Assembly: GCF_016862795.1 (NCBI RefSeq)
Contig: NZ_BONQ01000044.1
Coordinates: forward strand, 1-64,000
Direction: 5' to 3'
Origin: Dactylosporangium siamense
GTDB lineage: Bacteria > Actinomycetota > Actinomycetes > Mycobacteriales > Micromonosporaceae
DNA length: 64,000 bases
In this document: piece after piece, positions 1-64,000 of the stretch
Layout: every line of letters starts with the position of its first letter
How positions within the stretch are numbered: the first letter of the stretch is position 1
The notes under the pieces: generated by a model
The model's database searches: none
Seen by the model: the letters and a program-made list of their open reading frames with translations, nothing else
Told to the model about the DNA's origin: nothing
Translations under genes and position numbers: made by a program

Positions 1-60
1 CTCGGGCCGGTCATCGAAGGGGCAGTGTTGGGTCATGCGCCCGGAACGAAGTGAGGACGC

Positions 61-735
61 ATGACGGATCCCGGTTTCGTCAGGGTGCGCCGCACCTCGG
101 CGGCGGGGGACGCGGCCCGCAGCATCCAGGAGATGATCGTCGACGGCCGGCTCGCACCGGGGCAGCGGCTGCCGGCCGAGCGGGAGCTGTGCGAGCTGCT
201 CGGCATCAGCCGCCCGACGCTGCGCGAGACGATCCGGTCCCTGGTCAGCCGCAACATCCTGGAGAGCCGGCACGGCTCCGGCACGTTCGTCGCGGCGCTG
301 GACACCGCGACGCTGCTGGAGCCGATGCAGTTCGTGATGGCGCTCAACGAGCGCACGATCGGGGAGCTGTTCGAGGCCCGGCTGCTGCTGGAGCCGGCCC
401 TGGCCGCCTTCGCCGCCCGGCGGGCCACCGGCGCCCAGGCGGCCGCGATGCGGGCCGCGATCGCCGGCGCCGACCAGGTGGAGGCGGACCTGCTGCTGCA
501 CCGGCTCATCGCCGAGGCCGCCGGCAACGCGCTGCTCGCCGCGATGCTCGAGTCGCTGTCCACGCTGGGCCGCTCCAGCCGGTCGATCACCGCGACCAAG
601 CCGGGCGTGCGCCGCCGGACCGCCGCGGACCACGAGGCGATCGTCGCCGCCGTGGAGCGCCACGACGCCGACGGTGCCCGCGCGGCCATGGCCGCCCACC
701 TGGAGCGGATCGCCGGGTTGGCAGGATTGGCTTGA
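61..735 (+). CDS. GntR-family transcriptional regulator, FadR/FCD type
   Basis: A 224-residue regulator with an N-terminal winged helix-turn-helix (about residues 12-75; segment SRPTLRETIRSL is the recognition helix region) and a C-terminal helical FCD-type ligand domain (about 95-220). The FCD domain is short, and its usual metal-binding histidine cluster is not obvious by eye. The ATG at 61 is preceded by GTGAGGAC at a proper distance. The next gene, a fumarylacetoacetase-fold hydrolase, begins only 34 bases after its stop on the same strand, so it is likely the local regulator of that carbon-acid pathway. FadR-like GntR proteins commonly respond to organic acids; the actual ligand here is unknown. 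No other gene is seen in bases 1-60. Confidence 0.85.
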   Translation: MTDPGFVRVRRTSAAGDAARSIQEMIVDGRLAPGQRLPAERELCELLGISRPTLRETIRSLVSRNILESRHGSGTFVAALDTATLLEPMQFVMALNERTIGELFEARLLLEPALAAFAARRATGAQAAAMRAAIAGADQVEADLLLHRLIAEAAGNALLAAMLESLSTLGRSSRSITATKPGVRRRTAADHEAIVAAVERHDADGARAAMAAHLERIAGLAGLA

Positions 736-769
736 CCACTTGGCCACTGAATCCGTACCGTGGCCGCTC

Positions 770-1612
770 ATGAAGCTTGCCCGGCTGGGACCTTTCGGTG
801 CTGAACGACCCGTGGTGCTCGACGCGGACGGAGTGGCGCGTGACCTGTCCGCCCTGACCGCCGACATCGACGGCGTCTTCCTGGCCGGCGGCGGGATCCG
901 CCGGGTCCGCGAGGCCCACGAGGCGGGCACGCTGCCGGTGCTCGCCGACCCCCCGGCCCGGGTCGGCGCACCCGTCGCCCGGCCCGGCAAGGTGGTCTGC
1001 ATCGGCCTCAACTACCGCGCGCACGCCGCCGAGTCCGGCGCCGAGCCGCCCGCCGAGCCGGTCGTGTTCATGAAGGCGTCGGACACGGTGGTCGGCCCGG
1101 ACGACGACGTGCGGATCCCGCGCAACAGCGTCAAGACCGACTACGAGGTGGAGCTGGCGGTCGTCATCGGCCGCCAGGCGCGCTACCTGGACCGCCCCGA
1201 GGACGCCGCGGCCTGCATCGCCGGTTACGCGATCAGCAACGACGTCTCGGAGCGGGAGTTCCAGCTGGAGCGCGGCGGCCAGTGGGACAAGGGCAAGTCG
1301 TGCGAGACGTTCAACCCGCTCGGCCCGTGGCTGGTGCCGGCATCCGACGTCGCGGTGCCGGCCCTGCGCCTGCGCTCCTGGGTCAACGGCGAGGCCCGTC
1401 AGGACGAGGTCGCCGGCGACATGATCTTCGACGTGCCGCACCTGATCTGGTACCTGAGCCAGTTCATGGTGCTGCACCCGGGCGACGTCGTGAACACCGG
1501 CACACCCGCCGGGGTGGCGATGGGCCTCCCCGGCCAGCCCTACCTGCGCGCCGGCGACGTGGTGGAGCTGTCCATCGACGGGTTGGGCCGGCAGCGCCAG
1601 CGCTTCGTCTAG
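770..1612 (+). CDS. Fumarylacetoacetate hydrolase (FAH) family protein
   Basis: A 280-residue cytoplasmic enzyme of the FAH superfamily, whose members cleave or decarboxylate acylpyruvates and related oxo-diacids using a divalent metal. The family signatures are in order: IGLNYRAHAAESG (about residue 77), VVFMKASDTVVGP, DYEVELAVVIG with the metal-ligand acidic residues, YAISNDVSEREFQ, and NTGTPAGVAMG near the C terminus. I start it at the ATG at 770; an in-frame upstream extension to 674 would overlap the GntR gene and has no family similarity. It is probably co-transcribed with the GntR gene and could act on 2-keto-3-deoxy sugar acids or aromatic ring-cleavage products. The substrate is not decidable here. 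Its 3' end overlaps the convergent methyltransferase by 4 bases. Confidence 0.85.
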   Translation: MKLARLGPFGAERPVVLDADGVARDLSALTADIDGVFLAGGGIRRVREAHEAGTLPVLADPPARVGAPVARPGKVVCIGLNYRAHAAESGAEPPAEPVVFMKASDTVVGPDDDVRIPRNSVKTDYEVELAVVIGRQARYLDRPEDAAACIAGYAISNDVSEREFQLERGGQWDKGKSCETFNPLGPWLVPASDVAVPALRLRSWVNGEARQDEVAGDMIFDVPHLIWYLSQFMVLHPGDVVNTGTPAGVAMGLPGQPYLRAGDVVELSIDGLGRQRQRFV

Positions 1613-2433
1613 GCATTTTCGGCCGGTGTACGGGCAACGAAGAGCAGGTACTCCCAGTCCATCGCGCCGTCACCCAGGTCGTGCGAGCGGGCCAGCTCCA
1701 GCAGGGCCGCGTCGAGCGCGCTGACGGCTGCGGGGTCGGCCGCGTTCGCGCGGTACACCGCGATGGTCGGACCGTAGTTGCGCTTGAAGAAGTCCAGGAA
1801 CGCCGCCGCGGTCGGGAACACGTCGACCCGGAGCATCCGCCGCTGCGCCACGACGTCGGTGACCGCGTCGCCGAACAGGGCCCGGACGTGCTCCTCGCTG
1901 CCCCACAGCGGCGGCGGCTGCGCGCCGGGCGGGGGCGGCGGGGCGTAGGGCTTCATCGTCGCGAACATCTGCCCGATGAACCCCTGCGGGGTCCAGTTCA
2001 CCAGGCCGATCGTGCCGCCGGGCCGGCACACCCGGACCAGCTCGTCCGCGCACACCTGGTGGTGCGGGGCGAACATCACCCCGACGCACGACATCACGGT
2101 GTCGAACTCGCCGGCCCCGAACGGCAGCGCCTCCGCGTCGGCGACCTGCCACCGCAGGCCGTCGTTGAGGTTCCGGCCGACCTCCAGCAGCTCCGGGGTC
2201 AGGTCGGTGGCCACCACGTCCGCGCCGGCGAGGGCGGCCGGGATCGCCGCGTTGCCGGAGCCGGCGGCGACGTCCAGGACCCGGGTCCCGGGGCCGGCGC
2301 CGACCGCCTCGACGAGGACGGGCCCGAGCGACGGGATCACGTCGGCGGCGACGGCCGCGTAGTCCCCCAGCGCCCACATGGCCCGGTGCTTGCTCTTCAA
2401 CGCCTGGTCGGCGCTCATTTCAGCTGTCTGCAT
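1609..2433 (-). CDS. Class I SAM-dependent methyltransferase
   Basis: A 274-residue Rossmann-fold methyltransferase. Motif I is VLDVAAGSGNAAIPAAL (about residues 52-68), followed by the acidic turn VVATDLTPELL, then ADAEALPFGAGEFDTV and the post-motif VRVCRPGGTIGLVNW. The N terminus carries KSKHRAMWALGDYAAVA, typical of UbiE/Methyltransf_11-type small-molecule enzymes. It is transcribed divergently from the HxlR regulator at 2517. The 83-bp gap holds a perfect palindrome (2467-2489), so the HxlR protein may control both genes. The methyl acceptor is unknown. The start at 2433 is preceded by an AAGG. Confidence 0.85.
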   Translation of the reverse strand: MQTAEMSADQALKSKHRAMWALGDYAAVAADVIPSLGPVLVEAVGAGPGTRVLDVAAGSGNAAIPAALAGADVVATDLTPELLEVGRNLNDGLRWQVADAEALPFGAGEFDTVMSCVGVMFAPHHQVCADELVRVCRPGGTIGLVNWTPQGFIGQMFATMKPYAPPPPPGAQPPPLWGSEEHVRALFGDAVTDVVAQRRMLRVDVFPTAAAFLDFFKRNYGPTIAVYRANAADPAAVSALDAALLELARSHDLGDGAMDWEYLLFVARTPAENA

Positions 2434-2466
2434 GCCTTCGACGGTACGAACGATCTTCAGGGCGGA

Positions 2467-2489
2467 ACTAGTACAGGATCTGTACTAGT
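2467..2489. promoter_or_regulatory. Perfect palindromic operator between methyltransferase and HxlR genes
   Basis: The sequence shows ACTAGTACAG, a 3-base spacer GAT, then the exact reverse complement CTGTACTAGT. It sits 28 bp upstream of the HxlR start and 34 bp upstream of the divergent methyltransferase start. A -10-like ATCTAC lies at about 2502-2507, which would put the palindrome over the -35 of the HxlR gene. HxlR proteins bind such dyads, so autoregulation plus control of the methyltransferase is the natural reading. Confidence 0.75.
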
Positions 2490-2516
2490 CGGCGAGACGA
2501 CATCTACCGTGCGGGC

Positions 2517-3269
2517 ATGGGTGCGTCCTACTACCAGTTCTGCCCGGTCGCCAAGACCATGGAGCTGCTCGACGAGCGCTGGACCATGCTCGTGGTCCGC
2601 GAGCTCGTCGGCGGCGACCGGCACTTCAACGACCTGCGCCGTGGCCTGCCGCGGATGTCCCCCACGCTGCTGTCGAAGCGGCTGCAGCACCTCGTCGCGG
2701 CCGGCGTCGCCGAGCGGCACAAGGCCGGCCCGGAGGTCCGCTACCGGCTCTCCCCCGCCGGCCGGGAGCTCGCCCCGATCGTGAGCGCGCTCGGCGAGTG
2801 GGGCATCCGCTGGATCGGCCACCTCGGCGAGCAGGACCTCGACCCGAAGATCCTGCTGTGGGACATGCACCACCGGGTCGACCACGACGCGGTCCCGGCC
2901 GGCCGGACCGTGATCCAGTTCCAGTTCCCGGCCGTGGCGCCGTCCCAGCGCAACTGGTGGCTGGTCCTCACCCCGACCGAGGCCGACGTGTGCGACGCCG
3001 ACCCGGGCTTCGACGTCGCCGTGCGGGTGACCGCCGACCTGCGCAGCATGGTCGAGGTCTGGCTCGGCGACCTGGAATGGACCGACGCCCTGCGCAGCGG
3101 CGCCGTCGACATCCAGGGCCCGGAGGACCTCCGCCGCGGCGTCCCCGCCTGGTTCAAGCTCATCTCCTTCGCCGGCGTCGCCCGCCCCGCCCGGGCCGAA
3201 CGCACCATCGGCGGCGAGCCGTCAACCTCAGCTCAGGAGGCTGCCGGGACCTCGGTCAGCGCGGTGTAG
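2517..3269 (+). CDS. HxlR-family transcriptional regulator with C-terminal SCP2-like domain
   Basis: A 250-residue protein. Residues 1-100 are a classic HxlR winged helix: CPVAKTMELLDERWTMLVVR, then FNDLRRGLPRMSPTLLSKRL and the wing RYRLSPAGREL. Residues about 115-225 form an extra C-terminal domain resembling the SCP2-like extension found in many actinobacterial HxlR proteins, which may bind a lipophilic ligand. The cysteine near residue 9 is at the position used for thiol or quinone sensing in some relatives; that role is not shown here. The start ATG at 2517 follows the palindromic operator closely. The 3' end overlaps the convergent DUF4406 gene by 37 bases. Confidence 0.9.
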   Translation: MGASYYQFCPVAKTMELLDERWTMLVVRELVGGDRHFNDLRRGLPRMSPTLLSKRLQHLVAAGVAERHKAGPEVRYRLSPAGRELAPIVSALGEWGIRWIGHLGEQDLDPKILLWDMHHRVDHDAVPAGRTVIQFQFPAVAPSQRNWWLVLTPTEADVCDADPGFDVAVRVTADLRSMVEVWLGDLEWTDALRSGAVDIQGPEDLRRGVPAWFKLISFAGVARPARAERTIGGEPSTSAQEAAGTSVSAV

Positions 3270-3589
3270 ACGCGCTTGCCCTCCGAGCGGGCCTGGGCGA
3301 CCATCTCGTCGGCGCCGGCCGAGGGGCCGCCGATGCGCAGCACCGCGTCGCAGTGGGTGAGCAGGCGGGCGGAGATCGGGTGGAAGATCTCGTCGAACAC
3401 GGGATCGCCGACGGTGGCCGAGCCGGCCCGTTCGATCAGGGGCAGGGCGAGGGCCTCACCGGTGACCGGGAGGTGCCCGGCGCGGAAGAGGTGGACGGCG
3501 GCGTCGTTCATCGCGTCGACGTTGGCGCGCAGCTTGGCCGGGTCGTCGCCGGTGCCCGAGCGGTACGGCCCGGCTACCAGGATCATCAT
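3233..3589 (-). CDS. DUF4406 / nucleoside 2-deoxyribosyltransferase-like protein
   Basis: A small 118-residue protein beginning MMILVAGPYRSGTGDD, matching the N-terminal strand and glycine turn of the nucleoside 2-deoxyribosyltransferase-like fold (DUF4406). RANVDAMNDAAVHLFRAGHLP and the later HCDAVLRIGGPSAGADEM are the two other typical blocks. The family fold binds nucleotide-like or ribosyl compounds, but its in vivo role is not established. Its ATG overlaps the stop of the upstream DeoR regulator as ATGA, so the two are translationally coupled and probably form one two-gene operon. Confidence 0.75.
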   Translation of the reverse strand: MMILVAGPYRSGTGDDPAKLRANVDAMNDAAVHLFRAGHLPVTGEALALPLIERAGSATVGDPVFDEIFHPISARLLTHCDAVLRIGGPSAGADEMVAQARSEGKRVYTALTEVPAAS

Positions 3590-4401
3590 GACGGGAGCTC
3601 CTCAGGGGTTTCGGTGGTGATGACGTCGACGCCCGCCGCCCGCAGTGCCGCCAGGGTTTCGGTGGCGGCCGCGCCGGAGGGCGCGCCGGAGGTGACGAAC
3701 GTGTCGGCGGCGTCGAGGGGGCCGACCCGGGCGAACGCCTGGACGCCGAGCTTCGTGGCGTCGGCGACGACGACGGTCCGCCCGGCCCGGCGCAGCGCGG
3801 CCCGCTTGACGGCGGCGTCGTCGAGGTCGAACTCGGACCAGCCGAGCTCGTGGTGCACCGCCCCGATCGACATGACGAACGTGTCGAAGCGGAGCTGATC
3901 CAGGGCGCTCAGCGTCAGGGGGCCGACGAGGCTGCGCTCACCGGCGCGGGACTCGCCGCCGAGGATGAGCAGCCGGATGCCGGGCTGATCGGCGAGCCGC
4001 ACCGCCGCCTGCAGGCTCAGCACCGCGACGGTCAACGGCCCGGCACCACCGGCACCGGCGCCGAAGCGGGCAGCCAGGGCGGCGGCGACCGCGGCGGTGG
4101 TGGTGCCCGCGTCGAGCAGGACCGTGCCGCCCGGCGTGATCAGCTCCGCCGCCGCGCGGGCGAGGCGGGCCTTCGTGGCGGCCTGCCACTGCTCGCGGAC
4201 GGCGAACCCGGCCTCGTCGCTCGGCACGTCCAGGGCGACCGCGCCGCCGCGGACCCGCCGCACGAGGCCCTGCTCCTGCAACTGGTCCAGATCGCGGCGG
4301 ACGGTCATCTCCGAGACGCCGAGGCGCCCGGCGAGGTCGGCCAGGGTCAGCCGGCCGCTGCCGCGGACCAGGCGCAGGGTGAGGTCGAGTCGATCGTGCA
4401 C
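3586..4401 (-). CDS. DeoR/GlpR-family transcriptional regulator
   Basis: A 271-residue regulator with an N-terminal DeoR helix-turn-helix (RLTLADLAGRLGVSEMTVRR, about residues 17-36, then DLDQLQEQGLVRRVRGGA) and a C-terminal DeoRC sugar-phosphate sensor domain, seen in VLLDAGTTTAAVAAAL and the later VMSIGAVHHELGWSE. Family members respond to phosphorylated sugars or nucleosides. It starts with GTG at 4401. A -10-like TTAGATTCGA ends only about 4 bases upstream, so the message is probably leaderless. It is followed by and overlaps a DUF4406 protein, which hints at control of a nucleoside or sugar-phosphate function. Confidence 0.88.
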   Translation of the reverse strand: MHDRLDLTLRLVRGSGRLTLADLAGRLGVSEMTVRRDLDQLQEQGLVRRVRGGAVALDVPSDEAGFAVREQWQAATKARLARAAAELITPGGTVLLDAGTTTAAVAAALAARFGAGAGGAGPLTVAVLSLQAAVRLADQPGIRLLILGGESRAGERSLVGPLTLSALDQLRFDTFVMSIGAVHHELGWSEFDLDDAAVKRAALRRAGRTVVVADATKLGVQAFARVGPLDAADTFVTSGAPSGAAATETLAALRAAGVDVITTETPEELPS

Positions 4402-4423
4402 GGATCGAATCTAACAGCGATCT

Positions 4424-4451
4424 GTGAAGTTTGAAAGATCCGTGTGAAGTT
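4424..4451. promoter_or_regulatory. Direct repeat GTGAAGTT upstream of the deoR-type gene
   Basis: Two exact copies of GTGAAGTT lie at 4424-4431 and 4444-4451, 20 bp apart start to start, which is about two helical turns on one DNA face. They fall upstream of the -10-like box of the DeoR-type gene in an unusually AT-rich stretch. DeoR proteins often bind spaced direct repeats, so this is a plausible autoregulatory operator. Confidence 0.5.
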
Positions 4452-5479
4452 CACGCCACCGGGGTCGCCTGGCGGGAGACGGGCTCCGGCACGGGGGTCG
4501 CGCGGCGGCGCAGGGTCGCGTAGGTCAGCAGACCGAGCGGGATGATGATCCAGCAGGACAGCAGCCGGTAGACGAGCATCGCGGCGGCCGCCGCGTCGTG
4601 CCCCGCGCCGGCCGAGACCAGGCCGGCGAGCAGGGCGACCTCCACCACGCCGATGCCGCCCGGGCTGATCGGCACCTGCCGGACCAGCTGCACCGTCAGG
4701 TACACCGTGGCCAGCCCGATCAGGCTCACGTCGATGCCGAACGCCGCCGCGGTCGCGGCCAGGCAGGCGAAGTCCAGGCCCCAGTTGACCGTGGCGTGCG
4801 TCAGCGACAGCACCCACGAGCGGGGCGGCAGGCGGCGCAGGTCGGCCACGATCCGCGCGACCGACGCCCGGCCGCGGGCGAGCAGCCCGAGCCGCGGGCC
4901 GGGCGCCTCGTCGTCCTCCGCGTGGTCCTGCACGGCGGGTGCGGGGCGCCGGGACAGCAGGAAGTCGAGCCCGAACACCACGCTGGCGGTCACCAGCAAC
5001 CCGAGCACCAGCACCAGGGTGTCGGTGTTGCCGGTCGCGCCGCCGCGGGGGATCAGCACCACGGCGCCGTACATGAGGATCAGCGCGACACCGGACAGCA
5101 CCGAGGACAGCACGGCCACGGCGCCGGCGGTGCGGCGGCTCGCGCCGGCGGTGCGGAACTGGCGGAAGGCGAACCCGGCCGACATCGCCGAGCCGGCTGG
5201 GAGGCTGAAGGAGATCGCGGAGCGGGTGAACGTCACCGCGACCGCCCGGGGCACCGACATGCGCACCCCGAAGCCCGCCAGGAGGCGGCGCTGCTGCAGC
5301 GCGAAGTGCCGCAGGGACGTCATCTCGGCCGCGGCGGCGAGGACCAGCCACCACGCGCCGGCCGAGGCGATGGTGGCGCCGATCTGGACCGGGTCCGGCA
5401 GCTTGTCCTTGAGCGTGAACACGGCCACGCCCAGCACGACGAGCAATGCGGCGATCCGCAGCGCCCGCTTCGTGCTCAT
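4451..5479 (-). CDS. UPF0104 / LPG-synthase-TM family integral membrane protein (YbhN-like)
   Basis: A 342-residue polytopic membrane protein with about eight hydrophobic segments. It shows the family hallmark ISPGGIGVVEVALLAGL (about residues 265-281), the flippase-like PGGxGxxE motif shared with the membrane half of MprF. Relatives are lysylphosphatidylglycerol synthetase transmembrane-region proteins of unclear role, often suspected of lipid or glycolipid flipping. I choose the ATG at 5479 (MSTKRALRI) because the upstream extension to 5608 is not family-like and would cross the promoter region shared with the divergent PPK2 gene. It ends just before the DeoR promoter. There is no enzymatic domain. 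Confidence 0.8.
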   Translation of the reverse strand: MSTKRALRIAALLVVLGVAVFTLKDKLPDPVQIGATIASAGAWWLVLAAAAEMTSLRHFALQQRRLLAGFGVRMSVPRAVAVTFTRSAISFSLPAGSAMSAGFAFRQFRTAGASRRTAGAVAVLSSVLSGVALILMYGAVVLIPRGGATGNTDTLVLVLGLLVTASVVFGLDFLLSRRPAPAVQDHAEDDEAPGPRLGLLARGRASVARIVADLRRLPPRSWVLSLTHATVNWGLDFACLAATAAAFGIDVSLIGLATVYLTVQLVRQVPISPGGIGVVEVALLAGLVSAGAGHDAAAAAMLVYRLLSCWIIIPLGLLTYATLRRRATPVPEPVSRQATPVA

Positions 5480-5520
5480 ACCAAGTACTGTCGCACCTCC
5501 GCCGGACGATGTACCCCATG

Positions 5521-5540
5521 AACTCATCAGTAAGTGAGTT
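5521..5540. promoter_or_regulatory. Short inverted repeat between UPF0104 and ppk2 genes
   Basis: AACTCA and TGAGTT flank an 8-base spacer in the 106-bp divergent intergenic region. This part is noticeably more AT-rich than its surroundings. It could be a regulator site for either gene; there is nothing in the sequence to name the regulator. Confidence 0.35.
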
Positions 5541-5585
5541 GTGCTCATCACGCGGGCGCCATCACGGCGTGGCAGGCTGATGGCC

Positions 5586-6347
5586 ATGAAGCGGCTGTCG
5601 AAGGTCAACCTGGACGACCCACTGCCGAAGGACGAGGCCCTGCGACGGCTCGAAGCGGCCCAGGAGCGGCTGCTGCGGCTCCGGCTGACCCTGGGCGGTC
5701 AGATCGGCGGCGAGGCGGCGAAACTCGGCCCGCCGCTGTGCGTGGTGTTCGAGGGCTGGGACGCCTCCGGCAAGGGTGGCTCGATCAAGCGCCTCGTCGA
5801 CCACCTCGACCCGCGGCACGTGCGCGTGTCGCAGTTCGCCGCGCCGACATTCGACGAGAAGCGGCACCACTTCCTGTGGCGGTTCTGGCCGGTGCTGCCC
5901 GGCTGGGGCGGCATGGCGGTGCTGGACCGGTCCTGGTACGGCCGGGTGCTGGTCGAACGCGTCGAGGGCTTCGCCACCGAGGAGCAGTGGTCGCGGGCCT
6001 ACGACGAGATCACCGAGTTCGAGCGGACCCTGGCCGCCGAGGGCATGGTGATCGTGAAGTTCTGGATGCACATCTCCAGCAAGGAGCAGCTGCGCCGGTT
6101 CCGCAGCCGGCAGGACGACCCGCTGCGCTCGTGGAAGCTCACAGACGAGGACTGGCGCAACCGCGAGAAGCGGCCGGCGTACAAGCGGGCGGTGGAGGAC
6201 ATGCTGGCCCGCACCGACCACCCGGCCGGGCCGTGGCACGTCATCCCCGGCGACGACAAGCCCACGGCCCGGGCGCTGGTGGTGGAGGCGGTGTGCGCGG
6301 CGGTGGAGGAGGCCCTGCTCCGCCACGACCTGCGGCTACCCGGCTGA
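5586..6347 (+). CDS. ppk2: Polyphosphate kinase 2 family protein
   Basis: A 253-residue P-loop kinase of the PPK2 family, which moves phosphate between polyphosphate and nucleoside mono- or diphosphates. Walker A is FEGWDASGKGGSIKRLVDHL (about residues 57-76). The downstream signature is VLDRSWYGRVLVERVEGF, and the lid-region block WKLTDEDWRNREKRPAY is typical. The length fits a single-domain PPK2. Whether it prefers NMP or NDP is not decidable by eye. The ATG at 5586 follows GGCAGG at 9 bases; an ATG at 5580 is the alternative. It ends 12 bases inside the convergent SDR gene. Confidence 0.9.
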   Translation: MKRLSKVNLDDPLPKDEALRRLEAAQERLLRLRLTLGGQIGGEAAKLGPPLCVVFEGWDASGKGGSIKRLVDHLDPRHVRVSQFAAPTFDEKRHHFLWRFWPVLPGWGGMAVLDRSWYGRVLVERVEGFATEEQWSRAYDEITEFERTLAAEGMVIVKFWMHISSKEQLRRFRSRQDDPLRSWKLTDEDWRNREKRPAYKRAVEDMLARTDHPAGPWHVIPGDDKPTARALVVEAVCAAVEEALLRHDLRLPG

Positions 6348-7043
6348 GGCGCCGCCGTCGACGAACATGACCTCGCCGGTCATGAAGCTGGACGCGTCGG
6401 AGCCGAGGAAGAGCACCGCCTTCGCGATCTCCTCGGGCGTGCCGGCCCGCCCCAGCGGCACGCTCGCCCGCAGGTCGGTCTCCGGGCGGCTCGACTCGTA
6501 CCGCTGCAGCATCGGCGTCTCGATCGGGCCGGGCGCGATCGCGTTCACCCGCACGCCGTGGCCGGCCGCCTCCAGCGCCGCCGACCGGGTCAGGCCGTCG
6601 ACGGCGTGCTTGCTGGCCACGTAGATCGACGTGCCGGCCGCGCCCTGGTGGCCGAGGACCGAGGACACGTTGACGATGCTGCCGTGCCCCTGCTCGAACA
6701 TGACCCGCAGCTCGTGCTTCATGCTCAGCAGGGTGCCCAGCACGTTGGTGTCGAAGATCTGGGCGTAGGAGTCGGCGGACTGCTCCACGACGGCGCCGGG
6801 GCCGCCCTCCGTGCCGGCGTTGTTGACCGCGACGTCCAGCGAGCCGAACCGCGTCACGGTGTCGTCGACGAGCTGCCGGATGTCGTCCTCCTGGCGGACG
6901 TCGGCGTGCATGAAGACGGCGCCGGCCGGGAGCTCGGCGTCGTGGCGGCCGGCGACCACCACGTCCGCGCCCTGGCCGGCGAACGCCGACGCGGTGGCCC
7001 GTCCGATGCCGGTGAGACCACCGGTGATCAGCACAGTTGTCAT
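6336..7043 (-). CDS. Short-chain dehydrogenase/reductase (SDR)
   Basis: A 235-residue classical SDR. Cofactor motif TGGLTGIGRATASAF is at residues 8-22; VVAGRH after strand 2 suggests NADP(H) preference. The NNAGT motif, the catalytic serine in NVSSVLGHQG and the YVASK dyad are all present. The C terminus has FLGSDASSFMTGEVMFVDGG. The substrate is unknown. It starts at the ATG at 7043; a much longer open frame upstream is only GC-driven and runs through the hemerythrin gene. It follows the hemerythrin gene by 46 bases on the same strand and could share its transcript. Confidence 0.9.
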   Translation of the reverse strand: MTTVLITGGLTGIGRATASAFAGQGADVVVAGRHDAELPAGAVFMHADVRQEDDIRQLVDDTVTRFGSLDVAVNNAGTEGGPGAVVEQSADSYAQIFDTNVLGTLLSMKHELRVMFEQGHGSIVNVSSVLGHQGAAGTSIYVASKHAVDGLTRSAALEAAGHGVRVNAIAPGPIETPMLQRYESSRPETDLRASVPLGRAGTPEEIAKAVLFLGSDASSFMTGEVMFVDGGASAG

Positions 7044-7089
7044 GCGCCGGTAGATCCCCCGGAACCGACCCGGTATGCCTGAGGGGCCC

Positions 7090-7596
7090 TCAGCTGTTCT
7101 CCTGGATGTACCGCTTCGGGTCCTTGTCGTGGAACGTGAGGCCCTTGCCGCTGGGGTGCTCGCCGTAGAACGTGAGCCACTGCGCGCCGAGGTCGATCCG
7201 CAGCCGCATGCCGGCGTGCTTGCGGAAGTCGGGCAGCACCTCGTCCTCCTCCTCGGCGAGGTGCTCGCTGTTCTCGGTGCGCGCCTCCCACACCGCCTTC
7301 CACCAGCCGTCGGAGCCGACCTTCTGCCGGGACGCGGCCTCGATCGCGTCGCGGATCTTGTTGTGGTCGCGGATCGCGTCGTCCGTCTCCTCCTCGGCCG
7401 ACCCGGTGTCGTCGGAACGCTTGAGCAGGTGCGGGTACAGGATCCGCTCCTCGGCCTCGGCGTGGATCTCCAGGTGCAGGGCCAGGGCCTCCCACACGGC
7501 GGTGAGCTGCTCCTCGCCGTCGGCGTCGTCGAGGCGGGCGAACCCCCGGCGGAACGCGGCGTGATCGTCCAGGATGAGCGCGGTGATGTCCTCCAT
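7090..7596 (-). CDS. Hemerythrin HHE cation-binding domain protein
   Basis: A 168-residue protein with the HHE pattern for a di-iron four-helix bundle: DDHAAFRRGF near the N terminus, HLEIHAEAEERILYPHLL (about residues 42-59), RDHNKIRD and EHLAEEEDEVLPDF. Actinobacterial proteins of this type bind iron and are linked to oxygen, nitric oxide or peroxide handling; no enzyme activity is implied. The ATG at 7596 gives the family length, and the more upstream reading is arginine/proline-rich noise. It is divergent from lysX across 65 bp. Confidence 0.88.
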   Translation of the reverse strand: MEDITALILDDHAAFRRGFARLDDADGEEQLTAVWEALALHLEIHAEAEERILYPHLLKRSDDTGSAEEETDDAIRDHNKIRDAIEAASRQKVGSDGWWKAVWEARTENSEHLAEEEDEVLPDFRKHAGMRLRIDLGAQWLTFYGEHPSGKGLTFHDKDPKRYIQENS

Positions 7597-7661
7597 GCCC
7601 GCATCATCACCCGCCGCGGAGGTTCCGAAACACGCCGCCGCGCCGGGTCGGCGCGGGGGCC

Positions 7662-10922
<3,261 letters not shown>

Positions 10923-10948
10923 GTCCGCCATGTTTAAGTCGCGCGGAG

Positions 10949-11695
10949 ATGGGAAACGACAACCCAATGCCCATCGCTGAGGACAGTCCTACGCTCGATG
11001 TGCTGGAGCGGTTGTCGGCCGCTACGGAGCGGATGACCTTCGATTCCCTGCTGCGCCAGCTCGGCCTGCCCGAAGGGGTGCTGCGCGGCCGCCTGCGCAG
11101 TCTCGTGGACCGGGGCTGGGTCCACGCCGCGCCGGACGACAGCTACACGATCGGGGTCGGTGCGCTGCGGCCGGGCAGTGCGTACCTGGTCACGGACCGC
11201 ACCGTCAGGATCGCCGGGCCGCTCATGGCGCAGCTGCGCGACCGGCTCAGCGAGGCCGTCCGGCTGGTCCGGCTGGACCCGCCGGGCATCGTCTGCATCG
11301 CCAGCCGCGAGGCCCCGCACGACTCGGCCGGCTCCGCGGTCGGCCGGCGGATGCCCGCCTACGTCAGCGCCAGCGGCAAGGCGATCCTCGCCTGGCTGCC
11401 GCGGGAGCGGGTCGTGCAGCTGCTGGACCTCGGCGTCGAGGCGCACACCATCGACTCGGTCGTGGACCGGGCGGCGCTGTTCCAGGAGCTCGCCGAGACC
11501 CGGGCGCGCGGCTGGGCATACGAGCGCGGCCAGTTCCTGCCCGGCGTCGGGTGCGTGGCGGTCGCCGTCCCCGGCACCACCGACGCGATCAGTGTCGGGG
11601 TGCCCCTGGCCCGGCTGACCGACGACCACGCCACCGAGATCGCCGCCAATCTGATCCGCACCACGGAGGAGCTCGGCGAGGCGCTGCGCCGCTGA
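10949..11695 (+). CDS. IclR-type transcriptional regulator
   Basis: A 248-residue protein with an N-terminal helix-turn-helix (TFDSLLRQLGLPEGVLRGRL) and a C-terminal IclR effector domain recognised by YVSASGKAILAWLP (about residues 139-152) and RGWAYERGQFLPGVGCVAVAV. IclR effector domains bind small aromatic or carboxylic ligands. It has no adjacent catabolic gene; it lies between lysX and an antiporter operon. The ATG at 10949 is preceded by a -10-like TTTAAG, consistent with a short-leader or leaderless message; an ATG at 10967 is the alternative. Confidence 0.8.
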   Translation: MGNDNPMPIAEDSPTLDVLERLSAATERMTFDSLLRQLGLPEGVLRGRLRSLVDRGWVHAAPDDSYTIGVGALRPGSAYLVTDRTVRIAGPLMAQLRDRLSEAVRLVRLDPPGIVCIASREAPHDSAGSAVGRRMPAYVSASGKAILAWLPRERVVQLLDLGVEAHTIDSVVDRAALFQELAETRARGWAYERGQFLPGVGCVAVAVPGTTDAISVGVPLARLTDDHATEIAANLIRTTEELGEALRR

Positions 11696-11730
11696 CGGGT
11701 GGCAGAGATCCACCTCCGGTACGATGGGGT

Positions 11731-12213
11731 ATGAACGTCGAGCGCACCGACCTCCCCGGCATCGGCACGAGCCACGTGGTGACCACCGCCCGCGGCCGCC
11801 GCATCGGCATCGTCTCCCACCGCAGCGGCCGGCGCGATCTCGTCATCTACGACAAGGAAGACCCCGATACCAGCGTGGTCTCCGTGGCACTGTCCGCGGA
11901 GGAGTCCAACGCGGTCGCCGAGTATCTCGGCACCGCGCGGATCGTCGAGCACCTCGCCGAGCTGCAGCGGCAGGTCACCGGGCTGGTCACCGAGCAGCTG
12001 GTGATCGCTCCCGGCTCGCCGTACGACGGCCGCACCCTCGGCGACACCGCTGCCCGCACCCGCACCGGCGCGTCGATCGTCGCCGTGCTGCGCGGCGGCA
12101 CCGTGCACGCCAGCCCGCGACCCGACTTCGGCCTGCACGCCGGTGACCTCATCGTCGTCGTGGGCACCGCCGCCGGCACCGAGGGCGTCGCGACGCTCCT
12201 CACCGACGGATAG
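11731..12213 (+). CDS. khtT: TrkA-C (RCK_C) domain regulatory subunit, KhtT-like
   Basis: A 160-residue cytosolic protein with an N-terminal KhtT-like module (GTSHVVTTARGRRIGIVSH) and a C-terminal TrkA-C domain (about residues 88-155; FGLHAGDLIVVVGT is characteristic). In the characterised KhtTU and AmhTM systems such a subunit gates a CPA2 antiporter in response to nucleotides or pH. It is followed 8 bases later by the antiporter gene, an operon typical of actinobacteria. A -10-like TACGAT ends 5 bases before its ATG, suggesting leaderless transcription. The symbol is by architecture. Confidence 0.8.
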   Translation: MNVERTDLPGIGTSHVVTTARGRRIGIVSHRSGRRDLVIYDKEDPDTSVVSVALSAEESNAVAEYLGTARIVEHLAELQRQVTGLVTEQLVIAPGSPYDGRTLGDTAARTRTGASIVAVLRGGTVHASPRPDFGLHAGDLIVVVGTAAGTEGVATLLTDG

Positions 12214-12221
12214 GGGCCGGC

Positions 12222-13397
12222 GTGCATCACGACACGATCCTCATCGAGCTCGGTGCGGTCATCCTGGCGCTCGGCCTGCTCGGCGCCCTGTCCCTGCGGT
12301 TCTCCATCTCCCCCATCCCGCTGTACCTCCTCGCCGGGCTCGCGTTCGGCGCCGGCGGCGTGCTGCCGCTGACCACCAGCACCGAGTTCATCTCCGCGGG
12401 CGCGGAGATCGGCGTGATCCTGCTGTTGTTCACGCTGGGGCTGGAGTACACGGCGCCGGAGCTGGTCGGCACGCTGCGGTCCTCGGCTCCCGCGGGCCTG
12501 ATCGACCTGGTGCTCAACGCCGCGCCCGGGGTCGCCGCGGCGCTCATCCTCGGCTGGGGGCCGGTCGCCGCGGTCGCGATGGGCGGCATCACCTACGTCA
12601 CGTCGTCCGGCATCACCGCGAAGGTCCTCGGCGACCTCGGCTGGCTCGGCAACCGGGAGACCCCGGTCGTGCTGTCGCTGCTGGTCTTCGAGGACCTGAT
12701 GATGGCGCTGTACCTGCCGATCCTCACCGCCCTGCTGGCCGGCGTCGGCCTGCTCGGCGGCGCCGCGACCCTCGCCGTCGCCGCGGCCACGATCAGCGCC
12801 ATCCTGCTCGTCGCGCTGCGCTACGGGCGCATCGTGGAGCGGTTCGTCGCCTCGGACAGCGACGAGGTCCTGCTGCTCAAGGTGCTCGGCCTGACCGTGC
12901 TCGTCGCGGGCGTCGCCGAGCTGCTGCAGGTCTCCGCGGCGGTCGGGGCGTTCCTCGTCGGCATCGCGCTGTCCGGCCCCCTCGCCCACACCGCGCGGGA
13001 GCTGCTGACCCCGCTGCGGGACCTGTTCGCGGCGGTGTTCTTCGTCTTCTTCGGCCTGCAGACCGACCCGCGGGCGCTGCCACCGGTGCTGGGGGTCGCG
13101 GCGCTGCTCGCCCTCGCCGGGATCGCGTCGAAGATGGCGACGGGGTGGCTCGCCGCCCGGCGGGCCGGGGTGGCGATCACCGGCCGGGTCCGGGCCGGCG
13201 CCGCGCTGCTGCCGCGCGGCGAGTTCAACATCGTCATCGCGGGGCTGGCGGTCGCCGCCGGCACCAACGCGAAGCTGGGTCCGCTCGCCGCCGCCTACGT
13301 GCTGATCCTCGCGGTGGCGGGACCCCTCGCGGCCCGGGGCGCGGAGCCGCTCGTGCGGCTCTACCTGCGCCGGCGCAGCAAACCGGCGACCACATAA
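12222..13397 (+). CDS. khtU: CPA2 family cation:proton antiporter, KhtU-like
   Basis: A 391-residue membrane protein with about twelve spans (PF00999 type), without a C-terminal RCK domain; that function is supplied by the preceding gene. Visible blocks are LYLLAGLAFGAGGVLPL near the N terminus, ASDSDEVLLLKVLGLT in the middle, VGAFLVGIALSGPLAH and RAGAALLPRGEFNIVIAGL near the C terminus. The likely role is K+ or Na+ export in exchange for H+ at the plasma membrane. The start is GTG at 12222, preceded by GGGGCCGG, 8 bases after the partner gene. Confidence 0.85.
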   Translation: MHHDTILIELGAVILALGLLGALSLRFSISPIPLYLLAGLAFGAGGVLPLTTSTEFISAGAEIGVILLLFTLGLEYTAPELVGTLRSSAPAGLIDLVLNAAPGVAAALILGWGPVAAVAMGGITYVTSSGITAKVLGDLGWLGNRETPVVLSLLVFEDLMMALYLPILTALLAGVGLLGGAATLAVAAATISAILLVALRYGRIVERFVASDSDEVLLLKVLGLTVLVAGVAELLQVSAAVGAFLVGIALSGPLAHTARELLTPLRDLFAAVFFVFFGLQTDPRALPPVLGVAALLALAGIASKMATGWLAARRAGVAITGRVRAGAALLPRGEFNIVIAGLAVAAGTNAKLGPLAAAYVLILAVAGPLAARGAEPLVRLYLRRRSKPATT

Positions 13398-13486
13398 TCG
13401 GCTCGACAAGTCTGCCCGAATTGCGGATTTTCTTCGAACTGTCCGACTTTGCCCAGGTCAGCGTGTTTGGCTCTGCGCGGAGGTTG

Positions 13487-13506
13487 CCACGGCAGCGTAG
13501 CCGTGG
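13487..13506 (+). other. Hairpin upstream of the secreted-protein gene
   Basis: CCACGG and CCGTGG pair around an 8-base loop CAGCGTAG. It lies in the 126-bp gap after the antiporter gene and just upstream of the AGGGGG ribosome binding site of the secreted-protein gene. It has no T-run, so a leader hairpin is more likely than a terminator. Confidence 0.4.
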
Positions 13507-13523
13507 CGGACAGGGGGATCACC

Positions 13524-14246
13524 ATGTTGAAGCGCACCAAGATGCTGCCGGCGATCGGCGCCGCGGCGCTGCTGGCCACGCTCGTCAGCGCGCCGCCGGC
13601 GTCCGCCGCCGGGACGAACGGCGCGGGCAGCCCCGGCGGCACGGGCAGCGCGGGTATGGCCGGGATGAGCAAGGCCAAACCCGGGCCGAACCAGGTCTGC
13701 AAGGAGCTGACCGGCAACGGCGGCTTCGAGCTGCCGAAGGTCGGCAACGCGGACTGGAAGCTGTTCGACGAGGACGACGTGCCGGCGTGGGGCACCGACG
13801 ACCCGGAGGGCCAGATCGAGATCTGGCGCTCCGGCATGGACGGCGTGCCGGCCCGCTTCGGCAAGCAGTTCGCCGAGCTCAACGCCACCGGCTCCGGCAA
13901 CTCCATCTACCAGGACATCAAGACGAAGCCGAACACGAAGATCTACTGGTCGTTCTGGATCCGGGCCCGGGACACCTCCGACGCCAAGGACACCGACGCC
14001 ACCCAGATCCACTTCGGCAAGACCCCGAAGAACGACGGCAGCGTCAACGGGGTCGGCTCGACGTTCGCCTACCTGAGCTCGGCCAGCGACGTGTCGTGGA
14101 AGCGGCTCTACGGCTGGTACAAGACGGGCCCGAACCAGACCTCGACCCGGGTGACCCTGACCGCGGTGGAGAGCGCCTCGACCGACGAGGGCTACGGCAA
14201 CCTGGTCGACGGTCTGACCATCGTGGAGAACCAGAACTGCATCTGA
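13524..14246 (+). CDS. Secreted protein of unknown function, possible beta-sandwich carbohydrate-binding fold
   Basis: A 240-residue protein with a Sec signal peptide (MLKRTKML, hydrophobic core, cleavage near PASAAGT at about residue 28), a glycine/serine-rich linker, then a domain starting at CKELTGNGGFELP. The order NGGFE ... W ... GKQFAELN ... SIYQDI ... YWSFWIRAR ... GYGNLVDGLTI resembles DUF642/CBM-like galactose-binding jelly-roll domains. A cysteine pair (near residue 58 and in the terminal NCI) could form a disulfide joining the two ends of the domain. AGGGGG lies 7 bases before the ATG. It stands alone, with a strong terminator behind it. The ligand is unknown. Confidence 0.65.
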   Translation: MLKRTKMLPAIGAAALLATLVSAPPASAAGTNGAGSPGGTGSAGMAGMSKAKPGPNQVCKELTGNGGFELPKVGNADWKLFDEDDVPAWGTDDPEGQIEIWRSGMDGVPARFGKQFAELNATGSGNSIYQDIKTKPNTKIYWSFWIRARDTSDAKDTDATQIHFGKTPKNDGSVNGVGSTFAYLSSASDVSWKRLYGWYKTGPNQTSTRVTLTAVESASTDEGYGNLVDGLTIVENQNCI

Positions 14247-14259
14247 GCCCCTTGTCGAG

Positions 14260-14289
14260 ATGGCGCCGGCTCCGGCCGGCGCCATTTCT
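14260..14289 (+). terminator. Intrinsic terminator after the secreted-protein gene
   Basis: ATGGCGCCGGC pairs perfectly with GCCGGCGCCAT around a 4-base loop, followed by TTTCT. It is 13 bp past the stop codon and separates the secreted-protein gene from the AT-rich marR promoter region. Confidence 0.85.
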
Positions 14290-14339
14290 GTGACCTGATA
14301 CATAACACGCTTTTATAAGTGCATGATACAAATTAAGGT
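14290..14339 (+). promoter_or_regulatory. AT-rich promoter/operator region of the MarR gene
   Basis: This 50-bp stretch is strikingly AT-rich for the genome. It contains an imperfect dyad, CATAACAC ... GTGCATG with a 10-base centre of GCTTTTATAA, directly in front of the MarR start at 14340. MarR proteins usually bind such dyads over their own promoter, so autoregulation of the marR / micro-ORF / MFS operon is likely. Confidence 0.5.
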
Positions 14340-14765
14340 ATGCCCGCCTCGACGACCGCGCTGGACCCTGCGCGGCTCACGGCCGCTGTCGAGCGACTGT
14401 TCAGCCTGCTCCGGCACGGAAACCCGCCCAACGACATCAGCCTCACCGCCGCCTCGACGCTGCGCCGGCTGGAGCGTGAGGGGCCGCGCCGGCTCACCGA
14501 GCTCGCCACCGCGGAGGGCGTCACCCAGCCCGCGATGACCCAGCTGGCCCAGCGCCTCGAGCGTGACGGCCTGGCCGAGCGCACCACCGACGCCACCGAC
14601 GGCCGGGTCGTGCTGGTCCGCGTCACCCAGGCGGGCCGCGACCTGCTCGCCCGCCGCCGCGCGGTGCGCGCCGGGCACCTCGCCGCGTTGCTGACGAACC
14701 TGTCCGAGGACGACGAAGCACTGATCGCGGCCGCGCTGCCGGCCCTGGAAAGGCTGGCACCATGA
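14340..14765 (+). CDS. MarR-family transcriptional regulator
   Basis: A 141-residue winged-helix protein. The recognition helix region is [20 protein letters not shown] (about residues 52-71) and the wing is [20 protein letters not shown]. The length and layout are standard for MarR. Its stop overlaps the ATG of a 30-codon reading frame, which in turn overlaps the start of an MFS transporter, so the regulator most likely controls that efflux pump and is induced by one of its substrates. The upstream promoter region carries an imperfect dyad. Confidence 0.88.
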
Positions 14766-14854
14766 CCGGGACGCAGCGAAGCGGAGGGCCGGGCATCATG
14801 AGCTCAGCCCTCGGGTCAGGCCGGCGCCGGAGCGCAGCGGAGGCGACGGCATGA
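14762..14854 (+). CDS. Putative 30-residue coupling micro-ORF between marR and the MFS gene
   Basis: An ATG at 14762 overlaps the marR stop as ATGA. The frame runs 30 codons ([11 protein letters not shown]..., rich in Gly, Ser, Arg, Ala) and ends in a TGA that overlaps the ATG of the transporter, again as ATGA. This double overlap fits a translational relay carrying ribosomes from marR to the transporter. Two GAGCGCAGCGGAGG-like segments inside it could act as internal ribosome binding sites, one of them well placed for the transporter. The peptide itself may have no function; chance is not excluded. Confidence 0.4.
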
Positions 14855-16578
14855 CCGAGACCCTTGAGCGGGGCGGCTTCCGGGGCGCGCTGTCCGGCGG
14901 CTCCGACCACCCGCACTACAAGTGGGTGGCCCTGTCCAACACCACCCTCGGCATGCTGATCGCCACGATCAACTCCTCGATCGTGCTCATCTCCCTGCCC
15001 GCCATCTTCAACGGCATCCACCTCGACCCGCTCAGCCCCGGCAACGTCAGCTACCTGCTGTGGATGCTCATGGGCTACATGCTCGTCAGCGCCGTCCTCG
15101 TGGTCACGCTGGGCCGCCTCGGCGACATGTACGGCCGGGTCCGCATCTACAACGCGGGCTTCGCCCTGTTCACGGTCACCTCGATCGCGCTGTCCCTCGA
15201 CCCGTTCGACGGCGGCGGCGGCGCGCTGTGGCTCATCGGCTGGCGGGTGCTGCAGGCCGTCGGCGGCGCCATGCTCATGGCCAACTCGGCCGCGATCCTC
15301 ACCGACGCCTTCCCGGCCGCCCAGCGCGGCATGGCCCTCGGCGTCAACATCGTCGCCGGCATCGCCGGCTCGTTCATCGGCCTGGTTCTCGGTGGCCTGC
15401 TCGCCGAGTGGAACTGGCGCGCCATCTTCTGGGTCAACGTCCCCATCGGCATCATCGGGACCGTGTGGGCGTACCGCTCACTGCACGACACCGGCCTGCG
15501 CCGTCCCGGCCGCATCGACTGGTGGGGCAACCTGACCTTCGCGGCCGGCCTCACCGCCCTGCTCGCCGGCATCACCTACGGCATCCAGCCCTACGGCGGG
15601 CACACCCAGGGCTGGACCAACCCGTGGGTCCTCGCCGGTCTCTTCGGCGGCGCGGCGGTCCTCGGCCTGTTCGCCTGGATCGAGACCCGCGTCAAGGACC
15701 CGATGTTCCCCCTCGGCCTGTTCCGCATCCGCGCGTTCGCCTCGGGCAACATCGCCGGTCTGCTCGCCTCCATCGCCCGCGGCGGCCTGCAGTTCATGCT
15801 CATCATCTGGCTGCAGGGCATCTGGCTGCCGCTGCACGGCTACCGCTACGAGGAGACCCCGCTCTGGGCCGGCATCTACCTGCTGCCGCTCACCGTCGGC
15901 TTCCTCGCCGCCGGTCCCGTCGCCGGGCACCTCTCCGACAAGTACGGCCCCCGGCTCTTCGCCGCCGGCGGCCTGCTCGTCATGGCGCTGTCCTTCGGCG
16001 GCCTGCTGATCCTGCCGACCGACTTCAGCTACTGGGCCTTCGCCGCCCTGGTCTTCCTCAACGGACTCGGCGGCGGCCTCTTCGCCGCCCCGAACACGTC
16101 CCTGGTCATGTCCAGCGTCCCGGCCCACCTGCGCGGCGCCGCGTCCGGCATGCGGGCCACGTTCCAGAACGCCGGCATGGTCCTGTCCATCGGCGTCTTC
16201 TTCTCCCTCATGGTCGCCGGCCTGTCCACCTCCCTGCCCTCGACGCTCGACGGCGGCCTCACCGCCCAGGGCGTCCCCGCCCAGGCCGCGCACACGATCG
16301 CGGGCCTGCCACCCGTCGGCACCCTCTTCGCCGCGTTCCTCGGCTACAACCCGATCGCCTCGCTGTTGGGCCCACACCTGCTGGGCCAGCTCCCGGCCGC
16401 GAACGCCGCCACCCTCACCGGCCGCGAGTTCTTCCCGCACCTGGTGTCCGGCCCCTTCCACGACGGCCTTGTCATCGTGTTCTGGCTGGCGATCGGCATG
16501 TCGGTCGTCGGCGCCCTCGCCTCCCTCGTCAAGGGCGGCCGCGCCGCCCACCCGGAGGAGGAACCCGCCGCTGGGTGA
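14851..16578 (+). CDS. MFS transporter, DHA2-like multidrug efflux type
   Basis: A 575-residue transporter with about 14 membrane spans, the length of the DHA2 (EmrB/QacA) drug:H+ antiporters. Motif A is [11 protein letters not shown] (about residues 90-100) and its second-half copy is [30 protein letters not shown] is the typical block in the second half. It sits behind a MarR regulator and is probably induced by a toxic substrate. A perfect 17-bp-arm hairpin (16604-16645) closes the operon. The substrate is unknown. Confidence 0.88.
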
Positions 16579-16603
16579 ATGCCACGGGCTCAGCGGCACC
16601 GAC

Positions 16604-16645
16604 AGACGGGCCGGCACCTCTTGTGGGAGAGGTGCCGGCCCGTCT
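16604..16645 (+). terminator. Strong hairpin terminator after the MFS gene
   Basis: AGACGGGCCGGCACCTC pairs perfectly with GAGGTGCCGGCCCGTCT around an 8-base loop. It starts 25 bp after the transporter stop. There is no long T-run, as is common for GC-rich actinobacterial terminators. Confidence 0.75.
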
Positions 16646-16657
16646 GGCTGCTGTGCT

Positions 16658-16715
16658 CCCGTGATCCGGAGGACCTCGCGCACCCCTGGCTACCCAAGAT
16701 CTTCCGGATCACGAG
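16658..16715. repeat. 58-bp imperfect palindromic element, copy 1 (REP/REPIN-like)
   Basis: The element starts CCCGTGATCCGGAGGACC and ends TCTTCCGGATCACGAG. Its outer 11 bp are perfect inverted arms (CGTGATCCGGA / TCCGGATCACG) around a CCCCTGG core. A second 58-bp copy lies at 17501-17558 on the other side of the next gene and matches this one better when reverse-complemented. It does not code and has no T-run. Confidence 0.75.
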
Positions 16716-16738
16716 ACAGCGGCTGCAATCATCGAGGC

Positions 16739-17494
16739 GTGTCGAAGCTGGAGCTGGCAGGTGTCATCACGGCCGGGTACGCGGCGCTGTTCGTCGTGCT
16801 CAACATCCTGGCGTGGATCAGCGACTCGGTGAAGCGCCGCCGCTCCATCGCACCTCCGCCGCCCCCACCGCTCCCCGCCGGGGTCGAGATCGACCCGTAT
16901 CACGCGCTCGCCGTGCGCTCGGGCGGGCCCGGTGGGATGGACCAGGCCGCCCTCGCCTCGCTCCTGCACGACGGGCTGATCACGATCGACGCCGACGGGC
17001 TGCTGGCCCCGTCCGGCGAAACCGGGCCGGAGCCGACCCATCCCGTCCCGGCCGCGTGGCTGGAGTGCCTGCACCGCGCCGAGCGGCCGGTCGCCGTGTC
17101 CGAGCTGCGCGACGACCCCGAGCTGTGGCAGCGGCACACGGCGTTCCTGCAGCAGCAGGACGCCCGGGTGGCCGAGTGGAACACCAAGGCCCCGACCGGC
17201 GGCTTCGGCTGCGCCAGCATCGCGGCCGCGGCGGTGGTCACCATCGTCGACACCGTCCTGCTCGCGCCCAGCGTGCCGGACTCGTTCTACGGCCCCACCG
17301 CGTTCGAGCAGATCGTCGGCTTCGTGCTGCTGGCAATCCTCCTTCCACCGTTCCTCATCAGCATGTGCGCGGCGATCGTCATGACCACGTATCCCGGATC
17401 CCCCTCCCCCCTTGACGCCTACTGCGCCCGGCTGCCACCCCACCCCGCCGTCGCCGCCCTCACCGCCGAGGAGGAGCGGCTGCTCGCCGGGTGA
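16739..17494 (+). CDS. Putative membrane protein, weakly TIGR04222-like
   Basis: A 251-residue protein with an N-terminal membrane span (about residues 4-24), a proline-rich stretch, then a soluble segment EIDPYHALAVRSGG...AALASLLHDGLI that resembles the start of actinobacterial TIGR04222 membrane proteins, and two more spans (about 155-180 and 190-215). The characteristic C-terminal glycine/cysteine-rich tail of that family is absent, so the assignment is tentative. The start is a GTG at 16739. The gene is flanked on both sides, within 25 and 7 bp, by copies of a 58-bp palindromic repeat, and it appears to be transcribed alone. The function is unknown. Confidence 0.55.
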   Translation: MSKLELAGVITAGYAALFVVLNILAWISDSVKRRRSIAPPPPPPLPAGVEIDPYHALAVRSGGPGGMDQAALASLLHDGLITIDADGLLAPSGETGPEPTHPVPAAWLECLHRAERPVAVSELRDDPELWQRHTAFLQQQDARVAEWNTKAPTGGFGCASIAAAAVVTIVDTVLLAPSVPDSFYGPTAFEQIVGFVLLAILLPPFLISMCAAIVMTTYPGSPSPLDAYCARLPPHPAVAALTAEEERLLAG

Positions 17495-17500
17495 ACTTTC

Positions 17501-17558
17501 CCCGTGATCCGGAAGACCTCGCGCAGCCAGGGGTACCCAAGGTCCTCCAGATCACGGG
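17501..17558. repeat. 58-bp imperfect palindromic element, copy 2 (REP/REPIN-like)
   Basis: It starts CCCGTGATCCGGAAGACC and ends TCCTCCAGATCACGGG, the same length as copy 1 at 16658-16715. Its reverse complement aligns with copy 1 with only a handful of differences, several of them clustered in the central TACCC/TGGCT area. It lies 6 bp after the membrane-protein stop and just before the amidase ribosome binding site, so it could also terminate or attenuate transcription. Confidence 0.75.
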
Positions 17559-17572
17559 AGAGGGGACGCATC

Positions 17573-18979
17573 ATGAGCACCGACCTCAATCGTTGTGACG
17601 CCACCGAGCTCGCCGAACTGATCCGCACGAGGAAGGCCTCCTCCGTCGAGGTGGTTCAGGCGCACCTGGACCGCATCGAGGCCGCGGACCCGAGGATCAA
17701 CGCCGTCGTCACGCTCGCCGACGGCGCGCTGGACGCGGCGAGGGCGGCGGACGAGGCCGTCGCGGCGGGCGCGGAGATCGGGCCGCTGCACGGCGTGCCC
17801 TTCACGGTCAAGGACTCCTTCGACACCGCCGGCGTGCCCACCCAGCGCGGATCCCCGATCTTCGCGGGGCGGGTCCCGGACACGGACGCCACCAGCGTGG
17901 CGCGGATGCGGCGCGCCGGCGCGATCCTCCTGGCGAAGACCAACCTGCCGGAGTTCGCGTACTGGATCGAGTCCGACAACCTGCTCACGGGCCGGACGAA
18001 CAACCCGTGGAACCTCGACCGCAGCGCCGGCGGTTCGAGCGGCGGGGAGTCCGCGGCGATCGCGGCCGGGATGTCGCCGCTCGGCCTCGCCAGCGACCTG
18101 TCCATCTCGGTGCGCGGGCCGGCGGCCGACACCGGCATCGCGGCCCTCAAACCGACGCGCGGACGCATCCCGATGACGGGCGTCTGGCCGCGGGAGCCGC
18201 GCCGCGACTGGCACGTCGGTCCCATGGCCCGCACCGTCCGCGACCTTTCACTGGCGTATTCGCTGCTGGACGGTCCCGACGGCGCCGACGGCCTGGCCAC
18301 CGTCCCGCGCGGCTTCGACGCCGGCCTGGGCGCGTCGCCGGACCGTCCGATCCGCCTCGGCTGGCTGGTCGACTCGGGGCTCGGCCCGGTCGACGCGGAG
18401 GTCGCGGCGACCGTGCAGGCAGCCGCAGAGACCCTGCGGGGAGCGGGGATCCGGGTCGAGTCCGTCACCATCCCGGCCCTCGAACGCGACAATCCGCTCG
18501 AACTGTTCACCCGGCAACACGTCATGGAGATGAAACCGGTGATGCGGGAGGTCACCGCCGGCCACGAGGACCAGATGTTCACGTACTCGAAGACCATGAT
18601 GGCCACCCCCGACACGACCGTGCGGGACTACGTCCAGGCCGAGCAGGGCGTCGAGCGGCTGCGGGACGGTTTCACCGGGTACTTCCAGCGGTACGACGCG
18701 CTGCTCCTGCCCGTGACGACGATCCCCGCGCACGCGCATGGGCTCGAGCAGTTCACCCTCGACGGCCGGACGGTGGACGCCTTCCACGTGATGTCGACGA
18801 CCGTCCCGTTCAACCTGACCGGGCTGCCCGCGCTGGCCATGCGCTTCGGCACGAGCAGCGACGGCCTGCCGATCGGTGTCCAGCTCGTGGCCGGCTGGCA
18901 CGCGGAGTCGACGATCCTGCACCTCGCCGCGCTGCTGGAGTCGTTGAGTCCGGTCCGCGACCAGCACCCCGCCCTCTGA
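17573..18979 (+). CDS. Amidase signature family protein
   Basis: A 468-residue hydrolase of the amidase signature family (Ser-cisSer-Lys triad). The lysine lies in [17 protein letters not shown] (about residues 71-87). The cis-serine region is [18 protein letters not shown]. The catalytic serine falls in [11 protein letters not shown], where the usual DIGGSIR reads DLSISVR, so the serine and arginine are kept but the glycine pair is replaced. The family includes GatA-like, aryl and carbamoyl hydrolases; the substrate is unknown, and no gatB/C genes are near. GGAGAGGGG precedes the ATG at 17573. A GC hairpin follows the gene. Confidence 0.85.
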
Positions 18980-19003
18980 CCGCCGGGACCGCACGCCGGC
19001 GGG

Positions 19004-19960
19004 TCAGCGGTGGAAGACCTGGCGGTAGGTCGTCGGGGTGACGCTGGTCTGGCGGGCGAAGTGGGCGCGCAGGTTGGCGGGGGTGCCCAGGCCGGTGCGG
19101 TGGGCGATCCGCTCGATCGAGTCGTCGGTGGTCTCCAGGAGCTCCTGCGCCAGCCGGACCCGCTGACCGAGCAGCCACTGCAACGGGCTGGTGCCGACCG
19201 ACTCGCGGAAGCGGCGGGCGAACGTGCGGGGGCTCAGGCGGGCCTGCCGGGCCAGGTCGGCGACGGTGAGCGGCTGGTCGAGGCGGGCCCTGGCCCAGTC
19301 GAGGGCGACGCCGAGCGAGTCCGGGGTGCGGGGGCGCTGCGGCGGGTGGGCGAACTGGGACTGGCCGCCGTCGCGGTGCGGCGGGACGACCATGCGGCGG
19401 GCGACCTCGTTGGCGACGGCCGCGCCGTGGTCGAGGCGGACCAGGTGCAGGCACAGGTCGATCGCCGCGCCGGTGCCGGCCGAGGTGAAGATGGTGCCGT
19501 CGCAGGTGTAGAGGACGTCCGGGTCGAAGGTCACCGCCGGGAAGCGCTGGGCGAAGTCGAAGGCGTTCATCCAGTGCGTGGTGGCGCGGCGGCCGTCGAG
19601 CAGGCCGGCGGCGGCGAGCACGTAGGCGCCGGTGCAGATCGCCACGATGCGGCGGCCCCGCTCGTACGCCTCGCGGACCACTTCGACCAGTGCGGCCGGC
19701 GGTGCGACCTGGGTGGCACGGGCGAACGCGGGCACGATCAGCGTGTCGGCGTCCAGCAGGGACCGCAGCGGGAACGGCGCGGTGATCGTCAGGCCGGAGC
19801 GGGAGGGCAGGACGCCGGGCGTGACGGCGGCGAAGCGCAGCTCATACCAGGGATCGGCGAGGTCGCTGCGGTCGATGCCGAACACCTCGCACGGCACGGC
19901 GAGCTCGAAGACCGGCATGTCCTCGGTGGCGGCGACGCCGACGATGTGACGCTGGCTCAT
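19004..19960 (-). CDS. GlxA-family AraC transcriptional regulator (DJ-1/PfpI-like N domain)
   Basis: A 318-residue regulator. Residues about 6-175 form a DJ-1/PfpI-like domain, with the conserved elbow cysteine in AICTGAYVLAAAGLLDGRRA and the following TTHWM. Residues about 215-315 are an AraC double helix-turn-helix (LARQARLSPRTFARRF, GTSPLQWLLGQRVRLAQ, LRAHFARQTSVTPTTYR). GlxA-type regulators often control catabolism of amines or amino-acid derivatives. It is divergent from an APC permease, its likely target. TTAGATTCGA ends 4 bases before its ATG, so it is probably leaderless. Confidence 0.88.
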   Translation of the reverse strand: MSQRHIVGVAATEDMPVFELAVPCEVFGIDRSDLADPWYELRFAAVTPGVLPSRSGLTITAPFPLRSLLDADTLIVPAFARATQVAPPAALVEVVREAYERGRRIVAICTGAYVLAAAGLLDGRRATTHWMNAFDFAQRFPAVTFDPDVLYTCDGTIFTSAGTGAAIDLCLHLVRLDHGAAVANEVARRMVVPPHRDGGQSQFAHPPQRPRTPDSLGVALDWARARLDQPLTVADLARQARLSPRTFARRFRESVGTSPLQWLLGQRVRLAQELLETTDDSIERIAHRTGLGTPANLRAHFARQTSVTPTTYRQVFHR

Positions 19961-19980
19961 GGCTCGAATCTAACTCACCA

Positions 19981-19994
19981 TGGCATTCCTGCCA
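19981..19994. promoter_or_regulatory. Small perfect dyad between the GlxA-type gene and APC permease
   Basis: TGGCA and TGCCA flank a 4-base centre TTCC in the narrow divergent promoter region. It is a candidate half of the AraC-type binding site. Short dyads arise by chance in GC-rich DNA, so confidence is low. Confidence 0.35.
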
Positions 19995-20031
19995 CTCGTC
20001 CCGGACCCGGGGGACGGTGTCGAATGGACGC

Positions 20032-21303
20032 ATGCTGAACGTGCCCCAGGGGGCGGCTCTCTCGATCGGTGCGGTGCTCGGCACCGGGGTCATCGCGCTG
20101 CCGGCCCTCGCCGCCCAGACCGCCGGGCCCGCCTCCCTCGTCGCCTGGGCCGCCCTGATCGCGCTGTCGGTGCCCCTGGCGGCGACGTTCGCCGCGCTCG
20201 GCGCCAGGTTCCCCGACTCGGGCGGCGTCGCCACCTACGCCCGGAAGGCGTTCGGTGAGCGCGCCGCGGCGGTCGTCGGCTGGTGCTTCTACCTGGCGGT
20301 GCCGGTCGGCGCGCCCGCGGCGGCGCTGTTCGCCGGGGCGTATGTGTCGGCCGCGCTCGGCGGCGGCACCCGCACGGAGCTGCTGACCGCCGCCGGGCTG
20401 ATGCTCGCGGTGACGGCCGGCAACCTCGGGGGCGTGCGGGTGTCCGGCCGGCTGCAGCTCGGGCTGGCGCTGCTGCTGGTCACGCTGCTGCTGACCGCCA
20501 CCGCGACCGCGCTGCCGCACGCGAAGGTCGAGCACCTGCAGCCGTTCGCGCCGCACGGCTGGTGGGCGGTCGGGTCGGCGGCGGCACTGCTGGTGTGGGG
20601 GTTCGCCGGGTGGGAGGCGGTCACGTCCCTGGCGGCCGACTTCCGGCGCCCCGAACGGGACCTGCCCCGCGCCACGGCGATCGCGCTCGTCGTCGTCGGG
20701 GTGCTGTACTTCGGCATCGCCGCCGCCAGCATCCTGGTGCTCGGACCGGCGCCGGGCGACGCGCCCCTCGCCGAACTGCTCGCCCGGGGCGTCGGCGGGC
20801 AGGTCAAGGTCCTCACCGCGGTCGCCGCGGTGCTGCTGACGCTGGGCACGATGAACGCCTACTACGCGGGCGCGGCCAAGCTCGGCGCGGCGCTCGGCCG
20901 GGACGCGGCGCTGCCCGCGTGGTTCGGCCGGGGCAGCGGGGCCGGTGAGGTGCCCCGGCGCAGCCTCGCCGTCGTCGCGGCGCTGGGTGGGGTGTCGCTG
21001 CTGCTCGCCACCCTGACCGGCACCGGCACCAGGCCGTTGGTGCTGCTGACCAGCGGCGCGTTTGTCCTGGTGTACGTCCTGGGCACGGCCGCCGCGCTGC
21101 GCCTGCTGCCCCGGCGGTCGCCGGTCTGGTGGTGCGCCGCCGTGGCCTTCGCCGCCTCGCTGGGCCTGCTGGCCCTCAGCGGCTGGTATGTCCTCGGCAC
21201 CGCGGCCGTGGCGGGCTGCGCCCTGGCCTACCAGAAATTCTCGGCAAAAAAGTTCGCCCGGCCTGTCGATCCGGCAGACGTCCCGATTGACGTAGGAGTG
21301 TAA
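20032..21303 (+). CDS. APC-family amino acid permease
   Basis: A 423-residue membrane protein with about twelve spans. The first span holds the APC substrate-binding glycine loop GAVLGTGVIALPAL; ALGARFPDSGGVATYARKAFG and FAGWEAVTSLAADFRRPERD are the other typical blocks. It is shorter than classical APC carriers but matches a common actinobacterial subgroup. The start is uncertain: ATG at 20032 or GTG at 20017. It is divergent from a GlxA-type AraC regulator, suggesting regulated import or export of an amine or amino acid. Confidence 0.82.
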   Translation: MLNVPQGAALSIGAVLGTGVIALPALAAQTAGPASLVAWAALIALSVPLAATFAALGARFPDSGGVATYARKAFGERAAAVVGWCFYLAVPVGAPAAALFAGAYVSAALGGGTRTELLTAAGLMLAVTAGNLGGVRVSGRLQLGLALLLVTLLLTATATALPHAKVEHLQPFAPHGWWAVGSAAALLVWGFAGWEAVTSLAADFRRPERDLPRATAIALVVVGVLYFGIAAASILVLGPAPGDAPLAELLARGVGGQVKVLTAVAAVLLTLGTMNAYYAGAAKLGAALGRDAALPAWFGRGSGAGEVPRRSLAVVAALGGVSLLLATLTGTGTRPLVLLTSGAFVLVYVLGTAAALRLLPRRSPVWWCAAVAFAASLGLLALSGWYVLGTAAVAGCALAYQKFSAKKFARPVDPADVPIDVGV

Positions 21304-21334
21304 GAGGACGTTTTCCCTTGAAGGAGTGCCCGCG

Positions 21335-21667
21335 ATGGCCCAGTACCTGATCCTGATCTACGAGAACGAGGCCGACTACGACAACGCGGACCCGTCCGTG
21401 TTCCAGGAGGTCATGGACGCACACAACCGCTTCTCGGAGCAGGTCGGCGAGAAGCTGGTCGGCGGCAACGCCCTGCAGCCGACCCAGACCGCCACCACGA
21501 TCCGCGGCGACGTCGTCACCGACGGCCCGTTCGTGGAGACGAAGGAGATCCTCGGCGGCTACTACGTCATCGAGGCGAAGGACCTCGACGAGGCCCTCGC
21601 GATCGGCAAGCTCTGCCCCGCCCGGTTCGGCGGCGTCGAGGTCCGCCCGGTGATGGTGTTCGAGTAG
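21335..21667 (+). CDS. YCII-related DGPF-domain protein
   Basis: A 110-residue protein with the family motif VTDGPFVETKEILGGYYVIE (about residues 61-80), a dimeric ferredoxin-like fold. AAGGAG lies 8 bases before the ATG at 21335. DGPF genes stand next to ECF42 sigma factors across many bacteria, and here the sigma gene starts only 5 bases after the stop. The protein is likely expressed with the sigma factor and may be part of its regulon or signal path; its biochemical activity is not known. Confidence 0.88.
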   Translation: MAQYLILIYENEADYDNADPSVFQEVMDAHNRFSEQVGEKLVGGNALQPTQTATTIRGDVVTDGPFVETKEILGGYYVIEAKDLDEALAIGKLCPARFGGVEVRPVMVFE

Positions 21668-21672
21668 TCGTC

Positions 21673-22914
21673 TTGGAGACCGCCGCCGTCCGTGAGGCGG
21701 TCGCCGACGCGCACCGTCGCGAGTGGGCCAGAGTGCTCGCCGCGACGGTGCGCGTCGCGCGCGACCTGGACCTCGCCGAGGAGTGCGTCCAGGACGCGTA
21801 CGTCGCCGCCATGGACGCCTGGCTGCGGCAGGGCGTGCCGGACAACCCCGGCGCGTGGCTGACCGTCGCCGCCCAGCGTCGCGCCCTCAACGCCCACAAG
21901 CGGGCCGCGACGCTGCGCTCCAAGCTGCCGCTGCTCGTGGTCCCGTCCGCGGACGACCCGCCCGACGCGCCCGACGAGATCCCCGACGACCGGCTCCGCC
22001 TCGTCTTCACCTGCTGCCACCCGGCGCTCGCCCGGGAGGCCCAGCTGGCGATCACGCTGCGCCTGGTCTGCGGGCTGACCACGGCGGAGATCGCCCGCGC
22101 GTTCCTGGTCAGCGAGCCGACCATGGCGGCCCGCGTCACCCGCGCGAAGAAGAAGATCGCGGCGGCGGCCATCCCCTACCGGGTGCCGCCCCTGGAGGAC
22201 CTGCCAGACCGGCTCGACGCCGTGCTCACCGTGGTGCACCTGGTCTTCACCACCGGCCACGCCGCCCCGACCGGCCCCGACCTGCTGCGCCCCGACCTGG
22301 TCGAGCGCGCGATCGACCTGGCCCGCACGCTGTGCGCCCTCATGCCCGACGAGCGCGAGGCGCAGGGACTGCTCGCCCTGATGCTGCTGCACGACGCCCG
22401 CCGCGCCACCCGCGTCGGCGCCGACGGCCGGCTGCTGCTCCTCGAGGAGCAGGACCGCACCCGGTGGGACACCGCCCAGATCGCCGACGGCCTGCGTCTG
22501 GTCCGCGGGGCGCTGCGCGGCGGTCGCCCGGGCCGCTTCGCCCTGCAGTCCGCGATCGCCGCCGTCTACACCGAGGCCCCCACCTACGCCGGGACCGACT
22601 GGCGGCAGCTGCGCGGCCTGTACGACCTCCTCCTGCACGCCTGGCCCTCACCGGTCGTCGCGCTGAACCGCGCGGTCGTCGTCGCGATGTCCGACGGCCC
22701 CGCCGCGGCGCTGCCGCTGCTCGACGCCCTCGCCGAGGACCCCAGGCTGGCGGGGTACCACTACCTGCCGGCGGCCCGGGCCGACCTGCTGCGCCGCCTG
22801 GACCGGATCCCGGAGGCCGACGCGGCGTACCGGACCGCGATCACCCTGTGCGACAACGCGGTGGAACGCGCCTTCCTGGAGTCCCGCCTGCGTGGCTCCG
22901 GCGCCCGGCCGTAA
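21673..22914 (+). CDS. ECF42-type sigma factor with C-terminal TPR-like extension
   Basis: A 413-residue sigma factor. Region 2 covers ECVQDAYVAAMDAWLRQG (about residues 37-54), region 4 covers LRLVCGLTTAEIARAFLVSE (about 127-146) followed by PTMAARVTRAKKKI. The C-terminal 240 residues form the DUF6596/TPR-like extension of ECF42, starting at PPLEDLPDRLDAVLTVVHL. ECF42 members lack an anti-sigma gene; the extension is thought to control activity. The start is a TTG at 21673, inferred from family alignment. Coupled with the DGPF gene just upstream. Confidence 0.88.
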   Translation: METAAVREAVADAHRREWARVLAATVRVARDLDLAEECVQDAYVAAMDAWLRQGVPDNPGAWLTVAAQRRALNAHKRAATLRSKLPLLVVPSADDPPDAPDEIPDDRLRLVFTCCHPALAREAQLAITLRLVCGLTTAEIARAFLVSEPTMAARVTRAKKKIAAAAIPYRVPPLEDLPDRLDAVLTVVHLVFTTGHAAPTGPDLLRPDLVERAIDLARTLCALMPDEREAQGLLALMLLHDARRATRVGADGRLLLLEEQDRTRWDTAQIADGLRLVRGALRGGRPGRFALQSAIAAVYTEAPTYAGTDWRQLRGLYDLLLHAWPSPVVALNRAVVVAMSDGPAAALPLLDALAEDPRLAGYHYLPAARADLLRRLDRIPEADAAYRTAITLCDNAVERAFLESRLRGSGARP

Positions 22915-22942
22915 GGGCCCGGGCGCCGGAGCGCGGTGCGGA

Positions 22943-22995
22943 CCCTGCCGGCCCGGCGGGAGGGGCCGTGGAAGCCCGACGCCGGCCCGGCAGGG
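22943..22995. terminator. Bidirectional hairpin between convergent genes
   Basis: CCCTGCCGGCCCGGCG pairs with CGCCGGCCCGGCAGGG, one mismatch in 16, around a 21-base loop. It lies between the ECF42 gene and the convergent 63-codon gene, so it can serve both strands. Confidence 0.65.
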
Positions 22996-23004
22996 CCGCT
23001 CGTT

Positions 23005-23196
23005 TCAGCAGGGGATCAGTTCACCCCGCCGGGCGCGGACGCGCGTGCCGTCCACCAGCGTGATCTCGACGCGGCCGTTGACGTCGGTGTCCCCGAACGC
23101 GTAGATCTCCTTGCCGTCGTGCGGGGCCAGCTCGGCGTGGTGCACGCCGTTCCGGTCCGGCCGCAGGACCCACTTCAATTCCGGCGATTTACCCAT
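23005..23196 (-). CDS. Small conserved-looking protein of unknown function (63 aa)
   Basis: A 63-residue soluble protein starting MGKSPELKWVLRPDRNGV and ending ELIPC. It contains HHAELAPHDGKEIYAFGD and VEITLVDGTRVRARRGEL, a short beta-rich pattern with a C-terminal cysteine. A GGGGGTGGG precedes the ATG at 23196 and codon use is normal, which supports it as a real gene. I do not recognise the family. It follows the SnoaL-like gene on the same strand after 94 bp, with a small GC hairpin (23237-23257) between them. Confidence 0.6.
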   Translation of the reverse strand: MGKSPELKWVLRPDRNGVHHAELAPHDGKEIYAFGDTDVNGRVEITLVDGTRVRARRGELIPC

Positions 23197-23236
23197 TTCG
23201 CCCACCCCCTCGTCCGAGGCTAACGGCCGGGGAGCC

Positions 23237-23257
23237 GCCCCGGTGCGCACCCGGGGC
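23237..23257. other. GC hairpin between SnoaL-like and 63-aa genes
   Basis: GCCCCGG and CCGGGGC pair around a 7-base loop in the 94-bp gap. It could be a weak terminator for the SnoaL-like gene or part of the leader of the small gene. Nothing else is visible in the gap. Confidence 0.35.
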
Positions 23258-23290
23258 CCGGGGCACCCGTGTGAGTGAGGGCGGCCGGAT

Positions 23291-23662
23291 TCAGCGCAGG
23301 CCGCCCGGCCAGGCGAGGTATTCGCGGAAGTGGTGCACGAGCCCGTCGCGCACCTCGAAGACCAGGCACAGCCGCTGGGTGAAGGGCTCACCGTGCATGG
23401 TGCCGGTCACCTGGACCTCGAACGCGACCCCGGCCTCCCCCGTCAGCACCGAGTGCACCACGAGGTCGGCGCGCACGGAGTCGGCCAGCCACTCGAAGAA
23501 GCGGATCGCGTCGGCGGCGCCGTGGCGCACCCCGGCGAACCCCTCGACGGGCACGTGGAACGTCACGGACCCGGCGAGCATGCCGACGAGCCGGGTCCAG
23601 TCGCCCGTCGCCGCGCCCAAGATCCAGTGATGCATGGCGGTCATTGCCGGATGCATTTCCAT
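23291..23662 (-). CDS. SnoaL-like / NTF2-fold protein
   Basis: A 123-residue single-domain protein of the SnoaL/NTF2-like fold: an N-terminal helix (MHHWILGAATGDWTRLVGML), SVTFHVPVEGFAGVRHG, then FFEWLADSV and the beta-sheet HGEPFTQRLCLVFEVRDGLVHHFREYL. Such proteins are small cyclases, isomerases or ligand binders in polyketide and other pathways; no partner pathway is nearby. I start it at the ATG at 23662, which has GGAG 5 bases upstream; 23683 is an alternative. It is divergent from the ROK regulator. Confidence 0.7.
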   Translation of the reverse strand: MEMHPAMTAMHHWILGAATGDWTRLVGMLAGSVTFHVPVEGFAGVRHGAADAIRFFEWLADSVRADLVVHSVLTGEAGVAFEVQVTGTMHGEPFTQRLCLVFEVRDGLVHHFREYLAWPGGLR

Positions 23663-23748
23663 CGCCACTCCAGGGGTGCTCATTTTGCCTGAAACAAGCA
23701 GAACCAAACTCGGGGAAGCGCTCTACCGCAGTGTCTATTGACTGGACC

Positions 23749-25023
23749 ATGAGGAATGCGAATACTCAAGTCATGTCGCCGCTCGACTCGAGCTCCGCCC
23801 AACGCAGCGCGAACCGCAGCCGTGTGATCCACGCGCTGCGGCAGCACGGTGCGATGAGCCGGGCCGCGCTCGCCGAGATCGGGCTGTCCCGCTCGACGGT
23901 CGCCAGCGTCGTCGGCGAGCTGATCGACGCCGGCGCGGTGGTCGAGCTCGGCGGGGACGGACCACGGGCCGGCAACGGCAACGGCAACGGCTTCGCCGCA
24001 CCCGGCAACGGGTTCGGCGCCAACCGCGGCGGCGCGGCGAAGGCGGGCCGGCCGCCGACGCTGATCGGGCTCAAGGGCAGCCTCGGCGCCGCCGTCGGCG
24101 TCGAGATCGGCAACGGCATCGTGCGGATCGCGGTGTGCGACGTCGCGCAGGAGCTGCTGCGGCACCAGGCGGTCGCGGTCGACGAGCAGACCTCACCCGA
24201 GGACACCCTGCTGCTGGTCGACCGGCTGATCGACGGGCTGCTGGAGCAGACCGGGTTCCGCCGCGACGAGGTGATCGGGGTCGGCATCGCCATGCCGGGG
24301 CCGATCCAGCGCCGGACCGGGCTCACCGGCCGCGCGTGCACCCTCAAACCGTGGGTGGGCCTGGACCCGCGGCTGCTCGGCGAGCACGTCCTCGGGCTGC
24401 CGGTGCACGCCGGCAACGACGCCAACCTCGCCGCCCTGGCCGAGATGACCTGGGGCGCCGCGCGGGGGCTGCGGGACTATGCCTACATCTACACCGCCAC
24501 CGGCATCGGCGCGGGCTTCGTGATGGACGGAAGCCTCTACGTCGGCGCCAACGGCACGGCCGGCGAGATCGGCCACACCACGATCAACGAGGACGGCCTG
24601 GTGTGCGCGTGCGGCGGCCGGGGATGCCTGAACACCCTGGCCAACCCGGACGCCATCACTGACCAGCTGTGGCAGAGCCACGGCCGCCGGCCCTCGATCG
24701 GCGAGGTGATCGCCCTCGCGCACGAGGGCGACGCCGGGTGCCGCCGCGTCCTCGCCGACGCGGGCCGGCACATCGGGGTCGCCATGGCCAACATGTACAA
24801 CCTGCTCGACCCCGAGCTGATCGTGCTCGGGGGCAGTCTCGCGCCGGCCGGTGACATCCTCATCGAGCCGCTGCGCCAGTCGATGATGCGCCGCGCGATC
24901 CACGCCGGGGAGGCCGTCCCCGACGTCGTCGCCGGTGAGATCGGTATCGACGTGGTCGTCGTCGTGGGTGCGGCCGCCGCCGTGCTCCGCGACGCCACCA
25001 GGTTTCCGCTCCCCGTCCGCTGA
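23749..25023 (+). CDS. ROK-family transcriptional regulator
   Basis: A 424-residue repressor: N-terminal winged helix (about residues 17-70; HGAMSRAALAEIGLSRSTVA), an unusual linker of glycine-asparagine repeats (GNGNGNGFAAPGNGFG, about 80-100), then a ROK sugar-kinase-like domain. The ROK zinc motif CACGGRGCLNT (about 285-295) and the EIGHT glucose/phosphate-sensing histidine are present. ROK regulators sense sugars, and this one precedes a sugar ABC importer with a lactonase, its likely regulon. The start could be ATG at 23749 or 23773. Its 3' end forms the first copy of a 58-bp tandem duplication. Confidence 0.88.
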   Translation: MRNANTQVMSPLDSSSAQRSANRSRVIHALRQHGAMSRAALAEIGLSRSTVASVVGELIDAGAVVELGGDGPRAGNGNGNGFAAPGNGFGANRGGAAKAGRPPTLIGLKGSLGAAVGVEIGNGIVRIAVCDVAQELLRHQAVAVDEQTSPEDTLLLVDRLIDGLLEQTGFRRDEVIGVGIAMPGPIQRRTGLTGRACTLKPWVGLDPRLLGEHVLGLPVHAGNDANLAALAEMTWGAARGLRDYAYIYTATGIGAGFVMDGSLYVGANGTAGEIGHTTINEDGLVCACGGRGCLNTLANPDAITDQLWQSHGRRPSIGEVIALAHEGDAGCRRVLADAGRHIGVAMANMYNLLDPELIVLGGSLAPAGDILIEPLRQSMMRRAIHAGEAVPDVVAGEIGIDVVVVVGAAAAVLRDATRFPLPVR

Positions 25024-25106
25024 CACCCGCCGCCGTCAGGCGGCCGCCGACGCCACCAGGTTTCCGCTTCCCGCTCGCTGACACCCGCCGCCGTCAGGCG
25101 GCCGCC
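24991..25106. repeat. 58-bp tandem duplication spanning the ROK stop codon
   Basis: Two copies (24991-25048 and 25049-25106) start GACGCCACCAGGTTTCCGCT and end CCGTCAGGCGGCCGCC; the first holds the last codons and stop of the ROK gene. Each contains a GCCGCC-GTCA-GGCGGC hairpin. Near-identity suggests a recent duplication of the gene end with its terminator-like stem. Confidence 0.85.
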
Positions 25107-25110
25107 GACC

Positions 25111-25147
25111 CGCCGGCCGGCCTTCCCAACCCGACGGCCGGCCGGCG
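25111..25147. terminator. Hairpin terminator after the ROK gene
   Basis: CGCCGGCCGGCC pairs perfectly with GGCCGGCCGGCG around a 13-base loop, 88 bp past the ROK stop. It has no T-run. Confidence 0.6.
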
Positions 25148-25290
25148 CACACCCGGAACACCCCGAAGAAACGCGCCCGCAGACACCCCGGAAACACCCT
25201 GGGAAAACACCCCGGAAAACGCACCGGAAAACGCATCCCGAAACCACGGGAAACGCACCGCGCTGAGCCCAGCGCGCCCAAAAGAGGAAA

Positions 25291-25316
25291 CGGCCAGAGC
25301 GAAACGGCTCTGGCCG
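25291..25316 (-). terminator. Perfect hairpin with T-rich tail on the minus strand
   Basis: CGGCCAGAGC and GCTCTGGCCG pair around GAAACG. On the minus strand the stem is followed by TTTCCTCTTTT, the most terminator-like tail in the window. No minus-strand gene is seen that needs it, so it may block antisense transcription into the ROK gene or end a small antisense RNA. Confidence 0.5.
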
Positions 25317-25394
25317 CCCTGCCGCACGCCAATGCAGCACAAACAACCGGCCGCGGATTGCCGTCCGCGCCCGATCGTCGAAGGTGGAGCAACC

Positions 25395-26483
25395 ATGATG
25401 CTACCGCGCTACGCGAAGGCCCTCCTGGCGCTCGCGCTCCTGCTGCCGGGCACCGTCGCCTGCAGTTCGGAGAAGGCCACCCCGCAGGAGAGCAAGGGAA
25501 AGCTGAAGATCGCCCTGTCCAACTCGTTCATCGGCAACGGCTGGCGGGTCGAGATGGAGAACGTGTTCAAGGCGGCGTGCGCGATGCCGCCGTACAAGGA
25601 CCAGGTCGACTGCAGCGTGTTCAACGCCGGCAACGACGTGGCCACGCAGAGCCGCCAGATCTCCAACCTGATCGCCCAGGGGGTCGACGGGATCGTCATC
25701 AACGCCGCGTCGACCAGCGGCCTCAACGGTGTCGTCCAGCAGGCCTGCGACCGCAAGATCGTGGTCGTGTCGTTCGACAACACCGTCGACAACAAGTGCG
25801 GCCTGACGGTCAACACCGACCAGGTCAAGTTCGGTGAGCAGCTCGCCCAGTTCATCGTCGACCAGCTCAAGGGCCAGGGCAACGTCGTCATGGTGACCGG
25901 GGTGGCCGGCACCGGCGCCGACAACGACCGCAACGCCGGTGCGAAGAAGGTGTTCGACGCCAACCCGGGCATCAAGGTCGTCGCCACCTACAGCGGCTCG
26001 TGGGACTCCGCGACCGCGCAACGGCAGACCGCGGCGCAGCTGCCGAGCCTGCCGAAGGTCGACGGGGTGTGGGTCTCCGGCGGCACCGACGGTGTGATCA
26101 AGGCGTTCCTGGAGGCGAACCGGCCGGTCCCGGTCGTCGGTGGCGAGGCCGAGAACGGCTTCCGCAAGTACCTGGCCGGGGTGACGCCACCGAAGGTCAA
26201 CGGCATGTCGATCGGGCAGCCGCCGTTCCTGTCGGTGATCTCCCTGGAGCTGGCCCGGGCCGTGATCAAGGGTGAGCACCCGAAGACCAGTGTGACGATC
26301 CCGTTCCCGATGGTCACGTCGGAGACCGTGAAGGTCGGCGAGACCGTGTTCCCGGACCTGCCGGACAGCTTCTTCGCCGACTTCACCGACTCCGGCCCCA
26401 ACGCGACCGTCGTGCTGTGCCAGGAGGCGGCGACCGACGGCACGCCGTGCCCGGGCAAGACCCTCGCGGTGAAGCTCGGATGA
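25395..26483 (+). CDS. Sugar ABC transporter substrate-binding lipoprotein
   Basis: A 362-residue periplasmic-binding-type lipoprotein. The signal sequence has lipobox LPGTVACSS, with lipidated Cys at about residue 23. The mature part is a type I sugar-binding fold of the RbsB/peripla_BP_4 group: KIALSNSFIGNGWRVEMENV, IAQGVDGIVINAAST, VVSFDNTVD and VWVSGGTDGVIKAFLEAN. Extra cysteine pairs (for example in CAMPP...VDCSVF) suggest disulfides. GGTGGAG lies 5 bases before the ATG. It is the first gene of an importer operon with ATPase and two permeases; the sugar is not identifiable here. Confidence 0.88.
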   Translation: MMLPRYAKALLALALLLPGTVACSSEKATPQESKGKLKIALSNSFIGNGWRVEMENVFKAACAMPPYKDQVDCSVFNAGNDVATQSRQISNLIAQGVDGIVINAASTSGLNGVVQQACDRKIVVVSFDNTVDNKCGLTVNTDQVKFGEQLAQFIVDQLKGQGNVVMVTGVAGTGADNDRNAGAKKVFDANPGIKVVATYSGSWDSATAQRQTAAQLPSLPKVDGVWVSGGTDGVIKAFLEANRPVPVVGGEAENGFRKYLAGVTPPKVNGMSIGQPPFLSVISLELARAVIKGEHPKTSVTIPFPMVTSETVKVGETVFPDLPDSFFADFTDSGPNATVVLCQEAATDGTPCPGKTLAVKLG

Positions 26484-27919
26484 TGGACACGTACGCCGTG
26501 CACGCCGAAGGAGTCGACCGCTCCTTCGGCGGGGTGCGGGCTCTGCGGGGCGCGTCGTTCGCGGCGCGTCCCGGCGAGATCCACGCGCTCGCCGGCGAGA
26601 ACGGCGCCGGCAAGAGCACGATGATCAAGGTGCTCTGCGGCCTCGTCAAGCCCGACCGGGGCACCGTCCGCGTCACCGGGCGGCTCGCGACGGCGTTCCA
26701 GGAGCTGTCGCTGCTGCCGGACCTCACGATCGCGGAGAACCTGCTGCTGCACGACCCGCCACGCGGACGGCTCGGTCTGGTCGTGCGGCGGCGGCTGGTC
26801 CCGGTGGCGAAGGAGGTCCTGCACGAGCACGGCATCGACGACCTCGACCCGCGCACCGTCACCCGCGACCTGTCGGTGGCGCACCGGCAGGTCGTGGAGC
26901 TGGTGCGGGTCCTCGCCACCCGGCCGGAGGTGCTGATCCTGGACGAGCCGACCGCGGCGCTGCAGGAGCAGCAGGTGGCGTGGCTGGCCGAGCACATGCG
27001 ACGGCTGCGGGCGGAGGGCTGCTGCGTGGTGTTCACCTCGCACCGGTGGCGCGAGATCGAGGCCCTCGCCGACCGGGTGACCGTCTTCCGCAACGGCACC
27101 CACGTCACGACCCGGGAGCGGCTCACCGAGTCCGAGGCGGTCACCCTGATGAGCGGCCGCACCCTGGACGCCACATATCCACCACTCGCCCCACCGGGCG
27201 ACACCGTCGCCCTCGAAGCGCGGGTCGGCGATGTCGAGGTCAAGCTGCATCGCGGCGAGATCCTCGGCATCGGCGGGCTGGCCGGGCAGGGCCAGCGCGA
27301 GCTGTTCCTCACGTTGTTCGGGGCCGGACGGCAGAAGCCGGCCGTCACGGTCGGCGGCACGGCACGCACGATCAGGAAGCCGAAGGACGCGATCCGGGCC
27401 GGGATCGGCATCGCGTACGTGCCGGAGGACCGCAAGGCCGAAGGGCTGCTGCTGCCCATGTCGGTGCGGGACAACCTGGCCCTCGCCACCCTCGAGCGGC
27501 GCTCGGTCGCCGGGTTCGTGCGCCGGGCCGCGGAGCACCGGGCGGTGCGCGACATCGTGGACCGGCTCGCGGTGCGCACCGCGTCGACCGGCCACCCCGT
27601 CGGCACCCTCTCCGGCGGCAACCAGCAGAAGGTCCTGATGGGCCGCTGGCTGCTCAGCGGCGCCGAGGTGCTGCTGCTGTTCGACGTGACCCGGGGCGTG
27701 GACGCCGCGACGAAACACGACTTCTACGCCCTCGTCGCCGACCTCGCCGCGCAGGGGCGGGCGGTCCTGCTGTACTCCAGCGAGACCGAGGAGATCGCGC
27801 ACCTGTGCCACCGGGTCCTGGTGATGCGGGAGGGCCGGGTGGCGGCGGAGCTGGAGGGGCCCGTCGGTGACGCGGAGCTGATCGTCGCGGCGGCGATGCG
27901 GGAGCGTGAACATGTCTGA
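26480..27919 (+). CDS. Sugar ABC transporter ATP-binding protein (double NBD, RbsA/MglA type)
   Basis: A 479-residue ATPase with two nucleotide-binding domains. NBD1 has Walker A AGENGAGKST (about residues 36-45), an unusual signature DLSVAHRQVVELV and Walker B EVLILDEPTAAL. NBD2 has the degenerate Walker A region GLAGQGQRELFLTLFG and a canonical LSGGNQQKVLMGRW signature, but its Walker B reads EVLLLFDVTRGVD. This asymmetric pattern is normal for the CUT2 family. Its start overlaps the binding-protein stop as ATGA. Confidence 0.92.
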   Translation: MMDTYAVHAEGVDRSFGGVRALRGASFAARPGEIHALAGENGAGKSTMIKVLCGLVKPDRGTVRVTGRLATAFQELSLLPDLTIAENLLLHDPPRGRLGLVVRRRLVPVAKEVLHEHGIDDLDPRTVTRDLSVAHRQVVELVRVLATRPEVLILDEPTAALQEQQVAWLAEHMRRLRAEGCCVVFTSHRWREIEALADRVTVFRNGTHVTTRERLTESEAVTLMSGRTLDATYPPLAPPGDTVALEARVGDVEVKLHRGEILGIGGLAGQGQRELFLTLFGAGRQKPAVTVGGTARTIRKPKDAIRAGIGIAYVPEDRKAEGLLLPMSVRDNLALATLERRSVAGFVRRAAEHRAVRDIVDRLAVRTASTGHPVGTLSGGNQQKVLMGRWLLSGAEVLLLFDVTRGVDAATKHDFYALVADLAAQGRAVLLYSSETEEIAHLCHRVLVMREGRVAAELEGPVGDAELIVAAAMREREHV

Positions 27920-28844
27920 GCTGCGCGCCGCCACCCTCGGCTACGCGGTCCTCGCCGCGACCGCGATCGCCTACCTCGTCGTGTACACCACCAGCCTCGG
28001 GCACCTGCCGACACCGTTCGACTACCTGTCGCTGCTCAACACCTCGCTGCCGCTGGTGTTCGTGGCGATCGGGCAGAGCCTCGTCGTGCTGACCGGCGGC
28101 ATCGACCTGTCCGTCGGCGGGATGGTCGGCCTCGGCGTCGCGATCGTCGCGGCCGGGTCGACCTCCGGCGCGGCCGTCACCGCCGGCTGGATGCTCGCGG
28201 CGGTCGGCGCCGGCGCGGCGTGCGGCGCCGTCAACGGGCTCATCGTCGCCAAGGGCCGCATCGCACCGATCCTCACCACCCTCGCCACCCTGTCCGTCTA
28301 CAGTGGACTGGCGTTGAAGGTGCTGCCGGTGCCCGGCGGCGAGATCTCCCCCGCGGTGCGCTCCGTCCTCACCGACCCGGACGTGCCGACCGGCCTGATC
28401 TGGCTCGGCGTCGCGGTCGCCGGCTGGCTGGTGTTGCGGCGCACCCGCTTCGGCATGCGGGTCTACGCCGTCGGCAGCGACGAGACCGCCGCCCGCGCCG
28501 TCGGGGTGCCGACCGTGTGGGTGAAGGTCGGGGTGTACGCGCTGTCCGGCGTGTGCAGCGGCCTCGCCGCGGTGTTCTACGTGTCGACGACGACGTCCGG
28601 CGACCCCAACGCCGGCGACTCGTTCATCCTCACCTCGATCGCCGCCGTCGTCGTCGGCGGCATCGCGTTCGCCGGCGGGCGGGGCTCCGCACTCGGCGCG
28701 GTCGCCGGGGCGTTCGCCCTGACGCTCGTCATCGACGTGCTGTTCTTCGCCGGCATCGACCCGCTGTACCAGTCGCTGTTCCAGGGACTGTTCCTGGTCG
28801 TCGCGGTCCTGCTGGGCAGTCTCGTGCGCTGGAGGCGGGCATGA
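27912..28844 (+). CDS. Sugar ABC transporter permease 1 (RbsC-like)
   Basis: A 310-residue CUT2 permease with about nine or ten membrane spans. The family signatures are IGQSLVVLTGGIDLSVGGMV (about residues 51-70), LRRTRFGMRVYAVGSDETAA and a C-terminal IAAVVVGGIAFAGGRGS. It overlaps the ATPase gene by 8 bases and the second permease by 4, so the set is translated together. The two different permeases probably form a heterodimeric channel. Confidence 0.9.
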   Translation: MSELRAATLGYAVLAATAIAYLVVYTTSLGHLPTPFDYLSLLNTSLPLVFVAIGQSLVVLTGGIDLSVGGMVGLGVAIVAAGSTSGAAVTAGWMLAAVGAGAACGAVNGLIVAKGRIAPILTTLATLSVYSGLALKVLPVPGGEISPAVRSVLTDPDVPTGLIWLGVAVAGWLVLRRTRFGMRVYAVGSDETAARAVGVPTVWVKVGVYALSGVCSGLAAVFYVSTTTSGDPNAGDSFILTSIAAVVVGGIAFAGGRGSALGAVAGAFALTLVIDVLFFAGIDPLYQSLFQGLFLVVAVLLGSLVRWRRA

Positions 28845-29815
28845 CCACCCTCGACACCGCGAAGCGGGTCCTCGCCGGGCCGCACCGGCGGGTCCTGTAC
28901 GCGTTCGCCGCCGCGGCCACCATCCTCGTCGCCGGCGCCGTCATCCACCCCGGGTTCGGGTCGTGGACGAGCCTGCGCACGATGCTGGTCCTGGCGAGCT
29001 TCATCGGGTTCGTGGGCGCCGGGCAGATGCTCGTCGTCCTCGTCGGCGGCATCGACCTGTCGATGCCGTGGGTGCTCAACGGCGCCGCGATCGTGCTCAC
29101 CACCAGCAGCCTCGGGCAGTCCGGCCGGCTCCCCCTCGCCGTCGCCCTCGCGCTCGGCGTCGGTGCCGCCGTCGGGCTGGCCAACGGGCTCGGCGTCGCC
29201 TGGCTCGGGGTGCCCGCCGTCGTCATGACCCTCGGCATGAACGGCGTCCTGCAAGGGCTGTCGCTCGGCCTGTCCAAGGGGCTCACCTGCGGCTCGTGCG
29301 CGTCGTACGCCCCCGAACCACTGCGCCGGCTGGTCGTCGGGCGGCTCTTCGGCGTGCCGTCGGAGCTGCTGCTGTGGGCGGGGGTGGCGCTGTTCGTGAC
29401 GGTGCTGCTGACCCTCACCACGTTCGGCCGGCGGGTCTACGCGGTGGGCAACAACCCCCGCGCGGCGTTCCTGGCCGGCGTCGGGGTGCGCGGGGTCACC
29501 GTGGTGCTGTACATGCTCAGCGGCGTGTTCGCCGCCCTCGCCGGGATCACGCTGGTCGCCTACGGCGGGCAGCCGTCGCTGGGGCTCGGCGACCCGTACC
29601 TGTTCGAGTCGATCGCCGCGGTCGTCGTCGGCGGCGTGTCCATCCTCGGTGGCCGCGGGCACTACGTCGGCGTCGTCGCCGGCTCCGTCACCCTGGTCGC
29701 GATCGTGACCCTGCTGCAGGCCGAACGCGTCCCGGAGTACGGTCGCAACGTCATCTACGGATTGGTCATCCTCGCCATCCTCTTCACCTACGGCAGGGAG
29801 CGCGCTGATGATTGA
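28841..29815 (+). CDS. Sugar ABC transporter permease 2 (RbsC-like)
   Basis: A 324-residue permease of the same family as the preceding gene: GAGQMLVVLVGGIDLSMPWV, TTFGRRVYAVGNNPRAAFL and FESIAAVVVGGVSILGGRGH. It begins with ATGA overlapping the permease 1 stop and overlaps the lactonase gene by 8 bases at its 3' end. A cysteine pair in KGLTCGSCASYAP, probably in an extracytoplasmic loop, is uncommon in the family. Confidence 0.9.
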   Translation: MTTLDTAKRVLAGPHRRVLYAFAAAATILVAGAVIHPGFGSWTSLRTMLVLASFIGFVGAGQMLVVLVGGIDLSMPWVLNGAAIVLTTSSLGQSGRLPLAVALALGVGAAVGLANGLGVAWLGVPAVVMTLGMNGVLQGLSLGLSKGLTCGSCASYAPEPLRRLVVGRLFGVPSELLLWAGVALFVTVLLTLTTFGRRVYAVGNNPRAAFLAGVGVRGVTVVLYMLSGVFAALAGITLVAYGGQPSLGLGDPYLFESIAAVVVGGVSILGGRGHYVGVVAGSVTLVAIVTLLQAERVPEYGRNVIYGLVILAILFTYGRERADD

Positions 29816-30674
29816 GACTCCGGTGGAGACACTGAGTGACATCCCGTGCGAGCTGGGCGAAAGCACGCTCTGGGACGACGTCAAGGGCCGGCTGCACTGG
29901 GTCGACATCGACCGGGACCTGCTGTTCACCCTCGACTGGGCCACCCGCGACGTGGCGACGCTGCACCTGCCGGCCACGGCCGGCAGCGTCGGGCTGCGGG
30001 CCGGCGGTGGCCTGGTGGCGGCGCTGCGGCACGCCGTCGCGTTCGTCGACGTCGACTCCGGCGTCGTCGAGGTCGTCGCCGAGCTGGAGACCGACCGGCC
30101 CGGTAACCGGTGCAACGACGGCGCCGTCGACCCCGGCGGCCGGTTCTGGTTCGGCACGATGGACGTCGAGGAGACCGGCGCGACCGGCGCGTTCTACCGG
30201 TTCGACGAGGACCTGGCGGTCACGCGGGCGTTCGGCGACGTCATCGTGTCCAACGGGCCGGCGTGGAGCCCCGACGGGCGCACGATGTACCACGTCGACT
30301 CGGCCCGCAGCCGGATCACCGCCTACGACTTCGACCCCGGGTCGGGCACCGTCGGCGGCGGGCGGCTGTTCGCCTCCGACGAGGACGAGGCGTGGTTCCC
30401 GGACGGCGTCACCGTCGACGCGGACGGCTACGTCTGGAACTGCAAGTGGGACGGCGGCCGGATCGTGCGCTACTCCCCCGACGGCGTGATCGACCGGGTC
30501 GTCGAGGTGCCGGTGCCGCGACCGACGCGGTGCGCGTTCGTGGGGGCGGACCTGAGCCTGCTGGCGGTGACCAGCGCCCGGCGGGGTCGCGGCGCGGAGG
30601 CGCCACGCTCCGGGCACCTGCTGCTGCTCGACCCGGACGCCCGCGGGCTGCCCGCGCCGCGGTTCCAGGGATAG
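29808..30674 (+). CDS. SMP-30/gluconolactonase/LRE family protein
   Basis: A 288-residue six-bladed beta-propeller lactonase. Metal ligands are expected at the glutamate in CELGESTLW (about residue 17), the asparagine in NRCNDGAVDP, the asparagine in VSNGPAWSPDG and the aspartate in WFPDGVTVDADG, all present. Family members open sugar lactones such as glucono-, arabino- or xylono-lactone. As last gene of the sugar importer operon it suggests oxidative catabolism of the imported sugar, although no sugar dehydrogenase lies in the window. A bidirectional terminator follows. Confidence 0.88.
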   Translation: MIETPVETLSDIPCELGESTLWDDVKGRLHWVDIDRDLLFTLDWATRDVATLHLPATAGSVGLRAGGGLVAALRHAVAFVDVDSGVVEVVAELETDRPGNRCNDGAVDPGGRFWFGTMDVEETGATGAFYRFDEDLAVTRAFGDVIVSNGPAWSPDGRTMYHVDSARSRITAYDFDPGSGTVGGGRLFASDEDEAWFPDGVTVDADGYVWNCKWDGGRIVRYSPDGVIDRVVEVPVPRPTRCAFVGADLSLLAVTSARRGRGAEAPRSGHLLLLDPDARGLPAPRFQG

Positions 30675-30675
30675 G

Positions 30676-30705
30676 CGGAAGGGGCGGCCGTGGCCGCCCC
30701 TTCCG
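30676..30705. terminator. Bidirectional terminator between lactonase and sigma-factor genes
   Basis: CGGAAGGGGCGGCC pairs perfectly over 14 bp with GGCCGCCCCTTCCG around a 2-base centre. It sits between two convergent stop codons. Confidence 0.8.
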
Positions 30706-30713
30706 ATCGATCG

Positions 30714-31619
30714 TCAGTCCCTGGTGAGGGACGCGCGCAGCGTCTTCAGGGCGCCGGCCAGGAGCCGGGACACGTGCATCTGGGAGATGCCGAGCTCCGC
30801 GGCGATCTGCGACTGGGTCAGGTTGCCGTGGAACCGCATCGCGATGATCTTCTGCTCGCGCTCCGGGAGCTTCGCCAGCAGCGGGCGCAGCGCCTCCCGG
30901 TTCTCGACGTTGACCATGTCGGGGTCGTCGCCGCCGAGCAGGTCACCGAGGCCCGTGGCGCCGCCGTCGCCGGCCTCGCCGACGGGCGCGTCCAGCGACA
31001 GCGCACGGTACGCCTGGCCGCAGTCGAGGCCCTCGATCACGTCCTCCTCGCTCACGCCGAGCTTCGCCGCCAGATCGGCGACGGTCGGGGAGCGGCCGAG
31101 GTCCTGCGCGAGGTCGCCGGAGATCTTGGAGATCTCCAGGCGCAGCTCCTGCAGGCGGCGGGGCACGCGCACGTCCCAGCCCTTGTCACGGAAGTGCCGC
31201 TTGAGCTCGCCGACGATCATCGGGATGGCATAGCTGGTGAACGCCGCACCCCGGGTCGGGTCGAACCCGTCTACCGACTTGATCAGACCCAGGTTCGCGA
31301 CCTGCACGAGGTCGTCGAACAGCTCGCCACGGTTGCGGAAGCGCCGGGCGAGATACTCGGCGAGCGGGATGTAGAGCTCGATGAGCCGGGCCCGGACGCG
31401 CTCCCGGTCGACGCCGGCCGGCAGGTCGGCGAGCAGCGACAGCAGGGCCTTGGCCTGCGCGTCGGTCTCCCGGGTGCGGTGCGTCCCAGCGGCCGGCGCG
31501 GCGGCGGTCCGGGCATCGGGGGCCGGCGTGGTGGTGACGGTGACGCTGTCGGTGGTGCCGATAAGGGTGGCGTCGGTGTACAGGTCAGTGCTCACGGCAG
31601 GGTCAGCCTTTCGGTGCAT
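30714..31619 (-). CDS. SigB/SigF-type RNA polymerase sigma factor
   Basis: A 301-residue group 3 sigma factor. Region 2 includes RFRNRGELFDDLVQVANLG and FDPTRGAAFTSYAIPMIVGE. Region 3 follows GWDVRVPRRLQELRLEI, and region 4 is LPEREQKIIAMRFHGNLTQS with QIAAELGISQMHVSRLLAGA. This is the stress/sporulation SigB/F/G group of actinobacteria. No anti-sigma or anti-anti-sigma gene is adjacent. The N-terminal 50 residues are low in complexity. The start could be ATG at 31619 or GTG at 31592. Confidence 0.9.
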   Translation of the reverse strand: MHRKADPAVSTDLYTDATLIGTTDSVTVTTTPAPDARTAAAPAAGTHRTRETDAQAKALLSLLADLPAGVDRERVRARLIELYIPLAEYLARRFRNRGELFDDLVQVANLGLIKSVDGFDPTRGAAFTSYAIPMIVGELKRHFRDKGWDVRVPRRLQELRLEISKISGDLAQDLGRSPTVADLAAKLGVSEEDVIEGLDCGQAYRALSLDAPVGEAGDGGATGLGDLLGGDDPDMVNVENREALRPLLAKLPEREQKIIAMRFHGNLTQSQIAAELGISQMHVSRLLAGALKTLRASLTRD

Positions 31620-31915
31620 GACCGGCCAGTCCTGGTGGGACGTCGTTTGGAGCGACGACGAGCGGGCAATCCTGGATGCAGGACGCACGGGGCTCAAGAC
31701 CGGTCAGAAGATCGCTCACAGCGCCCGTGTCTTGAGCGCCGGCGGTAGACCGCGGAACCGTCATCGCCGGGTGGACCGCCGCTGTCTGGACGGGCCCGGC
31801 GGCTGACCTGCCTGGTCACGCTGTGTGCACAACGTAGGGCAGGTCGCCTGTGGTGACGACTTCCCCACCGTACAACAGATTGCCGGATGACAACAGTTGA
31901 CCCGCCCGGACGTGG
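31620..31915. other. Intergenic region upstream of the sigma-factor gene
   Basis: About 296 bp with no convincing gene. It becomes AT-richer toward 31820-31900. On the minus strand a TTGTCA (31888-31893) and TACGGT (31867-31872), 15 bp apart, could be a promoter, giving the sigma gene a leader of about 240 bases. No clear terminator for the HEAT gene is visible. Confidence 0.35.
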
Positions 31916-33091
31916 TCAGCCCGCGAGGGCGCGCAGCTCATCGGGGTCGCCGGGCAGTCCGTACGCCCGCAGCAGCGAGGTCACGTTGCCGAACCGGCGC
32001 CCGCCGAACTGCCATGCGGCGGGCGCCGAGGCCAGGGTCCGGGCGAACCGGCGCTGCGCGGGGTCGAGCGGGTCACCGGCGGGCAGCGGCCCGTCCGGGA
32101 AGACCGACCGCAGCGCGGTGCCGAGGACCGGCAGGGTCTCCACGCCGGTGACGGAGCCGAGCCGGGCCAGCAGCGCGTCCAGGCTCGCGGCGGCGTACCC
32201 GGCGCCGAGGCCGGGCAGGGCCAGCGCCGCGTATCCGGCGAGGTCGCCGTCGAGGAACGGGATGCCGGCCCGGGCGGTGCTCGCGCCGCCGGCCCACGCC
32301 AGCAGCTCCGCGGCGGCTCCGGCGCCCGCCTCGGCGCCGTGCACGCTCGCGAGCCCGATCGCCGCCGCCCACCGGATCTCCGGCTTCGGGTCCTGCAGCG
32401 CGGCCGGCATGGCGGTGCCCAGCAGGCCGAGCGCGACGAGCGCGGTGGCGGCGACGGACCGGGACGGGTCGCCGACGGCGCCGGTCAGCGCCGCGTCCGA
32501 CGGATCCTCGGGAAACCAGGCGAGGGTGAACGCGGCGGCGGACCGCACCGCCGCATCGCCGTCTGCGAGGAGGTCCCGCAGCGCCGGCAGCCCGGCGCGG
32601 ACCGCGTCGTAGGCGGCGACGTCGATGTGCGCGGCCATCGCGTCGCGCTGCGCGTCGTCGAGGCCCTCCCAGTAGTCCATCCTGGTCTCGACGTCGTCGT
32701 CGGCGTCCTCGTCGTCCTCGGTCGGTGCCGGCGCGGCGCGCAGCAGCTCGGCCCCGCCCACCGCGGCGGCGCGCAGCTCCGCGACCGGGAACCCGCCGGG
32801 CAGCCACGCCTCGTGCTGGCCGACCGCGATGCCCGCGACGAGCCCGGCGATCGCGGCGCGGTCCGGGGTCGCCGGGTCGGCGAGCAGCTCCAGCAGGAAC
32901 GGCACGGCCGGCGCGCTCGCCTCGTAGCGGGTCCCCTGATGGCAGATGTCGCCGTACAGACCGCTCAACGCGCGGCGGCGGTCCTCCGCCTCCGGGGCGA
33001 GCAGGCCACGCAGATGATCGGGCACGTCGGTGGCCGGTCCGTAGGCGTGTTCGAGGCAGGCCCAGTCGACGTCTTCGAGTCCGTCCAGCAT
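31916..33091 (-). CDS. HEAT-repeat-like protein of unknown function
   Basis: A 391-residue alpha-helical protein. Repeated blocks of paired helices are visible, for example PAVPFLLELLADPATPDRAA, AAVRSAAAFTLAWFPEDPSD and PEIRWAAAIGLASVHGAEAG, consistent with HEAT/armadillo repeats used as protein-binding scaffolds. An acidic insertion EDDEDADDDVE lies near residue 125. The first ATG is at 33091, with a -10-like TACGTT about 7 bases before it, so the message may be leaderless. It is divergent from the DUF574 gene across only 31 bp. The partner and function are unknown. Confidence 0.7.
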   Translation of the reverse strand: MLDGLEDVDWACLEHAYGPATDVPDHLRGLLAPEAEDRRRALSGLYGDICHQGTRYEASAPAVPFLLELLADPATPDRAAIAGLVAGIAVGQHEAWLPGGFPVAELRAAAVGGAELLRAAPAPTEDDEDADDDVETRMDYWEGLDDAQRDAMAAHIDVAAYDAVRAGLPALRDLLADGDAAVRSAAAFTLAWFPEDPSDAALTGAVGDPSRSVAATALVALGLLGTAMPAALQDPKPEIRWAAAIGLASVHGAEAGAGAAAELLAWAGGASTARAGIPFLDGDLAGYAALALPGLGAGYAAASLDALLARLGSVTGVETLPVLGTALRSVFPDGPLPAGDPLDPAQRRFARTLASAPAAWQFGGRRFGNVTSLLRAYGLPGDPDELRALAG

Positions 33092-33122
33092 GGCCCGCAA
33101 CGTACCCCATTAAGGTGGATGG

Positions 33123-33896
33123 ATGACCGGTCTCGGCGACGTCGACTCCAGCATCCCCAACGTGGCCCGCATGTACGACTACTACCTGGGCGGGTATCAC
33201 AACTTCGCGGTCGACCGGGAGGCGGCGGAGAAGATCCTGGCGATCTTCCCCGACACGCCGGCGGCGGCGCGGACCAACCGGCGGTTCCTGCAGCGGGCGG
33301 TGCGGCACCTGGCGGACGCCGGCGTCCGGCAGTTCCTCGACATCGGCACCGGCCTGCCGACGCAGGGCAACGTGCACGAGATGACCGACGGCAAGGTCGT
33401 CTACGTCGACAACGACCCGGTCGCGGTCGCCCAGGCCCGGTCCCTTGTGGACGGTCTGGACCGGGTGTCGGTGGCGTGCGCGGACCTGCGGGAGCCGGAG
33501 GCGCTGCTCGCCGACCCCGCCGTCGCCGGGCACCTCGACTTCAGCCGGCCGGTCGCGATCCTGATGGTGTCGATCCTGCACTTCGTGCCGGACGAGGCGC
33601 ACCCGGGTGACCTCATCGCCCGGCTGCGCGACGCCACCGCGCCCGGCAGCCACCTCGTCGTGTCGCACCTGACCCTCGACGGTGTACCGGTCGCGCCCGC
33701 AGCCGCCGGCCAGCAGGTGTACCGGCAGTCCAGCGCGCCGATCGTGCCCCGTGCCAAGGCCGCCATCGCGAACCTGTTCGACGGTTACGACCTGCTCGAG
33801 CCCGGACTGGTGTGGCTGGGCGAGTGGCGCCCCGACGACGGCGAGGAGCAGGTCTCCCACGGTTACGGCGGCGTCGGGGTCCGCCGGGAGCGCTGA
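33123..33896 (+). CDS. DUF574 SAM-dependent methyltransferase
   Basis: A 257-residue member of the actinobacterial S-adenosyl methyltransferase family PF04672. Diagnostic segments are NVARMYDYYLGGYHNFAVDR (about residues 14-33), FLDIGTGLPTQGNVHE for SAM binding, VVYVDNDPVAVAQAR and VAILMVSILHFVPDEAHPG. Genomes of this group carry many paralogues; their acceptors are largely unknown. AAGGTGG precedes the ATG at 33123. Divergent from the HEAT gene, with almost no room for separate promoters. Confidence 0.9.
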   Translation: MTGLGDVDSSIPNVARMYDYYLGGYHNFAVDREAAEKILAIFPDTPAAARTNRRFLQRAVRHLADAGVRQFLDIGTGLPTQGNVHEMTDGKVVYVDNDPVAVAQARSLVDGLDRVSVACADLREPEALLADPAVAGHLDFSRPVAILMVSILHFVPDEAHPGDLIARLRDATAPGSHLVVSHLTLDGVPVAPAAAGQQVYRQSSAPIVPRAKAAIANLFDGYDLLEPGLVWLGEWRPDDGEEQVSHGYGGVGVRRER

Positions 33897-33916
33897 TTCG
33901 GAGCTGAGACAGGGGC

Positions 33917-33954
33917 GGATGGGTCGCTGACAGCAAGCCGACACCGACCCATCC
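33917..33954. terminator. Inverted repeat after the DUF574 gene
   Basis: GGATGGGTCG and CGACCCATCC pair perfectly around an 18-base loop, 20 bp past the stop. It may terminate DUF574 or act in the 136-bp leader region of the DUF4331 gene. Confidence 0.5.
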
Positions 33955-34032
33955 ATCGACCCGGGCGAAAGCGAAGTCCTCTCGTGCGGCGGTCCACCAC
34001 AGGACCGCTCCAGACGCGGGAGGACCACCCTC

Positions 34033-35652
34033 ATGACCACTCCAACCCGGGCAGGTCGCCGGTGGCGCGCCACCGCCGCCACGCTCGTGGCGGCCGGTGT
34101 GGCGTTCGCCGGCCTCGGGCCCGGCACCTCGTCGGCCTCGAGCCACCGGGAGGCGCCGCTCGTCGCCGCCGACCCGGCCGTCGACAACACCGACCTCTAC
34201 GCGTTCGTCAGCCCCGAACGTGCCGGCTACGTCACGTTCATCGCCAACTGGCAGCCGTTCTCCGAGCCGAACGGCGGCCCGAACTTCTACCCCTTCGCCA
34301 CCGACGCCGTCTACAACATCAACGTCGACAGCGACGGCGACGCGAAGGCCGACGCGGTGTTCCGCTGGACGTTCCAGAACATCGACCGCCGCGGCGGCGA
34401 CACGTTCCTCTACGCCAACGGCCCGGTCACCTCGCTCGACGACGAGAACCTGCTGTTCCGCCAGACCTACACCCTGGAGTCGTCGTTCCACGGTGAGCCC
34501 TTCAAGACCAGGATCACCGGCGCGCCGGTCGCGCCGTCGCGGGTCGGCAAGGCCACGATGCCCGACTACGCGAAGCTGCGCAACGAGGCCAACAAGCGGC
34601 TCCCCGGCGGCTGGAACGTCTACGCCGGCCAGGCCGACGACCCGTTCTACCTGGACCTGCGGGTGTTCGACCTGCTGTACGGCGGTGACCTGAGCGAGGT
34701 CGGCCAGGACACCCTCGCCGGCTACAACGTCAACTCGATCGCGCTGCAGGTGCCGTTCTCCGACGTGGCCCTCAAGGGCGACGCGAAGCGCAACCCGGTC
34801 ATCGGCGTCTGGACGACCACGGAACGCGCCAAGACCCGCGTCACCGGGGTTTCCTCCGCGGTCCAGGGCGATCGCGTCCAGGTGTCCCGGCTGGGCAACC
34901 CGCTCGTGAACGAGGTCGTCGTGCCGGCGTCGCTGAAGGACGCGTTCAACTCGATCAGCCCCGACCAGGACGCCGGCATCCCCGCCGTCGTCGCCCGGGT
35001 CACCGACCCGGAGCTGCCGAAGCTCATCGAGGCGATCTACAAGGTGCCGGCGCCTCCGGCACCCCGCAACGACCTCGTCGAGATCTTCCTGACCGGCATC
35101 ACGACCAAGGCCGGCGGGCCGATCAAGGCGGACCTCAACTCCCAGCTCAACAACGCCGACGTCGTCGCGGCCAACTTCCGGCCGTCGGAGATGCTGCGGC
35201 TCAACCTGGGCGTGCCGGTCACCGCACAACCGAACCGGCTCGGCGTCCTCGCCGGCGACCTGCAGGGCTTCCCGAACGGCCGGCGGCTCACCGACGACGT
35301 CGTCGACATCGCGGTGCAGGCCGTCGAGGGTGCGGCGCAGACCGGCAAGCTCGTCGACGCCCTCGCCGCCGGCGACAAGGTCGACGCGAACGACAACGCC
35401 TTCGAGGGTGCGTTCCCGTACCTGGCCCTGCCGAACACCGAGTCGGTCAACAAGGGCGGCGGCACCGGCGCCTCTTTGAAGAACGGCGCGCCCGCCACCT
35501 CGGCGGCCGCGCAGCCTGACACGACGCCGTCGGCGTTCGAGTCCGGCACCGGCATGACCGCCGTCGCGGTCAGCACGTCGGCGATCGCGGCCGGTCTCGG
35601 CGCGCTGCTCTTCGTCGGCTGGTGGCGGCGCCGCCGCACCACCCAGCCCTGA
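34033..35652 (+). CDS. DUF4331 secreted/membrane-anchored protein
   Basis: A 539-residue exported protein. Residues 1-36 are a Sec signal peptide. The mature start SSHREAPLVAADPAVDNTDL is the DUF4331 hallmark; FRWTFQN, VFDLLYGGDL and NRLGVLAGDLQGFPNGRRL follow. Near the C terminus a membrane span (about 508-530) ends in RRRR, giving a cell-surface anchor without an LPXTG motif. DUF4331 function is unknown. GGGAGGAC precedes the ATG. It is followed by a TPR protein and a NicO-type transporter, a set I believe recurs in actinobacteria. Confidence 0.85.
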   Translation: MTTPTRAGRRWRATAATLVAAGVAFAGLGPGTSSASSHREAPLVAADPAVDNTDLYAFVSPERAGYVTFIANWQPFSEPNGGPNFYPFATDAVYNINVDSDGDAKADAVFRWTFQNIDRRGGDTFLYANGPVTSLDDENLLFRQTYTLESSFHGEPFKTRITGAPVAPSRVGKATMPDYAKLRNEANKRLPGGWNVYAGQADDPFYLDLRVFDLLYGGDLSEVGQDTLAGYNVNSIALQVPFSDVALKGDAKRNPVIGVWTTTERAKTRVTGVSSAVQGDRVQVSRLGNPLVNEVVVPASLKDAFNSISPDQDAGIPAVVARVTDPELPKLIEAIYKVPAPPAPRNDLVEIFLTGITTKAGGPIKADLNSQLNNADVVAANFRPSEMLRLNLGVPVTAQPNRLGVLAGDLQGFPNGRRLTDDVVDIAVQAVEGAAQTGKLVDALAAGDKVDANDNAFEGAFPYLALPNTESVNKGGGTGASLKNGAPATSAAAQPDTTPSAFESGTGMTAVAVSTSAIAAGLGALLFVGWWRRRRTTQP

Positions 35653-35666
35653 TATCGCCGAACCGC

Positions 35667-35693
35667 GGGGCGCGTCCACAGTGGACGCGCCCC
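35667..35693. terminator. 13-bp-arm perfect palindrome between DUF4331 and TPR genes
   Basis: GGGGCGCGTCCAC and GTGGACGCGCCCC flank a single A. The one-base centre makes it as much a DNA-binding dyad as an RNA hairpin, which would need to open a few central pairs. It lies 14 bp past the DUF4331 stop and 9 bp before GGGAGGAGG of the TPR gene. Confidence 0.55.
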
Positions 35694-35713
35694 ACCCCTT
35701 GGGAGGAGGAGTC

Positions 35714-37002
35714 ATGCGGGTTCGCATCGTTCTGGGAGTGGTACTGGCGGCAGCGCTGCTGTTCGGCCTCGGCGCTCTGGTCGGCCGCCCGTCCGGCGGT
35801 GCACCTGCGGCGGTGGAGTCCAGCCGTCCACCGGCGACCAGCCGGCTGGTCGCGACGATCGCCGCGCAGCAGGAACGGCTCCGCCGCGTTCCGGGCGACT
35901 GGACAGCCTGGGCCGCGCTCGGCGAGGCGTACCTGGAGCAGTCCCGGGTCAGCGCCGACCCCGCGTACTACCCGAAGGCCGAGGGCGCGCTGCGCAAGTC
36001 CCTGGAGGTGCGCCCCGACGGCAACGCGGCCGCGCTCGCCGGCCTCGGCGCCCTCGCCAACGCCCGGCACGACTTCGCCGCCGCCCGCGACCTCGCCGGG
36101 CAGGCCCTCGCGGTGAACGCCTGGTCCGACACCGCATACGGCGTCCTCGCCGACGCGGAGACCCAGCTCGGCCACCCCGACGCCGCCACCGCCGCCGTGC
36201 AGCGGATGCTCGACCTGCGGCCGGGGCTCGCCTCGTACACCCGCGGCTCCTACGACCTCGAACAACACGGCAAGCGCGCGGAGGCGGTCGCGCTCATGAC
36301 GCAGGCCCTGGCCAGCGCCACGGAACCGGCCGACGTCGCGTTCTGCCACCAGCACCTCGGCAGCCTCGCGTGGGCCGCGGGCGACCTCGCCACCGCCGCC
36401 CGGCACGTGTCCCTCGGCCTGGCCGCCGACGCCGGCACCGTCGGGCTGTGGCAGCTGAAGGCCCGCCTGGACACCGCTCTTGGCGATCTGGACGCCGCGC
36501 TCGCCGACCTGGAGAAGGTCGTCGCCCGCACCCCGACCGTCGACGCGCTGCTCGACCAGGCCCGCCTGCTGCGGGTCGCCGGCAAGGACCCCGGCCCCGC
36601 GCTGGGCCTGGCCCGCGCCGCGCACGCCCTCTTCACCGCCAACGGCGGCACCGACGACCTCGGCGCCGCGGCCCTCGCGCTCGCCGCGGGCGACGCCACC
36701 GCCGCGGCCCGGTTCGCGATCGCCGAGTGGGACCGCCGCCAGTTCGGCGAGGTCGCCGACATGGTCGCGTGGACGCTGCTGTCCGCCGGCGACCCGGCCG
36801 CGGCGCTGCCGTTCGCCCGGCACGCCAACGCGCTCGGCCAGGTCGACGCGACGCTCGCATACCACTACGGCATGGTCGCCTTCGCACTCGGTGATCGGGA
36901 GACCGCGCTGGTGCAGCTGCGTCTGGCGCTCGCGCTCAACCCGAAGTTCTCCCCCGTCGACGCGCCGATCGCGGTGCGGACCCTCGCCACCCTGGAGTCG
37001 TG

Positions 37003-37003
<1 letters not shown>
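35714..37003 (+). CDS. Membrane-anchored TPR-repeat protein
   Basis: A 429-residue protein with one N-terminal membrane span (about residues 3-25) and tetratricopeptide repeats over the rest. Examples are WTAWAALGEAYLEQSRV, AALAGLGALANARHDFAAAR and AFALGDRETALVQLRLALAL. It is probably a scaffold outside the membrane. The ribosome binding site GGGAGGAGG is very strong. Its stop overlaps the ATG of the NicO-type gene (TGATG), so the two are coupled. Confidence 0.8.
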
Positions 37004-38619
<1,616 letters not shown>

Positions 38620-38632
38620 GCGTCCCGGCCCG

Positions 38633-39610
38633 TTGTCCACAGGCACGAACTCGTGCTGGCGCACCGGCCGGGACGGTCCCACCCTCGACAAGGTGCGTGC
38701 AGAGGAACAGGCCGGTGTCATCACCCGCGGCCAAGCGGTCGCGGAAGGCATCTCCGCGGACCAGATCCGCAGGCGGCTGCGAACGGGCCGGTGGCAGCGG
38801 GCCTTCGCCGGGGTGTACTACACCTTCTCCGGCAAGCCGACCCGCCCCGCGGTGCTGTGGGCGGCGCTGCTGACCGCGGGCCCGGATGCCGTGCTGAGCC
38901 ATCAGACGGCCGCGGAGCTCATCGGCCTGATCGACCGGCCGGAACCACCGATCCACGTCAGCGTGCCATGGCAACGGCATGTCAGGCCGATCGAAGGCGT
39001 CTGGACGCACCGCCGTCACCGCACGCCCACCGAAGCATCGGCGCGGGACCCGGCCCGCACCGGTGTGGAGGACACCGTTGTGGACCTGACCCAGGCCGCG
39101 AAGGACGTCGACGCGGCGGTCGCCTGGATCGCGCGGGCGTGCAACCGGAGGTTGACGACACCGGACCGGCTCCGCATGGCGTTCTCCGCCCGCGAGCGGC
39201 TGCGCTGGCGGGAGGCGCTGACTGCCGCCGTCGCCGATGTCGCGGCCGGCTGCCACTCGGTGCTGGAGCTGCGTTACCTGCGCGACGTCGAGCGGCCGCA
39301 CGGGCTGCCGCCGGGCACCCGGCAGCGCAGGCGGCAGGACCGGGGCGCGACGACGTACAGCGACGTGGAGTATGAGCCGTTCGGCCTCGTCGTCGAGCTC
39401 GACGGCAGGGCGGTGCACGAGGACCCCGGCCACGACCGGCTCCGTGACCACGTCAGCGCCGTGCGGGGACGGATCACGCTGCGGTTCGGCTGGGCAGATG
39501 TGCACCGGCGCCCGTGCGTGAGCGCCGCCGCGGTCGCCGTCCTCCTCCGCCGCGCCGGCTGGCCCTCGTCGCCGACGCGCTGCGGACCGAAGTGCCGACT
39601 ACCTGGTTGA
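38633..39610 (+). CDS. AbiEi-type winged-helix plus DUF559-like nuclease-fold protein, solitary
   Basis: A 325-residue protein. The N-terminal segment (VITRGQAVAEGISADQIRRR, then GRWQRAFAGVYY) is the AbiEi antitoxin-type winged helix. The C-terminal part, YEPFGLVVELDGRAVHEDPG and LRFGWADVHRRP, resembles the DUF559/Vsr-like PD-(D/E)XK fold with possible acidic residues. Such proteins are common in actinobacteria, usually without an AbiEii partner, and their role is unknown. The start is uncertain: TTG at 38633 or GTG at 38693. A perfect inverted repeat overlaps its stop. Confidence 0.7.
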   Translation: MSTGTNSCWRTGRDGPTLDKVRAEEQAGVITRGQAVAEGISADQIRRRLRTGRWQRAFAGVYYTFSGKPTRPAVLWAALLTAGPDAVLSHQTAAELIGLIDRPEPPIHVSVPWQRHVRPIEGVWTHRRHRTPTEASARDPARTGVEDTVVDLTQAAKDVDAAVAWIARACNRRLTTPDRLRMAFSARERLRWREALTAAVADVAAGCHSVLELRYLRDVERPHGLPPGTRQRRRQDRGATTYSDVEYEPFGLVVELDGRAVHEDPGHDRLRDHVSAVRGRITLRFGWADVHRRPCVSAAAVAVLLRRAGWPSSPTRCGPKCRLPG

Positions 39611-39648
39611 TTACTGGCCGCGGGCGACCACCGATCAACCAGGTAGTC
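39597..39648. repeat. 15-bp-arm inverted repeat overlapping the AbiEi-like stop
   Basis: GACTACCTGGTTGAT and ATCAACCAGGTAGTC are perfect arms around a 22-base GC-rich loop. The left arm contains the last codons and the TGA of the gene. It may be a terminator, although there is no T-run, or a member of a dispersed repeat family. Confidence 0.7.
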
Positions 39649-39719
39649 GAGGTCGCTCCGCTGTCGGCGAACACCGCGGGGTGGGACGGGGACGGTGGGG
39701 CGGCGGTATCGTCAGGGTG

Positions 39720-39797
39720 GGCAGTGCGCCTGCCTGAGCCACGACACGGTCGCCCACGCCGGCCGTGACCCGAGGCCAAGAGGCTCAGACTCAGCGC
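39720..39797 (+). ncRNA. Candidate structured leader RNA, copy A
   Basis: It starts 13 bases after the first base of a -10-like TATCGT (39707). P1 is GGCAG-TGCGC-CTGCC (39720-39734). P2 joins GCCACG (39738-39743) with CGAGGC (39771-39776) with one A-A mismatch. P3 is an 8-bp stem (CACGGTCG / CGGCCGTG, one G-U) capped by CCCACGC (39753-39759). The 3' part CAAGAGGCTC-A-GACTCAGCGC follows, and its final GCGC can pair with GCGC in the P1 loop. The 344-codon gene begins 73 bases later, behind a further CGGCGGA/TCCGCCG hairpin. Copy B is at 43998-44073. Confidence 0.65.
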
Positions 39798-39870
39798 GGC
39801 GGTGCAGGCTGCCCGGCGGAGTTCCGCCGTCCGATCGGTGCGGGCGTGGGTCGACGCCGGAGGTCTCGTG

Positions 39871-40905
39871 ATGGCAGACGAAGCGGACAACCAGGACCCT
39901 CACCGCGCCGCGGAACCCGACAAGCAGGAGCCCCAACCCGACGGCCAGGCGCCCGGCCCCGCCGCGGAGGAGTCCGGCGGCGGGCAGGTCGGTTCGGGTG
40001 GACGGGCGCGGCGCGACCGGAAGCGCCGGCGCGCGATCAGGGCACACGCCGCGCAGGCCGGCATCGCCTACTCGGTCGCCGCCCGCCAGCTCGCCGGAGC
40101 CGGCGTCGGACCGGGTGAGAGCTTCGCGAGCCTCGGCCGGACCGTGTACCCGTCCGGCGTGCCGGGCCGGTGGACCATCATCGGCCGGGAGCTGCGACCC
40201 GCCGCGGTGAAGCTCCACGACACCCGCCGCGCCGCACGCCTCGCGGGTGGACGGGCCGCACACCTGGTGGAGCGGTTCCCCGCGGGTGAGAGCCACGCGG
40301 GTCCCTGCTACGCCGGTGATGGGCTCGAAGACCTCCTCGCCATGCTGTACCTGGTAGTGGTGCGGGAGGCGCCCGGGCTGGTCCCGGCCGCGATGGACCT
40401 CGCCTGGACCGCGGAGCTCGGGGAGGAGACGGCCGTCGACATGGAGTGCGCGGAGGTCGACCGGGCCGCCCGGCTGGTCCTCGACGACGGGGTCGCCGAG
40501 CTGTGGGGGCGGGTCGAGGACGCGTTGCGGGCGGGCCAGGACAACGCGAGCCCCGCGGTGCGGCACGACGCGGACCGGCTGACACTGGTCTGCCGCACGT
40601 TCACGATGCCGGTCGAGGGTGCTGACGGTGAGCCGTACGTGCTGCGCGCCCCCTGGGACGGCGCGGGTCAGGTGCTCGACGCGCTCCTCGTCGTCGCCGA
40701 CGACGGTCACGCCCCGGGGACCAGGATCCGGCTCGCGGGGTCACCGTCGACCGGCACGATCGTCGGCGCGGCCTGGGGTGCGGTGGGGCCACCGCGGCGA
40801 TACGACGTCCGCCTCGACACCGACCCCGGGACCCGCTCGATGCGCCCCGACGACCTCGTCGTCCTGCCCGGCCAGGAGTCCGACGCCGCAGCCCTCCAGG
40901 TCTGA
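39871..40905 (+). CDS. Protein of unknown function (344 aa) behind structured leader A
   Basis: The first 60 residues are acidic, Pro/Gln/Gly-rich and probably disordered. A basic patch RRDRKRRRAIRAHAAQAG runs into IAYSVAARQLAGAG (about residues 68-81), a short motif I associate with many actinobacterial proteins of unknown role. The rest is a folded alpha/beta domain with ERFPAGESHAGPCYAGDGLE and MLYLVVVREAPGLVPAAMDL. There is no signal peptide or catalytic motif I can name. GGAGG lies 7 bases before the ATG. Its expression is probably controlled through the conserved leader, shared with the ClpC paralogue at 44130. Confidence 0.6.
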   Translation: MADEADNQDPHRAAEPDKQEPQPDGQAPGPAAEESGGGQVGSGGRARRDRKRRRAIRAHAAQAGIAYSVAARQLAGAGVGPGESFASLGRTVYPSGVPGRWTIIGRELRPAAVKLHDTRRAARLAGGRAAHLVERFPAGESHAGPCYAGDGLEDLLAMLYLVVVREAPGLVPAAMDLAWTAELGEETAVDMECAEVDRAARLVLDDGVAELWGRVEDALRAGQDNASPAVRHDADRLTLVCRTFTMPVEGADGEPYVLRAPWDGAGQVLDALLVVADDGHAPGTRIRLAGSPSTGTIVGAAWGAVGPPRRYDVRLDTDPGTRSMRPDDLVVLPGQESDAAALQV

Positions 40906-40964
40906 CCGGACCGACCGGCGCGCGACAGGCACAACGCCGCCAGACCAACCTCGCTGACCATCGT

Positions 40965-41024
40965 CTCGTGATCAAAGCCGCGGACCGGTCGCTCCGACGA
41001 CCGGCACACGGCTTCGATCACGAG
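40965..41024. repeat. Long nested inverted repeat after the 344-aa gene
   Basis: CTCGTGATC-A-AAGCC pairs with GGCTT-C-GATCACGAG (14 of 15), enclosing an inner CCGGTCG/CGACCGG stem. It lies between two convergent genes and may end transcription from the left; its right end runs straight into the 41021 direct repeats. Confidence 0.6.
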
Positions 41025-41230
41025 CAGGAGCCGGCCCGAGACCGGGTCACGCCCGGTGAGGAGGCGGGCAGGCGACACACGGCACCCGGCGCGACACACG
41101 AGCAGGCCCCGCGACCGGTCACGCCCGGTGAGGAGGCGGGCAGGCGACGCGCGGCGCGCGGCGCGACACACGAGCAGGCCCCGCGACTGGTCATGCCTCG
41201 GCGAGGAGGCGGGCGATCGGCAGGCGGCGC
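41021..41230. repeat. Three direct repeats, the last inside the end of the FtsX-like gene
   Basis: Copies begin CGAGCAGG at 41021, 41099 and 41171 (units of 78 and 72 bp) and share GGTGAGGAGGCGGGCAGGCG and CGGCGCGACACACGAGCAGG. The third copy diverges and merges into the last codons of the minus-strand permease gene (stop at 41191). The first two therefore look like duplicates of the gene end plus downstream DNA. No spacer-like unique sequence is present. Confidence 0.75.
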
Positions 41231-43911
41231 AGGGCACGCAGCGGGATCGTGGCCGCCGCGACGGTGACGAGCAGGCCGGCCACCGCGGCGCCGGCGGCCG
41301 CGAGCCAGACCGGGCCGGGCAGCGCCCCGCCGAGGGCGTAGGCCAGGCCGAGGCTGATCCCGGTGCCGAGGAGCGCGCCGACCGTCCCGAGCGCGACGGC
41401 CTCGTAGCCGGCGAGTCGCACGAGCAGGTGGTCGCCCCAGCCGCTGGCGCCGAGGAGGGCGAACTCGCCGGCCCGTTCGCGGATGCCGCGGTACAGCACG
41501 TCGGCGACCGCGGCCGCGCCGAGCAGGATCGTGAGCACGGCGGCGAGGTAGTCGGTGCCGCGGACCTGGACGGTGACCGCGTCGCCGAGGACGGTGCCGC
41601 TGACCGTGCCGCGGAAGCCGATGGTGAGCACGGCGAGGAACGTGAGCGCGGCGACGCCGATGGCGAGGCTGAGCACGCCGACCAGGGTGCGGCCGGGGGT
41701 GCGCAGCAGGTTCGTCCAGGCGAGGCCGGCGATCCTGCGCGGGGTGCGGGCCCGCCGGACCGTGCTGACCGCCGGCCGGACCGCGGCGACCGGGTCGGTG
41801 CGGTTGGCCCGCCAGGCGGGTTGCAGCGCGGCGAGGACGCTGAGCAGCAGCGCGGCCGGCACGGCGACGGCCGCGGCGGTCCATTGCAGGGTGATCCCGA
41901 GCGCCGGGGCGGCCGCGAGGGCGATCACGGTCCCGGCCAGGCCGGCGGACAGGCCGAGGGCCAGGGCCTCGGTCAGGACCAGGCCGAACAGCCGGCGGCC
42001 GGGCCAGCCGAGGCAGGCCAGGACGGCGAGCTCCGTGTGCCGGGCGCGCAGCGCGGCACCGGTGGCGTTGGCGACGGCGAGGACGCAGGCGACGAGGACC
42101 AGCCCGGCGAGCAGGAGGCTCTTGCGGTCGATCGCGGAGACGACCACGGTCGCGACGCCGGTGCGCAGCCACGGCTGGTCGACCGTCAGCGCGGGACGGC
42201 CGTGGACGCCGGCGGGCACGGCCAGGTCGGCGGGCGCGACGGACGAGCCGACGGTCAGGTCGACCCGCAGGCCGGTCGCCTGCTGGATGCGCTCGGCGAC
42301 GGCCCGGACCCGCTCCTGCGACAGCTTGTCCATGCCGACGTCGCCGCTGACCCGCACCCGCACCGTGTTGATCGGCGCCTCGGCGAAGCCCGGCGACGCG
42401 GCCGCGGGCGGCGGTGCGTACGGCGGCTGGCGCAGCGCCGTCATCGCCGACAGGCTGGTGAGCAGCGTCGGCCGCGCCGCCGCGGGGCCGCCGATGTTGC
42501 CGCCGGGCAGCAGGGTCCGGTTGCCGAGGGCGGTGCGGGACGCGGCGTCGGCGCCGGTGAGGGCGGGGTCGCCGGTCAGCGAGGCCGGCAGCGTGGCCAG
42601 GGGCGGGCCGGCGTCGAGCTTCGCCGGGTCGAACGTGCCGATGCCCTGCAGCCTGACCGGCGGCACGGAGCCGGGGCCGGTGTATTCGGCGCCGACCCGG
42701 GGCAGGGCGCGGACGTGCGGATCGGTCAGCTCCAGGGGCAGCGGGTTGTACCAGACGCCGTTGTCGGCGGAGCCGCCCCAGTCGCCGGTCGCCGGTTGGG
42801 CCGCGCCGGCCGCGCCGGGCAGCCAGTACTGGCCGACCAGGGTCCGTCGCCGCGCCCAGTCGGGCGACCCGTCCGATGCGGGTGCGGAGAGGTCGGCGAG
42901 CAGCTGTCGGTAGACGTCGGAGACGTCCACGGTGCGTTCGTCGACGGTACCGCCGCGATCAGCCTCGAAGACGTCGAGCAGGTTGTCCAGGCGCACCCCG
43001 GCCGCACCCGAAGCGGCGGAACCGTCGGAGAGCCGGTCGATGCGCAGCTGCAACTGCCGGTCCACGGCGGGGGTCGTCGAGGCGAGGACGGGCACCTGGC
43101 CGGGGGTGGCGGGGCGGGTGAGGGCGGTGGTGTCGAGGCCGTTGAGGCGGGCCTCCTGCGCGGGGTCCACGGCGGCCATGACCATCGGCAGGCTGAACGC
43201 CACGTACACCTCGGCCCGTTGGGGCTGCTCGACGGTGGAGCGGGGATTGCTGGACCAGCAGGCCAGGTCCTTGCGGTGCTTCGGGTCGAGCGGGTCGGTC
43301 ATGCCGATCGTGCGAGCGAGCGCCTCGCAGACCTCGGTGCGGGAGCCGTCGGCGCCGATCCGCCAGATGTGCTCGCGTTCGGGGATCTCGTCGCCGGTGT
43401 ACATGCGGCCCTGCTCCCACGGCTCGCCGGGCTGGAGCTCCAGCTCGTCGCCGGTGGCCCAGAGGTAGACGGCGCCGTCGGTGGCGCTGGTCAGGCCGCG
43501 GTCGGAGAGCCAGGTCGGCAGGACCCGCAGCGCCTGCTGCGGCAGGCCGGGGCGCAGCTGCCCGGTGAGGTCGACGGGCAGGCGCACGGTCTGCATGAAC
43601 GTGCCGACGGGAGCGAGCGGCGCGGCGACGTCGACGCCCGGCAGGGCCTGAATGTCGTGCCACTGCTGCAGGGTGATGCCGCCGTATCGGGTGCCGACCT
43701 GGTCGAACCCGATCTGCCCGGGGCCGGCGTCCGCGGGTCGCACGAGGATGTCGTACAGCGGGCGGAAGTTCGCCTGCACGGTGCCGGTCGCCCGCACCTG
43801 CGCGCCGCGGGCGGCGGACAGCAGCAGCGAGAACCCGGCGACCGCGATCGCGACGGCCAGCAGCGTGGCGACGAACCGCCCCCGCTGATGGCGTAGCTGT
43901 GCAAGGACCAT
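41191..43911 (-). CDS. FtsX-like ABC transporter permease, large, without adjacent ATPase
   Basis: A 906-residue membrane protein of the MacB/FtsX permease type. It has an N-terminal span (about residues 12-34), a very long extracytoplasmic domain (about 35-590), then spans near 607-630, 650-700 and 750-890. The C-terminal FtsX block is RERAGEFALLGASGWGDHLL, and a similar block, RARHTELAVLACLGWPGRRL, is in the middle, so it holds two FtsX modules. Such permeases export lipids, peptides or act mechanically with an ATPase; none is next to it. It is divergent from the ClpC paralogue across the structured leader B. Confidence 0.85.
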   Translation of the reverse strand: MVLAQLRHQRGRFVATLLAVAIAVAGFSLLLSAARGAQVRATGTVQANFRPLYDILVRPADAGPGQIGFDQVGTRYGGITLQQWHDIQALPGVDVAAPLAPVGTFMQTVRLPVDLTGQLRPGLPQQALRVLPTWLSDRGLTSATDGAVYLWATGDELELQPGEPWEQGRMYTGDEIPEREHIWRIGADGSRTEVCEALARTIGMTDPLDPKHRKDLACWSSNPRSTVEQPQRAEVYVAFSLPMVMAAVDPAQEARLNGLDTTALTRPATPGQVPVLASTTPAVDRQLQLRIDRLSDGSAASGAAGVRLDNLLDVFEADRGGTVDERTVDVSDVYRQLLADLSAPASDGSPDWARRRTLVGQYWLPGAAGAAQPATGDWGGSADNGVWYNPLPLELTDPHVRALPRVGAEYTGPGSVPPVRLQGIGTFDPAKLDAGPPLATLPASLTGDPALTGADAASRTALGNRTLLPGGNIGGPAAARPTLLTSLSAMTALRQPPYAPPPAAASPGFAEAPINTVRVRVSGDVGMDKLSQERVRAVAERIQQATGLRVDLTVGSSVAPADLAVPAGVHGRPALTVDQPWLRTGVATVVVSAIDRKSLLLAGLVLVACVLAVANATGAALRARHTELAVLACLGWPGRRLFGLVLTEALALGLSAGLAGTVIALAAAPALGITLQWTAAAVAVPAALLLSVLAALQPAWRANRTDPVAAVRPAVSTVRRARTPRRIAGLAWTNLLRTPGRTLVGVLSLAIGVAALTFLAVLTIGFRGTVSGTVLGDAVTVQVRGTDYLAAVLTILLGAAAVADVLYRGIRERAGEFALLGASGWGDHLLVRLAGYEAVALGTVGALLGTGISLGLAYALGGALPGPVWLAAAGAAVAGLLVTVAAATIPLRALRRLPIARLLAEA

Positions 43912-43997
43912 CGATCTCTCCCCCCGTCAGAGAGCGCTCTCCGGCCAGCTTGCCGCTTGTCTCGACCGGCTGTCAACGCCTCGGCTATGGTTGATAC

Positions 43998-44073
43998 GGC
44001 AGCGCGCCTGCCCGTGCCGCGGATCGACGGAGCCCACGCCTCCGCCGGCGGCCAAGAGGCTCCGACTCAGCGC
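43998..44073 (+). ncRNA. Candidate structured leader RNA, copy B
   Basis: It begins 12 bases after the first base of a -10-like TATGGT (43986). P1 is GGCAG-CGCGC-CTGCC (43998-44012). P2 joins GCCGC (44016-44020) with GCGGC (44048-44052). P3 is CGGAG/CTCCG (44028-44032 with 44040-44044) capped by CCCACGC, the same loop as copy A on an unrelated stem. The 3' part CAAGAGGCTC-C-GACTCAGCGC matches copy A at all positions but one, and its GCGC can pair with the P1 loop. GCATCCG/CGGATGC forms a hairpin directly after, and the clpC-like ATG is 57 bases downstream. Confidence 0.65.
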
Positions 44074-44129
44074 ATCCGTTCCGTGCGGATGCCGGGTGCG
44101 TGGGGCCCCGCCGAAAAGGCGTGATCGTC

Positions 44130-46388
44130 ATGTTCGAGCGGTTCACCGACCGGGCCAAACGCGCCGTCGTGCTGGCGCAGGAGGAAGCCCGGATCCTCAA
44201 CCACAACTCCATCGGCACCGAGCACCTGCTGCTGGGCCTCATCCAGGAGGGCGACGGCGCGGCGGCCAGGAGCATCGACGCCATCGGCGTGTCCGTCGAG
44301 GACGTGCGGCGGCAGGTCGAGGAGATCATCGGCCTGGGTTCGCAGGCGCCGGGTGCGCACATCCCGTTCACACCGCGGGCCAAGAAGGTCCTCGAGCTCG
44401 CGCTGCGCGAGGCGTTGCAGCTCGGGCACAACTACATCGGCACCGAGCACATCCTGCTCGGCCTCGTCCGGGAGGGTGAGGGCGTCGCGGCGCAGGTCCT
44501 GATCCGCCTCGGCGCCGACCTCAACCGGCTGCGCGCCCAGGTGATCCAGCTGCTGTCCGGCCACCCGTCCGCCCCGGTGCCCGACGCCACGTCGGTCCCC
44601 TCCTCCACCGTGCTCGACCAGTTCGGGGTGAACCTCACCGCGGCCGCCCGCGACGGGCTGCTCGACCCGGTGATCGGGCGGACCGCCGAGGTGGAGCGGG
44701 TCATCCGGGTGCTGTCCCGGCGGCGCAAGAACAGCCCGGTGCTGACCGGCGCGCCGGGCGTCGGCAAGACCGCCGTGGTGGAGGGCCTCGCGCAGCGCAT
44801 CGTCGCCGGTGACGTGCCCGAATCACTCAAAGGGCGGCAGCTGTACACCCTGGACCTGGGCGCTCTCGTGGCCGGCTCGCGGTACCGGGGCGATTTTGAG
44901 GAACGGCTGAAGAAGGTCACCAAGGAGGTCCGCGGGCGCGGCGACATCATCCTGTTCATCGACGAGATCCACAACCTGGTCGGGGCGGGCGCGGCCGAGG
45001 GCGCGATCGACGCGGCGTCGCTGCTCAAGCCGCTGCTGGCGCGGGGTGAGCTGCGGACCATCGGGGCGACGACGGACGAGGAGTACCGGCGGTACATCAG
45101 CAAGGACGGGGCGCTCGACCGGCGCTTCCAGCCGGTGCCGGTCCCCGAGCCGACCGCGGAGGACACGGTGCTGATCCTGCACGGGTTGCGGGAGCGGTAC
45201 GCGTCGCATCACGGAGTCACGTACACCGACGCGGCGCTGCGGGCGGCGGCGCTGCTGGCCGACCGGTACATCGCGGACCGGCACCTGCCGGACAAGGCGA
45301 TCGACCTGCTCGACGAGGCGGGCACGGCCGGCGCCGCGGTCGTCGGCCCGGACGAGATCGCGGCGGTGCTGTCCACGTGGACCGGCATTCCCGTACACCG
45401 GCTGACCGAGCAGGAAAGCGCCCGGCTGCTGCGGATGGAGCAGACCCTGCACGAGGACCTGGTCGGGCAGGACCTCGCGGTGGCGGCGGTGTCCCGCGCG
45501 ATCCGCCGGACCCGGGCCGGGCTGAAGGACCCGCGCCGCCCCGCCGGGTCGTTCATCTTCGCCGGGCCGTCCGGCGTCGGGAAGTCGTCCCTGGCCAAGG
45601 CCCTGGCGGGGTTCCTGTTCGGCACCTCCGACGCGCTGATCCAGCTGGACATGTCGGAGTTCCACGACCGGGCGACCGTGTCGCGGCTGGTCGGCGCGCC
45701 GCCCGGCTACGTCGGCTACGACGACGGCGGCCAGCTGACCGAGCAGGTGCGCCGCCGGCCGTTCTCGGTGGTGCTCTTCGACGAGGTGGAGAAGGCGCAC
45801 CCGGACGTCTTCAACGCGTTGCTGCAGATCCTGGAGGACGGCCGGCTCACCGACGGGCAGGGCCGCGTCGTGGACTTCAAGCACACGGTGCTCATCCTCA
45901 CGACCAACCTCGGCACCCGCGACCTGCAGCTGCAGGCGGGCTTCCAGTCCTCGGCGGTCCCGCAGTACGAGCGGATGCGCCAGAAGGTCGACGACGAGCT
46001 CAAGCGGCACTTCCGGCCGGAGTTCCTGAACCGGATCGACGACACGGTCGTCTTCCACCAGCTCGGCCCCGTCGAGGTCGCCGGCATCGTGGACCGGATC
46101 CTGCTGGACGTGGCGTCGCGGCTGGCGCTGCGCGACATCGGCCTGGTCGTGACGCCGGCGGCCCGGCAGCTGCTGGCCGAACGCGGCCACGACCCGGTGC
46201 TCGGCGCCAGGCCACTGCGGCGCACCGTGCAGCGGGAGGTCGAGGACCCGCTGTCATCGCAGATCCTGCTGGGTTCGCTGCGGGCCGGGGACACGGTGAC
46301 CATCGACCGCGGTGAGGAGAGTCTCACGTTCACCACGCCCTCTCGCGTCACACCCTCTCGCGTACCGCTTGAGCAAGTGCTTAAATAG
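44130..46388 (+). CDS. ClpC-type AAA+ unfoldase paralogue lacking the middle (UVR) domain
   Basis: A 752-residue Clp/Hsp100 ATPase. Two Clp N repeats (1-145), NBD1 with Walker [16 protein letters not shown] (about 208) and Walker [14 protein letters not shown]2 with [15 protein letters not shown] and [13 protein letters not shown]. After NBD1, [13 protein letters not shown] runs almost directly into [13 protein letters not shown], so the 60-70-residue middle domain of ClpC is missing. The ClpP-docking loop, normally (I/L/V)GF, reads QAGFQSS. It may unfold or disaggregate proteins with altered ClpP dependence. The ATG at 44130 matches ClpC starts. No clpP or mcsA/B is near. A TetR operator overlaps its stop. 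Confidence 0.88.
46369..46384. promoter_or_regulatory. TetR-type operator 1
   Basis: TTGAGCAAGTGCTTAA is an imperfect dyad at the very end of the clpC-like coding region. It shares the TTGAGC..TGCT.AA pattern with operator 2, whose centre is 26 bp away. Confidence 0.65.
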
Positions 46389-46394
46389 CTCCCG

Positions 46395-46410
46395 TTGAGC
46401 GACTGCTCAA
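46395..46410. promoter_or_regulatory. TetR-type operator 2
   Basis: TTGAGC-GACT-GCTCAA is a perfect 6-bp-arm dyad, 14 bp before the GTG of the TetR gene. TetR regulators typically bind two such sites over their own promoter. Confidence 0.7.
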
Positions 46411-46423
46411 ACGACGGGGGTGA

Positions 46424-47053
46424 GTGGTGGCCGACACGAAGGAGCGCCTGGTCGACGGGGCGATCAAGGTCCTCGGCAGCGAGGGCCTCGCCGGGGCGTC
46501 CGCGAGGGCGATCGCCGCGGCGGCCGGCGTCAACCAGGCGCTCGTCTTCTACCACTTCGGGACCGTGGACCAGCTGCTCTCGGTCGCCTGCCGGCAGGCG
46601 ACCGAGCGGCGGGTCGCGCTGTACCGTTCCCGCTTCGAGGCCGTGCAGAGCATCGGCGAGCTCCTCGACGTCGGCCGGCAGCTGCAGCGGACCGAGCGGG
46701 CCGAGGGCAACCTCGCGATCCTGGCCCAGCTGCTGGCCGGCGCGCAGACCGACGAGCGGCTCGCCCCGGCCGTCGCGGCCGGGCTCGAGCTGTGGATCAC
46801 GGAGATCGAGTCGGTCCTCGGCCGGCTCACCACCACCTCGCCCGTCGCGGACCTCGTCGACGTGCCGGGACTGGCCAGGGTCGTCGCTTCCACGTTCATC
46901 GGGATGGAGCTGTACGGCGGCGTCGACCCCACCGGAGCGTCCGCGGCGGTCACGGCGCTGGAGCGGCTCGCCGTGCTGGTCGAGGTCGTGGACGGCCTCG
47001 GACCGGTCGCCCGCCGCGCCCTGCGCTCCACGCTGCGGCGGTCCTCCCGATGA
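46424..47053 (+). CDS. TetR-family transcriptional regulator
   Basis: A 209-residue regulator with an N-terminal helix-turn-helix (GLAGASARAIAAAAGVNQAL then VFYHFGTVDQLL, residues 24-55) and a C-terminal ligand domain. Two matching dyads, TTGAGC..TGCT.AA, lie directly upstream and are its likely operators. The GTG at 46424 is used; GTG at 46427 is equally possible. Its stop overlaps the DoxX-like gene as ATGA, so it heads an operon of DoxX-like, DUF3419, DUF2071, methyltransferase and membrane proteins, which it probably represses until a lipophilic ligand appears. Confidence 0.88.
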   Translation: MVADTKERLVDGAIKVLGSEGLAGASARAIAAAAGVNQALVFYHFGTVDQLLSVACRQATERRVALYRSRFEAVQSIGELLDVGRQLQRTERAEGNLAILAQLLAGAQTDERLAPAVAAGLELWITEIESVLGRLTTTSPVADLVDVPGLARVVASTFIGMELYGGVDPTGASAAVTALERLAVLVEVVDGLGPVARRALRSTLRRSSR

Positions 47054-47412
47054 GGATCCGGCTCGCCCGGGCGGCGGTGGCCGCGGTGTGGCTGTACGAG
47101 GGACTGTGGTGCAAGGTCGTGAGCGGTGACCAGCTCTCGATCGTCGCCGCCGTGCCGTTCCTGCCCACGGCCCTCGCCGCCGCCGCGCTGGCCGGCCTCG
47201 GCGTGGCCGAGACCGCGCTCGCGGTGTGGGTGCTCACGGGGCGACGGGCCCGCGCCGCCGCGATCGTGCAGACCGTCCTGCTCGTCGCGTTCAACGCCGG
47301 CGGGCTGCTGTTCGCGGGCGACCAGATCACCGACGCCGGCCGGATGCTGACGGCCAACGCGGCGCTGCTCGCCCTGGCGTGGCTCCTGACTGCTGTGCCC
47401 ACTCATGACTAA
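47050..47412 (+). CDS. DoxX-like family membrane protein
   Basis: A 120-residue protein with four membrane spans. The start MRIRLARAAVAAVWLYEGLW and the central LAGLGVAETALAVWVLTGRR fit the DoxX_3-like family of short quinone- or redox-associated membrane proteins; the molecular function is unknown. It overlaps the TetR stop (ATGA) and the next gene by 8 bases, so it is firmly part of the operon. Confidence 0.75.
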   Translation: MRIRLARAAVAAVWLYEGLWCKVVSGDQLSIVAAVPFLPTALAAAALAGLGVAETALAVWVLTGRRARAAAIVQTVLLVAFNAGGLLFAGDQITDAGRMLTANAALLALAWLLTAVPTHD

Positions 47413-48469
47413 CCCCTGGCAGCGGGGCCGGCGCACGGTCGGGCGGAAACCGCAGGTCATGTTCGGCCGCATGTACGAAGATCCCGGCGCCGAGCTCAGC
47501 GTCTTCCCCGCCGGTGGCCGGGTCCTCGCGATCGCCTCCGCCGGCGACACCGCCGCCGCGCTGGCCCGGGCCGGGCACCGGGTCACCGCCGTGGACATCA
47601 GCGCCACCCAGCTCGCGTACGCCCAAGCCCGGCTCGCCGGCGCGCCCACCGCCACCGGCACCGCCGAGCGGCTGCAGGCCGTCGCCCGCCGGGCCGCCGG
47701 CGCGGTCCTGCCCGGCTGGCGCCCCGCTGCGATGACCACCTTCCTGCGCCTGCACGACCTCGACGCGCAGCGCGAGCACTGGCACCGGCACCTGGACCGC
47801 CCGCGGCTCGCCGCGCTGATGCGCCTCGCGTTCGCCTCCGCCGGGCTGGTCCGCCGGGACCTGTGGCGGTCGCTGCCGCCGAGGATGGACCTGGTCCTGC
47901 GCCGGCGCCTGGCCACCGGCCTGACCACCCACCCCAACGCCACCAACCCGTGGGCGTGGCGGCTGCTCCTGGGCCGCGACTGCCCAGCCGTCCCCGACCC
48001 GATCCGGGCCGCGGGCCGCGACTACCCAGCCGTTCCCGACCCGATCCGGGCCGACGGCGTCACGTGGGCGCACGACGCCGATGGCGTCACGCGGGCGCAC
48101 GGCGACGACGGCGTCACGTTGGCGCACGGCGACGATGGCGTCGCGTGGGCGCACGGCGCCGACGGCATCACGTGGGCGCACGGCGACGTCGTGGAGCACC
48201 TGCGGTCGGTGCCGCGCGGCTGGTACGACGCCGCCACCCTCTCCAACGTCCTCGACGGCCCACCACCCGCCTTCGCCGCCGAGCTCCGCGCCGCCCTCAG
48301 CCACGGCGTCCGCCCCGGCGGCCCGGTCGTGCTGCGCACGTTCGGCAACACGCCGCCGCTACCCGGCGACCCTCTCCCCGACCGCTCCCTGCTCTGGGGC
48401 GCCGTCGTCCACCTCCACCCGCGCACCCTCCACCCGCGCACCCCCAACCCGCTCACCCCAGGAGCGTGA
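47405..48469 (+). CDS. DUF3419 (BtaA-like) protein with tandem-repeat insertion
   Basis: A 354-residue protein. The first half, MFGRMYEDPGAELSVFPAGG, RVLAIASAGDTAAALARAGH and VTAVDISATQLAYAQARL, matches DUF3419, the family of BtaA, which adds the aminocarboxypropyl group of SAM to diacylglycerol for betaine lipids. Between about 190 and 260 two 14-residue repeats (GRDxPAVPDPIRA) and five 9-residue repeats (DGVTWAHxx) are inserted. The fifth runs into WAHGDVVEHLRSVPRG, which looks like the native continuation. The C terminus ends in short PRTL/PRTP repeats. Whether it is active with this insertion is not known. Confidence 0.7.
   Translation: MTNPWQRGRRTVGRKPQVMFGRMYEDPGAELSVFPAGGRVLAIASAGDTAAALARAGHRVTAVDISATQLAYAQARLAGAPTATGTAERLQAVARRAAGAVLPGWRPAAMTTFLRLHDLDAQREHWHRHLDRPRLAALMRLAFASAGLVRRDLWRSLPPRMDLVLRRRLATGLTTHPNATNPWAWRLLLGRDCPAVPDPIRAAGRDYPAVPDPIRADGVTWAHDADGVTRAHGDDGVTLAHGDDGVAWAHGADGITWAHGDVVEHLRSVPRGWYDAATLSNVLDGPPPAFAAELRAALSHGVRPGGPVVLRTFGNTPPLPGDPLPDRSLLWGAVVHLHPRTLHPRTPNPLTPGA
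47971..48187 (+). repeat. Minisatellites inside the DUF3419 gene (2 x 42 bp, 5 x 27 bp)
   Basis: Two 42-bp units start GGGCCGCGAC at 47971 and 48013. Five 27-bp units follow from 48053 to 48187, each based on GACGGCGTCACGTGGGCGCA with a few substitutions. All units are multiples of three, so the frame is kept. Confidence 0.9.
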
Positions 48470-48471
48470 CC

Positions 48472-49611
48472 ATGCTGCAGGCCATCCGCCGGCACCCGCT
48501 GCCGATGCGCACCCGGTTCGGGCATTCGCTCGTGCTCACGTACGCGCTGCCCCCGGCCGTCCTCGAGCCGCTGCTGCCGGCCGGGCTGACCCTCGACACG
48601 TACACCACGCCGGGCGGAACCACGCACGGGTTCGTCGCCGTCGGCGTCGTGTCGACCCTCGGCCTGCGACCGGCACCGCTGCCGGCCGGGCTCGGCCTGG
48701 ACGCCGTCCTCACCGGCTACCGGATCTTCGCCAGGTTCCCGACCCCGGCCGGGAAGACCATGCGCGGGCTGTACATCCTGCGCAGCGACACCCACCGGCC
48801 CGTGCTCGCCGCCGTCGGGAACCTGCTCACCAGATACCGGTACCACCTGGCCCGGGTCCGGCTCACCCTCGACGGCACGACGCTGACCGCGACCGTCGAC
48901 AGCCGCGACGGCGGCGCGGACCTCACGGTCACCGCCGACCTCGCGTCCCGGCCCGCACCGTTGCCGCCCGGGTCACCGTTCGGCGCGGAATCGCCCGGGT
49001 CACCGTTCGACGCGCGGTCACCCGGGTCACCATTCAACCCCAGATCACCGTTCAACCCGGAATCGACCGGGTCACCGCTCGACGCGCGGTCACCCGGGTC
49101 ACCATTCAACCCCAGGGCACCGTTCGACGCGGAATCGTCCGGGTCGACGTTCGACGCGCGGTCGACGTTCGACGCGCGGTCGACGTTCGACGCGGGGTCA
49201 CCAGCGGCGTCAACGTTCGACGCGGAATCGACGTCCGCCAGGACCTGCAGTGGGGGTTCGGCGCGGCGTGACAGCCTCCTAGGCACCGTACACCACCCCC
49301 GGAAATCGATCTCCGAAAGCGTTGCGCACCAGTCACGCTCCGTTGGATCCGGTGCGGCGCGGAGGTTTGCCGGACCGTTGCCCTACACCTTCGATCACGA
49401 ACCGGCGACCAACTCCATCGTCGTGGTCAAAGCTCACCGTACCGCGTGGACGCCCGAGCCCGTCGCCGTCCACGTCACCCGGCAGACCTTCCTGGAGCGC
49501 GGGCCGTTCGCCGGGACAACGCCGGTCCTGGCGCAGGCGTTCCACGTCGCCGACCTCGACTACGGCTGGCACCGCGGGGTCCGCCGGGCCCTGGACGGGA
49601 GCGTGCGATGA
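48472..49611 (+). CDS. DUF2071 (YqjF/acetoacetate decarboxylase-like) protein with repeat insertion
   Basis: A 379-residue protein. The N-terminal 165 residues (RRHPLPMRTRFGHSLVLTYA, LEPLLPAGLTLDTY, then TMRGLYILRSDTHRP) and the C-terminal 75 (FAGPLPYTFDHEPATNSIVV, FHVADLDYGW) form a DUF2071 fold. Between them about 130 residues are inserted, mostly tandem SPGSPFDAR-like and STFDAR units, then a Ser/Arg-rich stretch. Without them the protein would be a normal 250 residues. DUF2071 function is unknown. GGAG lies 7 bases before the ATG; the stop overlaps the next gene as ATGA. Confidence 0.75.
   Translation: MLQAIRRHPLPMRTRFGHSLVLTYALPPAVLEPLLPAGLTLDTYTTPGGTTHGFVAVGVVSTLGLRPAPLPAGLGLDAVLTGYRIFARFPTPAGKTMRGLYILRSDTHRPVLAAVGNLLTRYRYHLARVRLTLDGTTLTATVDSRDGGADLTVTADLASRPAPLPPGSPFGAESPGSPFDARSPGSPFNPRSPFNPESTGSPLDARSPGSPFNPRAPFDAESSGSTFDARSTFDARSTFDAGSPAASTFDAESTSARTCSGGSARRDSLLGTVHHPRKSISESVAHQSRSVGSGAARRFAGPLPYTFDHEPATNSIVVVKAHRTAWTPEPVAVHVTRQTFLERGPFAGTTPVLAQAFHVADLDYGWHRGVRRALDGSVR
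48973..49233 (+). repeat. Minisatellite inside the DUF2071 gene (18-27-bp units)
   Basis: About eleven units begin TCACCGTTCGACGCG or TCGACGTTCGACGCG with lengths of 18, 24 and 27 bp. The 3' part holds near-perfect 18-bp repeats of TCGACGTTCGACGCGCGG. The frame is kept throughout. Confidence 0.9.
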
Positions 49612-50300
49612 CCCGGATGGTCCGCTACAACTGGCCCAAGTATGTCGCCGCCGTCGCCGCGCTGCTCATCGTCGCCGCCCTCCCCTGGCCGTGGCGGCTG
49701 CTCGCCGTCCCGGGGGCGGCCGGGGTCGCGGTCAGCCTCGTCGCGACCTGGTGGGTCTACGACCACAGCAGCCTGTACCACTGGCGCTGGGCACTCAACC
49801 TGATCCCCGTCCCGACGCGGTACGCGGTGGTCAGCACCGGGCTCGACGAGATCAGCCCCACGCTCCGCGGCCTGCTTCCGGACGCCGAGCCGACCCTGCT
49901 GGACTGCTACGACCCCGTGGTCATGACCGAGCATTCGGTACGCCGGGCACGGAAGCTGAACCCTCCCCCGGCCGGATCGGTACCCGCGTCGGCGGGCGCG
50001 CTGCCCGTCGCCGAGGCGGACCAGGACGCGGTGTTCCTCGCGTTCGCCGCGCACGAGCTCCGCGAACCCGCCCAGCGGCGGGCCCTGTTCGCCGAGGTGG
50101 CGAGGGTGCTGCGGCCCGGCGGGCACCTGGTGCTCATCGAGCACTGCCGCGACGCGGTCACCGTCGCCGCGTACGGGCCGGGCGCCTGGCACTTCTACCC
50201 GCGCCGGGAATGGCTCCGGCTGGCCCGTGCGGCCCGGCTCACCCCGGCCGGCGAGGCGACGATGACGCCGCTCGTGCGGGCCCTGGTGTTCCGGCGGTGA
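49608..50300 (+). CDS. Membrane-anchored class I methyltransferase
   Basis: A 230-residue protein with two N-terminal membrane spans (about residues 10-30 and 32-52) and a methyltransferase-like domain. The SAM-binding glycine motif is eroded (VSTGLDEISPTLRGLL), while LFAEVARVLRPGGHLVLIEH is typical of motif post-III. It could methylate a lipid head group at the membrane, which fits its place behind DUF3419; this is inference. It is coupled by ATGA to DUF2071 upstream and by GTGA to the next gene. Confidence 0.7.
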   Translation: MTRMVRYNWPKYVAAVAALLIVAALPWPWRLLAVPGAAGVAVSLVATWWVYDHSSLYHWRWALNLIPVPTRYAVVSTGLDEISPTLRGLLPDAEPTLLDCYDPVVMTEHSVRRARKLNPPPAGSVPASAGALPVAEADQDAVFLAFAAHELREPAQRRALFAEVARVLRPGGHLVLIEHCRDAVTVAAYGPGAWHFYPRREWLRLARAARLTPAGEATMTPLVRALVFRR

Positions 50301-50707
50301 GCATCGAGATGCAGTTGCGGCTCGTCGGCGTCGTGCTCGTCGGCCTGGGTCTCGGCCATGTGGCGCTGCCGCGGGTGCTGGCCTGGCGGCCGCAGTTCGC
50401 CGCGCTGGCGCCGTTGACCAGGCACGTGCTGTACACCCACACCTTCTTCATCGGTGTCATGTGTGTGCTGCTCGGGCTGGCGCCGCTGCTGCTCGCCCCG
50501 GATCTCCTCGCGCCCGGCAGCCGGGTGCACTCGGCCGTGCTCGGCGCCGAGTGCGTGTTCTGGGGGCTGCGGTGGGCGGCCCAGTTCGTGGCGTTCCCGC
50601 CGGCGACCTGGCGCGGGTCGCGGCTGCACCGGGTCGGGTACGCCGGGTTCACGCTGCTGTGGACGTGGATCGTCGCGGTCTTCGCAGCGGCATTGTTCAC
50701 ACGCTGA
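50297..50707 (+). CDS. Small integral membrane protein of unknown function
   Basis: A 136-residue protein with four membrane spans (MQLRLVGVVLVGLGLGHVAL, HTFFIGVMCVLLGLAPLLLA, ECVFWGLRWAAQFVAF, AGFTLLWTWIVAVFAAALF). I do not recognise the family with confidence. The GTG at 50297 overlaps the methyltransferase stop, so it is the last gene of the TetR operon. The RLV and WRGSRLHRVGY loops are basic. Confidence 0.65.
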   Translation: MSIEMQLRLVGVVLVGLGLGHVALPRVLAWRPQFAALAPLTRHVLYTHTFFIGVMCVLLGLAPLLLAPDLLAPGSRVHSAVLGAECVFWGLRWAAQFVAFPPATWRGSRLHRVGYAGFTLLWTWIVAVFAAALFTR

Positions 50708-50754
50708 CCCGCCGCCACGGACCGGTGCGGGGGTGGGCGTGGTACAACGACGCG

Positions 50755-51519
50755 GTGACGGCAACGACGCTGTTCCAGCGCACCAGTGGACCCCCCGGCG
50801 CGCCGGTCCTGCTGCTCGGCGGTTCGCTGGGCAGCAACCTCGACATGTGGCGCCCCCAGCTGCCCGCGCTCGCCGATCTGCGGGTGGTGCGCTTCGACCA
50901 CCGCGGCCACGGTGCGTCGCCGGCGCCGCCCGGTCCGTACCGCCTGGACGACCTGGGCCGCGACGTCCTGGCGCTGCTCGACCGGCTCGGCATCGCGAAG
51001 GCCTCCTACTGCGGCCTGTCGCTGGGCGGGATGGTCGGCATGTGGCTGGCCGCCAACGCCCCGGACCGGATCGAGCGGCTCGTGTTGATCTGCACCGCGG
51101 CGCACCTGCCGCCCGCCGACGGTTGGGCCGCCCGCGCCGAGCAGGTCCGCTCGGCCGGCATGGGCAGCATCGCCGACGCCGTCCTCGGTCGCTGGTTCAC
51201 GCCCCGGTTCCGGGCGGCGTTGCCGGCGAAGGTCGCGCCGTACCGGGCGATGATCGCGGCGTGCCCGGCGGAGGGGTATGCGGGTTGCTGCGAGGCGATC
51301 GGCGGCATGGACCTGCGCGACGACCTGCCGAGGATCACGGCGCCGACGCTGGTCATCGCCGGCGCCGACGACCCGGCGACCCCGCCGGAGCACGGTGAGC
51401 GCATCCACGCGGGGATCGCCGGCAGCCGCCTGGTCGTGCTGCCGGGCGCCGCCCACCTCGCCAACGTCGAGCAGGCGGTGGTGATCGGCCAGCTCATCAA
51501 GGACCACGTCAGTGGATAG
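50755..51519 (+). CDS. Alpha/beta hydrolase, 3-oxoadipate enol-lactonase-like
   Basis: A 254-residue hydrolase with nucleophile elbow YCGLSLGGMVGMWLA (Ser about residue 87), acid in VIAGADDPATPPEHG and histidine in GAAHLANVEQA. It is closest in layout to PcaD enol-lactonases (MDLRDDLPRITAPTLVI). No other protocatechuate gene is near, so the substrate is open. The start is GTG at 50755, 6 bases after a -10-like TACAAC, suggesting a leaderless message and a separate promoter from the TetR operon. Its 3' end is the source of a 12-bp minisatellite. Confidence 0.78.
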   Translation: MTATTLFQRTSGPPGAPVLLLGGSLGSNLDMWRPQLPALADLRVVRFDHRGHGASPAPPGPYRLDDLGRDVLALLDRLGIAKASYCGLSLGGMVGMWLAANAPDRIERLVLICTAAHLPPADGWAARAEQVRSAGMGSIADAVLGRWFTPRFRAALPAKVAPYRAMIAACPAEGYAGCCEAIGGMDLRDDLPRITAPTLVIAGADDPATPPEHGERIHAGIAGSRLVVLPGAAHLANVEQAVVIGQLIKDHVSG

Positions 51520-51525
51520 CCCCTC

Positions 51526-51585
51526 ATCAAGAACCAAATCAAGAACCAAATCAAGAACCGCATCAGGTACCGCATCAAGGACCGC
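51526..51585 (+). repeat. Five 12-bp repeats at the hydrolase/next-gene junction
   Basis: Units ATCAAGAACCAA (x2), ATCAAGAACCGC, ATCAGGTACCGC and ATCAAGGACCGC follow each other exactly. They resemble ATCAAGGACCAC at 51496-51507 in the end of the hydrolase gene, from which they seem to have expanded. The flanks GTCAGTGGATAGC and GTCGGTGGACAGC are also duplicates. Confidence 0.9.
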
Positions 51586-51589
51586 GTCG

Positions 51590-52245
51590 GTGGACAGCTT
51601 CGAGACCCACGTGACGGTGGACTTCGACGAGCGGCTGCCGGCGTGGGCCGCCGGGGCGGGCCTGAAGTACACGAGGATCCGGCTCGCCCGGGGCGCGACG
51701 ACGGACCAGCCGATGCTGACCGGCACCGGCCACGGTGACCTGGCGGCGCAGCGCGCCACGGCGGAGGCCCTCGTGGACCGGTTGCGCGGCGACGGGTTCA
51801 CGGTGCGGCGGGTGAAGATCGAGGCCGCGCCGTGGAACAGCGCGGTGCCGGTGGAGCCGGGTCCGACCGGCGAGTGCTACTTCGAGCACCACGTGAAGCT
51901 GGTCCTGCGCGGCGGGGACGAGCCCACGGGCACGAGCGCCGCGGGGACGTGGAAGGCCGGGAAGAGGAGCAGGCCCGGCGGGTCGCGGAGGCGCACGGCG
52001 CGCACCTGTCCCGCAACGCCCGGCGGGTCCGCGACGACGGCCGGCACGAGCGGTTCGTGACGCAGCGCTGCCGCGACATGGGTCGCCCGCAGGCCCGGGA
52101 GCGCCTCGACGCGCTGATCGCGGCCCTGACCGCCCATCGCCTGACACCGGTCGAGGTCGAGGAGGAGTACGTGCTGGTCGAAGTCGAGGAGGAGTACGTG
52201 CTGGTCGACGACAACCCGGAGCTGGACGCCGGATGGATCCGCTGA
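51590..52245 (+). pseudogene. Frameshifted gene of an actinobacterial unknown family (FETHVTV...)
   Basis: From GTG at 51590 the protein reads DSFETHVTVDFDERLPAWAA, then TRIRLARGATTDQPMLTGTG and YFEHHVKLVLRGGDEP in one frame. It continues in the -1 frame from about 51943 as EEEQARRVAEAHGAHLSRNA, ERFVTQRCRDMGRPQARERL and ends DAGWIR at 52245. Joined, the halves give one protein of about 218 residues. The break falls at a GGGG run (51943-51946), so a true one-base deletion or a homopolymer sequencing error are both possible. An in-frame extension upstream through the 12-bp repeats to 51512 looks artefactual. The next gene overlaps by 13 bases. Confidence 0.6.
52156..52209 (+). repeat. Two 27-bp tandem repeats encoding VEEEYVLVE
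   Basis: GTCGAGGAGGAGTACGTGCT begins both units, at 52156 and 52183; they differ at one position. They lie near the 3' end of the frameshifted gene. Confidence 0.9.
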
Positions 52246-53180
52246 CCGCCGCGCACCGGGACGTCCTCGACCACGTCCTGGCCGTCGTCGCCGGCGAACC
52301 GGTCGGCGACTCGCTCGTCCTGCGGGGCAGCATGACGATGCCCGCGTGGGTCGGCGGCCGGGCCCGCCCGCCGGGCGACCTCGACTGGGTGGTCCTGCCG
52401 GTGGTGGTGCGGGGGCTGGACGGCCGCGACCCGTATCCGTACGTGGAGCGGATCGACCCCGTCCAGTACTGGCCGGAGGCGACGCAGGGTGCCGGCCGCG
52501 CCCAGCCGTGGGAGTTCCAGGACGAGGCGACCGGTGGTGTCCGGGCCCTGCTGCCGCCGGACGGCCTGACCTGGATCCACGCGGCGGACATCGACGACGT
52601 CGACCAGCCGCACCTGACCGTGCTGGAGGCCCTCGAACGGCGGCCCCGGACGCCGGGCGGGGCGGTCCTCGACGTCGCCAACGCCGTGCCCGACGGTGAG
52701 TGGGACTACGCCGCCCACAACCTCGACTACCGCGAGTTCGCCGGTGCCCGGGTGCGCATCCCGTGGCGGGCCGGCGACCTGACCGGCGACGTCCAGCTCG
52801 ACTTCTCCTACGACGAGACGCTGCCGGAGCCGCCGGTGCTGACCGCGGTCCCGCGCGGCTCGGGCGGCACCCCGACGACCGTGTGGACGGCGAGCCGGGC
52901 GCTGTCGTTGCTGTGGAAGCTGCGGTGGCTGGCGGACGACCTGGCCCGTGACGGCGCTACCCAAAGCAAGGACGTCTACGACGCGGTGCTGCTGGGCGAG
53001 CTGGAGGGTGTCAACCTCTCACCCCGGCTGCGCCGCCTGCTGCCGTCCCTCGACCCGGCCGCGGTCCGCACGATGGCCGTCGACTGGTCCGGCCACCCCG
53101 TCCACGACCCGGAGAGCTGGCTGGACCGCCTGGCGTGGGCGGTCCAGCAGCACTGCGAGAACTACGAGACGGACCGGTAG
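52233..53180 (+). CDS. AbiEii-like nucleotidyltransferase-fold protein
   Basis: A 315-residue protein. SLVLRGSMTMPAWVGGRARP followed by PGDLDWVVLP (about residues 28-57) is the nucleotidyltransferase pattern of the AbiEii toxin family (hG...R..DhDh). SYDETLPEPPVLTAVPRGSG and ALSLLWKLRWLADDLARDGA are later typical blocks. No antitoxin of AbiEi type is adjacent; instead it overlaps the frameshifted FETHVTV gene by 13 bases, which may be its true partner. It overlaps convergent glgM by 19 bases at the 3' end. Confidence 0.7.
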   Translation: MDPLTAAHRDVLDHVLAVVAGEPVGDSLVLRGSMTMPAWVGGRARPPGDLDWVVLPVVVRGLDGRDPYPYVERIDPVQYWPEATQGAGRAQPWEFQDEATGGVRALLPPDGLTWIHAADIDDVDQPHLTVLEALERRPRTPGGAVLDVANAVPDGEWDYAAHNLDYREFAGARVRIPWRAGDLTGDVQLDFSYDETLPEPPVLTAVPRGSGGTPTTVWTASRALSLLWKLRWLADDLARDGATQSKDVYDAVLLGELEGVNLSPRLRRLLPSLDPAAVRTMAVDWSGHPVHDPESWLDRLAWAVQQHCENYETDR

Positions 53181-54346
53181 ACGTCCAGGGTCTGCTGGGC
53201 GATCGCCGACCAGGAGAAGTGGTCCAGGGCCCGCTGCCGCCCGGCCCGGCCGAACTCGGCGGCCCTGGCCGGCTCCTCCAGCAGCTCGTTCATCGCGTCG
53301 GCGAGGTCGCCGACGAACTTGGCGTCGTCCAGTGGCGTGCCGGATCCGTCGCTGACCTGTTCGATCGGCACGAGCAGACCGGTCGACCGGTCCGCGACGA
53401 CCTCCGGGATGCCTCCGGTGGCGGTCGCCACGACCGCGGTCTGGCAGGCCATGGCCTCGAGGTTGACGATGCCCATCGGCTCGTAGATCGACGGGCAGAC
53501 GAACAGCGTGGCGTGGGTGAGGACCTGGATGACCTCGCGTTTCGGCAGCATCTCCTGGACCCAGATGACGCCGGAGCGGGTGGCCCGCAGGTCGTCGGCG
53601 AGCGCGGTCACCTCGGCCGCGATCTCCGGGGTGTCGGGGGCCCCGGCGAGCAGGACCAGCTGCACGTCGGCGGGGAGCCGCCGGGCCGCCCGCAGCAGGT
53701 ACGGCAGGCCCTTCTGGCGGGTGATCCGGCCGACGTAGACGACGCTGGGCCTGGTGGGGTCGACGCCGAGCCGGGTCATGACGTCGGTGCCGGGGTCCGG
53801 CGCGTACTGCTCGGTGTCGATGCCGTTGTAGATGACGTGGACGCGGTCGGGGTCGACGCGGGGGTACGCCTTGAGCACGTCGGCCTTCATCCCGGCGGAG
53901 ACGGCGACGACGGCGTCGGCGGCCTCGATCGCGGTCCGCTCGCACCAGGAGGAGAGCGCGTAGCCGCCGCCGAGCTGGTCGGCCTTCCAGGGGCGCAGCG
54001 GCTCGAGGCTGTGGCTGGTGATGACGTGCGGGACGCCGTGCAGGAGTTTGGCGGTGTGCCCGGCGAAGTTGGCGTACCAGGTATGGCTGTGCACCAGGTC
54101 GGTCCCGGCCGCACCCGCGGCCATCTCCAGGTCGACACCCATGGTCCGCAGGGCAGCATTCGCTCCCGAAAGACCGGAGGGGTCCTGGTAACCGATCACG
54201 CCGGCTTCGCTGCGAGGGGCGCCAAAGCAGTGCACTCGCACGTCCAGAGGTAGGCGGCGCAGTTCACGCGCCAGGTACTCCAGGTGAACGCCGGCTCCGC
54301 CGTAGACGTCCGGGGGATACTCTCGAGTTAACAGGTCCACGCGCAC
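53162..54346 (-). CDS. glgM: Alpha-maltose-1-phosphate synthase / glycogen synthase GlgM
   Basis: A 394-residue GT4-family GT-B glycosyltransferase. The N-terminal glycine loop is [20 protein letters not shown] (about residues 10-29), and the E-x7-E motif is in [20 protein letters not shown]. The protein is the short actinobacterial form once called GlgA, shown in mycobacteria to join ADP-glucose and glucose-1-phosphate into maltose-1-phosphate. It starts with GTG at 54346 and is divergent from glgC across 60 bp, so substrate supply and use share a promoter region. Confidence 0.9.
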
Positions 54347-54406
54347 ATCGGAAGACTAATCCTGTTCGTCTGGCGCAACACGCCGGACACGTTTAGCGTC
54401 TCGACC

Positions 54407-55642
54407 ATGGCCGCCAAAAAAGTCCTCGCGATCGTCCTCGCCGGCGGCGAGGGCAAGCGATTGATGCCCTTGACCGCTGACCGGGCGAAGCCGGCCGTGC
54501 CGTTCGGCGGGATCTACCGCCTGATCGACTTCGTGCTGTCGAACCTGGCCAACGGCGGCTACCTGAAGATGGTCGTGCTGACCCAGTACAAGTCGCACTC
54601 CCTGGACCGGCACGTGACCAAGACGTGGCGGATGTCGACGCTGCTGGGCAACTACGTGACGCCGGTGCCGGCGCAGCAGCGGCTCGGGCCGCGCTGGTTC
54701 GCCGGGTCCGCGGACGCGATCTACCAGAGCCTGAACCTCATCAACGACGAGCGGCCCGACTACGTGATCGTGTTCGGCGCGGACCACATCTACCGGATGG
54801 ACCCGGAGCAGATGATGCGCCAGCACATCGAGTCGGGGGCGTCGGTGACGGTCGCCGGGATCCGCCAGCCGCTGTCCAGCGCCGACCAGTTCGGGGTGAT
54901 CGAGGTCGCCGACGACGGAAGGCAGATCTCCGCGTTCCGGGAGAAGCCCCGCGACGCCAGGGGCCTGCCGGACGCGCCGGATGAGATCTTCGCGTCGATG
55001 GGCAACTACATCTTCACGACCGCGGCGCTGATCGAGGCGGTCACCCGCGACGCGCAGGACCCGTCCAGCAAGCACGACATGGGCGGCAACATCATCCCGT
55101 ACTTCGTCGACAAGCACGAGGCGGCCGTCTACGACTTCAGCAACAACGTCGTGCCGGGCAGCTCGGAGCGGGACAAGGGCTACTGGCGCGACGTCGGGAC
55201 CCTGGACTCGTTCTACGAGGCCAACATGGATCTCATCGCCGTGCAGCCGGTGTTCAACCTGTACAACTTCGAGTGGCCGATCTACACGGGCAACAGTCCG
55301 TGGCCGCCGGCGAAGTTCGTGCACGGCTGGGGTGAGCGCGTGGGGCGGGCGGTCGGCTCGATGATCTCCCCCGGGGCGGTCATCTCCGGTGCGCTGGTGG
55401 AGAACTCCGTCGTGTCCCCCAACGTCAAGGTCCACTCGTGGGCGCACGTCGAGGGTTCGGTGCTGATGGAGGGCGTCGACATCGGGCGGCACGCCGTGGT
55501 GCGCAACGCCATCCTGGACAAGAACGTGATCGTGCCCGAGGGCGCCGAGATCGGCGTCGACCTGGAGAAGGACCGGACCCGCTACACGGTGTCCGAGGGC
55601 GGGATCGTGGTCATCGGCAAGGGTCAACGCATCGAGCCGTAG
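54407..55642 (+). CDS. glgC: Glucose-1-phosphate adenylyltransferase
   Basis: A 411-residue ADP-glucose pyrophosphorylase. The N-terminal nucleotidyltransferase domain starts [20 protein letters not shown], with [15 protein letters not shown] as metal/nucleotide motif and [20 protein letters not shown] as the glucose-1-phosphate region. The C-terminal left-handed beta-helix shows hexapeptide repeats ([20 protein letters not shown]). It makes the ADP-glucose used by GlgM, the committed step of glucan synthesis. Start ATG at 54407, divergent from glgM. Confidence 0.95.
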
Positions 55643-55694
55643 CAAATCGTCGCTGACGCTGCCAACCCCGCGCGGATTCGATACGGTGAGGATC

Positions 55695-57797
<2,103 letters not shown>

Positions 57798-57817
57798 CAA
57801 GCAAGGTAGGTGGCAGC

Positions 57818-59551
57818 ATGACGGATCCGGTCGAAGGCACCCACGTCACGGACGGCACGGTCGAACATCCATCCGCCAGTGACTTCGGCAACGCGCGAAT
57901 CCTGCCGAAGGACGAGACCTGGTATCAACGCGCGGTGTTCTACGAGGTGCTCGTGCGGGCGTTCGCCGACTCGAACGCCGACGGCTCGGGGGACCTTCAG
58001 GGCCTCATCGGCCAGCTGGACTACCTGCAGTGGCTGGGCGTCGACTGCCTCTGGCTGCCGCCGTTCTACGACTCGCCGTTGCGTGACGGCGGCTACGACA
58101 TCCGCGACTTCTACAAGGTGCTGCCGGACTTCGGCACCGTCGAGGACTTCGTGGAGCTGCTCGACGCGGCCCACAAGCGTGGCATCCGGGTCATCACCGA
58201 CCTGGTCATGAACCACACGTCGGACTCGCACCTGTGGTTCCAGGAGTCGCGGCGGGACCCGACCGGGCCCTACGGCGACTACTACGTGTGGAGCGACGAC
58301 AACACCGCCTACTCCGACGCGCGGATCATCTTCGTGGACACCGAGGAGTCGAACTGGACGTTCGACCCGGTGCGCCGGCAGTTCTACTGGCACCGGTTCT
58401 TCCACCACCAGCCGGACCTCAACTACGAGAACCCGGAGGTCCAGCGGGAGATGCTGGACGTGCTGCGGTTCTGGCTCGGGCTCGGCATCGACGGGTTCCG
58501 CCTCGACGCGGTGCCGTACCTGTTCGAGGACGAGGGCACCAACTGCGAGAACCTGCCGGCGACGCACGAGTTCCTGCGCCGCTGCCGCAAGGTGGTCGAC
58601 GACGAGTTCCCCGGCCGGGTCCTGCTCGCCGAGGCCAACCAGTGGCCGGCCGACGTCGTGCAGTATTTCGGCGACGGCGACGAGTGCCACATGGCGTTCC
58701 ACTTCCCGCTGATGCCGCGCATCTTCATGGCGGTGCGCCGCGAGTCGCGCTTCCCGATCTCGGAGATCCTGGCGCACACGCCGGAGATCCCGGCGAACTG
58801 CCAGTGGGGCATCTTCCTGCGCAACCACGACGAGCTGACCCTCGAGATGGTCACCGACGAGGAACGCGACTACATGTACGCGGAGTACGCCAAGGACCCG
58901 CGGATGCGCGCGAACGTCGGCATCCGGCGGCGGCTGGCGCCGCTGCTGGAGAACGACCGCAACCAGATCGAGCTGTTCACGGCGCTGCTGCTGTCGCTGC
59001 CGGGTTCACCGGTGCTGTATTACGGCGACGAGATCGGCATGGGCGACAACATCTGGCTCGGCGACCGCGACGGTGTGCGCACCCCGATGCAGTGGACGCC
59101 CGACCGCAACGCCGGGTTCTCGCAGGCGAACCCGGGGCGGCTGTACCTGCCGGCGATCCAGGACCACGTGTACGGGTACCAGTCGATCAACGTCGAGGCG
59201 CAGAAGGAGAGCTCGACGTCGGTGCTGAACTGGACCCGGACGATGCTCGCGGTCCGGCGCAGGCACGAGGCGTTCGCCGTCGGCACGTTCCGGGAGCTCG
59301 GCGGGTCCAACCCGTCGGTCCTCGCATATGTGCGCATCCACGACGAGGATGTGGTGCTGTGCGTCAACAACCTGTCGCGCTTCCCGCAGCCGATCGAGCT
59401 CAACCTGCAGCAGTGGGCCGGGTTCACCCCGATCGAGCTCACCGGTCACGTCCAGTTCCCGAACGTCGGGCACCTGCCCTACCTGCTCACCCTGCCAGGC
59501 CACGGCTTCTACTGGTTCCAGCTGTGCGGCCCGCCGGCTGAGCAGAGCTGA
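57818..59551 (+). CDS. treS: Trehalose synthase (maltose alpha-D-glucosyltransferase) TreS
   Basis: A 577-residue GH13_16 enzyme interconverting trehalose and maltose. Start-of-barrel [20 protein letters not shown], nucleophile region [20 protein letters not shown], acid/base [20 protein letters not shown] and [18 protein letters not shown] are all characteristic of TreS. There is no fused maltokinase domain; that enzyme is the next gene, 15 bases downstream. In mycobacteria TreS and maltokinase form a complex that feeds maltose-1-phosphate to GlgE. Confidence 0.95.
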
Positions 59552-59566
59552 GGAGAGACACCCATC

Positions 59567-60900
59567 ATGACTGCCCTGCCGTTCACCGACTGGCTGCCGC
59601 ATCAGCGGTGGTACGCGGGCCGTAACCGCACCCTGACCGACGTCCGCCCGGCGGTCGTCACGCCGCTGCCCGACCAGGTCGACCACGTGCTGCTCGACGC
59701 GCACTACGAGGACGGCGGCACCGAGCGCTACCAGGTGTTCGTCGGCTGGGACCTCAACGTCATCAGCGAGCTGCAGGCCGCGGCGCTGATCGGCGCCGAC
59801 GGCGACCACACCGGCTCCGACGCCCTCTACGACGAGCAGTGCGCGCAGCGGCTCCTCGGCCTGATCGACACCGGTGCGACCGTCGACGGGGTCCGGTTCG
59901 TGCCGGAGCCGGGGGTGGCGCTGCCGGTCCAGGCGCCGGCCCGGGTCGTGGACGCGGAGCAGAGCAACACCAGCGTCGTGTTCGACAGCGCCGCGATCCT
60001 CAAGGTCTTCCGGCGGGTGTCCCCCGGCATCAACCCGGACCTGGAGCTCAACCGGGTCCTCGCCCGGGCCGGCTGCCCCAACGTGGCCCGGCTCCTCGGC
60101 GCGGTCGAGAGCAGCGACCCCGACGGCGCACCCGTCACGCTCGCCATGGTCACCGAATACGCGCAGAACTCCGCCGAGGGCTGGGCGATGGCCGCGACCA
60201 GCGCCCGGGACCTGTTCGCCGAGCACGACCTGAACCCGGAGGAGGTCGGCGGCGACTTCGCCGGCGAGTCGTGGCGGCTCGGTGAGGCGGTCGCGCACGT
60301 GCACCGCACCCTCGCCGTCGAGCTCGGCTCCGAGGTGGCCCCGGCACCGGCCGGGGCGATGCTGGCCAGGCTCGACGCCGCGGTGCAGGCGGTGCCGCAG
60401 CTGGCCGAGTTCGTGCCGGGCGCGCAGGCGATGTTCCGCGACGCCGGCGACGACCCGATCAAGGTCCAGCGCATCCACGGAGACCTCCACCTGGGCCAGG
60501 TGCTGCGCACCCCCGAGTCGTGGCTGTTGATCGACTTCGAGGGTGAGCCGGGGGTACCGGTGGAGCAGCGCCGCCGCCCCGACTCGGTGCTGCGCGACGT
60601 CGCCGGGATGTTGCGCTCCTACGAGTACGCGGCCTACCAGCTGCTCGTCGGCGAGGAGGGCGACGAGGCCCTCGCCGAGCGGGCCCGGCAGTGGGTGGAC
60701 CGTAACCGGACCGCCTTCTGCGACGGTTATGCTGCCGCCGCCGGCTACGACCCCCGCGAGGACCAGGCGTTGCTGTGCGCCTACGAGCTGGACAAAGCGG
60801 TCTACGAGACCGCCTACGAGTCCCGGCACCGGCCGACCTGGCTGCGGATCCCCCTGCAGTCCATCGAGCGGCTGGTCAAGGGCTCCTTGACGGAACCCAG

Positions 60901-60904
<4 letters not shown>
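59567..60904 (+). CDS. mak: Maltokinase (Pep2)
   Basis: A 445-residue kinase that phosphorylates maltose at C1 with ATP. The N-terminal cap begins [18 protein letters not shown], the kinase core has [12 protein letters not shown] (about residues 302-313; catalytic Asp) and [12 protein letters not shown] for metal binding, as in eukaryotic-type small-molecule kinases. GAGGAGAG precedes the ATG. Its stop overlaps the glgB GTG. Together with TreS it turns trehalose into maltose-1-phosphate. Confidence 0.93.
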
Positions 60905-63033
<2,129 letters not shown>

Positions 63034-63050
63034 CCCGCCCGCCGCTAAAT

Positions 63051-63069
63051 CGGGTGCGACCGGCACCCG
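63051..63069. terminator. Hairpin after glgB
   Basis: CGGGTGC and GCACCCG pair around 5 bases, 17 bp past the glgB stop. It overlaps the region where the -35 of the next gene would lie, so it may play a double role. Confidence 0.45.
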
Positions 63070-63089
63070 GCGGCGGGTATACAGCATCG

Positions 63090-63866
63090 ATGAGCGAAGA
63101 GACCCTGGCCGGCGGCAACACCGTCGGTGCGGTGCGGATCGGCGACGTGGTCCACAAGGAGGCGTCGCCGTGGACGCCGACGGTGCACGCGGTGCTGCGG
63201 CACCTGGAGGACGCCGGGTTCGACGGCGCGCCCAGGGCGCTCGGCTTCGACGACCAGGGCCGCGAGATGCTCACCTACCTGCCCGGGGAGACCGCCGCCG
63301 GCCGGTTCCCGTGGCCGGCGTGGACGTTCACCGACGCGACGCTCACCCAGGTCGGCCGGTGGCTGCGCCGCGTCCATGACCTGACCGCCGGTTTCGTGCC
63401 GGCGGCGGACGCCCAGTGGTTCGCCGGACGGACGATGCGACCCGGTGACATCATCGGCCACCAGGACGCGGCCCCGTACAACGCGGCGGTCCTCGACGGT
63501 GACCGCCTCGTCGGCTTCTTCGACTGGGACACCGCGGGTCCGTCGACGCGGGAGTACGACCTGGCGCTCTCGGCGCTGTGGTGGGTGCCGCTGTGCCCGG
63601 CGGACGTGGCCGACGGGCTGGGCTTCCACGACAACGCGGACCGGTCCCGGCGCGTGCATCTGCTGCTCGACGCGTACGGCTACGACGGTGACCGGCCCGC
63701 CTTCGGCGAGGTGTTCGTGCAGCGGGCGCGGCGGCAGGCCGCGATCATGCGGGAGATGGCCGCCGCCGGGGACCGGGCCGCGATCGCGCTGCTGCCGGTC
63801 GCGGGCTACATCGAGGCGTCCGCGGCCGACATCGAGGCGCAACCGGCCGGCTTCTGGACCCGCTGA
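63090..63866 (+). CDS. Aminoglycoside-phosphotransferase-fold small-molecule kinase
   Basis: A 258-residue kinase-like protein. The catalytic-loop equivalent is IIGHQDAAPYNAAVLDG (about residues 125-141), with HQD in place of HGD, and the metal motif is GFFDWDTAGPSTREYDLALS. REMLTYLPGETAAG marks the hinge region. Substrates of this fold range from antibiotics to choline; nothing points to one here. TATACA (63078-63083) ends 6 bases before the ATG, so the message is probably leaderless and separate from the glucan operon. Confidence 0.8.
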   Translation: MSEETLAGGNTVGAVRIGDVVHKEASPWTPTVHAVLRHLEDAGFDGAPRALGFDDQGREMLTYLPGETAAGRFPWPAWTFTDATLTQVGRWLRRVHDLTAGFVPAADAQWFAGRTMRPGDIIGHQDAAPYNAAVLDGDRLVGFFDWDTAGPSTREYDLALSALWWVPLCPADVADGLGFHDNADRSRRVHLLLDAYGYDGDRPAFGEVFVQRARRQAAIMREMAAAGDRAAIALLPVAGYIEASAADIEAQPAGFWTR

Positions 63867-63896
63867 CCAGGTGCTGACCAGGCGCTGACGGGTGCG

Positions 63897-64000
<104 letters not shown>

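Follow-up and report, generated by a model that had tools for sequence, protein, structure and literature searches.

Results

A structured leader RNA stands ahead of two unrelated genes

A structured leader RNA, apparently of an undescribed family, occurs twice in the window, that is, the whole stretch of 64,000 nucleotides of Dactylosporangium siamense DNA that was analyzed, and is spread over soil actinobacteria and rhizobial plasmids. The whole RNA of ~135–150 nt consists of a pseudoknotted core, a side arm (P3) and a hairpin near the Shine–Dalgarno sequence (P5), with the P3 and P5 loops complementary to each other. It is linked to a protein module, which in most cases is encoded either by the downstream gene or, where that gene is a second clpC, by a gene within 5 kb.

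A preliminary description of this DNA had placed two structured leaders at 39720–39797 and 43998–44073, each behind a TATSGT box and with a further hairpin ahead of the start codon. All the elements that it named were found there (Table 1), including the P3 stems of 8 and 5 bp under the same loop CCCACGC, and the further hairpin is present in both leaders, where its loop complements the P3 loop. CCAAGAGGCTC-M-GACTCAGCGC closes both leaders, with 39797 and 44073 as its last positions. The downstream genes, described as nonhomologous, do encode a protein of 344 aa to which no Pfam family was assigned (gene B) and a ClpC paralogue, and judged from the sequence the label of a shared regulatory module fits the two leaders. 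That description lacked the pairing between the loops, the stem P4, and the protein module at the N-terminus.

Table 1. Positions of the leader elements and downstream genes in the window
Feature	Position	Strand	Basis
Copy 1 −10-like box TATCGT	39707–39712	+	Sequence
Copy 1 P1 hairpin GGCAG-TGCGC-CTGCC	39720–39734	+	Sequence, covariation
Copy 1 pseudoknot, P1-loop GCGC with 3′ strand	39726–39729 with 39794–39797	+	Compensatory changes in L044, L081, L170, L172
Copy 1 P2, encloses P3	39738–39740 with 39774–39776	+	Covariation alignments
Copy 1 P3, 8 bp	39745–39752 with 39760–39767	+	Covariation alignments
Copy 1 P3 loop CCCACGC, one kissing half	39753–39759	+	Complement tests
Copy 1 P4, one G-A mismatch	39780–39784 with 39788–39792	+	GGTTC/GAATC, GGGCC/GGTTC variants; covariation alignments
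Copy 1 3′ pseudoknot strand GCGC	39794–39797	+	Covariation alignments
Copy 1 P5 hairpin	39837–39842 with 39852–39858	+	Complement tests
Copy 1 P5 loop element GCGTGGG, complement of P3 loop	39844–39850	+	
Copy 1 Shine–Dalgarno GGAGG, immediately 3′ of P5	39859–39863	+	Sequence
Gene B, 344 aa, basic N-terminal module RRAIRAHAAQAGIAYSVAARQL	39871–40905	+	
Copy 2 −10-like box TATGGT	43986–43991	+	Sequence
Copy 2 P1 hairpin GGCAG-CGCGC-CTGCC	43998–44012	+	Sequence, covariation
Copy 2 pseudoknot, P1-loop GCGC with 3′ strand	44004–44007 with 44070–44073	+	
Copy 2 P2, encloses P3	44016–44019 with 44049–44052	+	Sequence
Copy 2 P3, 5 bp	44028–44032 with 44040–44044	+	Sequence
Copy 2 P3 loop CCCACGC	44033–44039	+	Complement tests
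Copy 2 P4, one G-A mismatch	44056–44060 with 44064–44068	+	Covariation alignment
Copy 2 3′ pseudoknot strand GCGC	44070–44073	+	Covariation alignment
Copy 2 P5 hairpin, CGGG with CCCG	44093–44096 with 44107–44110	+	Complement tests
Copy 2 P5 loop element GCGTGGG	44098–44104	+	Complement tests
Second ClpC gene, 752 aa	44130–46388	+	

The RNA is widespread and has no Rfam counterpart

A 22-nt motif occurred twice in the window versus zero times in 100 dinucleotide shuffles (≤3 mismatches). Its 21-nt form occurred twice in the whole 12.7-Mb genome, on which the model R1 returned the two window copies and then only matches with E of 5.6 or worse. Among 200 family genomes, own genome counted, 72 had a motif match with ≤3 mismatches, the loosest of them partly by chance because a reversed-pattern control also matched, and ≤1 mismatch was seen at 50 places. 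One pattern search gave 61 matches, of which 15 were judged real on reading and 46 were judged to be chance. Because most window-family members were first found through the sequence motif, its conservation among them is in part built in; the search motif did not include the P3 loop, P5 or the module. Many instances are close relatives, and the counts are not independent events. The RNA–module cassette was also present on plasmids of Sinorhizobium, Rhizobium, Phyllobacterium, and Microvirga, where the model R2 missed two of five leaders (L235 and L237).

Neither the window, searched against 4227 families of Rfam 15, nor 20 divergent loci gave a match at the gathering cut-off, and permissive searches with four leaders returned nothing or low-scoring unrelated families only, ruling out a known Rfam family. 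Literature searches returned nothing on the leader RNA among the entries listed. The preliminary description had made its reading of a structured RNA depend on further copies in related genomes and on the comparison with Rfam, and the reading withstood both.

No tRNA or tmRNA was found in the window. Phage origin was also rejected: one pattern run on viral contigs gave two matches, both chance on reading, and the one module peptide tested had no match in phage records. Locus L084 has the RNA core without a complement or an obvious gene, and at L240 the leader of an annotated gene has lost P1.

Covariation supports the pseudoknotted core

P1 to P4 and the P1-loop pseudoknot were backed by covariation in alignments of 55 and 34 sequences. 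In three alignments, 88–95% of the cells in the proposed stems were paired versus 26–54% when the stems were slid, and the covariation score exceeded all 500 shuffles in each. For alignment A2 (55 of 69 instances, leaving out 10 short or long ones and four others), the number of two-sided pairs was reached by 2 of 500 shuffles; two-sided changes within these 55 sequences lay in neither P4 nor the pseudoknot. For A7, made up of 18 of 27 leaders after removal of those with a misplaced start, of another type, or in decay (L240 and L243), the count of two-sided pairs was attained by 3 of 500 shuffles and that of pair types by 25 of 500. Compensatory pseudoknot changes were seen at L044 (ACGC/GCGT), L081 (TCCGC/GCGGA), L170 (CACGC/GCGTG), and L172 (CCGTGA/TCACGG). 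P4 carries a G-A mismatch in both window copies and in 43 of the 55 A2 sequences, and the junction after P2 is highly conserved (CAAG or CAAAG). The P3 accessory arm can be lost. The covariation and pseudoknot compensation, together with the absence from Rfam, bear out the earlier proposal of a selected RNA structure new to that database.

The P3 loop is complementary to a hairpin loop near the Shine–Dalgarno sequence

In both window copies, the P3 loop CCCACGC complements the loop GCGTGGG of the hairpin ahead of the Shine–Dalgarno sequence. An exact 7-nt complement was kept in 111 of 119 instances, with nine loop sequences and 63 of the 119 loops named by hand, versus a permuted mean of 51.2 and maximum of 66. 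The exact complement was present in 64 of 66 instances, a set without the minus-strand loci L073, L076 and L078 that the set of 119 takes in, versus 2.4 (maximum 7) in base-shuffled downstream regions. An automatic test free of hand choice found it in 26 of 35 module-found upstream regions; the comparison figures were 3.1 of 35 (maximum 7) for dinucleotide shuffles and 41 of 245 for other windows. GCGTGGG was absent from all 13 instances without a CCCACGC P3 loop. For the rare loops at L032 (CCACGCC) and L097 (GCCTACG), the register was picked so that it matched the complement.

The kissing partner lies ~60–100 nt downstream of the P3 loop, near the Shine–Dalgarno sequence; in the carbon-nitrogen hydrolase group, P5 is ~15 nt ahead of that sequence, not against it. 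An anti-Shine–Dalgarno hairpin formed by the 3′ strand of P5 was seen by eye in g30, L026, and L040 and not in L001, L045, and L149, and is therefore not general. A GACTC/GAGTC switch 3′ of the short clpC leaders was likewise rejected, being present in L013, L019, and L020, not L012.

A −10-like box precedes the RNA and no terminator-like site follows it

A TANNNT box stood 9–18 nt ahead of P1 in 66 of 69 instances, and 1 of 276 control positions taken farther upstream had one; the scan found no sigma-70 consensus pair at either window copy. Since the −10-like box TATCGT of copy 1 lies just ahead of P1, this RNA probably starts at P1. Neither window leader contains a terminator-like site, and all 69 instances lack a run of four T in the 110 nt that follow the core. 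A transcription terminator switch was rejected on these grounds, and translation is the likelier level of control.

The RNA is accompanied by a basic protein module

The module is basic, N-terminal, and ~25 residues long, with the pattern R-A-x-x-A-x-T-G-E-x-Y-x-x-A-A-R or a similar one. Of 102 distinct instances from RNA searches, 50 lie ahead of a second ClpC and 42 ahead of a module ORF. The domains that follow the module are unrelated (KH_2, carbon-nitrogen hydrolase, DUF4287-AHSA1, BtrH_N, and alpha/beta hydrolase), and these proteins and ClpC share no pathway. All 20 tested genomes with RNA–ClpC had a module gene (E < 1e−9) within 5 kb, and in three genomes without the RNA the module gene was missing or matched at E 0.02. 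At loci collected with the module profile alone, the RNA was found at the expected place by R2 at E < 1 in 18 of 29 (the other 11 were missed) and by eye in 28 of 29, as well as at L196, L197, L198, L200, and L201. The module is kept at the amino-acid level, with codons differing in 1731 of 3410 same-residue pairs. L229 has the module without the RNA, and L171 has the RNA without a visible module.

In nine proteins, the module had no Pfam match at E ≤ 1, and the PDB gave nothing significant for it (best E 0.23); RNA binding by the module is therefore a guess from its charge. The gene B protein has the basic module, a helical middle, and a C-terminal KOW/SH3-like fold, which was not significant. 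Pfam, NCBIfam, PADLOC, and PDB sequence searches did not identify it, and Foldseek gave no match at E ≤ 0.001, the C-terminal KOW-like matches beginning at E 0.43. The second ClpC lacks ~69 aa that lie between the two ATPase domains of this genome's canonical ClpC.

Discussion

Our best guess is that the core is bound by the module protein, or alternatively by a ligand, and that this binding controls translation via the kissing complex. The reading that we tentatively prefer, short of an even chance, is autogenous control: the module, acting as part of the complete protein or perhaps while the chain is still nascent, would bind the pseudoknotted core of either its own leader or a neighboring clpC leader, stabilize the P3–P5 kissing complex near the Shine–Dalgarno sequence, and so lower translation initiation. 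Repression by the complex, as opposed to activation, is a guess. In genus groups g30 and g19, as read, module genes beside RNA–ClpC have no RNA of their own; therefore, autoregulation cannot be universal.

Such a feedback loop would resemble the leader RNAs of ribosomal proteins, which serve autogenous control. Both have a structured 5′ leader near the Shine–Dalgarno sequence and a product with a basic, possibly RNA-binding part. Unlike in those leaders, one module of ~25 aa is found fused to enzymes that are unrelated, the targets include a second ClpC, and the candidate module–leader pair is not known to involve the ribosome. RNA and module may travel as one gene-start cassette that became joined to unrelated enzymes. 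It is possible, if somewhat doubtful, that this cassette is bipartite and of a new kind, a leader with a pseudoknot and a loop–loop lock close to the ribosome-binding site moving with the N-terminal peptide that recognizes it, and that it spans Actinomycetota and, by transfer, rhizobial plasmids, bringing unrelated enzymes under a single RNA-plus-tag control, with ClpC reached via the neighboring module gene.

This structured RNA is widespread, well supported, and missing from Rfam 15. With it come a long-range kissing interaction, for which the two sides show matching changes, and a candidate protein partner of ~25 residues. If the module binds the RNA, the two would form a minimal portable RNA–peptide control unit, attached by evolution to several enzymes and a protein-quality-control unfoldase and possibly useful for expression control in actinobacteria and rhizobia. 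Leader and tag hint at a new way of controlling many unrelated bacterial proteins.

ANTAR-target RNAs are dual hairpins with hexaloops. Those of actinobacteria are the subject of PMC8164766. They are like the present leaders as an actinobacterial RNA family recognized by a protein (a candidate one here) and regulating translation or transcription (a predicted role here); unlike them, our leaders pair a 7-nt P3 loop with the P5 loop and have a pseudoknot, two hexaloop hairpins were not found, and Rfam gave no match. A scan of 50 Streptomyces genomes gave candidate structured actinobacterial leaders, including the dauA, livJ, pntA, and asfR motifs, which lie ahead of other genes, and the available main text mentions neither clp nor hydrolase nor kissing (PMC11109978).

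It is less likely that the leader is a riboswitch, in which a small molecule or ion is bound by the core and so alters P3–P5 kissing and Shine–Dalgarno access; the protein module would then be shared for an independent reason, such as use as a tag for targeting in the same response. The 5′ leader does contain a conserved, covarying, aptamer-like core, and the compact pseudoknot, the conserved junction, the losable arm, and the partner hairpin near the Shine–Dalgarno sequence suit this reading. The translational riboswitches preQ1-II, SAM-II, and guanidine-II, which have pseudoknots or kissing loops, share the compact pseudoknot or loop–loop contact, which some of them couple to access to the ribosome-binding site; the present RNA differs in having no Rfam match and a distant kissing partner. 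However, no common metabolite or pathway was found among the scanned downstream proteins, unusual for a metabolite sensor, and what the targets have in common is the protein module. If the RNA does sense a ligand, it would define a new class of riboswitch whose regulon is unusual.

An RNA thermometer or stress sensor, whose kissing complex responds to temperature, magnesium, or ribosome loading and controls the second ClpC and stress proteins, is improbable. ClpC, a Clp unfoldase, is the commonest target (50 of 102, in a set dominated by the window's family), but the elaborate conserved pseudoknot exceeds the needs of a thermometer, and the hydrolase, BtrH-like, and KH-domain genes are not known to be heat-shock genes. 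About as improbable, or slightly more so, is that an RNA released from the leader by cleavage acts in trans or sequesters protein by binding the module protein, like a type III antitoxin or a processed small RNA. A likely protein partner is encoded after a single compact pseudoknotted unit, but the long-range pairing with the Shine–Dalgarno region of its own mRNA speaks for action in cis. Type III antitoxin RNAs are tandem pseudoknot repeats ahead of a ToxN-like gene; the window leaders have no tandem repeat, each gene as read has a single core, and Pfam and NCBIfam gave no ToxN homology for gene B.

A DNA-level element, such as a regulator-binding or recombination site merely resembling RNA, is scarcely credible: a cassette ahead of different genes in two phyla would suit it, but covariation disfavors a DNA-binding site, with two-sided changes seen in the stems P1 to P5, in the pseudoknot, and between the kissing loops when several alignments are combined, and place and strand are fixed relative to promoter and gene.

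The leaders as a selected RNA structure

Sequence reading confirmed, in both window copies, the coordinates and all the parts that a preliminary description had given the leaders (see table): P1, P2, a P3 side arm with a 7-nt loop, a pseudoknot between the P1 loop and the 3' strand, and a further hairpin before the start codon. That hairpin, here P5, precedes the Shine-Dalgarno sequence, and a stem P4 was recognised in addition. The window contains the 22-nt 3' motif at two places, and 100 shuffled sequences contained none; the 21-nt form of the motif has two copies in the entire genome. The RNA probably starts at P1, because a TANNNT box lies 9–18 nt 5' of P1 in 66 of 69 instances, versus 1 of 276 control positions.

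Features around the two leaders (window coordinates)
Feature	Position	Remark
13-bp inverted repeat	39599-39611, 39634-39646	perfect, CTACCTGGTTGAT/ATCAACCAGGTAG; between AbiEi-like gene and leader copy 1
Leader copy 1	39720-39797	before gene B
Gene B	39871-40905 (+)	344 aa
Inverted repeat	40965-41026	imperfect, CGTGATCAAAGCC / GGCTTCGATCACG; 3' of gene B
Tandem repeat	41028-41214	2.6 copies of a 72-base unit, after the imperfect repeat
Leader copy 2	43998-44073	before second ClpC
Second ClpC	44130-46388

In a 55-sequence alignment (A2), 89.5% of cells pair, versus 29.5–41.0% when slid, and the covariation score is 0.236 versus 0.094 shuffled; 34 divergent sequences gave 88.2% versus 26–48% and 0.348 versus 0.135. 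Two-sided changes were found in P1, P2 and P3 in both sets and in P4 in the 34-sequence set only, with a P4 G-A mismatch in 43 of the 55. These changes, with scores above the shuffled ones, bear out the earlier claim of a selected structure with covarying stems. The P1-loop pseudoknot, also proposed there, is without variation inside A2 and is upheld by compensatory changes outside it: ACGC/GCGT (L044), TCCGC/GCGGA (L081), CACGC/GCGTG (L170), CCCG/CGGG (L168) and CCGTGA/TCACGG (L172). It is close to certain that the window leaders and their relatives are a selected cis-acting RNA.

Contact between the P3 and P5 loops

The loops of P3 and P5 are complementary to each other. In a first set, the complement was exact in 64 of 66 instances and contained a wobble in one more, whereas base-shuffled downstream regions gave 2.4 exact complements (maximum 7). 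Among 119 loop-bearing instances (loops set by rule in 56, named by hand in 63), 111 are exact and 116 complete counting wobbles, two keep six pairs and one (L084) none; permuting the loops gave 51.2 exact (maximum 66 over 1000 permutations). An exact complement of its own accompanies each of nine loop types: CCCACGC, CTCACGC, CCCACGT, CCCGCGC, CCTACGC, GCCTACG, CCACGCC, CCCCAGC and CCCATGC. The 48 variant-loop instances carry their own exact complement in 40 and the commonest one in 8, and GCGTGGG was absent from all 13 instances without the P3 loop.

An automatic search using no knowledge of the loop or RNA found a loop pair upstream of 26 of 35 protein-found genes, versus 3.1 in shuffles (maximum 7), many of these genes being close relatives and the 26 pairs not independent events. 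Other windows of the same loci gave 41 of 245.

Genes behind the RNA

RNA searches revealed 102 distinct instances: 50 before ClpC, 42 before a protein with a basic N-terminal module of ~25 residues, 8 before other genes and 2 truncated. Among the 8, the module lies further inside the protein in L036 and L039, looks degenerate in L083 and L172, and was not recognised in L057, L084, L168 and L171.

The RNA-linked ClpC is a second copy: this genome also encodes a canonical one (contig C89), which is 76% identical to it in the N-terminal half, and the window protein has ~69 aa fewer between the ATPase domains. A canonical-like ClpC likewise turned up elsewhere in every one of the nine further genomes searched. 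The RNA-linked ClpC of one genome (G520) retains the ~69-aa stretch.

With a module profile, all 20 tested genomes with RNA-clpC showed a module gene at most 5 kb away from it; three genomes without the RNA gave no module gene, or E 0.02. In one genus group (g30), RNA-clpC and the module gene are arranged divergently, and the latter has no visible RNA of its own. Across the class, the module profile matches 39 of 246 genomes, this one included. Upstream of 29 other module loci, the second covariance model (R2) detects the RNA in 18 at E<1, and reading by eye found it in all except L229; four (L205, L206, L208, L209) are genes with RNA known beforehand. Codon comparison indicates that the module is kept at the amino-acid level. 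Beyond it the proteins are unlike: KH_2, CN_hydrolase, DUF4287+AHSA1, BtrH_N+DUF4872 and alpha/beta hydrolase.

As the RNA is linked to the module whatever the enzyme does, the evidence favours a protein rather than a metabolite as its partner. Control at the translational level is likewise favoured, because the RNA sits near the Shine-Dalgarno sequence and terminator-like sites are absent; it may act up or down.

Spread of the RNA

The preliminary description did not recognise the RNA as a described riboswitch, and it is absent from Rfam 15: the window gave no match at gathering thresholds and the leaders no meaningful match in permissive mode. The openly readable literature searched and the main text of published candidate-RNA scans showed nothing like it, and the RNA is apparently new.

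Further copies are present in related genomes of the family, order, class and beyond. The 3' motif with ≤3 mismatches occurs in 72 of 200 genomes of the family, this one counted, and with ≤1 mismatch at 50 places, the looser matches including chance hits. The first 66 loci yielded 69 distinct instances, 55 of which built the first covariance model (R1). R1 hits came from 18 of the 397 genomes in the order, four of which belong to another family, and from 3 of the 394 in the class; R2 found the RNA in 10 of 394 (both class counts include this genome). The pattern of P1 plus GGACAAG only matched 61 stretches in ~85,000 named genomes; inspection upheld 15 of these stretches as real: Lentzea, Kribbella, Actinophytocola, Pseudonocardia, Pseudofrankia, Trebonia, Micromonospora, Saccharothrix, two Streptosporangiaceae, Amycolatopsis, Planomonospora, Nocardiopsis, Frankia and one contig filed under Armatimonadota.

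The RNA also occurs in a second phylum. Sinorhizobium, Rhizobium, Phyllobacterium and Microvirga have plasmids encoding the carbon-nitrogen hydrolase with the module, and so does Streptomyces. Seven of nine rhizobial and Microvirga leaders read have the RNA with kissing loops; in Sinorhizobium, L243 has the RNA with an altered P3 loop and a module start codon lost by change, and L240 has lost P1 upstream of the annotated gene. On five plasmid leaders, R2 finds L236 (E 0.0043), L239 (0.12) and L238 (0.36) and misses L235 and L237. Eighteen leaders, including 7 from Alphaproteobacteria, were aligned over P1, pseudoknot, P2, P3, kissing pairs and P5; 95.3% of the cells are paired, versus 38–54% slid. 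P1 and the kissing pairs yield no covariation because they are invariant there.

RNA and module genes are very similar among L093, L100, L104 (KH_2 in a domain scan), L108, L129 and L153, from Lentzea, Pseudonocardia, Pseudofrankia, Trebonia, Saccharothrix and Streptosporangiaceae, which suggests horizontal transfer.

Protein B

In the AlphaFold2 model of B (mean pLDDT 83.7), the module is predicted as two helices (43–63 and 67–77), followed by a helical middle and a C-terminal beta domain whose resemblance to KOW domains is non-significant (from E 0.43). Hypothetical proteins on six Streptomyces plasmids (for example, NZ_CP029602.1 23297-23824) match B residues ~130–320 at ~30% identity, the module lying outside the match.
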